Source: Opitutus sp.
GTDB lineage: Bacteria > Verrucomicrobiota > Verrucomicrobiia > Opitutales > Opitutaceae
Assembly: GCA_024998815.1 (NCBI GenBank)
Contig: JACEUQ010000002.1
Location: forward strand, 318,501-382,500
Length of the DNA: 64,000 nt
Direction: 5' to 3'
Shown: positions 1-64,000 of the stretch, one piece after another
Layout: every line of letters starts with the position of its first letter
Numbering within the stretch: the first letter of the stretch is position 1
Position numbers and translations under genes: made by a program
Notes under the pieces: generated by a model
Databases searched by the model: none
Seen by the model: only the letters and a program-made list of their open reading frames with translations
What the model was told of the DNA's origin: nothing

Positions 1-1265
<1,265 letters not shown>

Positions 1266-1438
1266 TCGGATGTAGGCGGTAAGCTGCGCGAGAGTGTCGC
1301 GGCGTCAAACGTACACCGGTGGTGCAGTGGTAGAGTTGCGCGAACTTCCCCAGCGGGAAGATGGGGCGGGCGTATTTATTTCGCAGATTTAAAAGCTGAG
1401 AGGTTGCCATTGGACTTCCCCCTGCTTGGGTTCGCACT

Positions 1439-1582
1439 GTGAACTGGCTTTGGATTCTATCAATTCCCGTGGTGTTTATCGGCTGTGTTTTTTGGTTCGG
1501 CCGGAGGCATATCGCCATTCGTCGTCGGGATTGTTGTGGCAAGGGTTGCGGCTGCATTTTCCCCGCTAAACCCAAAGAGTGA
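1439..1582 (+). CDS. small single-pass Cys-rich membrane protein
   Basis: A 47-residue frame starting at GTG. Residues 2-20 form one hydrophobic segment (WLWILSIPVVFIGCVFWF), followed by a basic stretch GRRHIAIRRR and then a cysteine cluster DCCGKGCGC before a short tail. One N-terminal membrane helix, an arginine-rich junction and a CC-x2-CxC tail recall the small FeoB-associated Cys-rich proteins, but no feoB is nearby, so that link is only an analogy. No strong ribosome-binding site is visible and the only in-frame start is GTG. It sits in the gap between hflX and the tol operon, both on the other strand. It could be non-coding; the membrane/charge/cysteine pattern is the only support. Confidence 0.4.
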   Translation: MNWLWILSIPVVFIGCVFWFGRRHIAIRRRDCCGKGCGCIFPAKPKE

Positions 1583-1698
1583 AGCGGCGGGACTGAGGGG
1601 GCGTTTCTGAAACTCTCGCGTCACCCGTTTTTCGAACAAGCACCCGCGGGCTCGATGGCATTCCGCCCTGTCTTCCTCCGCCGCACCAGCCCCTCAAC

Positions 1699-2676
1699 TC
1701 AGAGAATTTCCTTCATCTTAAAGGTGAGCTCGTAGTCGCTGGTCTTAAGGTTGGAGGGCGGACGAGGCAGAGTGATCCGGCGAAACGCCTCCAGCACCGA
1801 GCGGTCGTAATCGTCGTTACGCGACGAGCCAATGATGGTCACACCCACCACGGTACCACTGGAGGTAAGGCGGAACTTAACCGTCGCCTGTAACAAGTCA
1901 CTTAACCCCGTAGGAACGCATTTTTTGTGGGCCTCCATGAGGCGCATTTTCAGCAGGGAAATATAGGCCTCGGAGAGCTCGATGTCTTCACGCGTGAGCG
2001 CCGTGCCGCCCGCGCCACCGATTTTGTTCGCGGTCGAGCCACCGACGACGCCCTTGGCGATGCCTTCGGCGTCGATCCGCTTGGTCGCACCGGTGCCGCC
2101 ACCCGATTTGGCCGAGGTCTGCGAGGGCGACGACTTGCCTTTGTTTTGACGATCAAAGTCCTCCTTGGTCATCCGCTTGGCGTTCAGCGCCGCCTCCTTG
2201 GCGGCGCGATCATCGGCGGCTTTTTGATCGGCCTTGATCTTTTTCTCGATGTTGGCGGCGCGCTTGTCGGCGATGCGGTCCACCATTTTGGCCATATTAA
2301 CCGGTTTATATTCCTTGGGAGCGGGCGCGGCCTTAGGCGGGGTCTTGACCGCGGGGGGCACGGGCGCGGGCTTAGCCGGCGGGGCTGGCTCCACCGGGGA
2401 GGGTTCCGGCTCGGGCGGAGCGGCTTCGACCGGAGAGGGCGTCGGGGTGGGCGGCCCGGGAATCTCGATCTTGATGCCGCCTCCGGGCGTGCCCAGCGCC
2501 GGCGCCTCGGTGGCAGCGAAGTTATCACCCTCGCCCATTACCAATTCAAAAATCTTCGGCGTCTCCTCCTCCGACTTTTTAATTTTCGAGTAGGCAAACC
2601 ACATCACCACGCCCATCAGCAACGCGTGCAGCGTGAGCGAGGCGAAAAACGCCGGGGTGCGGGGGTGCGACGACAT
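1699..2676 (-). CDS. TolA/TonB-type energy-transducing protein
   Basis: Periplasm-spanning partner of the TolQ/TolR (ExbB/ExbD-like) motor encoded just upstream. The 325-residue protein has a short cytoplasmic N-terminus, one membrane helix at about residues 9-27, and a long Pro/Ala-rich stretch (about 55-125) as in TonB linkers. A charged helical part rich in Lys/Ala/Glu (about 130-190), as in TolA, comes next. The C-terminal TonB/TolA domain carries the typical pattern ATVKFRLTSSGTVVGVTI. A GTG seven codons upstream (2697) is in frame, but ATG 2676 gives a normal inner-membrane anchor. Last gene of a tolQ-tolR-tolA operon, 45 nt after the previous gene. Mixed TolA/TonB features make the exact assignment uncertain. 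Confidence 0.85.
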   Translation of the reverse strand: MSSHPRTPAFFASLTLHALLMGVVMWFAYSKIKKSEEETPKIFELVMGEGDNFAATEAPALGTPGGGIKIEIPGPPTPTPSPVEAAPPEPEPSPVEPAPPAKPAPVPPAVKTPPKAAPAPKEYKPVNMAKMVDRIADKRAANIEKKIKADQKAADDRAAKEAALNAKRMTKEDFDRQNKGKSSPSQTSAKSGGGTGATKRIDAEGIAKGVVGGSTANKIGGAGGTALTREDIELSEAYISLLKMRLMEAHKKCVPTGLSDLLQATVKFRLTSSGTVVGVTIIGSSRNDDYDRSVLEAFRRITLPRPPSNLKTSDYELTFKMKEIL

Positions 2677-2721
2677 GGATCTGGGTAAAGGCGACACGCG
2701 TTCAGGCGCGGCGCGGTGGGC

Positions 2722-3150
2722 TTAGTCCGGGGCCTGGGTGTCGAAGGAGATTTTCGACAGGTTGTTCTTCTTTAACTCGTCCATGAGCGTGACGACCTGC
2801 TGCCATTGCAGCGTAAGATCGGCGCGGATACGGATGACCGGTGGCTTCTTCTCGCCGGCGAGCTGGCGTAGGCGCGCTTGCAGCTCGGAGAGGGTCATAC
2901 GGGTGCCGCTGAAAAAATACGCGCCCTGGCGGTCGATGGATATCTGTTGAAACGTGACGTCGGGATCCGGCTTGGACTGGTCGCTCTTGGACTCCGAGGG
3001 CAGGTTGATGGGAATCGTCTGCTCGGCGGTGATGAGCGGAGTGGCGATCATGAAAATGATCAGCAGCACGAAGGCGAGGTCGAGGAGGTTGGTGACGTTC
3101 AACTCCGCGACGGCGTGCATCTGGCGACGCTGGCGAAAGGTGCGGGCCAT
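2722..3150 (-). CDS. ExbD/TolR family biopolymer transport protein
   Basis: Inner-membrane stator component that couples proton flow through the TolQ/ExbB channel to the TolA/TonB protein. At 142 residues it has the family's usual size. After a basic N-terminus, the single membrane helix (about residues 18-40) contains the conserved aspartate in NVTNLLDLAFVLLIIFMIAT, the proton-handling residue of the family. The rest is a periplasmic domain ending in the pattern VVTLMDELKKNNLSKISF. It lies 6 nt behind the ExbB/TolQ gene and 45 nt before the TolA/TonB gene, so the three are surely one transcript. TolR and ExbD cannot be told apart from sequence alone. Confidence 0.92.
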   Translation of the reverse strand: MARTFRQRRQMHAVAELNVTNLLDLAFVLLIIFMIATPLITAEQTIPINLPSESKSDQSKPDPDVTFQQISIDRQGAYFFSGTRMTLSELQARLRQLAGEKKPPVIRIRADLTLQWQQVVTLMDELKKNNLSKISFDTQAPD

Positions 3151-3156
3151 GGTCGG

Positions 3157-3846
3157 TTATTTCTTCGACTCGAGTTCGAGCCGGTCGGCCAGCGAGCTGG
3201 CGTAGTTTTCGATCTCCATGGAAAGCTGCTTTACTTTTCCGAGGAGGAAGTTGTAGCCGAACATCGAAGGAATAGCGACCACCAGGCCGGCGATGGTGGT
3301 GAGCAACGCCGCCGACACGCCGGGGGCGAGGGTGCGAATACTCGCAGTCTGCTGGTCGGCCACTGCGCTAAAGGCCTCCATCACGCCCCAAACCGTACCG
3401 AGCAACCCAATGAACGGCGCACCCGAGACGATGGTGGCCAGGAAGATCATGCTCGTCTCGTAGCGCAGCACCTGGCGGGCGATGGCGCGTTGAATGGCGT
3501 TTTCAGCGTGTTCAAGACGGGCGCGACTGTTGTCTTCACCCTTTTCTTTTAGAATGGAAGCGGCGCGCCAATACGACTCGACGGCATCGGCGAACAGATC
3601 GGCGTAGGGAATGGCTCGCTTGTTACGCAGCGACTCAGGCAGGTCGAGCAAGGTGCGCTCGTCGCGCAGGCGCTGCTCGAAGGCGAGGTTCATATCTTGC
3701 AGCCGCTTGAGCTCATTAAATTTCCCAAACATCACCGTCCAGGCAACCAAACTGAATACACCGAGTCCAACGGTGAGGGCCTGCCCGAAAACATCGGTGT
3801 CACTGAAGATGCGGAGCAGGTTGGCGGAAGCGAGAATGGGTGTCAT
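3157..3846 (-). CDS. MotA/TolQ/ExbB family proton channel protein
   Basis: Inner-membrane proton channel subunit that forms the motor with the downstream ExbD/TolR protein. The 229-residue protein has a first membrane helix at about residues 16-40 and two further helices in the C-terminal half. The conserved MotA/TolQ/ExbB signature is PFIGLLGTVWGVMEAF at about 145-160, and APGVSAALLTTIAGLVVAIP at about 173-192 forms the third helix with the conserved Thr residues. Size and topology match TolQ/ExbB. First gene of a three-gene minus-strand operon. Whether the set is a Tol or an Exb system is undecided because no pal, tolB or TonB-dependent receptor gene is within view. Confidence 0.92.
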   Translation of the reverse strand: MTPILASANLLRIFSDTDVFGQALTVGLGVFSLVAWTVMFGKFNELKRLQDMNLAFEQRLRDERTLLDLPESLRNKRAIPYADLFADAVESYWRAASILKEKGEDNSRARLEHAENAIQRAIARQVLRYETSMIFLATIVSGAPFIGLLGTVWGVMEAFSAVADQQTASIRTLAPGVSAALLTTIAGLVVAIPSMFGYNFLLGKVKQLSMEIENYASSLADRLELESKK

Positions 3847-4218
3847 CGAAAGGCGCGTAAAATTAAAGTCTTAGCGTTGTCGGCTTTGCCGCGCTCCTTC
3901 AATGGAAATCAGGACTGAGCGCACAGGTTCCTTCCGGCCGTCATGCCCACTCCAAGCGCAAACCACCGCGCGGTAAGAATCTATTTGCCGCCCGCCGCCG
4001 CCGAATCTTCCATCGGCCCCTTCCTTCGCATGGACTTCCACTCACGTACTCGGGCGACTTTACTCACGACAAATCCGGCACTCACCGCCTGCGGTCCACT
4101 CGAAGTTTCGGGGTAATTCACTCGCCAGCCTAACGCATTACACCGCAGCCACTCAGCCCGTTATTCCGCTCATCCGACTGGACCACAAACTCCCCTCTCC
4201 GCCCTCCCCTTCCCCATT
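3847..4218. other. intergenic region between divergent tol and tmk operons
   Basis: A 372-bp spacer between two divergently transcribed operons, so it should hold both promoters. No open frame with plausible composition is visible. A pyrimidine-rich tract (ctctccgccctccccttcc) directly precedes the tmk start. I see no convincing -35/-10 pair, tRNA or stem-loop. Confidence 0.5.
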
Positions 4219-4866
4219 ATGCCCCTGAAAAACAAAATCCTCGGTAAACTCGTATCCTTCGAAGGCTCGGAGGGGAGCGGCAAGTCCACTCAAATTTCCC
4301 GCCTCGCCAAACACCTGCAACTGCTCGGCCGCGATGTGATCACCACGCGTGAGCCCGGCGGCACGGAAATCGGCGAGCAGATCCGCAATATCCTAGTTCA
4401 TAATTCCAAGGGCGACGAGATGTGCGCCGAGACCGAGTTGCTCCTTTTCACCGCCGCCCGCGCACAATTGGTCCGCCAGATCATCGCCCCCGCCCTCAGC
4501 AGCGGCACCGTGGTGCTCTCCGACCGCTTCCTCGATTCGACCACGGTTTACCAGGGCATTGCCCGCCGACTCGCCAGCGATCCAGTCAACCTCATCAACC
4601 AGTTCGCCGTTGGCAACGTCATGCCCGACCTCACCGTCATCATCGACGTGCCCACCGAGCTCGGCTTACAACGCATCCGCCAGCGCGCCTCCGGCCTGCC
4701 CGACCGCATGGAGCGCGAGAACATCGATTTCTACAACAAGGTGCGCGAGGGCTACCTGCTGCTCGCCAAAAGCATGCCGCGCCGCTTCCTCGTCATCGAC
4801 GGCTCACACGACGAGGATCAAGTCGAAAAAGCCATCTGGACCGGCCTGCAAAAACTCTTCACCTGA
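4219..4866 (+). CDS. tmk: thymidylate kinase
   Basis: Phosphorylates dTMP to dTDP in dTTP synthesis, in the cytoplasm. The 215-residue length is normal. The P-loop FEGSEGSGKST lies at residues 14-24, the substrate-binding TTREPGGTEIGE at about 40-51, and the DR motif (LSDRFLDSTTVYQG) at about 97-110. The lid region is LQRIRQRASGLPDRME. The gene starts at ATG and is followed after 5 nt by the holB GTG, so the two are translationally close and form a DNA-replication operon, an arrangement common in bacteria. Confidence 0.96.
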   Translation: MPLKNKILGKLVSFEGSEGSGKSTQISRLAKHLQLLGRDVITTREPGGTEIGEQIRNILVHNSKGDEMCAETELLLFTAARAQLVRQIIAPALSSGTVVLSDRFLDSTTVYQGIARRLASDPVNLINQFAVGNVMPDLTVIIDVPTELGLQRIRQRASGLPDRMERENIDFYNKVREGYLLLAKSMPRRFLVIDGSHDEDQVEKAIWTGLQKLFT

Positions 4867-4871
4867 AAACC

Positions 4872-5834
4872 GTGCCCGCGCCCTCGCTGCCTTGGCCTGC
4901 CTCGCTGACCGGCACCCCCGCCGTCGCGGTGATCGAACGCGCCATCGAGCGGCGGCGACTCTCGCATAGCTTGCTCATCACCGGCGAGGACCACGACATC
5001 CTGCTGGCCGTTGCCCACGCGATCGCCGACCGCCTGCTCAATACCCCGCAGTCTAGCGCGCCGTTCCCACCCGAGTCCCACCCCGATTGCTTCCACCTGC
5101 GTCCGGCGAAAAAAATGCGCCAGATCAGCGCCGACGCGACCCGCGAGCTCATCGGCAAGGTTCAAGTCTCGGCCACCGTCGCCACCCAGAAAGTCGCCAT
5201 CATTCACGAGTGCGACCGCATGAACGTCTCGGCCGCCAATATTTTCCTCAAAACCCTGGAGGAGCCGCCGGCCAACACCAGCCTGCTGCTGCTGACGACC
5301 CGCCCCTACGCGCTGCTCACCACCATCCGCAGCCGCTGCCTGCATTTCCGCTTCCCCGGCGTGGGCGCTACCTTCACTCCCGACGGCTGGAGCGCCTGGA
5401 TCACCGATTACCAAGCGTGGCTGGGCCGTTTAGCCGAAGGGGTGTCCGAAAAAAAATCCGTCGCCGACTCGGTTTTCGGGGCCTACGGACTGACTGCGCG
5501 CTTCGCTGCGGTGCTGGACTTCGCCACCGCCGAGATCTGGAAAAAACAAAAGGCGGCCCTTGCCGTGGAACTCACCGACGACGAGGAGGAGGCCATGGAA
5601 ACGGGCATCGCCAACGGCCTGCGCGCCCGCCTGTTTGCCGACATCGAACGGGCGACGCGCAACTTCGCCCTGCCCGCGCTGCGCCAGAACACCGGAACCG
5701 CCCGCCGCGCCCTCACCGGTGCCATCGACAAACTCGAACATGACGTCGGCCTGCTCCGGTTAAACCTAAACGAGTCCGCCGCGCTGGAGGACTTTTTGCT
5801 CAGTTCGTTGCGCCTTTGGTCAGCCCGCAAATAA
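4872..5834 (+). CDS. holB: DNA polymerase III delta' subunit-like clamp-loader protein
   Basis: Clamp-loader subunit of the replicase. The open frame extends far upstream through tmk, but homology-like sequence begins at the GTG 5 nt behind the tmk stop, giving 320 residues (PAPSLPWPASLTGTPAVAVI...). The AAA+ fold is seen as RRLSHSLLITG (degenerate P-loop region), then KVAIIHECDRMNVSAANIFL (Walker B/sensor region), followed by KTLEEPP and SLLLLTTRPYALLTTIRSRC (sensor 1/SRC motif). Lack of a perfect P-loop is typical of delta'. Operon with tmk. Assignment is firm at family level. Confidence 0.92.
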   Translation: MPAPSLPWPASLTGTPAVAVIERAIERRRLSHSLLITGEDHDILLAVAHAIADRLLNTPQSSAPFPPESHPDCFHLRPAKKMRQISADATRELIGKVQVSATVATQKVAIIHECDRMNVSAANIFLKTLEEPPANTSLLLLTTRPYALLTTIRSRCLHFRFPGVGATFTPDGWSAWITDYQAWLGRLAEGVSEKKSVADSVFGAYGLTARFAAVLDFATAEIWKKQKAALAVELTDDEEEAMETGIANGLRARLFADIERATRNFALPALRQNTGTARRALTGAIDKLEHDVGLLRLNLNESAALEDFLLSSLRLWSARK

Positions 5835-5951
5835 GCGGCGCGTCGGGGGTTTGATGCTAGGCACCTTCCGCTCCAGTCATGAGCAGAACCCACCCTCGGG
5901 ACACCAGCAACGAGCCGCAATGAGTGAGCGCACGCACGAAACCGCAGACAC

Positions 5952-5983
5952 AAAAAAAGCGCGAAGGCTAAACCTTCGCGCTT
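5952..5983 (-). terminator. Rho-independent terminator of ftsH
   Basis: Perfect inverted repeat GCGCGAAGG / CCTTCGCGC (arms 5959-5967 and 5973-5981), extended by two A-T pairs, with a 5-nt loop. On the minus strand it is followed by a run of seven T. It lies 18 nt past the ftsH stop. Confidence 0.9.
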
Positions 5984-6000
5984 GTTGGCTTCGGCTAAAA

Positions 6001-8010
6001 TCAGGCCGGAGACGGTGCAGGGTTACCGCCAAGCCCCTCGTGAGCGTCTTTCGCTTTCTTGGCCGGCTTGTCGTCGGCCGATGGAGGCAAGGCCGGAGGG
6101 AGTTCGCGGATAACGGGCGAGCTAATTGCGCCGGTCTGCACGATCTCCATGACGTGTTTGCCCTCGATGGTCTCGTACTCAAGCAGCGCCTCGGCGATTT
6201 TATCCAGGGCCGGACGGTGGGCGCTGATGATCTCGGTGGCCCGCGCGTATTGCTCGTTGATAATACGCGTGATCTCCGCATCGATCTTGCGCGCGGTCTC
6301 CTCGCTGTAGGTGTGGCTGCGACCGATTTCGCGTCCAAGGAAAACCGTGTCCTGGTTATCCCCGTAGGCGATGGGACCGAGCGAACTCATGCCCCAATCA
6401 CACACCATGTGTCGGGCTATTTTGGTGACATGCTTGATGTCGCCGTAGGCCCCGCTGCTGACATCGTCCATGACCAATTCTTCGGCGATGCGTCCGCCCA
6501 TGCCCATGGCAATTTGCCCGAGCATGCGCTTCTTTTCCTGGGTCAGCAGGTCTTTTTTCGGAATGAACATGGTGCTGCCGAGTGAACGGCCGCGCGGGAT
6601 GATGGTGACCTTGTGCACCGGCACGGTGCCGTCATCCAAGATGGTCTGCACGATGGCGTGGCCGGCCTCGTGGTAAGCGGTGAGCTTCTTTTCGCGATCG
6701 TCCATCACGCGGCGGCGCTCGCGTCCGAACTGAACCTTTTCGCGCGCATCGTCGACGTCGATCATCTCGACCTTTTTCTTGTTACGACGGGCGGCGAGCA
6801 ACGCGGCCTCGTTGAGTAAATTGGCCAAGTCCGCGCCGGAGAGGCCCGGAGTCCCACGCGCAATGACGTTGAGGTCGACGCTGTCAGCCATGGTGATCTT
6901 GCGGGCATGCACGCGCAGGATCTGTTCGCGGCCCAGCACGTCGGGCAGGTCGACGTAAACCTGGCGGTCAAAACGACCCGGCCGCAACAGGGCCTGGTCG
7001 AGCACATCGGCCCGGTTGGTCGCAGCGATGATGATCACGCCCTCGGTGGTGTCGAAGCCGTCCATCTCGACGAGCATCGAGTTAAGCGTTTGCTCGCGCT
7101 CGTCGTTACCGCCACCAAGACCGGCTCCGCGCTGACGGCCGACCGCGTCGATCTCGTCGATAAAGATAATGCACGGCGCGTTCTTACGGCCCTGCTCAAA
7201 CATATCGCGCACACGGCTTGCACCCACGCCGACGAACATCTCGACGAAGTCGGAACCGGAGATACTGAAAAAGGGCACATCGGCCTCGCCGGCAACCGCC
7301 TTGGCGAGGAGCGTTTTACCCGTACCGGGAGGACCGACCAGCAGCAAACCCTTAGGAATCTTACCGCCCATTTTCTGGAATTTCTTGGGGTCCTTAAGGA
7401 ACTCGACGACCTCGGAAACCTCCTCTTTAGCCTCATCGCAACCGGCCACCTCGGCGAACGTGATTTTTTCACGATCACGGGACAGTAGCTTGGCGCGGCT
7501 CTTGCCGAAGCTCATCGCGCCCCGACCGGCTTGGCGCAGTTGGCGAACAAACAAGAAATAAAGCAGGCCGATGATCAACAGAACCGGCAGCAGGTTCATG
7601 ATCAGCCCAGACCAGGCATTGGAAACGGGCGGCTCCTCGAAGACCTTCGATTTTTGCAGGATTTCCAGGTTGGACTCGGTCAGGTTACCGGAGGCGCGGA
7701 ATTGGTCGGTTTTGCCGGTCTCGGAGTCGAGCGTCGCGGTCTTGGTTTTACCGGTGAGCGTCGCGCCGTTACGTCCGTAGGAAACATCGTAGCGGATGAT
7801 GCCCGAGGCGACCTGATCTTGCTCGGCCAACTCAATCACCTGCTGCAACTTCAAGGTGGCCGGTACCGTCGTGTGAGCGGGGCTAAACAGATAAAGGGCG
7901 ACAACGGCTGCGATGATCGACAACCAGATCAAGGACACTTTTACCGGGAAACGGTCCGGCGGAAGGTTCTTTAGCGGGCGGCGTTTGAGGTCGTTTTTGG
8001 GATCAGACAT
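6001..8010 (-). CDS. ftsH: ATP-dependent zinc metalloprotease FtsH
   Basis: Membrane-anchored AAA+ protease that degrades misfolded membrane proteins and regulatory substrates. The 669-residue protein has two membrane helices (about 25-43 and 133-154) around a periplasmic domain. The AAA module has Walker A GPPGTGKT at 226-233, Walker B IIFIDEID at 281-288 and the SRH with [10 protein letters not shown]. The M41 zinc site HEAGH is at 447-451. The C-terminal tail is rich in Pro/Ala/Lys. It follows tilS on the same strand with a 114-nt gap, the tilS-ftsH linkage seen in many bacteria, and ends at a clear terminator. Confidence 0.98.
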
Positions 8011-8124
8011 TTAAGGGTGTGACTTGGGTTTAAAGTGGGTGTTCCCCTCTTTTAGTCAATTGGCCCAGCCATTGAAGTGGCGAGGGAATTCCGCTCGTTA
8101 AAGGCCGGTGGAGGCGAAAGAAAC

Positions 8125-9174
8125 TCATTCCTTCTGACGTTGGCGCTGCCGCTTATCTTCTAAAGCGAGGACGCCCTTGCGAATCACGGCCAACCCGCTC
8201 CGCCCGAGGCTGAATCGCGTAAATGCCCCCCTTTCCACCGCTGCCAGCAATGAGTTAAATCCCTGCCGCGAGAGGTCGCCGGTGTCCGCCTGCGCCACCA
8301 ACCAGCGGTGCAACGCCCTCCGCACCACCGCGCGCGGCAAGCCGTGCAATCTAATGACATCAAGTCGTTTGCCATCAGCCGACACCGGTGCGACTGCGTC
8401 CACCCAGGCCTCCAGCGCAATGTCATCCTCTTCGAGTAACTCCCTCGACAAGGCGGCGCCGGCCAGCGCATCGCGGCCCCCAGTGGCGGCTTTCCATTCG
8501 GGAAGCCCAGAATGACGCAAGCGGTTGCGCTGATATGCTTCCGTCGCGTTGCTGGCGTCCTCCCGCCAAACGACGCCCAGACCGGCGAGCGCGGCCACGA
8601 TCTCGGCTTTTTTTAAGGTGAGCAGTGCGCGCACGTGAACACGCCCGGCCGGCATGAGTTGGAGCGGACGCGGTGCGGCCAATCCCGCGGTTCCGCTGCC
8701 CCGGGCGATGCGCATGAGCAGGGTTTCCGCGATATCGTCCTGTTGGTGCCCGAGCCAAAGGGCGTGGATACGACGCCGGGCGAGCTCGCGTTGAAAAAAT
8801 GCAAAGCGTGCCGTGCGCGCCTCGGCCTCACTGGCCTGAGCGCGGGCCTCGGCCCATTTACCGCCGACAAAACGCACCCCTAAAGCGGCGCAGACCCGCG
8901 CGCAAAACTGGGCATCGGCAGTGGACGCCCGCCCGCGCAAGCGGTGATCAAAATGCAAAGCGAGTAAGCGCCTCCGCCGGTCCGGCCAATGCGCCCAGAG
9001 CAACAGCAAGAGCGCGAGCGAGTCCGCCCCGCCGGAAAACGCCACCGCCCACGCCCCCCGCGCGGCGGCGGATTCGCCCCCCGCCCACGCCACCACGGCG
9101 GGATGAAGCGCGGAGCGCGGAACAAGCTCGGCCAAGCGGTTGGCTAGCGCCGGCCAGTCGTTTTTTTTAGCCAC
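8125..9174 (-). CDS. tilS: tRNA(Ile)-lysidine synthetase
   Basis: Makes lysidine at position 34 of tRNA-Ile(CAU) using ATP and lysine, changing codon reading from AUG to AUA. The 349-residue protein has the N-type ATP pyrophosphatase PP-loop SGGADS at 47-52, then HFDHRLRG and the ALWLGHQQDDIAETLLMRIA segment, both typical of TilS. The C-terminal part is short relative to E. coli TilS, consistent with the shorter form of the family. Internal composition is very Ala/Arg-rich. It lies between serS and ftsH, all on the minus strand. Confidence 0.93.
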   Translation of the reverse strand: MAKKNDWPALANRLAELVPRSALHPAVVAWAGGESAAARGAWAVAFSGGADSLALLLLLWAHWPDRRRRLLALHFDHRLRGRASTADAQFCARVCAALGVRFVGGKWAEARAQASEAEARTARFAFFQRELARRRIHALWLGHQQDDIAETLLMRIARGSGTAGLAAPRPLQLMPAGRVHVRALLTLKKAEIVAALAGLGVVWREDASNATEAYQRNRLRHSGLPEWKAATGGRDALAGAALSRELLEEDDIALEAWVDAVAPVSADGKRLDVIRLHGLPRAVVRRALHRWLVAQADTGDLSRQGFNSLLAAVERGAFTRFSLGRSGLAVIRKGVLALEDKRQRQRQKE

Positions 9175-9255
9175 GGCGGATACGGGGGAACGCGGAGAAT
9201 TCAGTTAAAGTTAACTCCTGCCGCGTTCACCCGGTCGATGCGCGAGAACTCAGGT

Positions 9256-10524
9256 TCAGGCGAACGTCAGGTATTCCTTGCCGAAATACGGCACGAGCGC
9301 GGAGGGAATTTTCACGCGGCCGTCGGCTTGGAGGTTGTTTTCCAACAGAGCAGCCAACACGCGCGGCACGGCGAGGCCGGAGCCGTTGATGGTGTGCACC
9401 AACTCGGGCTTGCCGTCCTTGCCGCGGAAACGGATCTGCGCACGGCGCGCCTGGAATGTCTCAAAGTTGGAACAGCTCGACACCTCCAACCAGCGCTTCT
9501 GCCCGGCCGACCAGACCTCGATGTCGTACTTTTTCGCTTGGGAAAAACCCAGGTCGCCGCCGCACATGAGCAGCACGCGGTAAGGCAGCCCGAGCAGGCG
9601 CAGGAGGTTTTCGGCGTCGTCGCGCAACGCATCCAACTCAGCGTAGCTGGTGGAAGGATGGACCCACTTGAGCAGTTCCACTTTGTCGAACTGGTGCAGA
9701 CGGTTGAGCCCTCGCACGTCCTTGCCGTAACTGCCCGCCTCGCGGCGGAAACAAGGCGTGTAGGCGCAGCGCTTCACGGGAAGCGCTGCCTCGTCGAGGA
9801 TCTCGTCGCGGAAGAAATTCGTGAGTGGCACCTCGGCGGTCGGCACGGCATAAAAACCGTCAGCGACGGCCTCGTACATCTGGCCCTCTTTGTCGGGCAA
9901 CTGGCCGGTGGCGGTGGCGCTGGCGGCGTTGACGAAGATCGGCGGGTTTACCTCCACGTAGCCGGCCTTACCATCCTCCTCGATGAAGAACTGCAGCAAC
10001 GCGCGGACGATGCGTGCACCGTCACCAATATAGAACGGGAAACCGGCGCCGGTGACCTTGGCCCCGCGGGCGAAGTCGAAGAGTTTTTCAAACCCGGCGA
10101 TTTCCCAGTGAGCCTTGGCGTCGGGCGAGAGACCGTCGCACGAACCCCAGGTGGAGAAAACCACATTTTCCTCGGGGGTGCGGCCCTCGGGCACGGAAGC
10201 GTGGGGGATGTTGGGCAACGTCATCAGGGCCTGCTTGAGGCGGTCCTCGACGTCCTTAAGGGCAACTTCGCCGTCCTTGGCCAGTGCGGAGACAGCCTTC
10301 ATTTCCTGCACCTTGGCGATGAACTCGGGAGAGCCCTTGGGCAGCTTGGCCATGTCGGTGTTGGCGGCCTTTTGTTGGGCGCGGAGTGCCTCCACCAACT
10401 GAAGCTGATTACGCCAGTCGGCATCGAGCGCGAGGATGGCGTCGACATCGACGGAAAGGTGTTTTTTGGCAATCGCCGCCCGGACAAGGTCGGGCGACTC
10501 ACGGAGGAGCTTGGGATCGAGCAT
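9256..10524 (-). CDS. serS: seryl-tRNA synthetase
   Basis: Charges tRNA-Ser (and tRNA-Sec where present). Start placed at the ATG giving MLDPKLLRESPDLVRAAIAK, the canonical N-terminus, ten codons inside a longer frame; the product is 422 residues. The N-terminal two-helix coiled coil spans about 25-105. The class II core shows motif 2 around PCFRREAGSYGKDVRGLNR and motif 3 near INGSGLAVPRVLAALLENN. A tRNA-Ser(CGA) gene lies about 230 bp away on the other strand. A 434-codon frame opposite this gene is a shadow. Confidence 0.97.
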   Translation of the reverse strand: MLDPKLLRESPDLVRAAIAKKHLSVDVDAILALDADWRNQLQLVEALRAQQKAANTDMAKLPKGSPEFIAKVQEMKAVSALAKDGEVALKDVEDRLKQALMTLPNIPHASVPEGRTPEENVVFSTWGSCDGLSPDAKAHWEIAGFEKLFDFARGAKVTGAGFPFYIGDGARIVRALLQFFIEEDGKAGYVEVNPPIFVNAASATATGQLPDKEGQMYEAVADGFYAVPTAEVPLTNFFRDEILDEAALPVKRCAYTPCFRREAGSYGKDVRGLNRLHQFDKVELLKWVHPSTSYAELDALRDDAENLLRLLGLPYRVLLMCGGDLGFSQAKKYDIEVWSAGQKRWLEVSSCSNFETFQARRAQIRFRGKDGKPELVHTINGSGLAVPRVLAALLENNLQADGRVKIPSALVPYFGKEYLTFA

Positions 10525-10751
10525 GGTGTGGAAAGGCGTTAAAAGCGTGAGCACAACCCACCGAGCGCCGGATGGGAATAGCGAAGTTTTGATCCGGCCA
10601 AGACGGCACTCAGTGGGAAACGCCTCGCAGGCTGCGTGAACGCTCCCGATTTCGAAGCGCCCACAACCTGAGTTGCGGGCAATCCAACCGGAGGCATTAT
10701 TTTCGGCTTCCGTTTTGAAATTGGAGTCCTACGTTGTGCAGTCCACACAAC

Positions 10752-10841
10752 GGAGAGGTGGCAGAGTGGTCGATTGTACCTGACTCGAAATCAGGCGTGC
10801 CCGCAAGGGTACCGGGGGTTCGAATCCCTCCCTCTCCGCCA
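10752..10841 (+). tRNA. tRNA-Ser (CGA anticodon)
   Basis: Ninety nucleotides including encoded CCA. The acceptor stem is GGAGAGG with CCTCTCC plus discriminator G and CCA. The anticodon stem is CCTGA/TCAGG with loop CTCGAAA, giving CGA. A long class II variable arm is followed by the T-arm with GGTTCGAATCC. The 3' part from 10817 on is the left copy of the 37-bp repeat that marks the integrated element. The gene is intact after integration. Confidence 0.96.
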
Positions 10842-10853
10842 GTTATCTCGCTC
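10817..10853. repeat. attL, 37-bp direct repeat in tRNA-Ser
   Basis: Identical over 37 bp to 48898-48934. It covers the T-arm, acceptor 3' strand and CCA of the tRNA and 12 bp beyond. Sequence diverges directly after it, which is what site-specific integration leaves behind. Confidence 0.93.
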
Positions 10854-10883
10854 CTATTGAGCAACTTAACAAAACGGGCTGAC

Positions 10884-10911
10884 TAGGTTGTCCAATTGAC
10901 ATGGCAACCTA
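10884..10911. promoter_or_regulatory. inverted repeat at the integrase start, includes arm-like site
   Basis: TAGGTTG at 10884-10890 and CAACCTA at 10905-10911 form an inverted repeat just before the integrase ATG at 10915. The left part, AGGTTGtCCAA, recurs twice in tandem near the right end (48760-48770 and 48771-48781). It may be an integrase arm-type site, an operator, or both. Confidence 0.5.
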
Positions 10912-10917
10912 AACATG
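10896..10917 (+). promoter_or_regulatory. TTGACA start-associated motif, integrase
   Basis: TTGACA at 10896-10901 lies 13 nt before the integrase ATG. It is one of several copies with nearly the same spacing in this element. The position is too close to the ATG for an ordinary -35 box. Confidence 0.45.
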
Positions 10918-12129
10918 TCCCCGTCCGCATTCATCGTTTCCCGCTTCGTAAACCGTAACGGCATCACCTCCTGGCGAGTCGATGGCCGACTCCACGGCCT
11001 GCGCATCCGCAAGAACTTCAAAACCCGCGTCGAGGCCGGCGCTGAAAAAGACGCTCTAGATATTAAGGCGGCTCAGTCCGATACCGGCATCCGTGCCACC
11101 TCCACCCGCCTGACCGACGAACAGCTCCACGAAGCCGAGGCCGCGTTCCGTCGTTTGGCCGACGCGCCCAAGTCGCTCGAATTCTACCTCGATTACGCGT
11201 TGGCCAACTACCGCGCCCCCGAGCGCGAAATCACCGTGGATGACGCCGTCGCCGTCTACCTCGACACCAAGAAAAAAGAGCACGCCAACGGCATGCTGTC
11301 CGAGTGCCAGTTGAAGGACATCCGCGTCCGCCTCGAAGTCCTCATAAAGTCGTTCCGTGGCAAATCGCTCGCGGTGCTCTCCCGTGAAACCCTCGCCGCC
11401 CATTGTCAGCGCGGCACCCCCAAGCCCAAGACCTTTAACAACAGGCGCGGCATCCTGTTTACCTTTTTCAAGTTCGCCTTCTGTCAGGACTGGGTCGCCG
11501 CCAACCCGCTGGAAAAGGTGCCCCACCTGCGCATCGCCCATCGTCGCGGTTCGGCCAAGACCCTAAACGCCGAGCAGTCCGTCGCCCTCATGCGCCACGT
11601 CGAGCAGATCGACGGCGGGGCCTTGGTGCCGTTCTTCGCCTTGGCGCTCTTCGCCGGGATTCGTCCCTGCCTGCGCACCGGCGAAATCTTCAAGCTCAAG
11701 CCCGAGCACGTCCGCCTCGATACCGGCGTCATCCTAATCGAACCCGAGGTTTCGAAGGTCCGCATGAAGCGCAACGTAACCATTCCGGCCAATCTCGCCG
11801 CCTGGTTAACCGCGTACCCAATCAGCCGTTTCCCGATCATCCCTAAAAACCTGCAACACCAGCGGGCGCGCATCGCCGAAAAGTTCGGCCTCTCCCACGA
11901 CATCATGCGGCACACGTTTATTTCCATGCACGTGGCCAAATACCGCTCGATGGGTGAAGCGGCGCTCCAAGCGGGTAATTCGGAAAGCATCATCCGCAAG
12001 CACTACCTTGACCTCAAAACGCCCGCCGAGGCCGAGCAGTTCTTCGGTATCCTGCCAACGCCAGTCGTTGCCGTCGCCACGGCCACGGTCACGCCGTTGG
12101 AGGTGCTGCCCCTGGCTATCGCCGCGTAA
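10915..12129 (+). CDS. int: tyrosine-type site-specific integrase
   Basis: Catalyses integration and excision of the element at tRNA-Ser. The 404-residue protein has an N-terminal part with the repeat-like DGRLHGLRIRKNF (an AP2-like or arm-binding region), a SAM-like core-binding domain at about 105-205, and a catalytic domain from about 215. Likely active residues are R250 (FAGIR), K about 284, the H328/R332/H333 cluster in SHDIMRHTF and the nucleophile Y364 in IRKHYLDL. The His usually found near the second Arg is replaced by Asn in AGNSES. It lies 62 bp from attL and reads away from the tRNA. A degraded relative sits beyond attR at 48995. Confidence 0.93.
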   Translation: MSPSAFIVSRFVNRNGITSWRVDGRLHGLRIRKNFKTRVEAGAEKDALDIKAAQSDTGIRATSTRLTDEQLHEAEAAFRRLADAPKSLEFYLDYALANYRAPEREITVDDAVAVYLDTKKKEHANGMLSECQLKDIRVRLEVLIKSFRGKSLAVLSRETLAAHCQRGTPKPKTFNNRRGILFTFFKFAFCQDWVAANPLEKVPHLRIAHRRGSAKTLNAEQSVALMRHVEQIDGGALVPFFALALFAGIRPCLRTGEIFKLKPEHVRLDTGVILIEPEVSKVRMKRNVTIPANLAAWLTAYPISRFPIIPKNLQHQRARIAEKFGLSHDIMRHTFISMHVAKYRSMGEAALQAGNSESIIRKHYLDLKTPAEAEQFFGILPTPVVAVATATVTPLEVLPLAIAA

Positions 12130-12174
12130 GTCCACTGGAACCACCGGTCGCAACCACGCCACCCCAACAACCCG

Positions 12175-12204
12175 CCCGCACCTTCACCGGTGCGGGCTTT
12201 TTTG
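12175..12204 (+). terminator. terminator behind integrase
   Basis: CCCGCACC at 12175-12182 pairs with GGTGCGGG at 12189-12196 with a 6-nt loop, followed by CTTTTTT. It separates the integrase from the small HTH gene. Confidence 0.8.
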
Positions 12205-12217
12205 TGCCCCGCCCACG

Positions 12218-12241
12218 TTGACACCCCGCCTTGAGCGCATG
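12218..12241 (+). promoter_or_regulatory. TTGACA start-associated motif, HTH gene
   Basis: GTTGACAC with TTGACA at 12218-12223, 15 nt before the ATG at 12239. Confidence 0.45.
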
Positions 12242-12484
12242 AACCCACCCACCGTTTCCGCTCCCTGCATCAGTCCGCAGATCAACTCCCAGCTCACCGA
12301 CATCGTCGGTCTTCGCACCAGTGGTATTTTCCCCGCCGGTCGTGAACCCTCCATCCGCACCCTGCGCGAATGGTCCAAACTTCGCCGCATCCCTCACCAC
12401 CGCGTCGGCCACTTCGTTTATTATGATCCGGCCGAGGTTTCGTTGCACATCCGCACCAAACTAAAAATCCCCGCCCGAGGTTAA
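12239..12484 (+). CDS. small excisionase-like DNA-binding protein
   Basis: An 81-residue protein directly behind the integrase and its terminator. The central part, SIRTLREWSKLRRIPHHRVG followed by HFVYYDPAEVSLHIRTKL, has the pattern of winged-helix/MerR-like excisionases: a recognition helix, a turn with Gly, then a short beta segment ending in a Tyr/Asp pair. A role in excision or in directing the integrase is inferred from size and position. Its last codons (HIRTKLKIPARG) are copied in the degraded element beyond attR, fused there to an integrase start. The start is supported by the preceding TTGACA motif. Confidence 0.7.
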   Translation: MNPPTVSAPCISPQINSQLTDIVGLRTSGIFPAGREPSIRTLREWSKLRRIPHHRVGHFVYYDPAEVSLHIRTKLKIPARG

Positions 12485-12866
12485 AAGTAGCGTGGAGTCG
12501 TGTTGCGTCGTGTCCCTGCGCAGGGAATCGACAGGGGGCGCAGTGCGTGGGCGTTTGGGGCCCCGCACAGTATCCAAATCCAGCCCTCGGTTCCCTCAAA
12601 AACCCATTTAATCGCAAATTAAATGCCTGCCTTTAGAGCCCATTCATAAAACCGGCTTAAATGCGTAATCGTTTGATCCATGCAGGGAAGGCTACACACC
12701 CCACAGCCGCTTGGGGCTTGTATGGGCTAACGGCAACGCGGGTTCGAGGGTTTCCCCTCCTTCCTGCGGTGTGGCGCGTCCCTTTCTCCGGCCGAGCGCT
12801 TTTTCGCGCCGGTCAACGGTGACCGTTTTTCACCTCCGCCCGTCCACCTCCGTCTGTCGCCTCTCC
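12485..12866. other. 382-bp spacer with palindromic repeat
   Basis: No supportable gene. It holds the first copy of a 30-bp repeat with a 14-bp palindrome (12502-12531) and ends in a heptamer tract before the next start codon. A short TAAAT-rich stretch lies at 12604-12660. Confidence 0.5.
12502..12531. repeat. 30-bp repeat with palindrome TCCCTGCGCAGGGA, copy 1
   Basis: Matches 23210-23239 in 29 of 30 positions. The core TCCCTGCGCAGGGA (12513-12526) is a perfect 14-bp palindrome. Both copies lie immediately behind the last stop codon of a gene block. Confidence 0.7.
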
Positions 12867-12867
12867 A
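12833..12867 (+). repeat. 7-bp repeat tract before unknown gene
   Basis: Five successive degenerate heptamers (CCTCCGC, CCGTCCA, CCTCCGT, CTGTCGC, CTCTCCA) run straight into the ATG at 12867. Similar tracts precede several head genes. Confidence 0.6.
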
Positions 12868-14065
12868 TGTCCGACCCTCGTCCCCTCCGGTTCACGCGCC
12901 CCGATCTGCTGCGCGCTCTCGCCCCCGAACTGCTCTGCGAACTATTGGTACGCTTCCCCGCGTTCCTCGCCGCCGCCGGAATTGACCTCGCCGACCTCGG
13001 AACGAACGAGAAGCGCTTCGCCGCCTGCCGCCCACTCATTGACGAACTTCTTAAAAACGGTCCGACCACCCCAACGCCGTTGGTGGAGGCGTTGTTCATC
13101 ATCTCGGTGCTCGCCGAACCTGAACCCACCGAGGAGCTTTGGCACACGCTCATCCACGGTGGCATCGCGATTCCGCCCGACGCCTCTCTCGCCGACTTGG
13201 CATTGACCTTGTGGCTGCGGGCACCGGACAAGGCCCGCCAACTTTACCTAGGCCGCGTGCAACTGCGCACCCGCTCCTTTGAAACCCATGCCGCACGCAC
13301 GTTTTTAAAAACCGCATCACTTCGACCCGTGAGCGACGCGGCGCTTGCCGAGCTCCGTCACGCCATCGAACTGTTTTGCATCAAGCAAAACCGCCCTGCC
13401 GGTTGCCAGGTCTTCGCCTACCAACGCGGCCACGAGCACTGGTTCATGATCCGCCGCAGTGATCGGTTTAAGCGCATCGCCACTGTCAACGCGACGGTCT
13501 CAGCGACTCCGCTGGTTTCTACGCCGAGGCCTTTGATGTGGTCGTGCTCGATCCCGAAAATGAGCACCTTCACATCCACGCCGAGGGCGTTCGCGCCACC
13601 CGCATGTACAGCGCCCTATTTGGCTTCGTCCTCTACGGACGCGACGCCCATTTCGAGGACTGCGGCCGCTTCACCCTGGACCCGCTCCGCGACCTAGGCC
13701 GCGCCGCCTTGGCCTGTGCCGACGTGCCCGGCATCCGCGATATCCAGTTGGTCGAACTCCACGTCGAGTCCGGAACCCCTCTTGTCTGTAAGATCAGCTT
13801 CAAAGCCGAAGACGTGTTCGCCATGCTCGAAGACAAAGAAATTCAACTGACCATTCACCATCGTCGGCTACGGGCCGTCTTTCTTTTTCACTTCAAAGGC
13901 GACGCCAAGCCTCGCCGCGTGACGATCAAACCCCGCAACCAAACCTGCTACCAACACGACGCAGACAGCCGTGTGGTCGCGGCTTGGATGATCAAACGCG
14001 GCTTTGCGAAAACAACTCCTCCCGCCAAGGAGGTTCAAGATGTCTCCCATCTGGAGAGCTCTTGA
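12867..14065 (+). pseudogene. unrecognised protein, interrupted by a frameshift
   Basis: Two reading frames join into one protein of about 400 residues. The first runs from ATG 12867 (MSDPRPLRFTRPDLLRALAP) to about 13490; the second is open from about 13472 and continues to the stop at 14065. Around the join, HWFMIRRSDRF in the first frame is naturally continued by DGLSDSAGFYAEAFDVVVLD in the second, which needs a one-base loss (or two-base gain) near 13490. No canonical slippery heptamer is in phase there, so mutation or a sequencing error is likelier than programmed frameshifting. The N-terminal half is helical and Leu-rich; the C-terminal half is alpha/beta. I do not recognise the family. 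It overlaps the next gene. Confidence 0.6.
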
Positions 14066-15092
14066 ACTGGTCGGGGCCGACGCCCGCACCCTGCCTCACT
14101 GGGAAAAGGGGCTCGGCTTAGCCGATCTCGCCTTGCTGCAACCCTACCTCACGCCACGCGCCAAGCGGGCCACCAGCAAGCCGTGTGAGGAAACGTTTAA
14201 GGGGCATGGCTGCCGTTACCGCATCGTCGAACACGACGACGACACCATCGTCGGCATTTGCGACGAGGGCCGCTGCGAGCGTCGTACCTTCACCGCCGAC
14301 GAGATTGTTCTCTACGGTTTTAATGACCGTAAACTATCCACCGACATCGCCCGCGCCCTCGGGGTTTCCCCGGTGGCCGAACCGCTCATTGAGGTGCCCT
14401 CGGTTCTGCACATCGCCACCCTGATTGGGGCGGCAGGTCTGGGCTTGCCTGTCTTGCTCATCCGCGCCGGTTGTCCCGTTGGTCTGCTCCAGTGCCTCCA
14501 GAAACTGAGCTATGATCGCCGCGAGGGTGGGCTGATTTTACTCCTCCCCACCTTGAAGGGGTTGGGCCAGGCGCCCTGTGATTTCGCCGAAAAACGCCGT
14601 TGGCCGTTCCTCGTGCTGGACGAACACCTGTTCTTCCGCACCCAGGGGATTCAGGGCACCAGCTCCGCCCGCGACGAGTTGGACGCACTCGCCGAGGGGT
14701 TGCTCGGGCAGGCCGCGCGCTCGCGTGTTCCCTCTCCCCCTGGCTCGCGGTGGACAGACGTGCAGATCACTATTTTGTCTACCGACACTTACCGGGCCAA
14801 AGTTTCTGTCCGGGGCACGCCGGTGCGTACCCTCACCGCAGCCGACTTCGGCATGGAGGATAAGCGCACCAAAAAGCCCAACGATCAGTGGACGTTACTG
14901 CTGGGCTTGGCCGGTGGTCAGGGGCGTTTCGACCGCCAACTCGGTGCGCGAATGAAGTTCACCGCGGGCAAGCACCATAAGCTGCGCCTCAACGAAGCCC
15001 TGCGTGCGACCTTCGGTATTGCCGGTGACCCCGTGGACTGGACCGAGGACGAAAACTGCTGGTCGTCTAACTTCGCTATCAGCCTGCAATAG
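14040..15092 (+). CDS. unrecognised protein paired with the preceding gene
   Basis: A 350-residue protein starting at ATG 14040 within the last codons of the preceding frame (26-nt overlap), so the two are probably co-translated. Near residues 48-90 it carries three well spaced cysteines in KPCEETFKGHGCRYRI and ICDEGRCERR, which could form a small metal site. The middle part alternates strands and helices. The C-terminal third, with GGQGRFDRQLGARMKF and HHKLRLNEALRATFGI, looks like a helical DNA- or RNA-binding domain, but this is a guess. I do not know a family for it. Its place between integrase and replication genes is where elements often carry accessory or defence genes. Confidence 0.6.
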   Translation: MSPIWRALELVGADARTLPHWEKGLGLADLALLQPYLTPRAKRATSKPCEETFKGHGCRYRIVEHDDDTIVGICDEGRCERRTFTADEIVLYGFNDRKLSTDIARALGVSPVAEPLIEVPSVLHIATLIGAAGLGLPVLLIRAGCPVGLLQCLQKLSYDRREGGLILLLPTLKGLGQAPCDFAEKRRWPFLVLDEHLFFRTQGIQGTSSARDELDALAEGLLGQAARSRVPSPPGSRWTDVQITILSTDTYRAKVSVRGTPVRTLTAADFGMEDKRTKKPNDQWTLLLGLAGGQGRFDRQLGARMKFTAGKHHKLRLNEALRATFGIAGDPVDWTEDENCWSSNFAISLQ

Positions 15093-15181
15093 GCTGAAAA
15101 CCGCCCTTTTAGGCCCCAGCTGGAACAAGTCGTTTTGTAAAAATCGCCTATTTTCGAGTTTTTTATTTTTCCGATATAACA

Positions 15182-15219
15182 CCCGAAACCGCTCCAAATG
15201 AGCTGTTTCGGGTTTTTTT
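15182..15219 (+). terminator. terminator behind the unknown cassette
   Basis: CCCGAAAC (15182-15189) pairs with GTTTCGGG (15205-15212), with an inner GCTC/GAGC stem, then seven T. It closes the cassette 12867-15092. Confidence 0.85.
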
Positions 15220-15225
15220 GTGCCT

Positions 15226-15245
15226 GAATAATGGGCGACTTATTC
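15226..15245. promoter_or_regulatory. candidate operator GAATAA-N8-TTATTC
   Basis: Perfect 6-bp inverted repeat with an 8-nt spacer just behind the terminator and upstream of the early-module HTH gene at 15362. It is AT-rich in a GC-rich setting. A regulatory role is inferred from position only. Confidence 0.35.
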
Positions 15246-15361
15246 CGAAACAGAAGCACTTGTTCCCAAAGGGGGGTGACATGCATCTCCCAAAAATCTG
15301 CTCACACCACGCGCCTAGTCGCTGCCCATTTGACACGGGCTCCTGCCGTAACCCCGGCACG

Positions 15362-15649
15362 ATGTCACCCGATACCCGAATCGATGAACTCCGCACCCAG
15401 GTCGTATCGCTGACCGAACAACTTAGATCCCTGCTCGGTGCCGCTATCCCGCCACGGATGGTGGTAACGGTGCCCGAACTGGCATTTCGCTGGAGCCTAA
15501 GCATCGAAACCATCCGGCGGATGATCCGCCGCGGCGATCTGGCGTCGGTGCGTGGCCAAGCTCCCTACGCCATCGCCCTCTCCGAGGTCTACCGCTTCGA
15601 AAGCGGAACCCGCACGGCGACCAGGCTCCGCAAGGGAGGTGCCGCGTGA
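15362..15649 (+). CDS. small helix-turn-helix (MerR/excisionase-type) protein
   Basis: A 95-residue protein opening the early operon. A longer frame starts at 15218, but the ATG at 15362 gives a compact protein: a short coiled coil (IDELRTQVVSLTEQLRSLL) followed by an HTH_17-like domain with TVPELAFRWSLSIETIRRMI and RRGDLASVRG. Such proteins act as excisionases or early-gene regulators. TTGACA occurs upstream at 15330-15335 but at 26 nt, longer than elsewhere. The stop overlaps the GTG of the next gene (GTGA). Confidence 0.7.
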   Translation: MSPDTRIDELRTQVVSLTEQLRSLLGAAIPPRMVVTVPELAFRWSLSIETIRRMIRRGDLASVRGQAPYAIALSEVYRFESGTRTATRLRKGGAA

Positions 15650-16032
15650 AGCTCACCGAACACCGGATCCAGGCGGGTCTGTTCAAGTGGGCCAAGCTGG
15701 CCTCCGCCCGTCACCCCGAGCTCGCGCTCCTCTTCGCCATCCCCAACGGCGGCGCCCGCGACCCGATCACCGGCGCGATGCTCAAGGCCGAGGGCGTCAA
15801 GCGGGGCGTTCCCGACCTGTTTCTACCTACCCCGGTCGGGACCTACCACGGGCTGTTTCTCGAAATGAAAACCGCCAGCGGTCGCCTCAGCCCCGAGCAG
15901 CACCAGTGGCAACACGGCCTGATCGAGCAGGGCTACGCCTGCGTCACCGCCCATAGCCTCGAACAGGCCATCGACACCCTCACGCGTTACCTCACCGGCC
16001 GGCTCGAACTGCCCACACCGGGCGCGCGTTAA
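15646..16032 (+). CDS. VRR-NUC domain nuclease
   Basis: A 128-residue protein starting at GTG, overlapping the previous stop and preceded by a good ribosome-binding site (GGGAGGTG). The whole length is a VRR-NUC fold: IPNGGARDPITGAMLKAEGV, then GVPDLFLP and FLEMKTASGRLSPEQ, which supply the PD-(D/E)xK acidic and lysine residues. Family members are Holliday-junction or structure-specific nucleases, frequent in phage replication modules. It is expected to act in recombination or replication of the element. Confidence 0.9.
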   Translation: MKLTEHRIQAGLFKWAKLASARHPELALLFAIPNGGARDPITGAMLKAEGVKRGVPDLFLPTPVGTYHGLFLEMKTASGRLSPEQHQWQHGLIEQGYACVTAHSLEQAIDTLTRYLTGRLELPTPGAR

Positions 16033-16060
16033 AAATTTCCCCTCAGGAAAAACCAACAAC

Positions 16061-17086
16061 ATGACCAAAACCAACACCCTCGAACTCGTGCGCGGCCCGC
16101 TCCAATCGGCCCAGCGCATCACCTTCTACGCACCTTCCGGCCTCGGAAAGTCGTCCTGTTTTAAGGACACGCCCGACACGATCTACCTCGATGCCGAGGG
16201 CGGCACGGAGCACCTCAACGTCACCCGTTTTCCCCGGCCCAAGTCGTGGGCGGACGTCGAGGCGGCCATCGAGTTCCTCGAAACGGGCAAACACGCCTTC
16301 CGATTCCTCGTCATCGATACCGCTGACTGGATCGAAAAGCTCCTCGTCGAGGACATCTGCCAAAAGTCCCACAAGGCCTCGATTGAGGACTTCGGGTACG
16401 GCAAGGGCTGGATCGCCGTCACCGAGCGGTGGTCGGCTTTCCTCGTCAGCCTGGACCGGCTGCGCGCCTCCGGCCTGCACATCGTTTTCCTGGCCCATTC
16501 CACGGTCAAAAAGTTTGAGCAACCCGACGCCGCCGGTTCCTACGACCGCTTCGAACTTAAACTCTCCAAGGGGTGCTCGGCTCTGCTCAAAGAGTGGTCG
16601 GACGCCGTCCTGTTTGGGAATTTCCACACCAAGGTAGTCGAGGCCACGGATGGCAAAAAACGGGCCATCGGTGGGCGCGAGCGGATCATCTACACGACCC
16701 ACTCGGCGGCCTACGACGCCAAGAACCGGCACGGCCTGCCTGAGTCCATGCCGATGTGCTGGGCCAGTTTTTCGCCGATCTTCGGTGCGTTTACCAAGAA
16801 TGTGCCGGCGTTGCCGCCGGTCGCGCCCGCACCGGTAGGCCCGTCCACCAAAGCCCAGATCGAGCAAATCGAGCTTTACTGGAAAACCCTCAAAAAGCCC
16901 TCTGCTGACAAGACTAAGGCGTTTGAGTGGCTGGGCTGCGACGCCGTCTCCGGTGACGAACACTGGACGGACCTTTCCGCAGCCCAGGCCGAGCGCCTCA
17001 TCGGGCTCCTGCAAAAGAAGATGAACGAGATCGGCGCGGCCACCTCCGCGCAGGTCGCTGCGGCCGGAAAGGCGGTGCTCGCATGA
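16061..17086 (+). CDS. phage AAA-type nucleotide-binding protein
   Basis: A 341-residue P-loop ATPase of the RecA-like phage family (AAA_24 type). Walker A is APSGLGKSS at 24-32 and Walker B is RFLVIDTADW near 80-90. A further conserved stretch is HIVFLAHSTVKKFEQ. The C-terminal 80 residues after an Ala/Pro linker form a small helical domain. In phages these genes sit beside Gp157 and DUF669 genes, as here, and are thought to serve recombination or replication. The stop overlaps the next start as ATGA. Confidence 0.85.
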   Translation: MTKTNTLELVRGPLQSAQRITFYAPSGLGKSSCFKDTPDTIYLDAEGGTEHLNVTRFPRPKSWADVEAAIEFLETGKHAFRFLVIDTADWIEKLLVEDICQKSHKASIEDFGYGKGWIAVTERWSAFLVSLDRLRASGLHIVFLAHSTVKKFEQPDAAGSYDRFELKLSKGCSALLKEWSDAVLFGNFHTKVVEATDGKKRAIGGRERIIYTTHSAAYDAKNRHGLPESMPMCWASFSPIFGAFTKNVPALPPVAPAPVGPSTKAQIEQIELYWKTLKKPSADKTKAFEWLGCDAVSGDEHWTDLSAAQAERLIGLLQKKMNEIGAATSAQVAAAGKAVLA

Positions 17087-17607
17087 AACTCTACGAGACC
17101 TTCATCGAGCTGGAAACCATCTGGGCCGAGGCCGAGCGCGTGCTCACCGGTGACGAAGTGGTCGATGCCGACGGCCAGCCGCTGACCGAGGACGCGGCGT
17201 TGGTCCGCCTTGAAGCCGCGTTGCAACGCATCGAGGGCGAGCGGGACGACAAGGCGGTCAAGATTGCCTGCTTTATCAAAAACCTCCGTGCCGAGGCTGA
17301 GGCGCTCAAAGCCGAAAAGGTACGCCTGGGCAAACGCCAGTCGGCGGCCGAGCGCACCGCCGACCGGGTGACTGCCTATCTGGAGCAATGGCTCCCGGCA
17401 GGGCTCAAAATCAAAGACTCCCGCGCCGCGCTATCCTGGCGGCGCAGCGAATTCGTGGACGTGCAAGGCACCGTCGACGACCTGCCGGTCGAGTTCATCC
17501 GCGTGAAACGCGAGGCCGACGTCAGCGCGATAAAAACCGCCCTCAAGGACGGCCAATCCCTCTCCTTCGCCCGGTTGGGCGAGCGGCAGAACCTTCAGAT
17601 CAAATAA
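17083..17607 (+). CDS. siphovirus Gp157-family protein
   Basis: A 174-residue protein with a long coiled coil in the first two thirds (KIACFIKNLRAEAEALKAEK and KRQSAAERTADRVTAYLEQW). A beta-rich end follows (FVDVQGTVDDLPVEFIRVKR, then EADVSAIKTALKDGQSLSFA), the layout of Gp157. Family members are linked to phage resistance to abortive infection and to recombination; the biochemical role is not settled. It is translationally coupled to the AAA gene and precedes the DUF669 gene by 18 nt. Confidence 0.88.
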   Translation: MKLYETFIELETIWAEAERVLTGDEVVDADGQPLTEDAALVRLEAALQRIEGERDDKAVKIACFIKNLRAEAEALKAEKVRLGKRQSAAERTADRVTAYLEQWLPAGLKIKDSRAALSWRRSEFVDVQGTVDDLPVEFIRVKREADVSAIKTALKDGQSLSFARLGERQNLQIK

Positions 17608-17625
17608 CCCAAACAGCATCAGAAC

Positions 17626-18075
17626 ATGAAATACGTTTCTAAAAACGCCGACAACTTGCCCCGCGTCGTCAAAGCGGGCGAATACCTCCTCACCGTCATC
17701 GAGGCCATCGAAACGGTCTCAAAAAACAGCGGTGATGAGATGATCAAGCTCCACCTCGAAGTCGAAGGCCACGGCTGCCGACTTTTCGACTACCTCGTGG
17801 CGAGTGAAAGCTCGGCCTGGAAGTTGGACACCTTCCGCAAGGCGATTGGCGAGGCGGTAGTCGAGGGCGAGGAAGTGGAATTGCACGCGGCCCGCTTGGT
17901 GGGCCGACGCGGTTACGCCCGGCTCAAGGTCGAGACCTACCAGGGCAAGGACTCCAACAAGGTGGAATTCTGGCTGACCGACCACGCCCCCGCTTCCGGC
18001 TCCAAGCTCCTAGCTCCCAGCTCCTCGCTCATGCCGTCCGGCACCGCCGGTAAGCCCGCCAAGGATCCGTTCTAA
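17626..18075 (+). CDS. DUF669 protein, probable single-strand DNA-binding protein
   Basis: A 149-residue protein with the DUF669 pattern: a beta-barrel-like core (AGEYLLTVIEAIETVSKNSG, then MIKLHLEVEG), CRLFDYLV, and GYARLKVETYQGKDSNKVEF. Members behave as phage SSB-like proteins. The C-terminal tail SGSKLLAPSSSLMPSG is encoded by five 7-bp repeats (17998-18032), so a heptamer tract has been absorbed into the reading frame. It is followed after 30 nt by a helicase gene. Confidence 0.85.
   Translation: MKYVSKNADNLPRVVKAGEYLLTVIEAIETVSKNSGDEMIKLHLEVEGHGCRLFDYLVASESSAWKLDTFRKAIGEAVVEGEEVELHAARLVGRRGYARLKVETYQGKDSNKVEFWLTDHAPASGSKLLAPSSSLMPSGTAGKPAKDPF
17998..18032 (+). repeat. 7-bp repeat tract inside the DUF669 gene
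   Basis: Five units (GGCTCCA, AGCTCCT, AGCTCCC, AGCTCCT, CGCTCAT) in the coding region, encoding the Ser/Leu-rich tail. Near-identical units fill the spacers at 29400 and 29834. Confidence 0.75.
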
Positions 18076-18105
18076 CCCGCAACGACAACCACCCGCGCCC
18101 CCGCC

Positions 18106-19650
18106 ATGAAACTTCGACCCTACCAGCAAACCTGCGTTGCCTCCCTGTTGGAAAAGTTCCGCGACCATCCCCGGTTGCTCGCCGTCCTGCCCACCGGGGC
18201 CGGCAAAACGATCATCCTCGCGGCGCTCGCCCACCGGCTGCAGCCGCTCAAAACGCTGGTGATCGCTCACCGCGAGGAGCTGATCCAGCAGGCGGTGGAC
18301 AAAATCCAGCAAGCCACCGGGTTGGTGGCCGAAGTCGAAAAGGCGGGGGCGCGGGCCAGCCTGTCGGCGCCGGTGGTGGTGGCTTCGGTGCAAACCCTGG
18401 CGCGGGAGGCGCGCCGGGGACGTTGGCCGCGTGACCAGTTCGGCTTGGTGGTGATCGACGAGGCGCACCACGCCTTGGCCGAGAGCTACCAGGCCGTGCT
18501 GGGCCACTTTCACGATCACGCCAAAATCCTCGGAGTGACCGCCACGCCCGACCGCGGCGACAAGCGCAGCCTCGGCGAGTACTTTTGCGAAGTGGGCTTC
18601 GAGATCGGCCTCCATGAGTTAATCAAAGCCGGTTTTCTATGCCGCATCGCGGTCAAAACCGTGCCGCTGCCGATTGACCTGTCCGCCGTGCGCACGGTCG
18701 CCGGTGATTTGAGCGACGCCGACTTGGGCGCAGCCATTGAGCCGTACCTGCAAAAAATCGTAGCCGAACTGAAAACCGCCATCGGTGACCGCAAGACGCT
18801 GGTGTTTCTCCCGCTGATTCGGACGTCCCAAATGTTCGTGGATCTCTGCCGCGCTGCTGGTTTCACCGCGGAGCACATCGACGGTCAGAGCCAGGACCGG
18901 GCCACCATCCTCGCCCGCTACGCCGCTGGTGAATTTCAAATATTAGCCAACTCGCTTCTGCTGACGGAGGGCTTCGATGACCCCTCGGTGGCCTGCGTGG
19001 TCTGCCTGCGCCCCACAAAGATCCGCGCGATGTATTCGCAGATCATCGGGCGTGGCACCCGCATCCACCCACAAAAGCAAAACCTACTGGTCCTCGATTT
19101 CCTCTGGCACACTGAACGCCACGCCTTGGTCCGGCCCGCTCACCTGGTTGCGTCTTCGCCCGCCGAGGCCGACACCATCACCGCCATTCTCGAAGCGGCG
19201 GCCAAGGAGTTCGGCACGAATGGCGGTGCCGACTCCGATGGGCGCGACCTGCTCGCGTTGGTGGCCGATGCCAAAGCCGAGCGAGAAAACGAACTGGTTA
19301 AACAACTGGACCAAAACGCCCGGCGCCGCAGTCAGTTGCTCGACCCGGTCGAATTCGCGCTGAGCCTGCACGAGGTCGATCTGGCCGAGTGGGAGCCGAC
19401 CATGCGGTGGCACGACCAAGCCGCCTCGGCCAAACAGCTTTCGGTGCTGCAAAACCTCGGCTTCGACCCGAACGCCGTGCGCAGCCGCGGTCACGCCTCG
19501 ATATTGCTAGATCGGGTGTTCATGCGCCGGAACCTGAAACTGGCCACGCCCAAACAGCTCGCCTGGTTGCGCCGTAAGAACCACCCGCACCCCGAAACCG
19601 CCTCCTTCACCGAGGCCAAGGCGTTTCTTTCCGCCCACTTCACCCGCTGA
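18106..19650 (+). CDS. DEAD/DEAH-box superfamily 2 helicase
   Basis: A 514-residue helicase of the phage/RadD-like type. Walker A is PTGAGKT at 30-36, motif Ia AHREELI near 54-60, DEAH at 118-121, motif III VTATPDRGD near 144-152, and motif VI is seen as IIGRGTRIHP. The C-terminal domain includes a short helical extension with repeated LxxLGF-type sequence. It probably unwinds DNA during replication or recombination of the element. Co-directional with DUF669 and the primase gene. Confidence 0.92.
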   Translation: MKLRPYQQTCVASLLEKFRDHPRLLAVLPTGAGKTIILAALAHRLQPLKTLVIAHREELIQQAVDKIQQATGLVAEVEKAGARASLSAPVVVASVQTLAREARRGRWPRDQFGLVVIDEAHHALAESYQAVLGHFHDHAKILGVTATPDRGDKRSLGEYFCEVGFEIGLHELIKAGFLCRIAVKTVPLPIDLSAVRTVAGDLSDADLGAAIEPYLQKIVAELKTAIGDRKTLVFLPLIRTSQMFVDLCRAAGFTAEHIDGQSQDRATILARYAAGEFQILANSLLLTEGFDDPSVACVVCLRPTKIRAMYSQIIGRGTRIHPQKQNLLVLDFLWHTERHALVRPAHLVASSPAEADTITAILEAAAKEFGTNGGADSDGRDLLALVADAKAERENELVKQLDQNARRRSQLLDPVEFALSLHEVDLAEWEPTMRWHDQAASAKQLSVLQNLGFDPNAVRSRGHASILLDRVFMRRNLKLATPKQLAWLRRKNHPHPETASFTEAKAFLSAHFTR

Positions 19651-19672
19651 GGCAACGGCCTCCAAGAAAACC

Positions 19673-21712
19673 ATGTCCCTCCGTTACCGTTCGACCCTCC
19701 CTCATTACCCCGCCGCACCCGAGCTCAGCCCGGCCCAGTCCCGTGCGGTGGCCGAAACCACCCTTGGCGCCATCGACTGGACTGATGATGTCTCCGGCTT
19801 TTGCCCGTGTCCCGGTGCGGCCGCCCACACCAATCCGACGAACCTGCGCGATTGCCGCGTTTCGTTGGACACGGTCGGCGGCCACGCCCCGACGATCTAC
19901 TGTTTCCACGCCAGTTGCCGCACGGCCGTGGAGACGGCCAACCATCAGCTGCGCTCCGCTCTCGGCCGCGCCACGGTCGGTCAGTCGCCACGCCCACACG
20001 TCGTCCGCAGCACAGCATCCACGCCTCCGGCCGCATCTGTGCCGGTCGCAGCCAGTACCGATCTGGGCCCCGACCACGGTTTGCCCCTGCTGCTGCGCAC
20101 TTGTTTCGCGGCTGATGACATCGTCTCGCTCGCACCGGGCGTGATCGCCGAGGGCGAAACCCGTGCCGTGCCCGAGCATGGCGGGGTGAACGTCCTCACC
20201 CGTGACCAGTGGTTGGCCCGTCTCGAAACCAGCGGCGGCATCAACCGGGTCTTTGGCGGCAAGGACGGCCTTTATCTGCGCATCAACCCAGTGGTCCGCA
20301 AAAGCACCGGCTCAGACAAAGACGTGACGCGCTTCCGCCACACCCTGATCGAAAGCGATACCCTCTCGAAGCCTGAACAGGAGCGACTGCTGCGCGCCTC
20401 CGGGCTGCCCATTGCCGCCTTGATCGACTCCGGCGGTAACTCGATCCACGCGTGGGTCCGAGTCGAAGCGTCCACTGCGGCCGAATTCCACGAGCGCCGT
20501 GAACTCCTGTGGAAAAGCGTGCCTGAGCTGCAGCTCGATCCGCAGAATCGCAACCCGTCGCGGTTCTCCCGTTGTCCCGGTGGGCGCCGTAACGAGGGGT
20601 TCCAACGACTGCTGGCGGAAAACGTCGGCCCTTCATCGTTCGCCGCGTGGTCATCGGCGCAGGTCGAATGCGAGGGCCTGATTCGCGCCTCTGATTTCTG
20701 CGCCGAGGACGAACCGGATCCGCCCCAGTTGATCGAGGGCATCCTGTTTCAAGGTGCGAAAATGATTATCGCCGGTCCGTCCAAGAGCCGCAAAACATGG
20801 AATCTCACCGACCTGGCGATTGCCGTATCGTTGGGTGAGCCGTGGTGCGGGTTTCCCACCCGGGCATCGACCGTCCTCTACGTGAATTTGGAAATCGCCA
20901 AGTTCAGTTACAGGAAGCGCATTCGTATGATCTGCAATGGACGGGGTTTTGAGCCCTCGTCGTTGTCGCGCTTTCACGTTTGGAACCGGCGCGGCAAGGA
21001 AAACGAAATCGTCGGTCTCGCCAGCCAGCTCCGCGCCATGACTGCCCGCACCGGTGCCGACTTGCTCATCATTGACCCGATCTACAAGACCTACGGCGAC
21101 CGGGAGGAGAACTCCAACACCGAGATGGCGCAGGTCCTCAATGAGCTCGAAAAGCTGGCCCAGGACACCGGCGCCGCAGTCTTGATCGCGGCCCATTTCC
21201 CCAAGGGCAACCTGTCCGGCCGTGACGCCATCGACCGGGTTGCCGGCGCCTCGGTGTTTGGTCGCGACCCCGACGCCCTCCTCATCATGACTCCACATGA
21301 ACAGGCCGACGCGTTTACGGTCACGCCGGTTCTACGCGACCTGCCCAGCCCGGACGAATTCGTCATCCAGTGGGCAGGCATGGGCTTTCGCCGGATCGGT
21401 GCCGACCCGAAGGCGATCAAGGGCAACGAGACCGAGGCCAAGCCGGCGCGCACCGTCTCGTTCGCCAGCTATCGCGGCATGTTCATCGAAATGCCCCCGC
21501 TCAAACACGACCGCGATCCCGAGCAAAGCGAAGTGCTCGCCCACATCGGCGCCCTGTTGGCCGCCGCCGGGAAAGATCCGGCGTTTGCCCAAAAGGTCTT
21601 CGATAACATCCGCCAACCGGCCCGCCGGATCATCGTTTTTTCGCCGGAATCGCGCCGTTGGGTGGGCACACGGTATCGCGCAAATTCAGCTGAAAACGGA
21701 GGCCAGAAGTGA
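19673..21712 (+). CDS. primase/RepA-type replication ATPase
   Basis: A 679-residue multidomain replication protein. The N-terminus has cysteine pairs CPCPGAAAH and IYCFHASC, likely a CHC2-type zinc finger. The middle region includes DGLYLRINPV, IDSGGNSIHAWV and RFSRCPGGRR, the pattern of primase-like polymerase domains in plasmid and phage replication proteins. From about residue 355 comes a RepA/KaiC-like ATPase with degenerate P-loop AGPSKSRKTW, Walker B LLIIDPIYKTYGD and IAAHFPKG. A combined primase-helicase role at the element's origin is likely. It is followed directly by an iteron- and hairpin-rich stretch. Confidence 0.85.
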   Translation: MSLRYRSTLPHYPAAPELSPAQSRAVAETTLGAIDWTDDVSGFCPCPGAAAHTNPTNLRDCRVSLDTVGGHAPTIYCFHASCRTAVETANHQLRSALGRATVGQSPRPHVVRSTASTPPAASVPVAASTDLGPDHGLPLLLRTCFAADDIVSLAPGVIAEGETRAVPEHGGVNVLTRDQWLARLETSGGINRVFGGKDGLYLRINPVVRKSTGSDKDVTRFRHTLIESDTLSKPEQERLLRASGLPIAALIDSGGNSIHAWVRVEASTAAEFHERRELLWKSVPELQLDPQNRNPSRFSRCPGGRRNEGFQRLLAENVGPSSFAAWSSAQVECEGLIRASDFCAEDEPDPPQLIEGILFQGAKMIIAGPSKSRKTWNLTDLAIAVSLGEPWCGFPTRASTVLYVNLEIAKFSYRKRIRMICNGRGFEPSSLSRFHVWNRRGKENEIVGLASQLRAMTARTGADLLIIDPIYKTYGDREENSNTEMAQVLNELEKLAQDTGAAVLIAAHFPKGNLSGRDAIDRVAGASVFGRDPDALLIMTPHEQADAFTVTPVLRDLPSPDEFVIQWAGMGFRRIGADPKAIKGNETEAKPARTVSFASYRGMFIEMPPLKHDRDPEQSEVLAHIGALLAAAGKDPAFAQKVFDNIRQPARRIIVFSPESRRWVGTRYRANSAENGGQK

Positions 21713-22005
21713 GCTTAAAAATGAGCTTAAAACCTGCTGGAACCACCCGTTCAGAACCACCTGGAACCAGTGGTTCTGAAACCGGAACCACCCCGGTCCC
21801 TAGGACCACCTGGTTCCGGCATGGTTCTACGGACCGGTCCTACCCTCTACTAAACGTAGAGGGGGAGAAGGAGACTACTCTCTCCCTTCTCCCCCGCATC
21901 TGGTGCAGGTCGTTTAAACTCCTGCACCATGCGGGACTAAAAAAACAAAAACCGCGCGCGGGCGTGGCGACGAATTTCACCAAAAAGAAAGCGGGGGCGT
22001 TTTGA
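21709..22005 (+). CDS. possible 98-residue protein over an iteron-like region
   Basis: An open frame that overlaps the stop of the primase gene at its start and the next gene at its end, so translational coupling is conceivable. Composition is odd: many Gly/Thr/Pro from repeated GGAACCACC-type DNA, then a basic end (KKQKPRAG, TKKKAGAF). The DNA below it carries repeats and two stem-loops, so the frame may be incidental to an origin or a structured RNA. No family recognised. Confidence 0.35.
   Translation: MSLKMSLKPAGTTRSEPPGTSGSETGTTPVPRTTWFRHGSTDRSYPLLNVEGEKETTLSLLPRIWCRSFKLLHHAGLKKQKPRAGVATNFTKKKAGAF
21738..21840. repeat. iteron-like GGAACCACC repeats, candidate origin
   Basis: GGAACCACC or close variants occur at about 21738, 21752, 21780 and 21798 in one orientation. 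GGTTCC/GGTTC variants in the other orientation occur at about 21770, 21807 and 21818. They sit immediately behind the primase/RepA-type gene, where phages and plasmids commonly keep their replication origin. Confidence 0.45.
21893..21935 (+). other. strong bulged stem-loop
   Basis: CCCGCAT and GGTGCAGG on the left pair with CCTGCACC and ATGCGGG on the right: 15 base pairs with a 2-nt bulge. The 11-nt loop contains the palindrome GTTTAAAC. A second small hairpin, CCTCTAC/GTAGAGG, lies at about 21844-21862. No T-run follows, so it is not a normal terminator; an origin or RNA element is possible. Confidence 0.6.
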
Positions 22006-22556
22006 GTTACGACGACACCAAGCGGTCACGAGATCGCGACTACACCACGCAGTACCGTGAATGGGTGGCGACACTCCCGCCGGACGAACGCCGCGCCTTG
22101 GCCGCACAAGGTCTGCTCGAACCCGTGGTGGACGCCATGAGGCTCGGCAAAGGTGAGGACGTTGCCGCCATGCCGCTTGCCGTGCCCGCCTATGGCCCTA
22201 ATCGCGACGAACCTATCCCGGTCCATACCGAGGTGGCGGCCGGCGATAGCGAGGCCGCGTGGGACGCTTTACGGCGGGTCATTGGCGAACTCATTTGCGA
22301 GGACAACGCGCGGCTCTCGTTGGAGTGCCTCGCGCTCGTGACGGGGGTTGCTTTCGACGGCAGCTCGATGAGCACCATTGCCAAACGACACGGCCTCACC
22401 CGCGCGGCGGTTTCAAAACGCTGCGTCGCCCTGACCGACCAACTCCATCTTGGGCGTTCGCGAGCCATGCGCTCGTTGACAGCACGCACGAATTACCAAA
22501 CCGCCCAAAATCAAACCAATGAATCCAGTGAATGTTTTAACCATCGAAACGCCTAA
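22002..22556 (+). CDS. sigma-like helix-turn-helix phage protein
   Basis: A 184-residue protein starting at TTG, overlapping the previous frame (TTGA). The C-terminal half has a sigma-70 region 4-like HTH: GSSMSTIAKRHGLTRAAVSK followed by RCVALTDQLHL. The N-terminal half is acidic and helical. Position at the end of the early operon suggests a late-gene activator or replication regulator; this is inference. The first residues SYDDTKRSRDRDYTT are strongly charged. Confidence 0.6.
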   Translation: MSYDDTKRSRDRDYTTQYREWVATLPPDERRALAAQGLLEPVVDAMRLGKGEDVAAMPLAVPAYGPNRDEPIPVHTEVAAGDSEAAWDALRRVIGELICEDNARLSLECLALVTGVAFDGSSMSTIAKRHGLTRAAVSKRCVALTDQLHLGRSRAMRSLTARTNYQTAQNQTNESSECFNHRNA

Positions 22557-23208
22557 CGTCCGCATCACCGAGCTCGGCCTCATTTTCGAGGGCGACATCA
22601 GTTTCGACCAATGGGCCGAACTGGGGGCCAAAGCCGGGCGATTGGTACGCACCTCTGTTTTCCTCATCGGTGACTGGCTCGTCTATGGCGAAACTCGTTG
22701 GAACGGGGGGGCTCGCTTTGAACCCATGCCCGACGCCACCCGTAGCCGGTACATTATCGCCATGCAGGCGACCGGCCTGGAGCTCAAAACCATGCGCAAT
22801 GCAGCGACAGTTGCCCGCACCATTCCCCACGACCAACGACGAAACGACCTCACGTTTGAGCACCACAAATTGGTGACCGGAATCAAAGACGCGGACGAAC
22901 GCGCCGAGTGGCTGCAAAAAGCCCAAACGCACGGCCTTTCCACGCGGCGGTTGAGAAAATCGATCATCCTTGGCCACATCGCCCAAGACCACGAAATGCA
23001 GACCGACCCAGTCGACAGAGGCATCAGCAACCACCTACCTTGGCTCAATCGACTCGGTGCGTGGTGGGGGCAGTTCGAGGGATGTGGCTGGTTTGAGCAG
23101 GCCACCCCCGAACAGGTGGAAACGTTTTTAAGGGATTTTGCTCAAGTCCGGCAGGTGATTGCCCGCATCGAAACGGAACTAGCTGCAAAGGAGAGTCGTG
23201 TGAAGTAG
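22519..23208 (+). CDS. phage/element regulatory protein with HTH-like core
   Basis: A 229-residue protein whose start overlaps the preceding gene by 38 nt. Conserved-looking parts are VFLIGDWLVYGETRW, SRYIIAMQATGLELKTMRNA and LTFEHHKLVTGI, ending in a helical C-terminus. This reads like a ParB- or KorB-like element regulator ('recognise, hold, HH-V' type), a family often found in actinobacterial and phage elements, but I cannot name it securely. It is the last gene of the early block and is followed at once by the second 30-bp palindrome repeat. Confidence 0.55.
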   Translation: MNPVNVLTIETPNVRITELGLIFEGDISFDQWAELGAKAGRLVRTSVFLIGDWLVYGETRWNGGARFEPMPDATRSRYIIAMQATGLELKTMRNAATVARTIPHDQRRNDLTFEHHKLVTGIKDADERAEWLQKAQTHGLSTRRLRKSIILGHIAQDHEMQTDPVDRGISNHLPWLNRLGAWWGQFEGCGWFEQATPEQVETFLRDFAQVRQVIARIETELAAKESRVK

Positions 23209-23209
23209 C

Positions 23210-23239
23210 GTTGCGTCGCGTCCCTGCGCAGGGAATCGA
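23210..23239. repeat. 30-bp repeat with palindrome TCCCTGCGCAGGGA, copy 2
   Basis: Second copy of the repeat at 12502-12531, one mismatch. The palindrome is 23221-23234. It begins 2 nt behind the stop codon of the last early gene. Confidence 0.7.
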
Positions 23240-24049
23240 GGCCGGGGGTCACAATAGTTTTCGTCTGCCCCCACGCCTTCACGTGCCTCAACGCCTGCGC
23301 TCGCTCCGCTCCCTTGGCGAACCCGCTAACGCGCTCCGGCGTAAGCCGCACGATAATCCGCCCGCAGACGCTGGCGGTCGTTCGCCCTCCATTCCGCTCC
23401 GTGCGTGCGTTCCGCCTGCGGGTCCCAGGGGCCGCCCGGCCGGGTCGCCGCAACGTCCTTCGCCCCTCACGCCACGGATCCTGCCGAGCCAGGAACCGCG
23501 GCGTCGAAACGGGGCTACGGCCGAGACGGCCACAAACCCCCGGCCCGGCAGCCCCTGTGCCCCTCCGGCTCCACTCCCGCACTCCGCTCCATTCCGGTCG
23601 CCGCCCGCCAGCGCCTGCTCGTCCGTCCGGCTGCTAACGCCCTCAACGATCCAATTTCAGCGGCGCGAGACAGCGGCCCTCGATTCCGCGCCTGCCGAGC
23701 CAGGTGCTCACCGAGGACCGCCGACTCGCCCGGCCTCAACGATTTGGGCCCATCGCTCGCCGACTCGCTACGGCCCACCTCATGCGCCGGAAGGCTTTGA
23801 TGCGCGGGGCGACAACGCCCCACGGCCAACCACTGAGTGCGGCTCGTTCGCAAGCTCACTCACGGCCCCCAATGGAATGCGCGCCACAACGGAGGCACCC
23901 TCCGTGAGCCCCGGCACCCGCAGTGCCAGGCCCGGCGAGGGCGACGGCGGCAGGCACGCGACGGCGTTCCCCGAGTCACGTCCGACGTCGTGTCCAGCCG
24001 TCCACGTCCCACGTCCGGGCTGATCTGTCACAGCGGCTGCGCGGGTTCC

Positions 24050-24171
24050 GCGTGTAACAAGACATTATGGCCAATGGGTGCCGATCCGCCCCTCAGTCCA
24101 AGCATTCCATCGGGGCGGCACCTTCCCTCCGCCGAGCCTCCGGCATGTGGTCATAATGTCGTATTACACGC
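24050..24171. repeat. 122-bp stem-loop with 22-bp imperfect arms
   Basis: The left arm 24052-24073 and right arm 24148-24169 share GTGTAA, GACATTATG and CCA in inverted orientation with four mismatches. Inside, GTGCCG..CCGCCCC faces GGGGCGGCAC as a second stem. It could be a miniature transposon-like element, a pac site or a structured RNA. Confidence 0.65.
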
Positions 24172-24728
24172 TCCACCCTCGGGGCTCACTACGGTGCGTT
24201 GTCAGTATGCGCGCGCACCCAGAAATATCACTCGGCTTCGCCGGTAGAACGTCTTTTAGCGGCGCTACCGCGCGAATGGAATACCCCCCGCCCCCGCCCG
24301 GGCCGTCCCTTTTCTAACGCGTCACGTCGCTGGGCGGGGTGGCACAAAGCCATCGCTGGTCCGGCCGGCCGCCAGGCGCCCCCCCAAGTTCACTCGCAAG
24401 CTCGTTCACGGGGGGAGCTTCCCCCCGCCGCCCAGCCGGCGCGGTGGCCCCGCGCGTCCGCGCCGCATCGCTCCGCTGGCGTCTTGGCGCGCCTTGCGTG
24501 CCCCTGGCACGCGGCTCCGTCGTGCCGTGCTCGCCGAGCCTCGCCGCGGCCCGACTCCGCGCCCGAGGGCCGGGCTACGCCCGCCCCAAACCCCGAGCCA
24601 CAAACCCCGAACCGCCCGAGCCCCCAATCCCCCAGCGCGTTTTCGAACCACCGCCAAATCCGCCTGCGCGCGCATATTCCGCCCTCCCTTTCGACCGTCC
24701 ACCAGCACCGACGCCGGCCTGCGCCGCG

Positions 24729-24751
24729 TTGACACCGCCGTTACGGCAATG
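24729..24751 (+). promoter_or_regulatory. TTGACA start-associated motif, small terminase
   Basis: TTGACA at 24729-24734, 14 nt before the ATG at 24749. Between them GCCG-TTA-CGGC can form a small hairpin. Confidence 0.45.
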
Positions 24752-25276
24752 CCCATCGCCGTCCCTAAAGCCGCCAAACTCGGTCGCTCGCCCAAGTTCA
24801 GCCAAGCGCTCTTTGACCGCATCGTGCAGGACATCCGCGACGGTTCGCCCTCGCTCAACGCCATCGAGAAAGAAGGCATCGACCAGTCCACGTTTTACCG
24901 ACACTTGCAGCGCAAACCCGACCTCGTGCCGGTGCTGCAATCGGCTCAGTTGGAACGTGACCGTGTGCGGAATTCGTCACGCATCGAAGAGGCCGAGCTC
25001 GAGCTGAAGCGCCGGGGTATCGACGGCTGGAGCGAACCGGTGTTCGACGCCAAGGGTCAGCAGTGCGGTGAGCGCCGCCGCTACTCTGACGCGTGTCTTA
25101 TCTTTTTCCTGAAGGCCCATAAGCCCGACGTGTACCGCGACCAGCCCACGACGGTGGTGGCGACTCAGGTCAACATTACGCCCGACCGCGAGAAAGACAT
25201 CATGCGCGAATGGCGTTCCCGTCTGGGTGCGAATGAGGCCCCCGCGTTGCCCGCTGTCACGACTCCCACGCCATGA
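24749..25276 (+). CDS. terminase small subunit-like protein
   Basis: A 175-residue protein that overlaps the large terminase gene by ATGA. The N-terminal 60 residues form a helix-turn-helix (ALFDRIVQDIRDGSPSLNAI, then EKEGIDQSTFYRHLQ), followed by a helical middle with YSDACLIFFLKAHKPDVYRD, a pattern common in terminase small subunits and related phage HTH proteins. It should recognise the packaging site and recruit the large subunit. The frame is open far upstream, but ATG 24749 is supported by domain content and the TTGACA motif. Confidence 0.82.
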   Translation: MPIAVPKAAKLGRSPKFSQALFDRIVQDIRDGSPSLNAIEKEGIDQSTFYRHLQRKPDLVPVLQSAQLERDRVRNSSRIEEAELELKRRGIDGWSEPVFDAKGQQCGERRRYSDACLIFFLKAHKPDVYRDQPTTVVATQVNITPDREKDIMREWRSRLGANEAPALPAVTTPTP

Positions 25277-26673
25277 GCCGCGCCGCCCCTAAAAAGACCT
25301 ACAAGCCCGACCGCCGCCTCGCGGTCACGCCGCTCGACCTCCTTTTGCCCTACCAACGTGCGTGGGTGCAGGATAAAGCCCGCTTCAAAATCTGGCTCAA
25401 ATCGCGGCAGATCGGTGGTTCACTCGCGGCATCGTTCGAGGTGGTCGCCGACGCCATTGAGACCGGCGGCGACTGGGTCATCCTGAGCGCCGGAGAGCGA
25501 CAGGCACTGGAGTTCATGGACAAGGTGAACCGCGCCGCCGGTATTTTCTGCGACGCGGTCAGCTACTCGACCGGCAGCGAGTACCGTCCCGAAATTCAAA
25601 AGTCGCAGCTTCGGTTTCCCAACGGTGCCCGCGTCATTGCTCTCCCTGCCAATCCGTCCACGGCGCGTGGTTACTCGGCCAATCTGGTGCTGGACGAATT
25701 CGCGTTTCACGAAAACCCCGAGGAAATCTGGCGCGCGGTTTACCCGATCATTTCCAACCCGCTGCGCGGTGCGCTCAAACTGCGGGTGATCTCCACGCCA
25801 GCCGGGCGTAACAACAAATACTTCGACCTGTGGGAGCACGCGCCGGCCTTTTCCCGCCACAAGACCAGTGTCTACGACGCGGTGGCGCAGGGACTCGCGC
25901 TTAACGTGGACGAACTACGGGCGAACCTCGCCGATCCCGAAGGCTGGGCGCAGGAGTTCGAGTGCCAGTTTATGGAGCACTCGTCCCAGGTTTTCCCGGC
26001 AGATCTAGTCAGAGGCTGTGAATGTGAGGAAGCTACCCTCGATCCGCTTACGGACCTCTACGCTCGAACCCTCCGGCCGCGACCGGCCTTGTTTATCGGC
26101 ATCGACGTCGGTCGAAAACGCGATCTGACCGTAGCTTGGACCCTCGAACGTCTGCACGGAGGCCAACTGATCACCCGCGAAGTCCTCGTCTTGGACCGCG
26201 TGCCGTTCCCGCAGCAGGAAGAAATCCTCCTGCCTCGGGTAATGGCGGCAGCGTTCACCGCGATCGACGCCACCGGCATCGGCGGACCGGTCAGCGAACA
26301 CCTCGCTGCAGCTCTCGACGAAACCCGCTTCGAAGGCGTGACCTTCACCGGCGACCGTAAACGGGAGCTGTTCGAGCGCCTGAAAAAAGTGCTCCAAGCG
26401 CGAACCGTTGGGCTACCGGCGGCCGCTGTGATCCGCGACGACCTCGGCAGCATGCAACGCATCGTCAGCCCCGGTGGCACGATCCGCTACGCCGCCGCCC
26501 GCACCGCTGACGGCCACGCCGACCGATCCACCGCGCTGGCCCTCGCGATCCACGCCGCCCAAAGAAACCCCTCCGCTGGCACCGGTGCCTTCGCCGCCGA
26601 ACGAGTCCCCACCGGCCTGAACGCCCGCCACCGCCCCGCACTCACCCGCTACCGCTGCGCCTGGACGCGGTAA
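25273..26673 (+). CDS. terminase large subunit, Mu gp28-like
   Basis: DNA-packaging motor ATPase and nuclease, 466 residues. The Walker A-like KSRQIGGS is at 43-50, as in Mu-type terminases. Walker B NLVLDEFAFH is at about 137-146 and the coupling motif RVISTPAG near 171-178. The C-terminal RNase H-like nuclease starts at FIGIDVGRKRDLTVAW (about 274-289), with D278 likely catalytic and later acidic residues around DATGIGGP and DGHADR. Translationally coupled to the small subunit. A Mu-like terminase implies headful packaging, but here in an integrase-type element. Confidence 0.94.
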   Translation: MSRAAPKKTYKPDRRLAVTPLDLLLPYQRAWVQDKARFKIWLKSRQIGGSLAASFEVVADAIETGGDWVILSAGERQALEFMDKVNRAAGIFCDAVSYSTGSEYRPEIQKSQLRFPNGARVIALPANPSTARGYSANLVLDEFAFHENPEEIWRAVYPIISNPLRGALKLRVISTPAGRNNKYFDLWEHAPAFSRHKTSVYDAVAQGLALNVDELRANLADPEGWAQEFECQFMEHSSQVFPADLVRGCECEEATLDPLTDLYARTLRPRPALFIGIDVGRKRDLTVAWTLERLHGGQLITREVLVLDRVPFPQQEEILLPRVMAAAFTAIDATGIGGPVSEHLAAALDETRFEGVTFTGDRKRELFERLKKVLQARTVGLPAAAVIRDDLGSMQRIVSPGGTIRYAAARTADGHADRSTALALAIHAAQRNPSAGTGAFAAERVPTGLNARHRPALTRYRCAWTR

Positions 26674-26680
26674 CGCCGCC

Positions 26681-26743
26681 GCCCTCCGGCTTCAGTCCTC
26701 CCTCCATCCGACCTCCGCCTCCCGACCTCCGTCATCCCTCCGA
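26681..26743 (+). repeat. 7-bp repeat tract before portal gene
   Basis: Nine consecutive degenerate heptamers of the type GCCCTCC, GTCCTCC, CGACCTC and CGTCATC fill the spacer up to 3 nt before the portal ATG. Confidence 0.7.
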
Positions 26744-26746
26744 ACC

Positions 26747-28357
26747 ATGTCCCCATCACCCATCATCCGCCCCACCGCCCGCGACTTTGAACCCCAACTC
26801 TTCGGCCGCAGCCTCTCGCCCGACGCCATTGGTGAACTCCTCGACGCCGGCGCCCGTGGTGACCTCGCCGCCCAAAGCGACCTGTTTAACCTGATGGAAG
26901 ACACCTGGCCGCGCCTCCGCGCCAACTTGCAAAAACTCAAAAACGCCATCCGCAAGCTGCCCCTCAACGTCCAGCCCTACACCCCGAAGAACGGCAAACC
27001 CTCAGCGACGGCGCAGGAAAAAGCCGCCTTCGTTGAGTCAGCGTTACACCTGCAGCGCGGTTACGTGGACACCACTCGCGCCCCGCTTGGTTCGGCCGTT
27101 TATGAACTGATGGACGCCGTTGCCCGCGGCCTGTCCGTGGTCGAAATCGACTGGGCCAACGACACCACCGGTTACGTCTTGCCAGTCGGTTTCCGCCGCG
27201 TCCCGACCCGTTACCTCGGCATCGACACCGACGGCACCCTCGCACTCCGTCCCAACGGGAACAACGTCGCTACTTCAGATCGGAAGCTCGTCCCCTTTGC
27301 TAAACACCCCGGGAAATTCCTCACCGGCATTTTTCAATCGAAGTCGGGCGCCCTCGGTGAGGCGGCCCAACTCCGCGCCCTGGCTCCCCTATGGCTCGGT
27401 CATATGCTCGGCTGGGAATGGCTCGTCCAGAAGGCGGAACTGTTCGGCACGCCGTTACGTTGGGCCAACTATCCCACGACCGCCACCCAGGCCGAAATCG
27501 ACGCCATCACCTCCGCCTTGCGCAACATGGGCACGGCGTCATGGGGCGCGTTTCCGCAGGGCACCAACCTGCAAATCATGCAGGGCACCACCCCCGGCGT
27601 ATCCGGTCCCAACGACCCGAGCGAACGCCTCATGGGCATCGCCGACCGCGCCTGTGACATCATGCTTTTGGGGCAAAACCTGTCGGTTGAGCATAATGGC
27701 GAAGGCAGCCGTGCCGCCACCGAGGTGCACCGCGAGGTTGAGTTGGATCTCTTCGAGACCTACGCCGAATACATCGTCGCGATCCTCAACGACCAACTCA
27801 TCCCGCAACTAATCGCCCTAAACTGGGGCAACGCCGACGAGGTTCCCTTCGTCGAGGTGGAAATCACCCGCCCCGAGCGTGAGCAGGAAATGGCCACCCG
27901 CGATAAAACCCTGTTTGTCGACATGGGCCTGCCCGTCTCCCTGCAATACCTCTACGAACGCCACAAAGTTCCGTCGCCGGCCCCGAGCGAAGCCCTATTT
28001 CAACCGGCCAAACCCGTCGCCCCGTTGGTGCCGCCGTCGTCCGTGCCACCTGCCACGGCCAAAACCTGCGCCTGCGGTTGTGGCGATCCCATCGACGCGG
28101 CCTCCGAGTCAGCCGCATCCTTAGCCGGTCGCCAGGCCGCCGCCGAAGCAGCCTTCCCCGCGCAACTCGCCCAGGCAGAGGCCGCCGACGATTACCTCGT
28201 TTGGGATGCGGTCCTCGACGGCCGCACCACCGAGGTGTGTCTCGGTCGCCACGGCCACCGCTGGGGCGACGGCTGGTTTTCGCCACCGCCCGCCCACTAC
28301 AACTGCCGCAGCTCCCTGATCCGCGTCCCCAAAGCCGCCTACCAGCCGCCCAAGTGA
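26747..28357 (+). CDS. portal protein (Mu gp29/DUF935 type) with fused MuF-like C-terminus
   Basis: A 536-residue protein. Residues 1 to about 415 follow the DUF935 (Mu gp29) portal pattern, with ARGLSVVEIDW, FRRVPTRYL, AELFGTPLRWANYP and LGQNLSVEHNGEGSRAATEV. After a Pro-rich linker and a CACGCGDPID stretch, the last about 60 residues (DDYLVWDAVLDGRTTEVCLG, then PPPAHYNCRSSLIRVP) match the end of MuF/Mu gp30-like head morphogenesis proteins, including the C..PP.H.NCRS metal-binding part. A separate MuF gene is missing, so the fusion seems to keep only its terminal domain. Confidence 0.9.
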   Translation: MSPSPIIRPTARDFEPQLFGRSLSPDAIGELLDAGARGDLAAQSDLFNLMEDTWPRLRANLQKLKNAIRKLPLNVQPYTPKNGKPSATAQEKAAFVESALHLQRGYVDTTRAPLGSAVYELMDAVARGLSVVEIDWANDTTGYVLPVGFRRVPTRYLGIDTDGTLALRPNGNNVATSDRKLVPFAKHPGKFLTGIFQSKSGALGEAAQLRALAPLWLGHMLGWEWLVQKAELFGTPLRWANYPTTATQAEIDAITSALRNMGTASWGAFPQGTNLQIMQGTTPGVSGPNDPSERLMGIADRACDIMLLGQNLSVEHNGEGSRAATEVHREVELDLFETYAEYIVAILNDQLIPQLIALNWGNADEVPFVEVEITRPEREQEMATRDKTLFVDMGLPVSLQYLYERHKVPSPAPSEALFQPAKPVAPLVPPSSVPPATAKTCACGCGDPIDAASESAASLAGRQAAAEAAFPAQLAQAEAADDYLVWDAVLDGRTTEVCLGRHGHRWGDGWFSPPPAHYNCRSSLIRVPKAAYQPPK

Positions 28358-28369
28358 GCGCCCCCCCCG

Positions 28370-28391
28370 TTGACACGGCGCTTGTGGCATG
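28370..28391 (+). promoter_or_regulatory. TTGACA start-associated motif, protease gene
   Basis: TTGACA at 28370-28375, 13 nt before the ATG at 28389. Confidence 0.45.
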
Positions 28392-29396
28392 ACCCTCGCC
28401 TCCGCAGTCAACGCACCGCTACACGCTGCCTTCGCCAACGCCCTGACCGAAGGCGCGGCACTCCCCACTGACATCCAGTACATGCCGCCCGGCCGCCACC
28501 GCATTCGGGCGTCTCAGGGCGGCAAACCCGTCTCGGTCGAAGTGGCCGTGAACGCCGCCACCGCTGCCGTCCTGCAAACCTTCCTCGCTGGTAAACTCAC
28601 CGCCGCCGCCGAGGGGCGCGAGGACCGCCCTTTTTTCGATTTCAACCACGAGGACCGCGAAGCCTCCGCCTGGCCGACTGAATTTTATTGGGCCGGTGAC
28701 GAACCGCAAACCGGCGGCGTCCGCGCCCGTCTCGATTGGTCCGACGCCGGTAAAAAGTCGGTCGAAGGCCGCACCTTTCGCCGCTTTTCCCCGACCTTCC
28801 ACCTCGACGCCGCCGGCCAGGTGACGGGTTCCGAAATCAACATGGGCGGCCTGGTCAATCGCGCCGCTTTCAAGCGAATCGCTCCCCTGTTCGCCGCAGC
28901 ACCGGTTGACACGGCCCCCGAAGCGATGCCCATGCAAAACCTCATCGCCACCCTTCGTTCCCTTTCGCTCGTCGACGCCTCCTCCACCGACGAAGCCGAC
29001 CTCGTTGCCCAGCTCACCCGCCACGCCACCGCGATCAAAAGCGAACTCGCCGGCCTCCAATTACTCATGGCGACGCAGGCTCGCCACCGCGCCGAGGCCC
29101 ACGTTGACGCCGCTGTTCGCGCCGGCCGCCTCCCCGCCAAGGACACCGACACCCGCGGTTTCTGGGTCGATGCGCTCCTGCGCGACGAAACCAAAGCGGT
29201 GAAAGCCCTCGAATCCCTCACGATCAACCCCGTGCTCGCCCGCCTGACTACCGGCACTGACGACACCGTCACGCCCGCCAGCCAGATCACCCGCCAGGAA
29301 CAGAAACTGGCCACCATCCGCGCCGCTCACCCCAGCGCCGATTTCCAGACGATCTACGCCAAGGCCAAAGCCGAAAGCCCCGACCTCTTCCGCTAA
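28389..29396 (+). CDS. Mu gpI-like head protease with scaffold domain
   Basis: A 335-residue protein. The N-terminal about 170 residues match phage Mu I-type proteases: RPFFDFNHEDREASAWPTEF, GGVRARLDWSDAG and RTFRRFSPTF. The C-terminal part from about residue 180 (MPMQNLIATLRSLSLVDAS onward) is Ala-rich and helical, as in scaffolds. In Mu the scaffold Z is made from an internal start of the protease gene. Here an internal ATG at 28926, preceded by TTGACA at 28906-28911, would give a protein of about 156 residues in the same way. Position between portal and cement genes fits. Confidence 0.86.
   Translation: MTLASAVNAPLHAAFANALTEGAALPTDIQYMPPGRHRIRASQGGKPVSVEVAVNAATAAVLQTFLAGKLTAAAEGREDRPFFDFNHEDREASAWPTEFYWAGDEPQTGGVRARLDWSDAGKKSVEGRTFRRFSPTFHLDAAGQVTGSEINMGGLVNRAAFKRIAPLFAAAPVDTAPEAMPMQNLIATLRSLSLVDASSTDEADLVAQLTRHATAIKSELAGLQLLMATQARHRAEAHVDAAVRAGRLPAKDTDTRGFWVDALLRDETKAVKALESLTINPVLARLTTGTDDTVTPASQITRQEQKLATIRAAHPSADFQTIYAKAKAESPDLFR
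28926..29396 (+). CDS. probable nested scaffold protein (internal start)
   Basis: In-frame internal start inside the protease gene. The ATG at 28926 (or 28932) is preceded by GTTGACAC with 14-nt spacing, like the starts of other genes here. The product would be about 156 residues, helical and charged, fitting a Mu Z-type scaffold. This rests on motif position and analogy with Mu, not on direct proof. Confidence 0.45.
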   Translation: MPMQNLIATLRSLSLVDASSTDEADLVAQLTRHATAIKSELAGLQLLMATQARHRAEAHVDAAVRAGRLPAKDTDTRGFWVDALLRDETKAVKALESLTINPVLARLTTGTDDTVTPASQITRQEQKLATIRAAHPSADFQTIYAKAKAESPDLFR

Positions 29397-29399
29397 CTC

Positions 29400-29427
29400 A
29401 GCTCCTAGCTCTTAGCTCCCAGCTCAT
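29400..29427 (+). repeat. 7-bp repeat tract before first cement gene
   Basis: Four units AGCTCCT, AGCTCTT, AGCTCCC, AGCTCAT fill the spacer between protease stop and the next ATG. Confidence 0.7.
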
Positions 29428-29433
29428 TATCCC

Positions 29434-29829
29434 ATGAAAACCGCTCTCGCCCGATCCAACGCCATCTTCTCCTTTGAGGCCAACGCCGACCTCACCGGCT
29501 ACGTTGGCCGCTTCATCGTCCTCACCGCAGGCAAAGCCGCCCTCCTCAGCTCGGCCACCGTCAAACCCCTGGGCATCCTCCTTTGTGACGGCAAAGCCGC
29601 CGAACGCGTCACCGTCGCCCTTGGCGCCGGCGGCCTCGCTGGCACCGTCCGCGTGAAACTCGCCGCCACCGTTTCGACCATCGGTGCCTACCTGCAAACC
29701 ACCGCTGACGGCCGCGTTCAGACCGACGCCGGCACCGGCGCCCGCACCCTGGTTGCCCAAGCCCTCGAAACCGGCGTCACCGACGAACTCGTCGAAGCAA
29801 TCCTCATCGCCCCCCAATCCCTCATTTAA
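29434..29829 (+). CDS. capsid cement/decoration-like protein 1
   Basis: A 131-residue beta-rich protein without charged clusters, in the position of the Mu-type DUF2190 cement protein between protease/scaffold and major capsid. It is related to the next gene. Both begin with a short segment ending in a D-LTG motif (ADLTGYVGRFIVL here, DVDLTGQEGCFVRL there), followed by KPLGILL or KPLGLLL, AERVTVAL or NERVTVAI, and GGLAGTVRVK. The two probably arose by tandem duplication. DUF2190 assignment is from pattern and order only. Confidence 0.72.
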   Translation: MKTALARSNAIFSFEANADLTGYVGRFIVLTAGKAALLSSATVKPLGILLCDGKAAERVTVALGAGGLAGTVRVKLAATVSTIGAYLQTTADGRVQTDAGTGARTLVAQALETGVTDELVEAILIAPQSLI

Positions 29830-29833
29830 GCCC

Positions 29834-29861
29834 GGCTCCAAGCTCATAGCTCCCAGCTCCC
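29834..29861 (+). repeat. 7-bp repeat tract before second cement gene
   Basis: GGCTCCA, AGCTCAT, AGCTCCC, AGCTCCC, then a C-run up to the ATG at 29868. Confidence 0.7.
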
Positions 29862-29867
29862 CCCCCC

Positions 29868-30260
29868 ATGCACCTCACCCGCACCAACGCGATTATCTCA
29901 GTTGTGGCCGACGTCGATCTGACCGGCCAAGAAGGCTGTTTCGTTCGGCTTAGTAACAACGAAAGCATCTGCCTGGTTGATTACGCCCTCGAAAAACCCC
30001 TTGGGCTGCTTCTTACCGGCGGCAAAACCAACGAACGCGTGACCGTGGCGATTCCTGGCGGCCTTGCTGGCACGGTCCGAGTAAAAATCACCGGCCCGGT
30101 CAGCTTTGGCGAGCAGCTGCAACTCACCGCCACCGGCTGCGTTGAAGGCTACAGCAACGACGCCCCGCGGATGGTCCTCGGGGTTGCACTCGAAGCCGGC
30201 GTGTCCGGTGAACTCATCGAAGCCGCCCTCTACACCCCAGTCCTAACCCCCGCCGCCTAA
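29868..30260 (+). CDS. capsid cement/decoration-like protein 2
   Basis: A 130-residue paralogue of the preceding gene. It shares LTG near the start, EKPLGLLLTGG, NERVTVAI, GGLAGTVRVKI and the end pattern LGVALEAGVSGELIEAAL (LVAQALETGVTDELVEAILI in the first copy). Two related cement-like proteins in a row may decorate different capsid positions, or one may be a spare copy. Its ATG is separated from the first gene by heptamer repeats nearly identical to those at 29400. Confidence 0.7.
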   Translation: MHLTRTNAIISVVADVDLTGQEGCFVRLSNNESICLVDYALEKPLGLLLTGGKTNERVTVAIPGGLAGTVRVKITGPVSFGEQLQLTATGCVEGYSNDAPRMVLGVALEAGVSGELIEAALYTPVLTPAA

Positions 30261-30323
30261 CCTCCGCCCTCAGTCCTCCGTAATCCGCCTACTCACTACC
30301 CGCTACTCGCTACTCACTACTTC
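30261..30323 (+). repeat. 7-bp repeat tract before major capsid gene
   Basis: Nine contiguous units: CCTCCGC, CCTCAGT, CCTCCGT, AATCCGC, CTACTCA, CTACCCG, CTACTCG, CTACTCA, CTACTTC. It runs to 3 nt before the capsid ATG region and begins at the stop of the previous gene. Confidence 0.8.
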
Positions 30324-30326
30324 CGC

Positions 30327-31229
30327 ATGAGCTCCTCCAAATACAACGTCACCCTGACCAATTACGCCCGCGGCCTGTCGCAAGACATCTCCGCGACGCT
30401 CGCCAACTTCCTCGCCCCCGAGGTCGTCGTCCCCGCCGCCACCGGCCAGTATAAAAACTTCGACGACAAGAACACCTTTCAGGTGGTCGACACCTCGCGC
30501 GCCGTCGGTGGCCCTGCCAAACGCCTCGAATTCGCCGCCAGCGACCCGACCTACAACTGCCTCCCGCAGGCGTTGGAAATCGCCATCGACGACCACGAGC
30601 GTGACGAAGCCGGCGAGGGCGACCCGCTCCGCCTCGAAGAGGCCAAGACGCAGACCCTCGTTTCCTCCGCCGTCACCTCGCACGACGCCAAAGTGTTCGC
30701 TGCACTGACCGCGCTTGCGGCCGCCGCCAACATCACCCTGGCGAGTGACGACCCCATTGCCAAACTTGACGAGCAAATCGAAGCCCTCGCCACCGACACC
30801 GGCCGCATGCCCAACCGCCTGGTGATCGGCCTGCCGCTCTGGAACAAGCTGCGCAACAACGCCAAAGTGATCGCCCGCTTCCCCGGTGCGGCCTCCATCG
30901 GCGTGAGCATGGCCCAGTTCAGCTCCTTGCTGCTCAACCCCAGCATCGACATCCGCGTCGGTATCTTGGCCCGGGACACCCACAAACTCGGCCTGACCAA
31001 AGCCAACGTGAACATCATCGGCCAGCAACTGGTGATCTTCCATGCGAACGCCAGCCCCACGCTCTACGACCCGAGCTTCATGAAAACCTTCCGGTTACGC
31101 CGAGGTGGCGTGGACGTCGTCCGCACCTACCGCGACGACGCCGCCCGCTCGGACATCCTCGCAGTCGACTGGTCTGAAGACATCCGCGTCACCAGCCCCG
31201 TCTGCGCCCGCAAGCTCACCGCCAGCTAA
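30327..31229 (+). CDS. major capsid protein
   Basis: A 300-residue protein in the position of the phage major head protein. It begins SSSKYNVTLTNYARGLSQDI and contains the typical HK97-fold-like stretches LEIAIDDHERDEAGEG and DTGRMPNRLVIGLPLWNKLR (the 'ANxxVxG..w..L' segment of capsid proteins). FLAPEVVVPAATGQYKNFD lies near the N-terminus. The length is typical for capsids using separate scaffold and cement proteins. A strong terminator follows; no head-tail connector, tail tube or tail sheath gene comes after it, which is highly unusual. Confidence 0.86.
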   Translation: MSSSKYNVTLTNYARGLSQDISATLANFLAPEVVVPAATGQYKNFDDKNTFQVVDTSRAVGGPAKRLEFAASDPTYNCLPQALEIAIDDHERDEAGEGDPLRLEEAKTQTLVSSAVTSHDAKVFAALTALAAAANITLASDDPIAKLDEQIEALATDTGRMPNRLVIGLPLWNKLRNNAKVIARFPGAASIGVSMAQFSSLLLNPSIDIRVGILARDTHKLGLTKANVNIIGQQLVIFHANASPTLYDPSFMKTFRLRRGGVDVVRTYRDDAARSDILAVDWSEDIRVTSPVCARKLTAS

Positions 31230-31255
31230 CGCTCGCTATTATATATACAGCGCAC

Positions 31256-31289
31256 GGGCGGCAGGTCACCACGACCGCCGCCCCTTTTT
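31256..31289 (+). terminator. terminator behind capsid gene
   Basis: GGGCGG (31256-31261) pairs with CCGCCC (31278-31283), with an inner GGTC/GACC stem, followed by five T. It ends the head operon 27 nt past the capsid stop. Confidence 0.85.
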
Positions 31290-31302
31290 GCGCCCCGCCG
31301 CA

Positions 31303-31397
31303 ATCGTTCTCGTTCTCCTACTCTTACTCGTTCTCCCCGCCGTCCGCCCTCCGACATCTGCCCTCCGACCTCTGTCCGCTTTCCTCTCCGGCTCCGC
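31303..31397 (+). repeat. pyrimidine-rich 7-bp repeat tract
   Basis: Degenerate heptamers such as CCGTCCG, CCCTCCG, ACATCTG, CCCTCCG and ACCTCTG fill the spacer before the small membrane protein start at 31400. The phase is clear from about 31339 to 31387 and blurred before that. Confidence 0.6.
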
Positions 31398-31399
31398 CC

Positions 31400-31597
31400 A
31401 TGCTCCCCGCCACCCTCTCCATCCTCCGCGACCCCGTGCCGTATCACGGCGCGGTGGGCTTTTTCGCCTTCACGACCCTCGAACGCCTCAACGCCTACGT
31501 CGGCCTCATGGTCGGCCTCGCGACCCTCGTTTACCTCTGCCTCCGCATCCGCCGCGAACTCCGCGACCGCAACGCCAAGCCCACCCCCGAAGATTGA
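31400..31597 (+). CDS. small membrane protein, possible holin
   Basis: A 65-residue protein with one clear membrane helix (LNAYVGLMVGLATLVYLCL, about residues 30-48) and a basic, Pro-ending C-terminus (RIRRELRDRNAKPTPED). Short single-helix proteins with this charge pattern behind phage head genes are often holins, but no endolysin gene is found in the element, so a lysis role is only a suggestion. Confidence 0.5.
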   Translation: MLPATLSILRDPVPYHGAVGFFAFTTLERLNAYVGLMVGLATLVYLCLRIRRELRDRNAKPTPED

Positions 31598-31680
31598 TCT
31601 AATTCCACGCCCAACCAGCTCCGCCACAGCTACTAGAATCCACGACGCCCCCCTCCGCCTCACACCAGCATTGCCCGTCC

Positions 31681-31694
31681 GGTTCACCTGAACA
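31681..31694. promoter_or_regulatory. LexA-like box upstream of umuD
   Basis: GGTTCACCTGAACA contains GTTC-N4-GAAC, matching the TGTTC-N4-GAACA motif reported for LexA in Verrucomicrobia except for the first base. It ends 11 nt before the umuD ATG, a position suited to SOS repression. Confidence 0.7.
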
Positions 31695-31705
31695 CAGTCG
31701 CGTGC

Positions 31706-32128
31706 ATGCAGGTCGTTTCCATTCATCCCGCCAAAACCGGCGCGCCCCTCCCGCGCCCCATCATGTTTTCATCTGCCCCGGCGGGTTTCCCCAGCCCGGC
31801 CGAGGATCACCTGGATCGTGACCTCGACCTCAGCGCACACCTCATCCGCCGCCCCGCCGCCACCTTCTTTGTTCGTGTCACCGGCCACTCCATGACCGGC
31901 GCCGGTATCAACGACGGGGCCCTCCTCGTCGTCGACCGCTCCGAAGAAGCCCGCGACGGCCGCGTGGTGGTCGCCGTGGTCGATGGTGGCCACACCGTCA
32001 AACGCCTCCGCCGCCACGCCGGCCGCTGCTGGCTCGAAGCCGCCAACCCTGCCTATACCGACATCACCGACCTTGACTGCGATGCCCATGTGTGGGGCGT
32101 CGTGACCTTTGCGATCAACGCCTTCTAA
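31706..32128 (+). CDS. umuD: UmuD-like S24 peptidase
   Basis: Self-cleaving accessory subunit of the SOS mutagenic polymerase, 140 residues. The cleavage region SSAPAGFPSPAEDHLD has the Ala-Gly bond expected for UmuD/LexA. The catalytic Ser is in TGHSMTGAGI and the Lys in GHTVKRLRR. No DNA-binding domain precedes the peptidase, so it is UmuD rather than a repressor. It sits under a LexA-like box and overlaps or abuts umuC, forming a cargo operon for SOS mutagenesis. UmuD/UmuC pairs are common on mobile elements. Confidence 0.9.
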   Translation: MQVVSIHPAKTGAPLPRPIMFSSAPAGFPSPAEDHLDRDLDLSAHLIRRPAATFFVRVTGHSMTGAGINDGALLVVDRSEEARDGRVVVAVVDGGHTVKRLRRHAGRCWLEAANPAYTDITDLDCDAHVWGVVTFAINAF

Positions 32129-32141
32129 GCGCTTACGAACC

Positions 32142-33404
32142 GTGTTTGCCCTCGTTGATTGCAACTCCTTCTACTGCTCCTGCGAACGCGTTTTTCAGCC
32201 GCACCTCGAAGGCCAGCCCGTCGTGGTGTTATCCAATAACGACGGCTGCGTCGTCACCCGCACCGCCGAAGCCAAGGCCCGCGGAATCGCGATGGGGGAA
32301 GTCTGGCACCTCGCGCGCCCCGAACTCAAAATCGGCGTCCACGCCTTCAGCTCCAACTACACCCTCTATGGCGATATGAGCCGCCGCGTGATGACCACCC
32401 TGCGCGACTTCGCCCAGACACTCGAAATCTACTCCATTGACGAAGCCTTCCTCGGCTTCGATGCGAAAACCTCCTGGGCACCGTTGGGCAACACCATCCG
32501 CGCCACCGTCCAACGCCACACCGGCATCCCCGTCAGCGTCGGCTTCGCCCCCACCAAAGTGCTGGCCAAACTCGCCAACAAACTGGCCAAGAAGCCCGGC
32601 CCCCACACCGGCGTCTTCGTCTGGCCCTCGGATCCCGCTGCCGCCACTGCGGTCCTCGCCACCGTGCCGGTCGCCGACGTCTGGGGCATTGGCCAAAAAC
32701 TCGCCGCGCGCCTCGCCCCGTTCGGCGTGTCCACCGCGCTCGCCCTACGCGACCTCGACATCACCACTGCCCGCCGCGTTCTCGCGGTCACCGGCCAACG
32801 CATTGTTTTGGAACTACGCGGCAGCTCCTGCCTCGAACTCGAAGAACTCGCCCCCGCGAAAAAAGCGATCTGCTGCGCAAGAGGCTTTGGCGTGCCGCTG
32901 TCCACCCTCGACCACCTGCAAGAACCCCTCGCGGTCTACGTCAGCCGCGTGGCCGAAAAACTCCGCGCCCAACGCCTCACCGCCGGCTTCATCCAAGTGT
33001 TTTTGGAAACCAACCCCCACGGCGGCGGCCCGCAGTATTCGCCTGGCACCGGACGCGCCCTCGACATGCCGACCAACTACACCGCCGACCTCGCCACGGT
33101 GGCCGCCGACCTCTTGCGCCAAATCCACCGCCCCGGGTTTCAATTCCGCAAAGTCGGCGTGCTCGTCACCGACCTACACCCCGAGACGGAAACCCAACTC
33201 AGCTTTGACGGCCCCAGCCCCGAAACCGTGGCCCGCCGCCGCACGCTCATGACCACCCTCGACCGCCTTAACGCAACGCTCGGGCGGGGGACCCTGCGCC
33301 TGGGATCGGCAGGCACAGCGGACCCCGTGTGGAAAATGCGCCAAGCCCACCTCAGCCCCTGTTACACTACCCGGTGGGACGCCCTCTTAACCGCCCACGC
33401 CTAA
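32142..33404 (+). CDS. umuC: UmuC-like Y-family DNA polymerase (Pol V)
   Basis: Translesion DNA polymerase catalytic subunit. Start taken as the GTG at 32142, giving V/MFALVDCNSFYCSCERVF, the canonical UmuC N-terminus; an upstream ATG at 32109 would overlap umuD. The product is 420 residues. Motifs: DCNSFYCSCE (catalytic Asp), VVLSNNDGCVV, YSIDEAFLGF with SIDE, the thumb HhH WGIGQKLAARL, and the C-terminal UmuC tail. It acts with UmuD. Same operon and presumably SOS-controlled. Confidence 0.94.
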   Translation: MFALVDCNSFYCSCERVFQPHLEGQPVVVLSNNDGCVVTRTAEAKARGIAMGEVWHLARPELKIGVHAFSSNYTLYGDMSRRVMTTLRDFAQTLEIYSIDEAFLGFDAKTSWAPLGNTIRATVQRHTGIPVSVGFAPTKVLAKLANKLAKKPGPHTGVFVWPSDPAAATAVLATVPVADVWGIGQKLAARLAPFGVSTALALRDLDITTARRVLAVTGQRIVLELRGSSCLELEELAPAKKAICCARGFGVPLSTLDHLQEPLAVYVSRVAEKLRAQRLTAGFIQVFLETNPHGGGPQYSPGTGRALDMPTNYTADLATVAADLLRQIHRPGFQFRKVGVLVTDLHPETETQLSFDGPSPETVARRRTLMTTLDRLNATLGRGTLRLGSAGTADPVWKMRQAHLSPCYTTRWDALLTAHA

Positions 33405-33414
33405 ATGGGTCCGG

Positions 33415-33456
33415 AATCCGACCTCCGCCCCCCGTCCTCAGTCTCGCGCCCTCCGC
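33415..33456 (+). repeat. 7-bp repeat tract before small membrane protein 2
   Basis: Six units (AATCCGA, CCTCCGC, CCCCCGT, CCTCAGT, CTCGCGC, CCTCCGC) lead directly into the TTGACA motif at 33461. Confidence 0.7.
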
Positions 33457-33460
33457 CGAG

Positions 33461-33484
33461 TTGACACGCCTCCCCAGGCGTATG
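33461..33484 (+). promoter_or_regulatory. TTGACA start-associated motif, small gene
   Basis: TTGACA at 33461-33466, 15 nt before the ATG at 33482. GCCT/AGGC can pair in the spacer. Confidence 0.45.
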
Positions 33485-33676
33485 CCCACCAAACTCCTCC
33501 ACATCCTCTCCTTCCTTGGCAAAGCCGCTGGCCTCGCCCTCACCATCGCCGGCCCCCTGTCCGGCACCCCCATCGGCCTGACGGTCTTCGCCGCCGCCTC
33601 CCTCCTCAAGGATACGGTGAACCACTTCGGCGACCTCGCCGATGACGGTAAACCCAACGACTCGTTCAAACCCTGA
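33482..33676 (+). CDS. small hydrophobic protein, unknown
   Basis: A 64-residue protein with two hydrophobic stretches (LLHILSFLGKAAGLALTIAG and IGLTVFAAASLL) and a polar tail (DTVNHFGDLADDGKPNDSFK). Start set at the ATG 15 nt behind TTGACA. Proteins of this kind occur in phage late regions and could be holins or membrane-modifying factors, but no family is certain. It is the last gene before a terminator and the defence island. Confidence 0.55.
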   Translation: MPTKLLHILSFLGKAAGLALTIAGPLSGTPIGLTVFAAASLLKDTVNHFGDLADDGKPNDSFKP

Positions 33677-33719
33677 CGGTTTCACCTCGGCCCACCGGCC
33701 CCAGTCCACCGATCGCCCC

Positions 33720-33752
33720 AGCCCCGGCCGCCCCTCGCGCCGGGGCTTTTTC
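33720..33752 (+). terminator. terminator separating phage part and defence island
   Basis: AGCCCCGGC (33720-33728) pairs with GCCGGGGCT (33739-33747), 10-nt loop, followed by a T-run. Confidence 0.85.
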
Positions 33753-33826
33753 GTCTCTTCCAAAAACCCAATTGCGGTGGCCTCGTGCTTCCGCTGCCAT
33801 AGAGCGAATAACACCCACCTGCGACC

Positions 33827-36800
33827 ATGGAGATCATCGACAACATCAACAATCTCCTCGGCGATAGCCTAAAAAAAACCGCCCAACCCGGCTCTCGGCT
33901 CAAAATCGCCGCGTCGTGCTTCTCCATTTTCGCCTTCGAGTCCCTTCGCGCCGAACTCGAAAAGATCGACTCCCTCCAGTTCATTTTCACCTCGCCCACC
34001 TTCGTCCCCGACGAGGCCACGGACAAGTTCGCCAAACAGCGCCGCGAATTCCACATCCCCAAGCTCGAACGCGAGCGCAGTCTCTACGGTGCCGAGTTTG
34101 AGATTCGGCTCAAAAACCAACTCACCCAGAAGGCCATCGCCAAGGAGTGCGCCGATTGGATTCGCCGCAAGGCCACCTTCAAATCCAACCGCAGCCGCGC
34201 CACCATGCAGGCGTTCGCCGGCGTGACTTCGCCCACGGCACAGACGGTTTACATGCCACTCCAGGGCTTCACCGCCGTCGATCTTGGCTACGAGCGCGGC
34301 AACGCCGTATCCAATTTCGTAACCAAAATCGACGAGGCCCCCATCACCGCCAGCTACCTCGGTCTTTTCGACCAGATTTGGACCGACCCCACCAAGCTGG
34401 AGGACGTCACCACCCACCTCTGCGAGCACATCTCTTCCGTCTATCAGGAAAACTCCCCCGAACGGGTCTATTTCCTGATGCTCTTTAACATCTTTCAGGA
34501 GTTTTTGGGGGACATCACCGAGGACGTGCTCCCGAACGACCGCACCGGTTATCGCGACACCCTCATCTGGAAAAAGCTCTTTAACTTCCAGTCCGACGCC
34601 GCCACGGGGATCATCAACAAACTGGAAACCTACAACGGCTGTATCCTCGCCGACAGCGTTGGCCTTGGCAAAACCTTCACCGCCCTCGCCGTCGTCAAAT
34701 ATTACGAGCTGCGCAACAAGTCCGTCCTAGTCCTTTGCCCCAAAAAACTCGCCCACAACTGGCTTAACTACAAAGGCAACCTCACCACCAACATCTTCGT
34801 CAAAGACCGGTTTGCTTACGACGTGCTGGCTCACACCGACCTGTCCCGGGAAAGTGGCGAGTCCATGGGCATACCCCTCAACCGCGTCAATTGGGGCAAC
34901 TACGACCTGGTGGTCATCGACGAGTCCCACAACTTCCGTAACAACGACGCCTTTAAGGACCACGAAACCCGCTACCAGAAGCTCCTCAACCGCGTCATCC
35001 GCCAGGGCGTCAAAACGAAGGTGCTCATGCTCTCGGCCACCCCGGTCAACAACCGCTTCAACGACCTGCGTAACCAGCTCGCGCTCGCCTACGAGGGCGA
35101 CCCTGAAAACCTCCGCTCCAAACTCAGCACTGGCACTGACATCAACGAGATTTTCCGCAAAGCCCAGGCCGCCTTCAACACCTGGGCCACCCTGCCGCCC
35201 CAAGATCGCACTGCCAACGCCATCCTCGGCACCCTCGACTTCGATTTCTTCAACCTACTCGACAGCGTCACCATCGCCCGCTCCCGCCGCCACATCGAGA
35301 CGTTCTACGATACCTCCGCCATCGGCACCTTTCCCGAGCGCCTCAAGCCGCTCTCGTTTCACTGTCCGATCACGCACCGCACGGATGTCATCGGGTTCAA
35401 CGAAATTTTCGACCGGCTCACCCTGCTGAAACTCGCGGTTTACGCGCCCATCAGCTACATCCTCCCCAGCCGCCTGGCCAAATACGAGGCCCTCTACGAC
35501 ACCGAGGTGAAGGGTGGCGGCGGCAAGCTTCGCCAAAAAGACCGCGAAAAGAGCCTGCAAATGCTCATGACGGTCAACCTGCTCAAACGCCTCGAAAGCT
35601 CCGTCGCGTCCTTCCGTCTCACCTTGCGCAGCCTCAAGAAAAACCACGGCGACACCCTGCAAAAAATCGCCGACTTCCGCGCCACCGGCAAGGACACCAC
35701 GTTTACCGACCACGCTGCCGACTACGAGGACTCCGAGCCCGAGGACGACGATTTGCCCGACCCTACCGCCAAGCTCGGCGGCAAGGTGCAAATCAGCCTC
35801 GCCGACATGGACCTGAAGGGGTGGGAAAGCGCTCTCCTTACCGACGTCCACCTCATTGACGGCCTCCTCGCCGAGATGGACAAGGTTGGCCCCTCCGACG
35901 ACGCCAAGCTCCAACACCTGCGCACCCAGATTGAGAGCAAGCTCGCGTCGCCCATTAACCACGGCAACCGGAAGATTCTCATCTTTACCGCCTTCGCTGA
36001 CACCGCCGGCTACCTCTACGATCAGCTCGCCCCGGCGCTCCACGCCGCCCACGGCCTCCACGTCGGCTGCGTCACCGGCTCCGACCGTCCCAAGTCCACG
36101 CTCAAAAAATCGTACGACTTCCACTCCATCCTCACGCTCTTTTCACCCCGCTCCAAAGAAAAGGCGCTCACCCTCCCTAACGAATCCGGCGAGATCGACG
36201 TACTCATCGCCACCGACTGTATTTCCGAGGGCCAAAACCTCCAGGACTGCGACTACCTAATCAACTTCGACATCCACTGGAACCCCGTCCGCATCATCCA
36301 GCGCTTCGGTCGCGTTGACCGCATCGGCTCGAAAAACGCAGTCATCCAGTTGGTCAACTACTGGCCCGACATCAGCCTCGACGAATACATCCGGTTAAAA
36401 GAGCGCGTCGAAAACCGCATGGTCATCGCCGATGTCACCGCCACGGCCGACGACAACGTCCTCCGCCCCGAATCCAACGATCTCTCCTATCGCAAGGAGC
36501 AGCTCCGCCGCCTCCAGGAAGAGGTCGTCGAGATGGAAGACCTCAAAACCGGCGTCTCCATCACCGACCTGGGCCTGAACGATTTCCGGATGGATTTGCT
36601 CAACTACGTCAAAACCCACGGCGACCTCGAATCCATGCCCAGCGGCATGCACGCCGTCGTCCCGGCCGACTCGGCCCGTGGACTTAAGCCCGGGGCCATT
36701 TTTGCCCTTCGCAATCGCAACCCCGGCGTTAACCAAAAACAGCAAAACCGGCTCCACCCCTACTACCTCGTTTACATCGGCGCGGACGGGTCCGTCGTCG

Positions 36801-37090
36801 CCCGTCACACCGAGGTCAAGCGGCTCCTCGATCTCGTCCGTCTCGCCTGCAAAGATCGCGATGAACCCATCCCCGCCGCCTGCGAGCGGTTCAATGCCGA
36901 CACCGAAGACGGTCGCGACATGGACGCGTATTCCCAACTTCTCGCGCAAGGTATCCGCTCCATGATCGAGCAAAAGGAGGAGAGTGACCTCGACAGCTTG
37001 TTCTCCGGCACTCGCACCACCGCTTTGGTGGAAACCATCACGGGGCTCGATGACTTCGAGCTGATCGCCTTCTTGGTCGTGCAGGCCTGA
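33827..37090 (+). CDS. SNF2/RapA-type helicase with N-terminal PLD-like domain
   Basis: A 1087-residue helicase opening the defence island. Residues 1 to about 170 look like the phospholipase D-like domain found in front of some defence helicases, but a full HxKxxxxD pair is not obvious. Walker A ADSVGLGKT is at about 273-281, the DEAH-like box IDESHNFRN near 363-371, motif III LSATPVNNR near 401, and the C-terminal helicase half shows ATDCISEGQNLQDCD and RFGRVDRIGS. Homologues occur next to DUF4391 and type III Mod genes, exactly as here, suggesting it acts in the same restriction complex. It starts 8-9 bp after a weak purine tract. Confidence 0.88.
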   Translation: MEIIDNINNLLGDSLKKTAQPGSRLKIAASCFSIFAFESLRAELEKIDSLQFIFTSPTFVPDEATDKFAKQRREFHIPKLERERSLYGAEFEIRLKNQLTQKAIAKECADWIRRKATFKSNRSRATMQAFAGVTSPTAQTVYMPLQGFTAVDLGYERGNAVSNFVTKIDEAPITASYLGLFDQIWTDPTKLEDVTTHLCEHISSVYQENSPERVYFLMLFNIFQEFLGDITEDVLPNDRTGYRDTLIWKKLFNFQSDAATGIINKLETYNGCILADSVGLGKTFTALAVVKYYELRNKSVLVLCPKKLAHNWLNYKGNLTTNIFVKDRFAYDVLAHTDLSRESGESMGIPLNRVNWGNYDLVVIDESHNFRNNDAFKDHETRYQKLLNRVIRQGVKTKVLMLSATPVNNRFNDLRNQLALAYEGDPENLRSKLSTGTDINEIFRKAQAAFNTWATLPPQDRTANAILGTLDFDFFNLLDSVTIARSRRHIETFYDTSAIGTFPERLKPLSFHCPITHRTDVIGFNEIFDRLTLLKLAVYAPISYILPSRLAKYEALYDTEVKGGGGKLRQKDREKSLQMLMTVNLLKRLESSVASFRLTLRSLKKNHGDTLQKIADFRATGKDTTFTDHAADYEDSEPEDDDLPDPTAKLGGKVQISLADMDLKGWESALLTDVHLIDGLLAEMDKVGPSDDAKLQHLRTQIESKLASPINHGNRKILIFTAFADTAGYLYDQLAPALHAAHGLHVGCVTGSDRPKSTLKKSYDFHSILTLFSPRSKEKALTLPNESGEIDVLIATDCISEGQNLQDCDYLINFDIHWNPVRIIQRFGRVDRIGSKNAVIQLVNYWPDISLDEYIRLKERVENRMVIADVTATADDNVLRPESNDLSYRKEQLRRLQEEVVEMEDLKTGVSITDLGLNDFRMDLLNYVKTHGDLESMPSGMHAVVPADSARGLKPGAIFALRNRNPGVNQKQQNRLHPYYLVYIGADGSVVARHTEVKRLLDLVRLACKDRDEPIPAACERFNADTEDGRDMDAYSQLLAQGIRSMIEQKEESDLDSLFSGTRTTALVETITGLDDFELIAFLVVQA

Positions 37091-37097
37091 TCGCGCC

Positions 37098-37748
37098 ATG
37101 TTCACCTTTCCTCCGCAGGCCGCTTTTAATCGCACCATCCCCAAGGCGCGCATTTACGAAAACGCCCAGGCCTCCAAGGCCGTGCGTGCCCGCTTTGCCA
37201 TGGAAATCGAGTCCATCGTCTGGAGCTACAAGCTCGCGCCCGAGACCATCAACCTGCCCCCCAGTCCCGGCGTCCACGAAATACAGGTTTTCACCGTTAC
37301 CCTCAAAACGCCCACCCTGAGCGAGGTCGTCCTCCGCACCATCGACGAGGCCATCCCGTCCCCTCTGTTTTTTCGCATCTGCCACGGTGACCGCGTGCAA
37401 GGCCGTATCGCCTACAAGCGCCCCAGCGAAGCCGCCGCTGCCGCTTGGGTCGTCGAAGACGCTTTCGCCGGCCCGTGGCACCCGGCCGCCACCGCGTTTC
37501 CGCCGCTGCCCACCGTGCTCGACCTCGGCCAGCTCTACGCCCGGCTGCTGGAGCCCTACCTCCAGCCGCCCGCCCGCCCCGGTGAAAACCTCCCGTCCCA
37601 CCTCACCCGCTTGCGCGAACTGCGCCGCCTCACCCGCGAAACAGACGGCCTTGCTACCGCCTTGGCCAAGGAAAAGCAGTTTAACCGCAAGGTTGAGCTA
37701 AACGCCCAGCTCCGCTCCCTTAAGCAACAGCAAGCCACTCTGTTGTAA
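37098..37748 (+). CDS. DUF4391 domain protein
   Basis: A 216-residue protein, 7 nt behind the helicase gene. The pattern PKARIYENAQASKAVRARFA near the N-terminus, IESIVWSYKLAPETINLPPS, IQVFTVTLKTPTLSEVVLRT and the helical C-terminus with LRELRRLTRETDGL match DUF4391, a family found between this helicase type and type III methylases. The function is unknown; a bridging or specificity role in the restriction complex is inferred from strict neighbourhood. Confidence 0.85.
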   Translation: MFTFPPQAAFNRTIPKARIYENAQASKAVRARFAMEIESIVWSYKLAPETINLPPSPGVHEIQVFTVTLKTPTLSEVVLRTIDEAIPSPLFFRICHGDRVQGRIAYKRPSEAAAAAWVVEDAFAGPWHPAATAFPPLPTVLDLGQLYARLLEPYLQPPARPGENLPSHLTRLRELRRLTRETDGLATALAKEKQFNRKVELNAQLRSLKQQQATLL

Positions 37749-38027
37749 ATGAGTGCCGATCACCCTCATTTTTTACCAAAGGATAGGCTACACGCAGTCC
37801 GCTTTAGCCTTGCTGGGGCGCTAACTCACTCCGTTCATGGTGATGGCATGCCCACCGAGCCTCTCGGTCTGCTCCGTGCAGACACGTTGCTTAATTCCGG
37901 TGGGTTTTTTATGTCCGCAGTTCCGCACTTGCCCCACGGGAAAAGCAGCCTGACGGAAACCTGGCGCCAGCACCCCATTTGGAATCAACCTCGCCCGTCC
38001 TGACTCTCTCCCTTTACAAATTTGACC
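37749..38027. other. spacer between DUF4391 and Mod genes
   Basis: Contains an 84-codon frame starting directly at the DUF4391 stop, with no recognisable features; a CGAG-CCT-CTCG hairpin and a GTCTGC...GCAGAC inverted repeat lie at about 37857-37880. Probably non-coding. Confidence 0.4.
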
Positions 38028-40007
38028 ATGGAAAAACTGAAAATGCATTCTCCCGACTTGGTAGCGGGTAACATCGAGAAAATAGCCGCACTTTTCCCGA
38101 ACTGCATCACCGAGGCCAAAGACGCCGCCGGCAAGCTCACTCGTGCCGTAGATTTTGACCTGCTGAAACAGGAGCTTTCGGGCTCACTGGTTGAGGGGCC
38201 GCAGGAGCGCTATCGACTCGACTGGCCAGGTAAACGGGAGGCTCTGCTGGCGGCCAATGCGCCGATTGCTAAAACCCTGCGGCCCTGCCGTGAGGAGTCG
38301 GTTGATTTTGATACAACCAAGAATTTATTTATCGAAGGCGATAATCTCGATGCACTGAAATTACTGCAGGAAAGCTATCTCAATAAAATTAAGTTTATAT
38401 TTATCGATCCACCATATAACACAGGCAACGACTTCATTTATTCAGATGACAGGATTGAGGGCACGCAGTCATATCTCGTAAAGTCCAATCAGGCGGACGC
38501 CACTGGAGTTCGCCTAGCAGCTAATACCGAGTCCAACGGCCGGTTTCACTCCGATTGGCTTACAATGATAAACCCTCGCTTGAGGTTGGCCAAAAACCTC
38601 CTAAATCAAGAGGGCGTTATTTTTGTAGCTATAGGAGAGGATGAGGTGTCTGGCCTTGATATACTGATGGGAGAAATTTTCGGGAGGGATAATAGAATAG
38701 GAATTATTTCACGAATGCAGAAAGGGGGCGGCAACAAGGGAAACTTCCTTAATCCTGTCCTCGACTACATACTGGTATACTCAAAAAACAAGGACACGCT
38801 GCCTTCATTTACGGAGACCATAGACGAGGACATTTATGGGAAAACTGAGGCCTCGGGACCGAGAGCAGGGCAAAAATACGCAGAGGTGGTCATATACATG
38901 CCCAATCTAGACTATCGAGAAAATCAACGTTTCTGGGTTTCTACGCCAGACGGGGGCGAAATCGCTCCGCCCGAAGGCAAAAGTTTCCGATGGACGGAAA
39001 AACGCTTTAACGCAGAGCGTGCAGCAGGAAATGTTGTATTTAAGCCGTCCAATAAGTCCAAACTGATTAATCGAGACGGGAGTAAAGCCAATTACATATT
39101 ATATCAAAAGCGGTTTCTTGATAGTGCCATCGACAACGAAACTGCCCGCCCCAATAACTTCTTCCCCGATTTCCAAAACATGCAGGGGAGCAAGGAGCTC
39201 AGTGCGCTTAAAATACCCTTCGACTACCCCAAGCCCGTGGGCTTGATTAAGCACTTAATGTTTATGAGCAAATGCCGCTCCGGCGACATTGCATTGGACT
39301 TCTTTTCTGGCTCGGCGACAACAGCTCATGCCGTGATGCAATTAAATGCAGAGGATGGCGGAAGCAGGAGATATATTATGGTGCAGTTGCCCGAGCCGTG
39401 CGACGTTAAAAGTGATGCATTCCAGTCAGGATACAAAACCATTTCCGATATAGGGAAGGAGCGTATACGTCGTGCATCAAAATTAATTTCGTCTGAACTG
39501 AAAAATAAGCGCGCCGACGCTAATGACCAACTTGAGCTTTCCGAGGGCGACGAGAGCGCCTCGGCTGCCCGCATTATAGAACCTGACGCGGGCTTTCGCG
39601 CCCTCAAAATAGATTCATCTAACACGCGTGAAGTATATTATCGTCCAGACGGAACGGACCAAGGTGATCTATTGGAGCAAACAGACAACATTCGCGAAGA
39701 CCGCACCCCCGAGGATTTACTGTTCCAAGTCATGCTCGATTGGGGTGTCGATCTGGGGCTGCCGATCAGCTCCGAAAAGATCGCTGGCAAAACCGTGTAC
39801 TTCGTGGACGGCAACGCCCTCGCCGCCTGTTTCGACACCGACATTTCCGAAGACCTAGTGACGGCATTGGCCAAACGCCGCCTGCACGACCTGCCCTTGC
39901 TCAAAGTCGTATTCCGCGATGCCGGCTACGCCTCTGACAGCGATAAAATCAACGTCGAGCAGATCTTTAAGCTCCTCTCGCCCACCACCGAACTCCGCAC
40001 CCTGTGA
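38028..40007 (+). CDS. type III-like site-specific DNA adenine methyltransferase (Mod)
   Basis: A 659-residue N6-adenine methyltransferase, beta class by motif order. Start at ATG 38028 rather than the TTG 6 nt upstream. Motif IV IFIDPPYNTGNDFIY lies at about 124-138, preceded by NLFIEGDNLDALKLL. Motif I LDFFSGSATTAHAV comes later, at about 423-436. The target-recognition part lies between. The middle of the gene (about 38300-39690) is visibly AT-richer than its two ends and than its neighbours, pointing to exchange of the catalytic/target-recognition part by recombination. It works with the Res subunit at 42238. Confidence 0.93.
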   Translation: MEKLKMHSPDLVAGNIEKIAALFPNCITEAKDAAGKLTRAVDFDLLKQELSGSLVEGPQERYRLDWPGKREALLAANAPIAKTLRPCREESVDFDTTKNLFIEGDNLDALKLLQESYLNKIKFIFIDPPYNTGNDFIYSDDRIEGTQSYLVKSNQADATGVRLAANTESNGRFHSDWLTMINPRLRLAKNLLNQEGVIFVAIGEDEVSGLDILMGEIFGRDNRIGIISRMQKGGGNKGNFLNPVLDYILVYSKNKDTLPSFTETIDEDIYGKTEASGPRAGQKYAEVVIYMPNLDYRENQRFWVSTPDGGEIAPPEGKSFRWTEKRFNAERAAGNVVFKPSNKSKLINRDGSKANYILYQKRFLDSAIDNETARPNNFFPDFQNMQGSKELSALKIPFDYPKPVGLIKHLMFMSKCRSGDIALDFFSGSATTAHAVMQLNAEDGGSRRYIMVQLPEPCDVKSDAFQSGYKTISDIGKERIRRASKLISSELKNKRADANDQLELSEGDESASAARIIEPDAGFRALKIDSSNTREVYYRPDGTDQGDLLEQTDNIREDRTPEDLLFQVMLDWGVDLGLPISSEKIAGKTVYFVDGNALAACFDTDISEDLVTALAKRRLHDLPLLKVVFRDAGYASDSDKINVEQIFKLLSPTTELRTL

Positions 40008-40071
40008 TCCAAGCCGTCGACCTCATCCGCTGCACTCGATCCGCGAAACCAACCGATCTGGGCGGGCCGAG

Positions 40072-40143
40072 CATACGGGTTTGTCGGCGCAGCCATACGG
40101 GCTCGACCGCCGAGCATACGGGTTTGGTCATGTGCCATACGGG
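40072..40143 (+). repeat. four CATACGGG repeats at 21-22 bp spacing
   Basis: CATACGGG starts at 40072, 40094, 40115 and 40136, with partly conserved flanks (GAG/AGC before, TTTG/CTCG after). One unit per two helical turns suggests a protein-binding array. It lies between the Mod gene and the AAA ATPase gene. Too short and irregular for CRISPR. Confidence 0.6.
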
Positions 40144-40249
40144 TTCCACCTCTTCACCCCGATCCGACAACGGTGATTTCTTCTCCCCCAAAACCTAAAA
40201 AAGCTAATTTCATTGCTTAATACGTCATCAGCGGAGATATTTTCACGTT

Positions 40250-41620
40250 ATGCTGATAAACTTCCGAGTTGAGAACTTCCGTTCCTTCCGAGACGAGGTC
40301 GAGTTCACCGCCTTGGCCACCACCGAGCGCCAGCACCGGGATCGCGTCTTCCACCATGCCCCTAGCAAGTTGTCGGTTTTACCCGTTACCGCCTTCTATG
40401 GTGGCAACGGTGCCGGTAAATCCAACCTGTACCATGCGCTCAAATTCGCCCGCCACTTGATCGTGCGCGGGGGCGTCAAGCCCGAGGACCGAATCGCCCG
40501 CGAACCCTTCCGCCTTGATCCCGCCTGCCTGCTCGCCCCGTCCATCTTCGGCTTCGACCTGCTCATCGACGGCCAGCAGGTGCGCTACACCTTCGCCGTC
40601 ACCCATGATGCCGTACAGGAAGAGAGCTTGGAGTTATTGAAGGCCGATACCTACCGCACCGTTTTTAAACGCACGCGCACCGAGACGAAATACGCTTGGG
40701 CACCCGATTCCTTCAAGGTGCTGAAACTAGAGCCCGACCAGGACGAGTTCGTGCGCTTCAAGGGCCGTGATACGCTACCCAACGAGCTATTTCTTGGCGC
40801 GGTTCGTGGCCGCGCCATTCCCCTGCTAGAAGAAGTCGGCCACTGGTTCATGCACCAGCTCGTCCTGATTGATCCCCACTCGGAGTTTCGCCCGGCGGAG
40901 TTTAATCTATCCCATATCGAGGCCTTCCGCGACTACTGCCTCGAAAGCCTCGACCGCGCCGACACCGGCATCAGCAAGATCACCAACGAGCCGATCTCGC
41001 TGGATGCGGTCAAAATGCCGAAACACGTCATGGCGGATGTTTTAATCCGGCTCGAAGCCAGTAAGGAAACACAGGCCATACTCATGCGTGGCCCTGAGCG
41101 TATTCGCTACATGTTTAGCCGCGACAACGGCGAAACCAAGGCCTTCAAGCTCACCACTGCCCGCAAGGACAGTGAGGGCAACACCGTGTCCTTCGATCTC
41201 GCCGACGAGTCCGAGGGCACCGAACGCCTTATTGATCTCCTACCTGCCTTTTATGAACTCACCACTCCCGATACCGACAAGGTGTTCTTCATCGACGAGC
41301 TAGACCGCAGCTTGCACACCCACCTCACGCGCAAGTTGATCGAGGCCTTTCTGGCTTCACGCAGCGCCACGTCTCGTTCGCAGCTTCTCTTCACCACCCA
41401 CGATCCGCTCTTGCTCGATCAGGATCTGCTGCGCCGCGACGAAGTCTGGTTTATCACCAAACAGTCCAACGGGCACTCCGATCTGACGGCGCTCAGCGAC
41501 TTCAAGGGCGTGCGCAACGATAAGGATATCCGTAAAAGCTACCTCCTCGGTCGCTTTACCGGCGTCCCGGCGCTGCGAACCTTGCCCCTGCCCAGCGCTG
41601 AACCGGCTATGTCCGCATGA
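40250..41620 (+). CDS. AAA family ATPase of an OLD/RloA-like pair
   Basis: A 456-residue ABC/OLD-type ATPase. Walker A GGNGAGKSN lies at about 50-58, the signature-like region and Walker B FFIDELDRSLH near 345-355, and D-loop/H-motif TTHDPLLLDQDLLRRD follow. It starts with INFRVENFRSF, the family's usual N-terminus. The stop overlaps the RloB start (ATGA). Such ATPase plus RloB/TOPRIM pairs form anti-phage systems in which the ATPase senses a trigger and releases the nuclease (compare AbiL and PARIS). It sits inside the Mod-Res gene set, as in restriction loci with 'restriction-linked' genes. Confidence 0.87.
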   Translation: MLINFRVENFRSFRDEVEFTALATTERQHRDRVFHHAPSKLSVLPVTAFYGGNGAGKSNLYHALKFARHLIVRGGVKPEDRIAREPFRLDPACLLAPSIFGFDLLIDGQQVRYTFAVTHDAVQEESLELLKADTYRTVFKRTRTETKYAWAPDSFKVLKLEPDQDEFVRFKGRDTLPNELFLGAVRGRAIPLLEEVGHWFMHQLVLIDPHSEFRPAEFNLSHIEAFRDYCLESLDRADTGISKITNEPISLDAVKMPKHVMADVLIRLEASKETQAILMRGPERIRYMFSRDNGETKAFKLTTARKDSEGNTVSFDLADESEGTERLIDLLPAFYELTTPDTDKVFFIDELDRSLHTHLTRKLIEAFLASRSATSRSQLLFTTHDPLLLDQDLLRRDEVWFITKQSNGHSDLTALSDFKGVRNDKDIRKSYLLGRFTGVPALRTLPLPSAEPAMSA

Positions 41621-42225
41621 GCAACCCTCGTCGCCAAGGTCGTAACCGCCGCTCGGGTTTTCGCGAAACCAATCGCTTCGTCGTGGTCGCGTTTGAGGGG
41701 GCGGAAACCGAGCCGAAGTATTTCGAGTTGTTCCGCACGCCACGCGAAAAAGCAGTTCAATATAAGCCCGTCGGTAATCCGAATCACAAATCAAAGCCGA
41801 AAGAGGTGCTGCAACGGCTCGAACGGTCTTTTCGGGATTATAAACGAGGCAGAGACGAAGGCTGGCTTGTTATTGATCGAGACGACAACTCCGAGGCAGA
41901 GCTGAATAGTATTTGTCGAAAAGCCCGTGAACAAGGCTTCCATGTCGCCCTGAGCAACCCCTGTTTCGAGCTTTGGCTTTATCTGCATTTGCGGGACAAC
42001 GCCGCATTCGCGGATCGCCACGATTGCCAACGGCGTCTCTCCAACGTCCTTGCGAAGTATTCGCCCGACAACAAGGGCGAATATGATACTGAACCGCTAA
42101 AGGCGCACATCGCACTGGCCATCGCACGCGCGGCCGCCCTCGACATTTACCCCGATACGCCGTGGCCAACCCACCAATGCACTCGCGTCTATAAACTCGT
42201 CCAGAGTCTCCAGGCATCGTCGTAA
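41617..42225 (+). CDS. rloB: RloB-like TOPRIM-type protein
   Basis: A 202-residue protein coupled to the AAA ATPase gene. FVVVAFEGAETEPKYFELF near 22-40 gives the conserved acidic residue of a TOPRIM-like fold and EGWLVIDRDDNSE near 80-92 the second acidic pair; SNPCFELWLYLHL is the RloB hallmark. It is likely the effector nuclease of the pair, by analogy with related ATPase-TOPRIM systems. It lies 12 nt before the Res gene, so defence genes of two types share a transcript. Confidence 0.88.
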   Translation: MSNPRRQGRNRRSGFRETNRFVVVAFEGAETEPKYFELFRTPREKAVQYKPVGNPNHKSKPKEVLQRLERSFRDYKRGRDEGWLVIDRDDNSEAELNSICRKAREQGFHVALSNPCFELWLYLHLRDNAAFADRHDCQRRLSNVLAKYSPDNKGEYDTEPLKAHIALAIARAAALDIYPDTPWPTHQCTRVYKLVQSLQASS

Positions 42226-42237
42226 TCACCTAAAATC

Positions 42238-45200
42238 GTGCGTCTCAAATTCAAAGTCCAGGACTACCAGACCCACGCAGTCGATGCCGTGGTAAATTGT
42301 TTCGTTGGGCAGCCCAAACAATCCCCCGCGCGCTACCAGCTCGATCCCGGTCGCGGACAAGATGCGACCGGCCAGAAACTCGCCGACCTTGGTGTTGACG
42401 GCTTTGCCAATGCCGATTTTGCCCTGCCTGTGGGCAAGCTGCTAGAGAATGTGCAGGCGGTGCAGCACGGCCAGAATCTGCCTCGCTCCCCGCAGCTCGT
42501 CACGTCCAAGGCCAGTAAGGTCAATCTCGACATCGAGATGGAGACGGGCACCGGTAAAACCTATTGCTACATCAAGAGCATGTTCGCGCTCAACGCGAAG
42601 TATGGCTGGTCCAAATTCATCATCGTGGTGCCGTCCATCGCCATCCGTGAGGGTGTGCATAAGTCCCTCGAGATTACCGCCGATCACTTCCTCGATGCCT
42701 ACGGCAAGCGCGCCCGCTGCTTCATCTACGACTCCAAGCGCCTGCACGAGCTAGAGAATTTCTCCTCCGACGGCGGCATCAATGTGATGATCATCAACGT
42801 CCAGGCCTTTGCCGCTCGCGGCCAGGACGCCCGCCGTATCTACATGGAATTGGACGACTTCCAGTCCCGCCGCCCCATCGATGTCATCAAGAAAAACCGT
42901 CCGATCCTGATCCTCGACGAACCCCAAAAGATGGAGGGCGTCAAAACCGTAGAATCTCTCGCCGAATTCGATCCGCTCTTTGTCCTGCGCTACTCCGCCA
43001 CGCACAAGCAGGAGCACAACAAAGTGTACCGGCTCGATGCGCTCGACGCCTACAATCAACGCCTGGTTAAGAAAATCGCGGTGCGCGGTATTTCCGTCAA
43101 AGGCGTCGGCGGCACCCATGGTTATCTCTACTTGGAGTCCATCCTCACCTATCTCGGTAAATCACCCGAGGCCCGCATCGAATTTGAAGTAAAGCAGGAG
43201 AAGGGACTCAAGCGCATCACCCGCAAGTTGGGCGCCCGCGACAACCTCCACGACGAATCCAACAAGCTGGAGCAATACAAGGGCTTCGTCATCGCTGACA
43301 TCAATGCCAACGACAACACGGTCAAATTCACCAACGGTGTCGTGCTCACCGCCGGCGAATCCATGGGCGACGTGAGCGAGGGTAACCTCCGGCGCATCCA
43401 AATCCGCGAAGCCATCCGTGCCCACTTTGAAAAAGAGCAGATGCTCTTCGCCCAAGGCATCAAAGTACTCTCCCTGTTCTTCATCGACGAGGTCGCCAAA
43501 TATCGCAGCTACCAAGGCGAAGCCGAGATCGCCGGTGAATACGCGTCGATCTTCGAGGAGGAATACACCGCCCGCCTCAACGAGGTTCTCACCCTTGAAG
43601 ATACCCCCTACAACCGCTACTTAAAGGGCATCGCCACGGCCAAAACCCACACCGGCTACTTCTCCATCGACAAGAAGACCAAGCGGCTGATCAACCCTGA
43701 GACCGGCAAAAAGTCGGACGAGGCCGACGATGTCGATGCCTACGACCTCATCCTGAAGGACAAGGAGCGGCTGCTATCCTTTAACGAACCGGTGCGCTTC
43801 ATTTTCTCCCACTCCGCTCTGCGTGAAGGCTGGGACAACCCCAACGTGTTTGTCATCTGCGCGCTAAAACACAGCGACAACACCACCACCCGCCGCCAAG
43901 AGGTAGGCCGTGGTCTGCGTTTATCGGTCAACCAGGCGGGCGACCGCATGGACTACCCTGGCACGGTGCACCAAATCAACGTCCTCACCGTCGTCGCCAG
44001 CGAGAGTTACAAAGACTTCGTCAAAGCCCTGCAGGCCGACATCAGCAAGTCGCTGTCGGCCCGTCCCCGCACTGCCGATGAAGCCTACTTCACCGGCAAG
44101 GTACTCAAAACGGCCACCGGCGAGGTCGAGGTCAGCAAGGAAATGGCTCGGGCCATCCACCGCTACCTCATTAAAAACGAGTTCGCCGACGACGAGGACA
44201 AGATCACCGACAAGTTCCACGAGGCGACCAAGGCAGGCACGCTCCCGGCGTTGCCGGTGGAACTGGCGCCCCACGCCGAGCAAGTCTTTGCCCTCATCGC
44301 CACCGTCTTCACCGAAGGACAGATTCCGCCGCTCGACGACGACCGCAAGGCCAAGGTCAACACCCTCAACGCCAACTTCAATAAAACCGAATTCCAGGCG
44401 CTTTGGAACCGCATCAACCGCAAGGCCGTTTACACGGTCCATTTTGATTCGGCTGAACTCGTGCAAAAGGCGGTTACCGCTCTGGATAAAGAGCTTCGCG
44501 TGGCCAGCCTGCGCTATACCATCGAACGCGGTTCGCAAAAAGAAGTCGGCAGCATGGAAGACCTCCAAAAAGGTGAGGCCTTCGTGGTGGCGGAGCATGA
44601 GACCAACGAGCTCAACGTATCCGTGCAATCGACGGTCAAATACGACCTACTTGGGAAGCTCGCCGAAGGGACCAAGCTGACCCGCAAGACCATCGCGCAA
44701 ATTCTCACCGGCGTAAATCTGGCGGTGTTCAACCAATACAAGGTGAACCCCGAGGATTTCATGATTCAGGCGACCCGGATCATCAACGAGCAGAAAGCCA
44801 CGGTCATCGTAGAGCACCTATCCTACAACGCCTTGGACGAGACCTACTCGGCGGACATTTTCACCAAAGAAAAACCGCGCGACGACATTGGCAAAGCCTA
44901 CGAGGCGAAGCGCCACGTTTACGATTACGTCTTCACGGATTCCACCAACGAGCGAAACTTCGTTCAGGAGCTGGATACCAGCACAGAGGTCGTCGTTTAC
45001 GCCAAGCACCCCCGGTCCTTCTTTATCCCGACTCCGGTCGGCGACTATAATCCGGACTGGGCTATTGCCTTCCAAGAAGGAGCGGTAAAGCACGTTTACT
45101 TCGTGGCGGAAACGAAGGGATCGATGTCCTCGATGGACCTGCGTAAAATTGAGGCATCGAAGATCGAATGCGCCCGCAAGTTCTTCGCCAAGATCACCTC

Positions 45201-45261
45201 CACCCAAGTCAAATACGAAGTAGTCGATAGTTATAGTAAGCTGATGGAGTTGGTGAAATAA
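42238..45261 (+). CDS. type III restriction enzyme Res-like subunit
   Basis: A 1007-residue SF2 helicase-nuclease starting at GTG. Walker A TGTGKT is at about 101-106, the DEPQ box (ILDEPQKM, typical of type III Res) at about 224-231, motif III YSATHKQEH near 248, and motif VI near REGWDNPNVFVI and RQEVGRGLRLS. The C-terminal PD-(D/E)xK nuclease is NPDWAIAF with FVAETKGS (about 937-960). It partners the Mod protein; the AAA/RloB genes are inserted between them. It likely cleaves unmodified DNA after ATP-driven translocation or diffusion. Confidence 0.94.
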   Translation: MRLKFKVQDYQTHAVDAVVNCFVGQPKQSPARYQLDPGRGQDATGQKLADLGVDGFANADFALPVGKLLENVQAVQHGQNLPRSPQLVTSKASKVNLDIEMETGTGKTYCYIKSMFALNAKYGWSKFIIVVPSIAIREGVHKSLEITADHFLDAYGKRARCFIYDSKRLHELENFSSDGGINVMIINVQAFAARGQDARRIYMELDDFQSRRPIDVIKKNRPILILDEPQKMEGVKTVESLAEFDPLFVLRYSATHKQEHNKVYRLDALDAYNQRLVKKIAVRGISVKGVGGTHGYLYLESILTYLGKSPEARIEFEVKQEKGLKRITRKLGARDNLHDESNKLEQYKGFVIADINANDNTVKFTNGVVLTAGESMGDVSEGNLRRIQIREAIRAHFEKEQMLFAQGIKVLSLFFIDEVAKYRSYQGEAEIAGEYASIFEEEYTARLNEVLTLEDTPYNRYLKGIATAKTHTGYFSIDKKTKRLINPETGKKSDEADDVDAYDLILKDKERLLSFNEPVRFIFSHSALREGWDNPNVFVICALKHSDNTTTRRQEVGRGLRLSVNQAGDRMDYPGTVHQINVLTVVASESYKDFVKALQADISKSLSARPRTADEAYFTGKVLKTATGEVEVSKEMARAIHRYLIKNEFADDEDKITDKFHEATKAGTLPALPVELAPHAEQVFALIATVFTEGQIPPLDDDRKAKVNTLNANFNKTEFQALWNRINRKAVYTVHFDSAELVQKAVTALDKELRVASLRYTIERGSQKEVGSMEDLQKGEAFVVAEHETNELNVSVQSTVKYDLLGKLAEGTKLTRKTIAQILTGVNLAVFNQYKVNPEDFMIQATRIINEQKATVIVEHLSYNALDETYSADIFTKEKPRDDIGKAYEAKRHVYDYVFTDSTNERNFVQELDTSTEVVVYAKHPRSFFIPTPVGDYNPDWAIAFQEGAVKHVYFVAETKGSMSSMDLRKIEASKIECARKFFAKITSTQVKYEVVDSYSKLMELVK

Positions 45262-45273
45262 CGTCCTCTACAA

Positions 45274-47247
45274 ATGCCTGTTATCATCGTAGGAACCCCT
45301 GAAGGAAAAGAACGAGAAGCGGCGGAGGCATTGTCAAAAACACTCACCCCGCGTTTACGAAAAGAGGATAAAATCACGATTGTAGTAGGTGCCCAATGTG
45401 TTGGGCAGAACCGCAAGGACATTGATTTGATTCTTTTCGGGTCAATGGGAAAGGGGTTCATACTTAAACCGGGCGAGAAACCGGATGGATTTGAGAATAA
45501 AAATATATACCTAAATACATTTTGCCTGGTGGTGGAAGTTAAGGGCCACTCATCAAATCGAGTTCGAATCCAAGGCACAAATGTGGACGTGGAATATAAA
45601 GGCAGGTGGTCGAGTGCTACAGCGCAGGCCCACGAGCAGGTTTATTCCGTGAAGGAGTTTATAGAGAGGCATAAACTTCACGCTCCCTATATTCTAAACG
45701 CAGTTTGGCTCCGCAATCAACCGCGCCCCAGTGGGATTGATTTGGTTAACAATATACTTTGGAGCGACCTCAATTCCAACACGTTGATCAAGCTCATAGC
45801 CGAGCTGCGTTATCAAAACCTAGTTGAGCAGGCTCGCGATAGACACGACTTGAGTATTTCCTGCTCACGACGCGATGATTTGGATCAGGTGGCCCAAGCG
45901 GCTGATATTTTCACGCGGGAGTTGGCCGCAAGTCCATTGGATCGCTCGAAACTGGAGCTAATTTGTAAGCGCATCATTGACGGCCAAATATATGCAACGG
46001 AAAAGCTAGGGAAACAAATGCTGCTTTTCCGCGGCCAAGGCGGCTCAGGAAAGACGGTCCGCCTCCTGCAGCTCGCAAAAAATTTATACGAAGACCAAGG
46101 CACTCGAATACTCTTCCTGACATTTAATCGATCCCTCGTAGCGGATGTTCGCAGGCTACTGGTCTTGATGCGAATCAGCGACAAACCCGATGATCGAACC
46201 ATAGTAATACGAACCTGTGACTCTTACTTTTTCAAGCTTCTCGATGCATTGGGACTTCATGCACCCACAGATAAGGGCGCACCTTTTCCGGCTGATTACG
46301 CGGCAAAGAAACTAGATGCCCTTCAGCTTATATCTTCGATGAGCAGGGAAGAGCTTTTATGCGACTCCTTGGCGACAAAGAATCCAGATCTTTTTTCATG
46401 GGATTTCGTGATGATCGACGAAGCGCAGGACTGGCCTGATATCGACAAAAACCTATTATTTAAAATATTTGGACACAACCTCTTGTTCGTAGCCGATGGC
46501 GTTGATCAGTTTGTCAGGGGTAACGCACGGTGCGATTGGACCGAAAGCCTCGGCATGAACGAACGACAGATCGTTCCTTTAAGGAAATGCCTACGCCTAA
46601 AAGCCAACCTGTGCCGGTTCATCTCCGCGTTTGCTGATGAGATGAATATTCCGTGGAATCTGTCTGTTAATGACGACGTGCCAGGGGGGCGGGTAATTAT
46701 AATAAAGGGCCCCTATACGCAGGAGATTCACTCGGAGGTGATGAAAACCCACCAGGCCAATCGAAATGAGCCGGTGGACAGCCTTTTTTGCGTCACCGCC
46801 TCACCTCAGTTCGCCAATCACTCACTCGCGAACAGGCTCGAATCATGGGGCGAAAAAACATGGGACGGCACCAACAACGAGGTTCGCGACACTTACCCTA
46901 CGGACACGAAGCAAATTCGAATTGTCCGGTATGAATCATGTCGAGGCTTAGAAGGCTGGACTGTCGTTTGTCTCGATGCAGAGCGTTTTTTCGGCCGTCA
47001 AGTAGAGCTAGCACCACAGATTAAGCAGGGTGACTTGTTAATTTCCGAAAATGAGGCGGCCAGCCATCACGCGGCGCGCTGGCTGATGATCGCGTTCACT
47101 CGCGCTATCGATACGTTAGTCATTCAAGTTTCAGGAAGAAGCCAATTCACCGATCAGCTCCTCAAAATAGCCAAAGAGCATAATGATTTCATCGAGGTTC
47201 TGGAGCCGCTATCAGCCCCAACCACAATCGGTACCGCTGAAATTTGA
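45274..47247 (+). CDS. nuclease-SF1 helicase fusion (NERD-like)
   Basis: A 657-residue protein 12 nt behind Res. The N-terminal about 190 residues hold a restriction-endonuclease-like fold with KDIDLILFG and CLVVEVKGHSS (E-x-K at about 87-89). The rest is a UvrD-like SF1 helicase: GQGGSGKT at about 253-260, LTFNRSLVADVRR, MIDEAQDWPDI near 381, and SCRGLEGWTVVCLD with WLMIAFTRAIDTL near the end. The gene has lower GC and more A-rich codons than those before it, so it came in separately. Nuclease-helicase fusions of this type are found in defence islands; the target is unknown. Confidence 0.82.
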   Translation: MPVIIVGTPEGKEREAAEALSKTLTPRLRKEDKITIVVGAQCVGQNRKDIDLILFGSMGKGFILKPGEKPDGFENKNIYLNTFCLVVEVKGHSSNRVRIQGTNVDVEYKGRWSSATAQAHEQVYSVKEFIERHKLHAPYILNAVWLRNQPRPSGIDLVNNILWSDLNSNTLIKLIAELRYQNLVEQARDRHDLSISCSRRDDLDQVAQAADIFTRELAASPLDRSKLELICKRIIDGQIYATEKLGKQMLLFRGQGGSGKTVRLLQLAKNLYEDQGTRILFLTFNRSLVADVRRLLVLMRISDKPDDRTIVIRTCDSYFFKLLDALGLHAPTDKGAPFPADYAAKKLDALQLISSMSREELLCDSLATKNPDLFSWDFVMIDEAQDWPDIDKNLLFKIFGHNLLFVADGVDQFVRGNARCDWTESLGMNERQIVPLRKCLRLKANLCRFISAFADEMNIPWNLSVNDDVPGGRVIIIKGPYTQEIHSEVMKTHQANRNEPVDSLFCVTASPQFANHSLANRLESWGEKTWDGTNNEVRDTYPTDTKQIRIVRYESCRGLEGWTVVCLDAERFFGRQVELAPQIKQGDLLISENEAASHHAARWLMIAFTRAIDTLVIQVSGRSQFTDQLLKIAKEHNDFIEVLEPLSAPTTIGTAEI

Positions 47248-47473
47248 GATCAATTCCAAGTACACCGATCTAGAAAAGGCAAGGAGGGAGGGGAAAAATG
47301 GTGGCAGCCCTTCAGGATTCGAGTGATTCATTGGTCGCGAATGTTTCTCCTAAAATTTGAATACTGAAGGCCCACCCCCTCTTAGTGCGGGCGACTCAAT
47401 CATCGTCCCGCGCCAGTGCCTTTTTCAGAGTTTCACTTGCACAGCATAGGCAGATCAAAGCAATCTGATAGGT

Positions 47474-48607
47474 ATGGCATTAATTACTGTTAGACTTTTG
47501 CTGTCTGTTTGCCTGCTTGGAGCTATGTGGGGCTGCAGTACGGCCCCGTCAGTTCCGGCAATCCCTGAGTCAAGGAGTATAGAAGGTGTGGACTACGGGT
47601 CAAAAGCTGCGGTCATACAGTCCCTAGATGCGCGGAAGATCGACGCGATTGAGGGGATTTGGGTCTGGAGTGACAATCAGTATGAGGTCGTGATCATTAA
47701 AAATACGACAAATATTGAGACCGCCTACGAATACGTAGGCGTCATTCTACGGGCTGAAGGATCGAATTGGAAGCCAGGGAAAATCAAGTTACTACTCAAC
47801 TCCACCTCCGTGGAGTCAGTATTTACAGGAGTCTACTTCATGGGTGACGAAACCAGGCGAAACACGAACTTCATTCTGGAAGGAAACTTAATCAAAACCT
47901 TCTTACCTATTGCGCCGTCCGAAACGCTATTATTGCGGAACTACCCGAAGACGGCAAAAACTAGCAAGTCAAGAAACCCCATTGAAACCCACGGTGCTTC
48001 TCAGGGCACTGGGTTTTTCGTGTCGAGCACCGGTTACATTCTGACTAACCACCATGTAATCGCGAACGCCAAGACCATCTCTGTGCGTTTGCCTGATGGC
48101 AGGAAGACAACGGCTTCAGTGGTCCGATCGTCCCCCTCCACTGATTTAGCGCTAATTAAGTCTGATTTGTCTTCCGACCAATTTCTGTCGGTCAGTTCCA
48201 CAGCCGGCTTGGGCATCGGCGAAAGTGTCTACACCATTGGCTATCCTTCGGTAGACTTGCTTGGGCCCAGCGCAAAGCTAACCGACGGAGTTGTTAGCTC
48301 GATGGCAGGGTTAAAAGACGACAACGTATTAATTCAGGTGACCGTGCCTGTTCAGCCTGGTAATTCAGGGGGACCGATAGTCTTGAAAAAGAGCGGTACC
48401 GTAATTGGCATTTTGACCTCTACCGCCGCAGTTGAATCTTTTTATGCGCACACTGGTTCGCTTCCACAGAATATCAACTGGGCCGTAAAGGCCGATTATG
48501 CCCTACCGTTAATGGGCGGATTGATTGCGCAGGAGCCCCATGCAACCGATTCTCGCGATGCCTCAGATGTTGCTAAAGCGATTGTTATTATTGAGATAGA
48601 GAAATAA
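47474..48607 (+). CDS. lipoprotein trypsin-like serine protease
   Basis: A 377-residue exported protein. The N-terminus MALITVRLLLSVCLLGAMWG ends in a lipobox Cys at residue 21, so it is probably a lipoprotein. A unique domain of about 140 residues precedes a trypsin/HtrA-type protease with His in ILTNHHVIA (about 192), Asp in STDLALIKS (about 223) and Ser in VQPGNSGGPIV (about 297). No PDZ domain follows. GC content is low relative to the host. It is the last gene before attR. A role in defence signalling or envelope change after infection is speculative. Confidence 0.85.
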   Translation: MALITVRLLLSVCLLGAMWGCSTAPSVPAIPESRSIEGVDYGSKAAVIQSLDARKIDAIEGIWVWSDNQYEVVIIKNTTNIETAYEYVGVILRAEGSNWKPGKIKLLLNSTSVESVFTGVYFMGDETRRNTNFILEGNLIKTFLPIAPSETLLLRNYPKTAKTSKSRNPIETHGASQGTGFFVSSTGYILTNHHVIANAKTISVRLPDGRKTTASVVRSSPSTDLALIKSDLSSDQFLSVSSTAGLGIGESVYTIGYPSVDLLGPSAKLTDGVVSSMAGLKDDNVLIQVTVPVQPGNSGGPIVLKKSGTVIGILTSTAAVESFYAHTGSLPQNINWAVKADYALPLMGGLIAQEPHATDSRDASDVAKAIVIIEIEK

Positions 48608-48759
48608 ATTATTTGTGTATTCGGCCAAGACTTGGAAAACACTTCAGCTCCATGCACTCGGCAAAATAAAGAATCCTATTAGTCACTGGAACGGCTGACA
48701 GGGACGACGGGGCATCCACGGGGGCGGGACGTTACATGGCTACACTCGTCCCCCTATTT

Positions 48760-48781
48760 AGGTTGCCCAAAGGTTGACCAA
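48760..48781. promoter_or_regulatory. two tandem AGGTTGnCCAA sites near right end
   Basis: AGGTTGCCCAA (48760-48770) and AGGTTGACCAA (48771-48781) abut each other; a third copy, AGGTTGTCCAA, is at 10885-10895 near the left end. The arrangement fits arm-type binding sites of the integrase. Confidence 0.5.
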
Positions 48782-48897
48782 ACTCCTGTTTTTGGCTTCC
48801 TTTAGGTGCATTCACCTGCTTCGCTCTTCACGTCATAAATAATTAACCATCAACTAAGTCCGTGCTTTAGAGCACCTTAGTCAGCAAGGAGGGAACT

Positions 48898-48934
48898 GGT
48901 TCGAATCCCTCCCTCTCCGCCAGTTATCTCGCTC
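48898..48934. repeat. attR, 37-bp direct repeat
   Basis: Perfect copy of 10817-10853. Only the tRNA 3' end is present here, without the rest of a tRNA gene. Sequence beyond it resembles a second element's left end. Confidence 0.93.
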
Positions 48935-48994
48935 ATTACGAATGACTTAGTGGAAGCAAGCAGCCTATTTGCCAGTTGACGTGGCAAATCCTAC

Positions 48995-49180
48995 ATGTCC
49001 CAGGCTCCACAGTTCGTCATTTCCGAATTCACGAATCCCTCCGGGGAAATCGTTTTCCGCCTCACCGGCTGGCTCGACGGCAAGCGCATCCGCAAAAACT
49101 TCCCCCTTCCGCGCCGAGGCCGCCCGCCACATCCGCACCAAACTGAAAAACCCCGCCCGCGCCTCATTCGCATTCCGTCG
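48995..49180 (+). pseudogene. remnant of a second integrase fused to the end of an HTH gene
   Basis: Starts with ATG 61 bp behind attR, the same distance as the intact integrase from attL. SQAPQFVISEFTNPSGEIVF and LTGWLDGKRIRKNF resemble the intact integrase start (IVSRFVNRNGITSWRVDGRL and HGLRIRKNF). About 20 bp later the DNA switches to the end of the small HTH gene: bases 49131-49162 match 12451-12482 almost perfectly (HIRTKLK.PAR). A deletion of about 1.4 kb therefore removed the rest of both genes, with GCCGAGG as possible microhomology. Confidence 0.8.
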
Positions 49181-49547
49181 CATCACGTCGACTTCCAGCG
49201 CCGCCCGTTCCGCGACCCAGCCCGCCCTTACCGGTGGGCATTTTTTCATCCATAGTACCCCATTCACCTCGTCCGGCTCACCGGTTGACGACACTTGATG
49301 GGGTTCAGCCTTAAACTCCCCCCACGACCCACTCTGGCACTATTCATAGGCCCGCTGTTTGTTTTGTAGACCCAGCCCAAACCCTCAATTCTCGCCGACT
49401 CGGCAACGGAGTCGGCGAACCTCACTTTTCCGAGGTGGATTCGTAACCGCCAGAAATAGACGATGTTCGCGCCGCCGCTCACAGTAAAAGATCAAAACTC
49501 GGATGAGTCAGCTTATCGAGCATCTGCGTGTGGTTATTAAGCCTTAA

Positions 49548-51538
49548 GTAGAGTAGAGAGAGCCGCGCGTCGGTAACCCGTCAGCGCGACCCTCCCCCTC
49601 GTCAAACCGTGCAAGCGGTTTTCCCGCACACGGCTTACCGAGTCCCCATTCTTTCGGTTTGGTTTCAGCGGAGTTCATTGCTTCCAAGCCGCCGTAAGCG
49701 GCCAGTGCCATAGTTTGTATTGACCATGCAAACGGTCGTCGGTGAAGAACTCGAAGAGTCCGTGGGTGCGGCTATACTTTCGCCACAGCCACCGCCGCAA
49801 CCGGTTGCGCACAAAAGCCTGCTGGTTACTAAACACGTGCGTGCTGTTGCCGTAATGAAACGCCGTCGCCCAACCGCGAGTGATTTGGTTGACCTTGCGG
49901 ACCACCGCCACCGCCGGTTGGTTGCGCGTTCGCACATCTAGCTCCATCCGCACTTTGTCGCGTAACTTGGCCAGACTTTTCGCACTGGGGTCCACGTGCG
50001 GATACCTTCGTTTGCTCTTCATGCCTTGCCGCCATGCGACGGAAAAACCGAGGAACTCAAAGCCTTCCTTTCGTGTATCCACCAGTCGGGTTTTCTCTTC
50101 GTTGAGCTTTAACTTACGTGCCTCCAGCCACCGTTTCAGTCGCGTTTGCAGCCCCGCCCCTTGACCCGGTTTGCACAGGATCAGGAGGTCGTCGGCGTAA
50201 CGCACCATCGTCGGCTTTTGTTCGCACTTCTCATTCACCGCATGATCGAGGTCGTTGAGGTAGAGGTTCGCCAGCAGAGGCGATATAACTCCGCCTTGTG
50301 GCGTGCCACACCGGTTCGCGCTCACCTTGCGGCACCCCGTGTCCCGGTCCTCTTCCACGATGGGTGCGCGCAGCCACGTTTTTATTAAACGCAACACGCT
50401 CCCATCGCTCACCCGTTTGGCCACCAATTGCAGGAGTTCGCGGTGCGGGATCATATCGAAGTAGCTCGATAAATCCGCGTCCACCACCTCCACCTTTCCG
50501 CTCAGCATGGCTTCCTTGACCTTATCCATCGCCTGATGGGTCCGACGTTTCGGCCGGTAGGCGTAGGAATGGTCATGGAAGTCCGCCTCTAGGATTGGCT
50601 GCAACACGATCACCGCCGCGCTTTGCACCACCCGGTCTTTCACCGTAGGGATGCCCAGCGCACGACGTTTGGTCCTGGCCTGATCCTTCCATATATAGAC
50701 GCGCAGGACCGGACTGGGTCGGTAGGTTTTCGTTCGCATTTCCTCCGCCAGCGCAAGCAGCCATGCCGCCCGATAGGCTTCGTTCTTTACGAGCGTTTCC
50801 ACCTCGAACCCGTCCACTCCCGGCACGCCGTCATTGGCGATCACCTGATCGAGCGCATCCGACAGAATGTCCTGCCGATACAGCTCTCCATACAAACTAT
50901 AGAACCGCCAATGCGGCTCCGCTTTTGCTTTCCGATATAGCACACGTTGCAGCTTCCGAACCTTCGGTGACGTTTTTATCCAGAGTTCATCACCCCAGCC
51001 ATCGTCGGGTCCTTTGCCGCTCTGTGATGCGTGGGAACAAGTGCCCTCCCTTCGCTCCCCGGCGGTTTTAATGTCCGCTAGATCATCACTACTATGGAGG
51101 TCTCCGACTCCTGCCACGGCCCGTCCGGCCTTACGAGGTTTTGCCGCGCTTGTGCCGGTGGTTGAGGCATCGCAAGACGCCCCACCGCCGCAGGTCTCAC
51201 CACTTAACCTAACGACCTTTCCCACCCCGCCGCCCCCGCTGACTCCGCCGACGTGTTGATCGGAAATCAACGATTTAGGTCCTACGTCTTTGCGAGACTG
51301 CCTTTTCCGATCCTTGCAGTCTTCACCGTTCAGGTAGCGGCTGGACTCGTCGGTTGTTTCGGTAACGGAGCTCATTGGATGGGGTTCACCTTCGTTGCGG
51401 CTGACTGGTTCGGGCACACGGTCGTGCTTTCCGGCGAGGCCTCGCGGCCTGCATCCGTGACCGGGCCCTTCGACCGCGAATCGTTAAATTCGGCCGAACA
51501 GACTTTCACTGTTATGGTTGTTAGTTTCATGGTCGCAC
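49548..51538 (-). ncRNA. group II intron (ribozyme), approximate ends
   Basis: On the minus strand the intron begins with GTGCGACC at 51538 (a GTGYG-type start; GTGTG at 51540 is an alternative) and ends near CTCTACTCTAC at 49548. Domain V is clear at 49604-49636: AAGCCGTGTGCGGG, a GAAA-like turn, CCGCTTGCACGGTTT, with the catalytic AGC. Domain VI follows with the GGGTCGCG/CGCGCGGCTC pairing. The reverse-transcriptase gene lies in domain IV. About 1.99 kb in total. Exact ends need comparison with an empty site. Confidence 0.85.
49675..51417 (-). CDS. ltrA: group II intron reverse transcriptase/maturase
   Basis: The RT core starts near residue 140 (KVRKLQRVLYRKAKAEPHWR). NDGVPGVDGFEVETL, RALGIPTVKDRVVQ, VVDADLSSYFDMIPH, GTPQGGVISPLLANLYLNDL and the catalytic MVRYADDLLILC follow. 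Maturase domain X is ITRGWATAFHYGNSTHVF, with a C-terminal RRWLWRKYSR. The HNH endonuclease domain is missing. The first about 130 residues are low-complexity and probably overlap structured intron RNA, so the true start may be internal. Intact and likely active or recently active. Confidence 0.93.
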   Translation of the reverse strand: MPEPVSRNEGEPHPMSSVTETTDESSRYLNGEDCKDRKRQSRKDVGPKSLISDQHVGGVSGGGGVGKVVRLSGETCGGGASCDASTTGTSAAKPRKAGRAVAGVGDLHSSDDLADIKTAGERREGTCSHASQSGKGPDDGWGDELWIKTSPKVRKLQRVLYRKAKAEPHWRFYSLYGELYRQDILSDALDQVIANDGVPGVDGFEVETLVKNEAYRAAWLLALAEEMRTKTYRPSPVLRVYIWKDQARTKRRALGIPTVKDRVVQSAAVIVLQPILEADFHDHSYAYRPKRRTHQAMDKVKEAMLSGKVEVVDADLSSYFDMIPHRELLQLVAKRVSDGSVLRLIKTWLRAPIVEEDRDTGCRKVSANRCGTPQGGVISPLLANLYLNDLDHAVNEKCEQKPTMVRYADDLLILCKPGQGAGLQTRLKRWLEARKLKLNEEKTRLVDTRKEGFEFLGFSVAWRQGMKSKRRYPHVDPSAKSLAKLRDKVRMELDVRTRNQPAVAVVRKVNQITRGWATAFHYGNSTHVFSNQQAFVRNRLRRWLWRKYSRTHGLFEFFTDDRLHGQYKLWHWPLTAAWKQ

Positions 51539-51561
51539 ACCTGAATTCCGAAGTTCAAACC

Positions 51562-51695
51562 AACCACAGATTACACAGATTGCACAGATACAATCCCTTA
51601 GGAGGTAAACGGACTCAGCTTGATCCCCTTTTTTCATCCTGTCTTCAAATTCAGTAACATTCTGATATCTGTGCTCATCCGTGAAATCTGTGGTT
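51562..51695. repeat. inverted-repeat element (AACCACAGATT arms)
   Basis: AACCACAGATTACACAGATT (51562-51581) faces AATCTGTGGTT (51685-51695), with CACAGAT/ATCTGTG inner copies at 51583-51589 and 51667-51673. Such 'CCACAGATT-ACACAGATT' elements are widespread in Verrucomicrobia- and Planctomycetes-like genomes as intergenic repeats; this one lies just outside the group II intron. Confidence 0.6.
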
Positions 51696-51733
51696 AAAAC
51701 TTCGGTATTTGGGTTAAATAAACAACTAATTCC

Positions 51734-52000
51734 AAGCGTGTTGCCATCTTCGGAGCCGAGCTTTCGGGGCTGAGCGTCGCGCACGAGTTGGTGCGCCGTG
51801 CATACCGAGTTTAGGTCTACGAATCCGAAGCCCAACCTGGCAGGTTCTTTCACATCGCACGGGAACCGCTGTCGGGTAACCTGCCCGCCTCGGCACTCAG
51901 CCTGCTTAACGAAGATCCGCCCGGCCGTATTTCCACGGCAAAGCGGCGATTTCCATATAGCGGAAACCAAAACCCCAAATCCATGTTTTCCAAAAAGTAA
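51734..52000 (+). pseudogene. FAD/NAD(P)-dependent oxidoreductase fragment
   Basis: KRVAIFGAELSGLSVAHELV has the dinucleotide-binding pattern of amine oxidase/phytoene desaturase-type enzymes (one Gly changed to Glu). RRAYRV is followed by an in-frame TAG at 51812-51814; then VYESEAQPGRFFHIARE continues the same protein. The remainder has degenerated and ends at a stop at 52000. No start codon is present. It is a decayed fragment. Confidence 0.7.
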
Positions 52001-52036
52001 CGCCATCGACCCCGTGCGGCTATAGGCCCAGGCTCA

Positions 52037-52342
52037 TCAGGAGTGGTGTAAGGACGACCGCAACCAATCCAAGGGGTGAAGCGCTGACCGCACATGTTCA
52101 CCTTCGTAATGGATTTCTTTCTCAACATTTCCGTGTTCGTGGCTGGCTATAAAATGCTGGAGCCGGATGTGCGAAGCATGGGTGGGTATGCGAGCAATCA
52201 AACAGGCTTTGGCCTCCATCCAATTTTCAAGGTCTCGACAGGGGATTCGGTTGTTCTGTTCATAGAGGTGATAGGCATAGTCGCGGATCTCGTTCGCGCT
52301 GGGATGGTCGAGGGCGGGCGAATGAGGGGTATTGTTTTTCAT
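52037..52342 (-). CDS. DUF2934 domain protein
   Basis: A 101-residue protein taken from the internal ATG (MKNNTPHSPAL); the frame is open for 71 more codons upstream without domain support. Residues about 14-50 (ANEIRDYAYHLYEQNNRIPC, then RDLENWMEAKACLI) match DUF2934, a short helical domain of unknown function. The remainder (HASHIRLQHFIASHEHGNVE) is His-rich. Isolated gene near the scar region. Confidence 0.7.
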   Translation of the reverse strand: MKNNTPHSPALDHPSANEIRDYAYHLYEQNNRIPCRDLENWMEAKACLIARIPTHASHIRLQHFIASHEHGNVEKEIHYEGEHVRSALHPLDWLRSSLHHS

Positions 52343-52624
52343 GGGGTAAACGACGGCTTGGTTGAGGGGTGTGAGCTGCAGGTGAGAATCTAACCCCGCG
52401 AAGCTACACCATCTACCGGTCTTCAACCATGGGGTGTTAACCGAACTCGTGGAGGGCCGCTTGCCTAGCCAGGATAACCCGTTACTCATGATTGGCGCAA
52501 CCGGCCCCTTCGTTCGCGCGTGATTCAGTTTCATTGGCGCGTCCAGCCCGTTCATAAACGCGGGCGCAAAAATGGAAAGCGTTCGGACAAGCTGCGCCCT
52601 TATCGCCCTACACCGAATTTCACC

Positions 52625-53554
52625 TCAAACCTGTGTTTTGAAGTAAGCGATGGTGCGCTGCAGGCCCTCTTCAAGCTGCACGGTTGGCGCCCAATTATTC
52701 AGATACTTTTGCGCGAGTGTGATGTCGGGGCGACGCTGCTTGGGGTCGTCCGAGGGCAACGGGCGATGCACGATCTTGGATTTGCCGCCGACCAATTTGA
52801 GCGTGAGCTCGGCGAGCTGCAGCATGGTGAACTCACCGGGGTTACCAATATTGATCGGGCCAACCGTTTCGGTCTGGTTCATCAGGCGCACAAAACCCTC
52901 GATCAGGTCGTCCACGTAGCAGAAGGAGCGTGTCTGCAGCCCGTCGCCGTAGATCGTGAGATCTTCGCCCTTGAGCGCCTGTACGATGAAATTGGAGACG
53001 ACGCGGCCGTCGTTCGGGTGCATGCGCGGACCGTAGGTGTTAAAAATACGCACGATGCGGATATCGACCTTGTTCTCGCGGTGGTAGTCGAAGAACAGGG
53101 TCTCGGCGACACGTTTACCCTCGTCGTAACAGGAGCGTTTGCCGATCGGGTTAACATTGCCCCAGTAGCTCTCGGGCTGGGGATGAATGGCGGGGTCGCC
53201 GTACACCTCGCTGGTGCTGGCCTGAAATACGCGGGCATGCACGCGTTTGGCCAGACCCAGCACGTTAATTGCGCCCATGACCGAGGTCTTGGTCGTCTTG
53301 ATGGGGTTGAACTGGTAATGCGGCGGCGAGGCTGGGCAGGCCAGGTTGTAGATCTGATCCACCTCGAACTTGAACGGGTCAATGACGTCATGGCGGACCA
53401 ACTCGAAATCGGGACGGCCGTGGAGATGCGCTATGTTACTTTTGCGACCGGTGAAAAAGTTATCGAGGCAGATGACGTCGTTACCGTCCTTGAGCAGGCG
53501 GTCGCAAAGGTGGGAACCCAGAAAGCCGGCGCCGCCGGTGACAAGAATACGCAT
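52625..53554 (-). CDS. UDP-glucuronate decarboxylase-like SDR epimerase
   Basis: Extended short-chain dehydrogenase, 309 residues from the ATG before [16 protein letters not shown] (NAD-binding GGxGFxGSH). [19 protein letters not shown] and the active-site YDEGKR (Y-x3-K) near 140-150 with ASTSEVYGD are typical of UDP-xylose synthases (UXS), which turn UDP-glucuronate into UDP-xylose. [17 protein letters not shown] and [16 protein letters not shown] complete the family pattern. An upstream in-frame start would add 15 residues of low quality. It probably supplies UDP-xylose for surface polysaccharide. Confidence 0.9.
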
Positions 53555-53748
53555 GATGGGGCGGAGTCGAAGGACTGGCGCATGCGAAGTCGAAACCAAA
53601 GTCGACGCGATGCGCCTTCCCGCACAATCGTTTCATCGCGTGGCTAAAAGACCGATTGATACGGAATCGCCGGATTTTTAACCGTGAAGATGGTTTTCGT
53701 GGGCCAATCCCTTGGCGCGCCCCACTAAAAAAACTTCCGCGATCCCGT

Positions 53749-54636
53749 TCAACTGAGACGCGTTTCGACCACAAAGGCCTGCGCCCCCCACAGCTCCCGA
53801 ATCCGGCTGGTGATTGTGGATACAGGCGCGTGTTCAGGCAAAAACGCGAAGCAGGCGCTGCCGCTGCCACTCATGCAGGGGACGAGGTTAAACTCCGCGC
53901 GCAACCGTTCCATCAGCACGGGCAAGGCGATGAACTTGGTGAATGCCGGCACCTCCATGTTATTAAAAAGCAGCGCTTCGGCCGGGGCCTCGGGTAGACC
54001 GATCCAAGCCGTAAGCCTTGCCTCGGCTTGGTCTGGCGGCAGGTAGGTCGCCGGCGCGCCCGCTGCCATGCGGCGGTAAGCCCAAACCGTGCTGATGCTG
54101 AACATCGGCTTGAATATCAATACGCGCCGTCCGCGCAACCGCTGCGCCGCCTGTGCCGGTAGCGGTTGCACGTTTTCACCGCGCCCGCGCATAACGACTG
54201 GGCCACCGGCGAGGAAAAGTGCGCAATCCGAGCCCAGTTGCCCGGCCACAGCCACCAGCTCATCGCGCTTGAGCACGGTGCCGGCGAGCTGGTTCAAGGC
54301 CAGCAGCACGCTCGTCGCGTCACTGCTGCCGCCACCGAGGCCCGCACCCATGGGGATGCGTTTTTTTAGCGAGAAATGCGCGCCACCATCCCACTTCGCC
54401 GCCAGCGCAAATGCCCGGGCCGCGCGCAAAATCAGGTTAGTCTCATCGATCTCCAGCGACGGATCATCGCACTCCAGGGTAAATCCCGAGGGCCGAGATT
54501 CCACCGTGAGGGTGTCGCCAAATTCAAGCGGTGCGGCGACCGAAACGAGGTCGTGAAATCCATCCGCGCGCCGGCCGGTGATGGCGAGGAAGAGGTTAAG
54601 TTTCGCAGGACAGGGCAGCTCGATACGCACACCCAT
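53749..54636 (-). CDS. ispE: 4-diphosphocytidyl-2-C-methyl-D-erythritol kinase
   Basis: MEP-pathway GHMP kinase of 295 residues, started at the ATG before GVRIELPCPAKLNLFLAITG (PAKLNLFL is the family hallmark). The ATP-binding glycine loop is PMGAGLGGGSSDATSVLLAL near 93-112, and the C-terminal MSGSGSACFAFLP is motif 3. Upstream in-frame starts extend by 14 residues. Diverges from pyrF; ispD and ispF lie close by on the other strand, so isoprenoid genes cluster here. Confidence 0.94.
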   Translation of the reverse strand: MGVRIELPCPAKLNLFLAITGRRADGFHDLVSVAAPLEFGDTLTVESRPSGFTLECDDPSLEIDETNLILRAARAFALAAKWDGGAHFSLKKRIPMGAGLGGGSSDATSVLLALNQLAGTVLKRDELVAVAGQLGSDCALFLAGGPVVMRGRGENVQPLPAQAAQRLRGRRVLIFKPMFSISTVWAYRRMAAGAPATYLPPDQAEARLTAWIGLPEAPAEALLFNNMEVPAFTKFIALPVLMERLRAEFNLVPCMSGSGSACFAFLPEHAPVSTITSRIRELWGAQAFVVETRLS

Positions 54637-54736
54637 CACTAAACCCACCTGCCCCGATGAAGAAAAGCCAATCAGCACTGCGGACGAATTTTCTTTAGAT
54701 TAACCGCTAAACACGTGCATTAATGGCGCCAATCTC

Positions 54737-55435
54737 ATGCCTTGCGATCTCATCCTCGCCCTCGACGTTCCCACCCGTGAAGAAGCTGCCCCGCTGCTCC
54801 GCCAACTGCGCGGTGAATTGCGGTGGGTAAAAATCGGCCTGCAAATGTTCACCGCCTACGGCCCTGATTACGTCAAGGCAGTGGCCGACGAGGGGTTCAA
54901 CATCTTCCTCGATCTCAAGCTGCACGACATCCCCAACACCGTTGCCAAGGCCGTCGAATCCCTCGCCCCCCTGCCGATCGGAATGTTGACGCTGCACGCC
55001 GGCGGTGGGCGCGAGATGATGAGTTTCGCCCGCAAGGCCCAGCTCCAAACCAAACCCGAGTTACTCCTGCTCGGCGTCACCGTGCTGACCTCGATGGATG
55101 CCAGCGGCCTGGCCGAACTGGGCATTAACGTCAGCCCCGAGGCTCAAGTTGCCCGCTTGGGGCAACTCGCCGCGACGGCCGGCCTCACCGGGTTGGTTTG
55201 CTCGCCGCTGGAAGTCGGCCTGTTGCGCTCGCAACTTCCCGCCGGCGTGCAACTCGTCACCCCCGGCATCCGCCCCGCCGGTGAAGCGGGCGGCGACGAT
55301 CAAAAACGCATCATGACCCCGGCCGATGCGGCACGTGCGGGCTCCAGCTACATCGTAGTTGGCCGCCCCATTCTCAAAGCCAAGGATCCGGTTGCGGCCA
55401 CCCGCGCCATCTTGGCCGAACTCGCGTCCGCCTGA
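54737..55435 (+). CDS. pyrF: orotidine 5'-phosphate decarboxylase
   Basis: Final step of UMP synthesis, 232 residues (type 1 family). LILALDVPTREEA at the N-terminus, VKIGLQMFTAYGP, and the catalytic DLKLHDIPNTVAKAV at about 59-73 with the D-K-x-x-D array. TPGIRPAGEAGGDDQKRIMT and VGRPILKAKDPV complete the phosphate-binding part. Divergent from ispE; followed after 46 nt by ispD, so likely the first gene of a pyrF-ispD-ispF-oppA transcript. Confidence 0.96.
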   Translation: MPCDLILALDVPTREEAAPLLRQLRGELRWVKIGLQMFTAYGPDYVKAVADEGFNIFLDLKLHDIPNTVAKAVESLAPLPIGMLTLHAGGGREMMSFARKAQLQTKPELLLLGVTVLTSMDASGLAELGINVSPEAQVARLGQLAATAGLTGLVCSPLEVGLLRSQLPAGVQLVTPGIRPAGEAGGDDQKRIMTPADAARAGSSYIVVGRPILKAKDPVAATRAILAELASA

Positions 55436-55481
55436 ACCGCCAAGTCGTCACCCCAAACGTCCGTCTAAACCGCTTAAAAAA

Positions 55482-56162
55482 ATGCCTCGCACCGCCGCCA
55501 TTCTCCTCGCCGCTGGTAGCGGTCAACGCATGAACGGAGCCGTCGAGGACAAGATCCTCGCTCCCCTCGGCGGACGCCCGCTGTTCGTCCACTCCGCCAC
55601 CACCTTTGCCGAGAGTGGTGTGTCCGATTTCTACGTCATCGTTTACCGCGATCAGAAGCAGATGATGGAGTTGTCCGCCTACGCGCCCACCCCCGCCCTC
55701 TTCGTGCCCGGCGGCGTAGAACGCCAAGACTCGGTCGCTGCGGCGCTTGCCGCGCTGCCACCCGACATCAGCAAGGTTTTTATCCACGATTGCGCGCGCC
55801 CCTTTGTGACCGTCGATCAACTCATCGCGTTGCACAAAATCGTGCTGCGTGAAGACGCGGTCGTACTCGCTCATCGCGTCACCGACTCGATTAAAGAGCA
55901 CCGTGTCGACGGCCACCTCAAGTCGCTCGACCGCGACAAACTCTGGGCGATGGAAACCCCGCAGGTTTTCGACCGTGATCTGATCGTCGAAGCCTACGCC
56001 AAGGTCGCCAAGAAAGGGCTACACATCACCGACGACGCCGCCGCCGTCGAACTGCTCAAGCACCCGATCGCGATCCTCGAAAACCCACTCCCCAACCCCA
56101 AACTCACCACTCCGGCTGATCTGCCCTGGTTCGAGTATCTGCTCACCCAGCAGACCGCCTAA
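55482..56162 (+). CDS. ispD: 2-C-methyl-D-erythritol 4-phosphate cytidylyltransferase
   Basis: MEP-pathway enzyme forming CDP-ME; 226 residues. Start at the ATG after a purine tract (TTAAAAAAATG); an upstream frame extension lies in pyrF and is spurious. AAILLAAGSGQRMNGAVEDK gives the nucleotide loop with the conserved Lys; FIHDCARPFVTVDQL and VTDSIKEHR are family motifs; TPQVFDRDLI and TDDAAAVELL lie near the end. Upstream of ispF as in many genomes. Confidence 0.95.
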   Translation: MPRTAAILLAAGSGQRMNGAVEDKILAPLGGRPLFVHSATTFAESGVSDFYVIVYRDQKQMMELSAYAPTPALFVPGGVERQDSVAAALAALPPDISKVFIHDCARPFVTVDQLIALHKIVLREDAVVLAHRVTDSIKEHRVDGHLKSLDRDKLWAMETPQVFDRDLIVEAYAKVAKKGLHITDDAAAVELLKHPIAILENPLPNPKLTTPADLPWFEYLLTQQTA

Positions 56163-56198
56163 AAGCTTGGCGTTTGGCCCTTGGGTGCACGGATTATT

Positions 56199-56681
56199 AT
56201 GAATTTACGAATCGGTCACGGCTACGACATCCATCGCATCGTCAGCGGGCGGCCGATGATCCTCGGCGGGGTGCATTTCCCCGAGTGCCCCGTGGGCCTG
56301 GACGGCCACTCCGACGCCGACTGCCTGACCCACGCGATTTGCGACGCGCTGCTCGGCGCCGCCGCCTTGCCCGACATCGGCCATTTTTTCCCCAACACCG
56401 ATCCGGCCTACAAAAACATCGACTCGCAGGTCCTGCTCCAACGCGTAACCGCCGAGTTGCGCACACGCGGCTGGCAAATCGTTAACCTCGATGCCTCGCT
56501 CATCGCGGAACTCCCGAAGATCTACCCCCGCCTCGCCGAAATGAAGGCGGCCCTCGCCCATTCGACCGGCCTGGACGTCTCGCAGATCGGCCTGAAGGCC
56601 ACGACCAACGAGGGTGTTGATCAAATCGGCCAAGGGCTCGCCATCGCAGCCCACGCCGTCGCGCTAATTTCCAAGTCATGA
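56199..56681 (+). CDS. ispF: 2-C-methyl-D-erythritol 2,4-cyclodiphosphate synthase
   Basis: Forms MEcPP, the step after IspE. 160 residues from ATG 56199; a TTG six codons upstream is less likely. RIGHGYDIHR has the zinc-binding D and H, LDGHSDADCLTHAICDALLG the next His and the active-site region, HFFPNTDPAYKNIDS the flexible loop, and KATTNEGVDQIGQG the C-terminal motif. The stop overlaps the next possible start (ATGA at 56678). Confidence 0.95.
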   Translation: MNLRIGHGYDIHRIVSGRPMILGGVHFPECPVGLDGHSDADCLTHAICDALLGAAALPDIGHFFPNTDPAYKNIDSQVLLQRVTAELRTRGWQIVNLDASLIAELPKIYPRLAEMKAALAHSTGLDVSQIGLKATTNEGVDQIGQGLAIAAHAVALISKS

Positions 56682-56719
56682 TCGCCGCCGCCACCGAAAC
56701 CACAAAAGCCCACAAAAAC

Positions 56720-58384
56720 ATGCCCGCTCGCAGATCCGTAGCTTTGTGCCTCTTGGTGCTTTTGGTGGCCATCCCGTTTGGCCTCACCGGCTGCTCGAAA
56801 CGCGAAACCGCCGTCGAGCGTGGCAACCGGGAACAAACGCTCCTTCGCGGCATGGGCCCCGAACCGGCTGACCTCGACCCCCACCTCGCGACCACCGCCA
56901 ACGATTACACCGTGCTTTCCGCCCTGTTTGAGGGACTGGTCGCCGAAGACCCGCAGACCCTCGCCCCCGTGCCCGGAGTCGCCGAACGCTGGGAGTTATC
57001 CCCAGACGGACTCACCTACACCTTTCACCTCCGCGCCGACGCCCATTGGTCCAACGGCGAGCCTGTCACCGCGCGCGACTTCCTGGCCTCGTGGCAACGC
57101 GTGCTCACCCCCTCGCTGGCTGCCGACAACGCGAGCCTGCTCTACATCGTCCAAAACGCCGAAGCCTTCCACAAGGGCGCGCTCACCGACTTCACCAAGG
57201 TCGGTTTTTCCGCGCCGGACGCCCGCACCGTGCGCATCAGCCTGGAGCACCCCGCCTCGTATTTTCTATCCCTTTTACAACACTGGGTCTGGTGGCCCGT
57301 GCACCTGCCCACCCTCCACAAATCAGGGGATCCCTATGTGCGTGGCAACCCCTGGGCCCGGCCCGACACCTTTGTTGGCAACGGCCCCTTCACACTCAAG
57401 GAATGGCGCACCGGCCAGCACATCGAGGTGGTCAAGTCCCTCACCTACTGGGACCGCTCGATCGTGCAGTTAAAAGCGATCCGCTTCCTGCCGATCGAGG
57501 ACCTCAACGCCGAAGAGCGTGCATTCCGCTCCGGCCAGCTCCACCTCACCGAGGCGCTCCCGCTCGCGAAAGTCGCTGCCTACCGCGCCGATCACCCCGA
57601 GCTGCTGCGCATCGACCCGTATCTGGGAACCTACTACTACACGCTCAACACCAACCGGCCCTTTCTCAACGAGGTCAAAATCCGCCGTGCCCTCGCCCTC
57701 GCCGTGGACCGTGCCGGCATAGCCGAAAAGATTCTCTGCGGCGGCCAGACGCCCGCCTACGCCTTCACCCCTCCCGGCACCGCCGGCTACACCGCTGCGG
57801 CCCGCTTCTCCACCGATTACGATGAAGCCCGGCGCTTGCTCACCGAGGCCGGTTATCCAGGCGGTAAAGGCGCGCCCATTCTCGAACTCTTGCTCAACAC
57901 CTCCGACAACCACCGCATCATCGCCGAAGCGGTTCAGGCCGGTTGGCGCCGCGAACTCGGTCTTGAAGTCCGCCTGCTCAACATGGAAGGCAAGAGCGTG
58001 TTGGCCGCCCGTCGCGCAGGGGATTTCCAGATCCTCCGTTCGTCATGGATCGGTGACTACAGCGACCCGGCCACCTTCCTTTCTGTCTGGACTTCCGACA
58101 GCGGCAACAACTCGAGCGGCTGGCGCAAACCCGCCTACGACCAGTTACTCTTCCAAGCTGCACGCACCGCCGATACCGAAGCCCGCCACGACCTCTTCCA
58201 ACAGGCCGAAGCACTCCTCGTAGCCGACGCCCCCTTCATCCCGCTCTACACCTACACCCACGTTTTTTTAAAAAACCCAGCGGTCAAAGGATGGCATTCC
58301 ACCTTGCTCGACCATCATCCCTACAAACACGTTTCGCTTGAGGCGGCACCGTCCTCCAGCACCGCGCCGCAGGGCAACAACTAA
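56720..58384 (+). CDS. OppA-type oligopeptide-binding lipoprotein 1
   Basis: Extracytoplasmic solute-binding protein family 5, about 554 residues. ATG 56720 gives a good lipoprotein signal (PARRSVALCLLVLLVAIPFG, then LTGC); ATG 56678, overlapping ispF, would add 14 residues. Typical pieces: EPADLDPHLAT, ERWELSPDGLTYTFHLRADA, WSNGEPVTARDF, NGPFTLKEWR, YYYTLNTNRPFLNEVKIRRA and AFTPPGTAGY. No permease or ATPase genes adjoin. The next gene is a paralogue of similar length. The substrate is probably peptides, not testable here. Confidence 0.9.
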   Translation: MPARRSVALCLLVLLVAIPFGLTGCSKRETAVERGNREQTLLRGMGPEPADLDPHLATTANDYTVLSALFEGLVAEDPQTLAPVPGVAERWELSPDGLTYTFHLRADAHWSNGEPVTARDFLASWQRVLTPSLAADNASLLYIVQNAEAFHKGALTDFTKVGFSAPDARTVRISLEHPASYFLSLLQHWVWWPVHLPTLHKSGDPYVRGNPWARPDTFVGNGPFTLKEWRTGQHIEVVKSLTYWDRSIVQLKAIRFLPIEDLNAEERAFRSGQLHLTEALPLAKVAAYRADHPELLRIDPYLGTYYYTLNTNRPFLNEVKIRRALALAVDRAGIAEKILCGGQTPAYAFTPPGTAGYTAAARFSTDYDEARRLLTEAGYPGGKGAPILELLLNTSDNHRIIAEAVQAGWRRELGLEVRLLNMEGKSVLAARRAGDFQILRSSWIGDYSDPATFLSVWTSDSGNNSSGWRKPAYDQLLFQAARTADTEARHDLFQQAEALLVADAPFIPLYTYTHVFLKNPAVKGWHSTLLDHHPYKHVSLEAAPSSSTAPQGNN

Positions 58385-58462
58385 CCCATTGTGGTAGTTG
58401 TTCCGGTGGCTGTCGCGCTCCCGTCCGTCACCTGCGGTTAAATCATCCCTCCCTCAACCGCC

Positions 58463-60169
58463 ATGTTCCGCCGCTCCATGAGTCGATTCACCCCGTTCGC
58501 CTCTCCGACAGCACTCAGCCTGTTCGCCGCCACCCCGGTACTCGGCCTGCTCACCGCACTCGGCCTTCTCACGGTTGTGGCTGGTTGCTCGAAAAACGAG
58601 CCCACTCCTGCCCGCTCCACTGCCTCCACGTCATCCGTCGCCGCCGCAGACGCCCCCAAAATCCTGCGCGTGGGCAACGGCACTGAACCCCAGGATCTCG
58701 ATCCGCATGTGGTCACCGGCGTACCCGAGCACAAGATCATCTCCGCCCTGCTCGAGGGACTCGTCACCTACGCGCCCGACGGCGGCATCGCCCCCGGAAT
58801 GGCCGAGCGCTGGGTTATCTCCGAAGACGGGCTGACTTACACCTTCCACCTGCGCGACAACGCCAAGTGGTCCAACGGCGAGCCGCTGACCTCACAGGAT
58901 TTCGTGAGTTCGTTTAAGCGCATCCTTACCCCGTCACTGGGCGCTGAATACGCCTACAAGTTATTCCACCTGGTCAACGCCGAGGAGTTCAACACAGGGA
59001 AACTCACCGATTTCGCCAAAGTCGGAGCCCAGGCCGTCGATGCGCACACCCTCCTCCTCACGCTTAAACACCGGACACCATTCCTGCTCGAATCGCTTCA
59101 GCATTACGCCTGGTTCCCGGTGCACCTGCCCACGTTGCGCAAATTCGGGGAGCCCGACCGCAAGGGCAACGCCTGGACACGCCCCGGCAACTACGTGGGC
59201 AACGGCCCGTTCACCCTCGTCGAATGGTCACCCAACCAGAAAATCACCGTAGCCCGCTCGCGCACCTACTGGGACCACGACCACGTGCGCCTCGACGGCA
59301 TCGAATTCTACGCGATTGACAGCGCCGAAACCGAGGAGCGGCTCTTTCGCACCGGCAAACTCGACTACTGCAACACCCTGCCGCTCGGAAAAACCGAAAC
59401 CTATCGCCGCGAAAACCCCGCCAGCTACCGCCAAGACCCCTACTACGGCGTTTATTATTACCGGCTCAACGTCACCCGAAAGCCCCTCGACGACCGCCGT
59501 GTCCGCCGGGCCCTTGCACTCGCCATCGATCGAGAGGCCATCATTCGCAGCATTCTGCGTAGCGGGGGCCAGTCTCCCGCCCTCCACTTCACCCCGCCCT
59601 CCCACAAGTTCACCGCCTCCGCGCAGCTCACGGGCGACCTCGCCGAAGCCAAACGCCTTCTCGCCGAGGCGGGGTATCCCGACGGACAAAACCTGCCGCC
59701 CATTGATATCCTATTTAACACCTCCGAGAGCCACCGGATCATCGCCGAGGCGATCCAGCAAATGTGGAAAACCCTCCTCGGGGTAAACGCCACGATCACC
59801 AACCAGGAATGGAAAGTGTACCTCGATTCCCAGCGCACGGGTAATTTCCAGGTCGCCCGCGCTGGCTGGATTGGCGACTACAACGACCCGCACACCTTTC
59901 TCGACCTGTGGATCACTGGCGGGGGCAACAACCAGACCGGTTGGTCAAATTCGGCCTATGACCAGCTGCTGCGCGGTGCACTGGAAACCAAAACGGAACC
60001 GGAGCGCATGGCGGTTTACCTGAAACTCGAGGCGATCCTCGCCGACGAAGCCCCGGTGATCCCGATTTATTTCTATAGCCGTGTCTACGCGCTCAATCCC
60101 AAGGTGCTGAACTGGACAACCAATCCGCTGGATAGCCGGGGATGGAAATGGGTGGACCTAGCCCGTTAG
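58463..60169 (+). CDS. OppA-type oligopeptide-binding lipoprotein 2
   Basis: A 568-residue paralogue of the preceding protein. The signal region has a lipobox VVAGC at about 38-42. Shared family pieces: EPQDLDPHVVTG, ERWVISEDGLTYTFHLRDNA, WSNGEPLTSQDF, NGPFTLVEWSPNQ, YYYRLNVTRKPLDDRRVRRA and HFTPPSHKF. 78 nt separates it from the first copy, so they could be co-transcribed with the isp genes. Two binding proteins without a transporter suggest they share a permease encoded elsewhere. Confidence 0.9.
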   Translation: MFRRSMSRFTPFASPTALSLFAATPVLGLLTALGLLTVVAGCSKNEPTPARSTASTSSVAAADAPKILRVGNGTEPQDLDPHVVTGVPEHKIISALLEGLVTYAPDGGIAPGMAERWVISEDGLTYTFHLRDNAKWSNGEPLTSQDFVSSFKRILTPSLGAEYAYKLFHLVNAEEFNTGKLTDFAKVGAQAVDAHTLLLTLKHRTPFLLESLQHYAWFPVHLPTLRKFGEPDRKGNAWTRPGNYVGNGPFTLVEWSPNQKITVARSRTYWDHDHVRLDGIEFYAIDSAETEERLFRTGKLDYCNTLPLGKTETYRRENPASYRQDPYYGVYYYRLNVTRKPLDDRRVRRALALAIDREAIIRSILRSGGQSPALHFTPPSHKFTASAQLTGDLAEAKRLLAEAGYPDGQNLPPIDILFNTSESHRIIAEAIQQMWKTLLGVNATITNQEWKVYLDSQRTGNFQVARAGWIGDYNDPHTFLDLWITGGGNNQTGWSNSAYDQLLRGALETKTEPERMAVYLKLEAILADEAPVIPIYFYSRVYALNPKVLNWTTNPLDSRGWKWVDLAR

Positions 60170-60326
60170 GCGCGCCCGAGTTGGCCCGCTGTGGCCCCCG
60201 CTGCCAGAAGAGGGCGAAAGAGGCCTGCGCACTGCATCCATTCCCACGTCATGCATCCCCGCGCAGTAGCCAACCGAACCGCACCGCGTGCTTGCACCAA
60301 CCGGGCGTACGGGTTGCGTTAAGGCG

Positions 60327-60638
60327 ATGCGCATTGCTTGGACTACCCTTCCGGACCGTGCCAGCGCCGACCAGCTAGCGGCCGCCGCAGTCGCCGCGCA
60401 TCTCGCTTCGTGCGCACAAGTTGAAGGCCCAATCTCATCCCATTATCTGTGGGACGGCGCACAGGAAAAATCCGAGGAATATCGGGTCACGTTCAAAGGC
60501 ATGCCGGCTCAAATCGCTAGCCTGGAACCCTGGGTTCATGCCCGCCATCCCTACCAAGTTCCGGAGTGGATTGTGATAAAGACCGAACATGTTTCGGAAA
60601 AGTACTTGTCATGGGCCCGATCGCGCCTTAACCCCTAA
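60327..60638 (+). CDS. cutA: CutA-like divalent cation tolerance protein
   Basis: A 103-residue ferredoxin-like trimer protein. RIAWTTLPDRASADQLAAAA and HLASCAQVEGPISSHYLWDG, then EEYRVTFKGMP and HARHPYQVPEWIVIKTE match CutA1, including the YLW and HPYQVPE signatures. An in-frame ATG 13 codons earlier gives an untypical extension. Linked in other bacteria to copper tolerance, though the role is debated. Confidence 0.9.
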   Translation: MRIAWTTLPDRASADQLAAAAVAAHLASCAQVEGPISSHYLWDGAQEKSEEYRVTFKGMPAQIASLEPWVHARHPYQVPEWIVIKTEHVSEKYLSWARSRLNP

Positions 60639-60675
60639 CCCTTTCACAAGTCGAAATCCTCTTTTCTTAATCACC

Positions 60676-60831
60676 ATGTCACAGCACAAAAGTCTCCAAG
60701 GCGCCTCCGGCATCGTCATCAAACGTAACGTTCTCAAGCGTTTTGAACGCGTAGCCGTACTCAAGAAGCGCGGCCAATGGAAAGAGGGCGACCGGGTTGC
60801 CGGTCTGCGCAAGACCAAGCCCGAAGTCTAA
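60676..60831 (+). CDS. small basic protein, Verrucomicrobia/Chlamydiae type
   Basis: A 51-residue basic protein: SQHKSLQGASGIVIKRNVLK followed by RFERVAVLKKRGQWKEGDRV and a GLRKTKPEV end. It matches in size and pattern the small basic protein family conserved across Verrucomicrobia, Chlamydiae and relatives (proposed to associate with ribosomes or rRNA). Start is the ATG 5 nt after a pyrimidine-rich leader; followed by a strong terminator. Its presence supports the host assignment. Confidence 0.88.
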   Translation: MSQHKSLQGASGIVIKRNVLKRFERVAVLKKRGQWKEGDRVAGLRKTKPEV

Positions 60832-60855
60832 TAGCGCGGTCCCTCGATCGCTTTT

Positions 60856-60891
60856 AAAAAGCAGGCAGTTCGCAAGACTGCCTGCTTTTTT
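60856..60891. terminator. terminator behind small basic protein
   Basis: AGCAGGCAGT pairs with ACTGCCTGCT (arms 60860-60869 and 60877-60886), flanked by A-run and T-run, so it can act in both directions. Confidence 0.92.
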
Positions 60892-60993
60892 GTGCACCGA
60901 CACTACGAACACCGTTCCAATAGGCATCCAAGCTCAAGAACGCCCTTACGCCGCCAGCCCTAATTCGTATCACCCTCGCACCCTCTTGCCCTC

Positions 60994-61662
60994 ATGCTCG
61001 ACCTCACCAAAAAACTCTTCGACTTCATTCTCCACATTGATGTCCACCTCACGGAGATCAGTGCCAACTACGGGCTTTGGACCTACGGAGTGCTGTTCCT
61101 GATCATCTTTGCGGAAACCGGCCTGGTGGTGCTGCCGCTACTTCCTGGCGACTCGCTCCTGTTCGCCGCTGGCGGGCTGACCGCCTTGCCGGAATCGGGC
61201 CTCAATGTACACCTTTTGGCCTTTCTTCTCTTCATCGCGGCGGTCATCGGCGATTCGTTGAACTACTGGATAGGCAGCAAATTCGGCCCCGCAGTGTTTC
61301 GGCGCGAGGACTCGATCTGGCTGCGCAAAAAACACCTCCAGCGAGCCCATGAGTTCTTCGAAAAGTACGGCGGCCGAGCTATCATCCTGGCCCGTTTCGT
61401 GCCGATCGTGCGTACCTTTATCCCCTTCGTGGCAGGGGTCGGGTCGATGAGCTATCGCCGCTTCTTTGCCTTTAACGTCATTGGCGGGTTTATTTGGATC
61501 TACGCGTTCATTTACCTCGGATTCTTTTTCTGCAACGTGCCGGTGGTTAAGAAAAACTTCGGACTGGTCATCATCGGGATAATCCTGATCTCCGTGCTGC
61601 CCATCGTGGTCGAAGCCGTACGAGCTTGGAGCGCGCACCGCGCCAAGCGCCTGCACTCCTGA
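60994..61662 (+). CDS. DedA/VTT family membrane protein
   Basis: A 222-residue membrane protein with several helices. LIIFAETGLVVLPLLPGDSL and FFEKYGGRAIILARFVPIVR are the two characteristic DedA motifs (E, PG and the R-F-P pair); FIPFVAGVGSM follows. Members act as undecaprenyl-phosphate or phospholipid flippases/transporters or affect membrane homeostasis. Monocistronic by the look of the terminator upstream. Confidence 0.93.
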   Translation: MLDLTKKLFDFILHIDVHLTEISANYGLWTYGVLFLIIFAETGLVVLPLLPGDSLLFAAGGLTALPESGLNVHLLAFLLFIAAVIGDSLNYWIGSKFGPAVFRREDSIWLRKKHLQRAHEFFEKYGGRAIILARFVPIVRTFIPFVAGVGSMSYRRFFAFNVIGGFIWIYAFIYLGFFFCNVPVVKKNFGLVIIGIILISVLPIVVEAVRAWSAHRAKRLHS

Positions 61663-61774
61663 GCCGTGGGTAGCCGCCTTTAGGGAGCGGGCGTTGACAC
61701 GTTCCAGTGAGGCGGAAAACCGCTCGGGAACCTTGAGAGAAGTGGCAGGTCCGCATTGGCGAACCTTTGTTCAC

Positions 61775-62029
61775 ATGAAAAAACTCATCACGCCCGCCCT
61801 GCTCGGCAGCCTCGCTCTCCTAGCCTTCTCGGTTTCGACCGCGTCGGCCCAAGACGCCCAAACGGAGAAACCCGTTTCAGCTGCCGTCCTTAAAAAGTAC
61901 GACATCAATAAAGACGGTAAACTCGACGAAGCCGAGCGCACCTCGTTACTGGCGGAAAAAAAAGCCGCAGCAGCGAAAAAAGCCAAAACCAAGGCCGACG
62001 CTGACATGAAGCCCGATACGGTTAAATAA
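61775..62029 (+). CDS. small secreted EF-hand protein
   Basis: An 84-residue protein with a Sec signal (KKLITPALLGSLALLAFSVS, cleavage after TASA). The mature part has one EF-hand-like loop DINKDGKLDEAE (about residues 43-54), then a Lys/Ala-rich helix. Start ATG 61775; an upstream frame is longer but gives no signal peptide. A calcium-binding envelope protein of unknown role. A hairpin follows at 62052. Confidence 0.75.
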   Translation: MKKLITPALLGSLALLAFSVSTASAQDAQTEKPVSAAVLKKYDINKDGKLDEAERTSLLAEKKAAAAKKAKTKADADMKPDTVK

Positions 62030-62051
62030 TGGCGATTTCCCATTGGCGATG

Positions 62052-62084
62052 GAGGCGGCCCAGCCACCTTGGGCCGCCTCTTTG
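62052..62084 (+). terminator. probable terminator behind EF-hand gene
   Basis: GAGGCGGCCCA (62052-62062) pairs with TGGGCCGCCTC (62070-62080), 7-nt loop, short T-run. Confidence 0.7.
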
Positions 62085-62199
62085 AGTCGAGTAGCGAGTG
62101 CAGCGAATTGGTATTCCCTAAACGCTGCACTCCCCATGTATCCCCGCCAGTCAACCGCTCAGCGGGGAGGCATTGGCCCACTTGTGAGCCCCGGCCTTT

Positions 62200-63507
62200 T
62201 CAGCCCACCGCTTTGCGCAATACGAACGCCGCAGCGCCGTCGTGGCCGTCAGTCCACGGCTGGCTGATGCGTTTGCTTTCCAGAGTGAAACGCCCGCGCG
62301 TTTTTTCTAGGAACGCCTTGAGGACCGAATCGTTCTCCTCGGAATCGAGACTGCAGGTGGAATACACCAGCCGCCCGCCCGGAGCCACCAAACGCGCGGC
62401 CGCGCTGAGCATTTCGGCCTGTTGGCAGGCATGCTTGAAAAAGTCCGTGGCCTGCAGGCGCCACTTCACGTCGACGCGGTGGCGCATGACGCCGGTGTTG
62501 GAACACGGTACGTCGAGCAGCACGGCGTCGTAGGCCTTGGGCAAGTTGTGCTCCTCGAACACGCCGAGGCGCTCGACCTGCATCACGTCGCCCTGGACCA
62601 ACGCCACGTCGCCCTTGGCGCGCGAAAGGTTTTGTGTGAGCCGCTCGATACGCGGACCGGCTAAATCGAGAGCGACCACGCGGCCTGAACCCATCGCATC
62701 GGATATCGCCAAACTCTTGCCGCCGGGAGCGGCGCAGGCGTCGAGCACGGTTTCACCAGCCTTAGGGGCAAGCAACTCCACCGCGTGACGGGTAGCGGGG
62801 TCTTGCAGGAAAATCACGCCCTCGTTGATCAACGCTTCAACGCGCGACCAGGCCCCCGATTTCACCTCGTAAAAGCCGGCCCAAGGCGTCGCCACAAACA
62901 GCGCCGCATCGGCCTCGGCTGGAGCGCCGCCGGCGATACGCCAGCGAGCGTAAACGGGAGCGGGCTTCTGATTCCACTCCAGTAGGGTGCGGGTGGCGGC
63001 GGCGCCGAACTGGGCCAGCCAGCGGCGCACCAGCCATTCGGGGTGAGAGAAATACGCAGCCAGTTCGATAGCTCCAGCGGAGGCAGCTGGCACGGTTTGC
63101 GCAGCCAGAGCGGCGGCGATCTTGCGCACGATGGCGTTGACCATCTTCGCCTCAGGCTGGCTGGCGATAGTCTTGGTTTGCTCAACCGCGTGGTGAACCA
63201 CCCGTGCGGTATGGCCGTCGCCACCGCCTTCAATCAGCTCGTAACCGGCCAGCAGCAGCACGGCTTTGACGATCGGGCGCGGCGGACGCGCCAGCAAGGG
63301 AGTGAAAATCGCCTCGATGCGGCCGAGGTTGCGCACCGCGCCGAAGAGCAAGTGCTGGCAACGCGCGCGTTCGGTGCGGCCAAGGGAGCGCGGCAAGCTA
63401 TCGAGAAGGGCGTCGACGCGCTCCTTGTTTTCGAGCCAGCGCACCAGCAATTCGGCGGAGATCGTCCAAGCATCAACCGGCCCGCTGGGTTTAAAAGGTT
63501 TTGTCAT
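62200..63507 (-). CDS. rsmB: 16S rRNA m5C967 methyltransferase RsmB
   Basis: SAM-dependent rRNA methyltransferase of 435 residues. The N-terminal third is a NusB-like RNA-binding domain (RARCQHLLFGAVRNLGRIEA, AVLLLAGYEL). The catalytic Rossmann part has VLDACAAPGGKSLAI (motif I), ALDLAGPRIERL, and VLLDVPCSNTGVMRHRVDVK with the PC catalytic motif, then YSTCSLDSEEND with the second Cys. Convergent with the EF-hand gene. Confidence 0.94.
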   Translation of the reverse strand: MTKPFKPSGPVDAWTISAELLVRWLENKERVDALLDSLPRSLGRTERARCQHLLFGAVRNLGRIEAIFTPLLARPPRPIVKAVLLLAGYELIEGGGDGHTARVVHHAVEQTKTIASQPEAKMVNAIVRKIAAALAAQTVPAASAGAIELAAYFSHPEWLVRRWLAQFGAAATRTLLEWNQKPAPVYARWRIAGGAPAEADAALFVATPWAGFYEVKSGAWSRVEALINEGVIFLQDPATRHAVELLAPKAGETVLDACAAPGGKSLAISDAMGSGRVVALDLAGPRIERLTQNLSRAKGDVALVQGDVMQVERLGVFEEHNLPKAYDAVLLDVPCSNTGVMRHRVDVKWRLQATDFFKHACQQAEMLSAAARLVAPGGRLVYSTCSLDSEENDSVLKAFLEKTRGRFTLESKRISQPWTDGHDGAAAFVLRKAVG

Positions 63508-63661
63508 GTGGGAACCAAGCTCGGGGTGCGCGCCTCGCTTGCAAGCTCGAAGCCAAGCGGCGGGTTTGCCTTATGGCATTGCCCACCCAGCTTGGCTCGG
63601 TCTGGGACGACCGCACCCGATTGCGGGAACAAAACATCGCCCCATTACTCTCACCCAAACC

Positions 63662-64000
63662 ATGAAATCGTCCCTGCTTCTGCTTTGCGCCCCGCTGTTA
63701 GCCGCGCATTTTTTCGCCCAAACCACCATGACCAACCTCCACTCAACCGGCGCCGCCACCGATTCATCCACCTGCGTTTCCGCCTGCGGCCTGCCCTCCA
63801 AGGTCATCATCGACATGTCCAAAACCACCGTGCAACGCACCGACGAGGAGTGGAAACAGTTGCTCACGCCGATTCAGTTTAAAGTCGCCCGCCAGCAGGG
63901 CACCGAGCCGCCTTTCTCCAACACCTATTGGAATCACCACGAAGACGGCGTCTATTTCTCGGTTTGCAGCGACACCCCGCTGTTCGACAGTCGCGACAAA
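63662..64000 (+). CDS. msrB: methionine-R-sulfoxide reductase, exported (3' end beyond window)
   Basis: The first 113 residues are visible. A signal peptide (KSSLLLLCAPLLAAHFFAQT) points to export. RTDEEWKQLLTPIQFKVARQ, QGTEPPFSNTYWNHHEDGVY and TPLFDSRDK match the N-terminal half of MsrB. The first zinc Cys pair of the usual family is only partly there (YFSVCSDTPLF), so it may be of the form without zinc. The catalytic Cys lies past the window edge. Confidence 0.88.
   Translation, partial: MKSSLLLLCAPLLAAHFFAQTTMTNLHSTGAATDSSTCVSACGLPSKVIIDMSKTTVQRTDEEWKQLLTPIQFKVARQQGTEPPFSNTYWNHHEDGVYFSVCSDTPLFDSRDK

Follow-up and report, generated by a model that had tools for sequence, protein, structure and literature searches.

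Why should a few hundred base pairs that look like the beginning of an integrative element lie behind the end of another one? The window analysed here, a 64,000-nt stretch of Opitutus sp. DNA, contains a 38-kb element (10.8-48.9 kb) seated at a tRNA-Ser(CGA) gene. The 37-bp core that closes this element (48898-48934), identical to the copy that opens it (10817-10853), is directly followed by what a preliminary description of the sequence took for the scar of a second, sibling element in tandem, an integrase start fused to the end of a small helix-turn-helix (HTH) gene. The core reads GGTTCGAATCCC...CTCGCTC, and its first copy comprises the end of tRNA-Ser(CGA) together with the start of the element. 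The features of the locus are collected in Table 1.

Table 1. Features of the tRNA-Ser(CGA) locus, in window positions.
Feature	Position	Strand	Evidence or remark
tRNA-Ser(CGA), integration target	10752..10841	+	ARAGORN; Rfam RF00005
att core copy 1, attL of tRNA-proximal element	10817..10853	+	alignment and pattern searches
full-length tyrosine integrase, subgroup A	10915..12129	+	phrog_1 integrase E 1.8e-18; PF00589 E 0.0024, below Pfam's cutoff
small gene after integrase, 81 aa ("HTH" of the preliminary description)	12239..12484	+	
right end of tRNA-proximal element	48758..48897	+	two direct AGGTTGNCCA repeats 11 bp apart
att core copy 2	48898..48934	+	attR of proximal element and attL of putatively displaced sibling
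left-end palindrome of sibling	48967..48989	.	subgroup B arms ATTTGCCA-N7-TGGCAAAT; intact
sibling's integrase, first 36 codons	48995..49102	+	then one inserted base shifts frame
deletion junction	49114..49123	+	microhomology CCGAGG(C/T)CGC; 1.40-1.48 kb missing
sibling's HTH-like gene end	49124..49166	+	TGA stop reads TCA at 49164-49166
region 3' of sibling's HTH-like gene	49167..49279	+	homologous in siblings up to 49279
truncated end of IS21-type or derived element	49278..49484	-	outer terminus ~49484; relic's second breakpoint
group II intron	49544..51538	-	RT/maturase ORF 49675-51417; neighbour, outside sibling

The tRNA-proximal element

The two cores of the proximal element lie 38.1 kb apart. 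Its open reading frames include members of the terminase (TerS, TerL), portal, protease, scaffold and major head protein families, it codes for recombination and replication proteins as well, and its cargo is of the defence type, namely a type III restriction-modification system and AbiL-like genes. Among the ORFs scanned, which are part of the element's total, there was no tail family and no conjugation family. The small gene behind the integrase had been named for a helix-turn-helix; its end does recur in the stump, but it yields no Pfam or PHROG match, helix-turn-helix families included, and is here called HTH-like.

Composition of the stump

Judged by its sequence, 48898-49279 is a dead stump left by a sibling of the 38-kb element. 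Behind the core come the left-end palindrome of this sibling, the first 36 codons of its integrase and, across a junction, the end of its HTH-like gene. The palindrome, ATTTGCCA-GTTGACG-TGGCAAAT, is perfect, and it stands ahead of the integrase-like start in the layout around TTGACG that had been pointed out earlier. The reading frame itself opens with an ATG at 48995, 60 nt past the core.

Within the window, the stump matches the corresponding end of the proximal element with 76% identity over 131 columns, core included (E 2.9e-14). Far closer matches emerged from the organism's own genome (4.24 Mb on 3 contigs; 40 of 148 candidates were scored), in which 48899-49124 is 87-90% identical to the starts of three other integrases (E 8e-83, 1e-72 and 2e-51, the third spanning 48961-49120 of the stump) and a fourth, truncated integrase start matches over 58 bp. 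The near identity of the HTH-like gene end amounts to 30 of 32 positions, at 49128-49159 against 12446-12477, which lies 3-5 bp from where it had been placed. Among the same 40 of 148 candidates, ~49109-49279 is matched in six sibling loci (73-88%, E 5e-40 to 4e-19), shorter pieces of it recur in two of these six, and no other locus matches, so the match is not a common genomic repeat. In the element loci, moreover, the scar gave 60 matches, and the reversed scar and each of 20 triplet-shuffled scars gave 0; with the homology in the organism's own genome, these controls reject chance or a common repeat as the source of the stump and place the integrase-like start well above random.

The DNA missing from the scar measures 1402 bp against the window's own element, 1478 bp against the sibling at C1:1230 kb and 1433 bp against that at C3:56 kb, in agreement with the roughly 1.4 kb first proposed. 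At the breakpoint both parents, left and right, have CCGAGG(C/T)CGC, a microhomology of ~10 bp that is longer than the GCCGAGG originally suggested. The fusion, for its part, exists as a junction but not as an open gene: one base is inserted just 5' of the junction and the stop codon of the HTH-like gene has changed from TGA to TCA, so neither frame is intact. By this frameshift and lost stop codon the stump is marked as dead. A terminator-like hairpin with a T run was noted by eye at 49220-49249.

The far side of the stump

Beyond 49279 the homology to siblings gives way to other mobile DNA. The stretch 49278-49484, near which old attR debris had been expected (49.3 kb), proved to be a truncated IS21-type end: it is 94% identical to the end of a ~830-bp unit with the same terminal repeats in the relative G007. 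The final 60 bp correspond to the terminus of an IS21-family element of 3.38 kb, which has at least 30 matches in the organism's own genome (40 of 148 candidates scored). The neighbouring group II intron has its 5' end, by reading, at GTGCGAC. Just upstream of the intron lies a ~200-bp repeat bounded by inverted repeats (51539-51740), which has over 30 similar copies in the genome and is inverted relative to the copies at the introns at C1:98 kb and C3:72 kb.

Neither an outer att of the sibling nor a remnant of its right end turned up behind the scar on C2, the contig of the window, whether the search used exact patterns, patterns with mismatches or either of the two right-end types. The anticipated third copy of the 37-bp repeat was likewise absent, both from C2 within 3 mismatches and from C2:300001-440000 within 6.

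The integrase family in the genome

A protein search recovered seven full-length integrases from the genome, and a second search found an HTH-like gene behind each. Six of the seven are at tRNA genes, namely Ser(CGA), Ser(GGA), Ser(GCT), Ser(TGA), Gly(CCC) and Glu(TTC). The seventh, at C1:1230 kb and open over 405 codons, follows immediately on the attR of the Ser(GCT) element; by its layout this is the same tandem arrangement as the scar, undeleted at that end. This second, outer element is not complete either: no outer core of it was found within 6 mismatches in C1:1160001-1280000. A type B right-end remnant cut by a repeated IS-like stretch (C1:1195145-1195239), 35 kb from the outer element, is possibly its lost right end.

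Two other loci, C1:97.8-100.4 kb and C1:1003.7 kb, contain integrase fragments, and a further match (29%) represents a distant relative. The cut-off of the protein search excludes the scar, whose 35 matching codons were seen in a separate comparison. The stub at C1:1003.7 kb was considered as a second case of the same integrase-HTH fusion and rejected, its downstream part having no match to the HTH-like gene end. The fragment at C1:97663-100461 (L067) is a relic behind a right end, with a core that contains a run of 37 C and an integrase interrupted by a group II intron plus the intron's upstream hairpin unit.

Siblings for which both cores were found measure 29-40 kb, with one shrunk to 2.7 kb; the latter, at tRNA-Gly(CCC) (C3:56491-59251), consists of the integrase and the HTH-like gene between two core copies. 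Parts of the backbone DNA of the 38-kb element are shared by the siblings at C1:1511-1551 kb, C1:1270-1230 kb, C1:915-886 kb and C2:1602-1563 kb. Each of the four serine tRNA genes seen in the genome stretches examined (CGA, GGA, GCT and TGA) is occupied; the element at Ser(GGA) is not followed by a relic. The element at tRNA-Ser(TGA) (C1:914.9-885.6 kb) combines a type A left end with a type B right end and is possibly a chimera from recombination within an old tandem.

Throughout the family, the integrase start is preceded, at a distance of a few bases, by a palindrome. Across 46 left ends it has two main arm types, AGGTTG...CAACCT and GATTTG...CAAATC, in which the changes match on both arms. 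At right ends (e.g. 48758-48800) its half-sites reappear as direct repeats with an 11-bp spacing, and for this reason they may be integrase arm sites.

Relatives and the probable order of insertion

The first 225 bp of the scar are 95% identical to the start of an element in G012, a member of the same genus, 90% identical to the sibling at C1:1230 kb and 76% identical to the neighbouring 38-kb element. In G012 this scar-like element starts directly at the orthologous tRNA-Ser(CGA), upstream of which lie the same two genes as in the window (96% and 90% amino acid identity). The contig of G012 ends inside the integrase, so the comparison is made without the HTH-like gene end; both G012 and G007 are fragmented assemblies, of about 320 and 310 contigs respectively. 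A tree of the 46 left ends groups the scar with G012 (ultrafast bootstrap 99, SH-aLRT 61, the latter weak); two contigs apparently enter it twice, since L086 and L157, and likewise L102 and L144, agree in length and sequence and appear to be single contigs present in two collections. The stump is thus a related element, as had been proposed, but belongs to a lineage separate from that of its neighbour: its integrase is of subgroup B, and its closest relative is the congener's resident at the same tRNA gene. The core at 48898-48934 stands between two element types, as attR of the 38-kb element and attL of its decayed tandem relative, just as first described.

A second locus retains a marker of the order of events. 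The Ser(GCT) loci of the Opitutus genome and of G007 are orthologous (88% over 4.2 kb upstream). In G007, the integrase type that is the outer one in the Opitutus tandem (96% amino acid identity) sits directly at tRNA-Ser(GCT), whose acceptor end is CCCTCTCC; in the Opitutus genome, this CCCTCTCC end lies 40 kb outward, at the tandem junction. The tRNA-Ser(GCT) there (C1:1270440-1270531, L057) ends instead in CCCCTCC, as Ser(GGA) does, with one mismatch (A-C) to the tRNA's own 5' strand, and this acceptor end was apparently acquired via integration of an element from tRNA-Ser(GGA). The simplest reading is that a newcomer entered at the tRNA gene, bringing a foreign tRNA end with it and forcing the resident outward. 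At Ser(CGA), the scar is consistent with this scheme of displacement. Together, the closeness of the scar to the G012 resident and the tRNA-end marker at Ser(GCT) suggest that newcomers insert on the tRNA-proximal side and that residents move outward.

No empty site was read in relatives at 19 loci in other genomes around the gene upstream of tRNA-Ser(CGA); only the G012 locus among these has the tRNA gene, which leaves no empty site to be read. From the far side, the GHMP-kinase gene in five relatives has no serine tRNA within the 7-17 kb examined on the side that, in the window, faces the tRNA.

A probable history of the locus

We conclude that the stump is very probably what remains of an older family member that formerly adjoined tRNA-Ser(CGA), was displaced by the 38-kb newcomer and, at some point before or after, suffered its deletion. 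The old resident was probably at this tRNA gene and was pushed outward by the newcomer. The second family member (10.8-48.9 kb) would have entered later, at the tRNA-proximal att core, by site-specific recombination; insertion at that core would carry the old resident ~38 kb outward and join its left end to the newcomer's right end. Before or after this displacement, the resident would have lost its middle, from integrase to HTH-like gene, by a microhomology deletion, and it would also have lost everything further out, the IS21-type end and the group II intron now bounding its far side. That an integrase made the insertion, how the deletion arose, to which the microhomology is our guide, and when it fell relative to the displacement are matters that we infer from the present arrangement.

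Does decay usually come first? To place the scar among similar junctions we assembled 65 stretches that span two types of right end; a right end is present in 64 of them and is followed by at least 260 nt in 59. They were picked by similarity to two right ends, not at random, and 7 of the 59 come from the Opitutus genome. Rows that matched a tRNA end alone were dropped, as were G127:C121 (contig edge), G083:C15, G014:C26 and C1:1195145 (cut by an IS). An integrase start follows within 400 nt of the right end in 11 of 59 stretches. The other 48 have no match to the two query integrases, with which an unrelated integrase would be missed. Seven of the 11 are broken (the scar, C1:97.7 kb of the same genome, G007:C2, G160, G101, G065 and G009), three are open from ATG over 398-418 codons (C1:1230 kb, G007:C113 and G035), and in G118:C7 (L235) the second-in-line integrase is open over 400 codons with AGG in place of ATG, which reflects either incipient decay or an error in sequencing. 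In one further case, G016, only a decayed palindrome was discerned by eye. The arm types differ (A-B or B-A) at 7 of 11 typed junctions and agree at 4, these 11 comprising 10 of the 11 integrase-bearing junctions (L255 is untyped) and G016b, typed by eye; a restriction of tandems to partners of unlike arm type is therefore unsupported.

As a variant of the tandem reading, the resident may already have been a CIME-like remnant before the newcomer arrived. According to PMC5704250, most such tandems that include decayed elements arose by integration, followed first by decay and afterwards by accretion, and the seven broken integrases of the survey point the same way. On the other hand, the three open integrases, one of them in the same genome, and the fourth with its changed start codon indicate that newcomers also accrete onto residents whose integrase is undeleted. 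We regard decay before displacement as quite plausible, leaning slightly against it. A CIME, as defined in PMC5704250, has lost its integration and transfer genes and kept both attL and attR. The stump agrees with the first part, its integrase being cut after 36 codons and thrown out of frame; with no outer core within 6 mismatches in C2:300001-440000, it is not a CIME by that definition.

It is very unlikely that both elements came together as one pre-formed tandem composite. The right end, core and integrase start form one contiguous stretch that shares 89.7% identity, across 368 columns, with the junction of the Ser(GCT) tandem, and the transfer of composites is reported in PMC5704250; however, an element of the scar's type starts directly at the orthologous tRNA gene of G012, and the Ser(GCT) tandem bears the tRNA-end marker of a separate insertion. 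More improbable still is a functional stump, be it a small gene for an arm-binding-domain peptide or a trans-mobilisable mini-element. The 86-codon frame from the integrase ATG, the intact palindrome and the relic behind a right end in G160, likewise cut near codon 32, would suit such a role, but the frame is out of register after codon 36, the HTH-like gene has lost its stop, other relics break elsewhere (codons 38 to 197, 64, 92, or at stop codons) and the outer att was not found. Finally, the same layout and shared core might suggest a fragment duplicated or converted from the neighbouring 38-kb element, a prospect that is negligible and, as an internal duplication, rejected by subgroup and identity: the stump is 76% identical to its neighbour, whereas its identity reaches 95% with the G012 resident and 90% with a further sibling in the same genome, and it differs from the neighbour in arm type.

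Relation to known systems

Accretion and decay have already been described, and the process is ordinary. Pavlovic et al. (2004) reportedly dealt with tandem accretion of ICEs and IMEs with decayed elements. In such tandems, as treated in PMC5704250, two elements share an att, as at 48898-48934. Unlike them, the element beside the stump carries phage head and packaging genes and has no conjugation family in the scanned ORFs, and the outer att of the stump was not found.

The head and packaging genes recall another class. Capsid-forming PICIs (cf-PICIs) are not known to have tail genes. They have capsid and packaging genes of their own, as the 38-kb element does, but average 14 kb against 38 kb here, and the host list in the available part of PMC10803314 is without Opitutaceae. 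They also depend on a temperate helper phage, whereas no helper is known for the 38-kb element, and membership is not claimed. Nor is it claimed for the Tycheposons, which PMC10872708 describes as tRNA-seated, with a tyrosine recombinase and variable cargo, as are the elements treated here; the comparison covers the tRNA border and the tyrosine recombinase. Among the open-licence papers listed, no title or abstract opening concerns such elements in Opitutaceae.

Implications

What is unusual about the displaced resident of tRNA-Ser(CGA) is how fully its history reads from its relatives. One wider scheme that we consider unlikely is that the family builds ordered arrays at serine tRNA genes, the newest element at the tRNA and the oldest outward and decaying, in which hybrid junctions keep the dead element's presumed arm palindrome as a working part of the newcomer's attR; if so, the relic would help to fix the newcomer in the genome by changing or blocking its excision. 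More directly, the locus clearly records, in nature, how islands stack up at a tRNA gene, and it explains how tRNA islands grow outward and leave behind remnants of integrases that could be annotated as genes. The findings also indicate a family of such elements in Opitutaceae; one member codes for capsid and packaging proteins, and the family occupies the four serine tRNA genes seen in the examined stretches of one genome.
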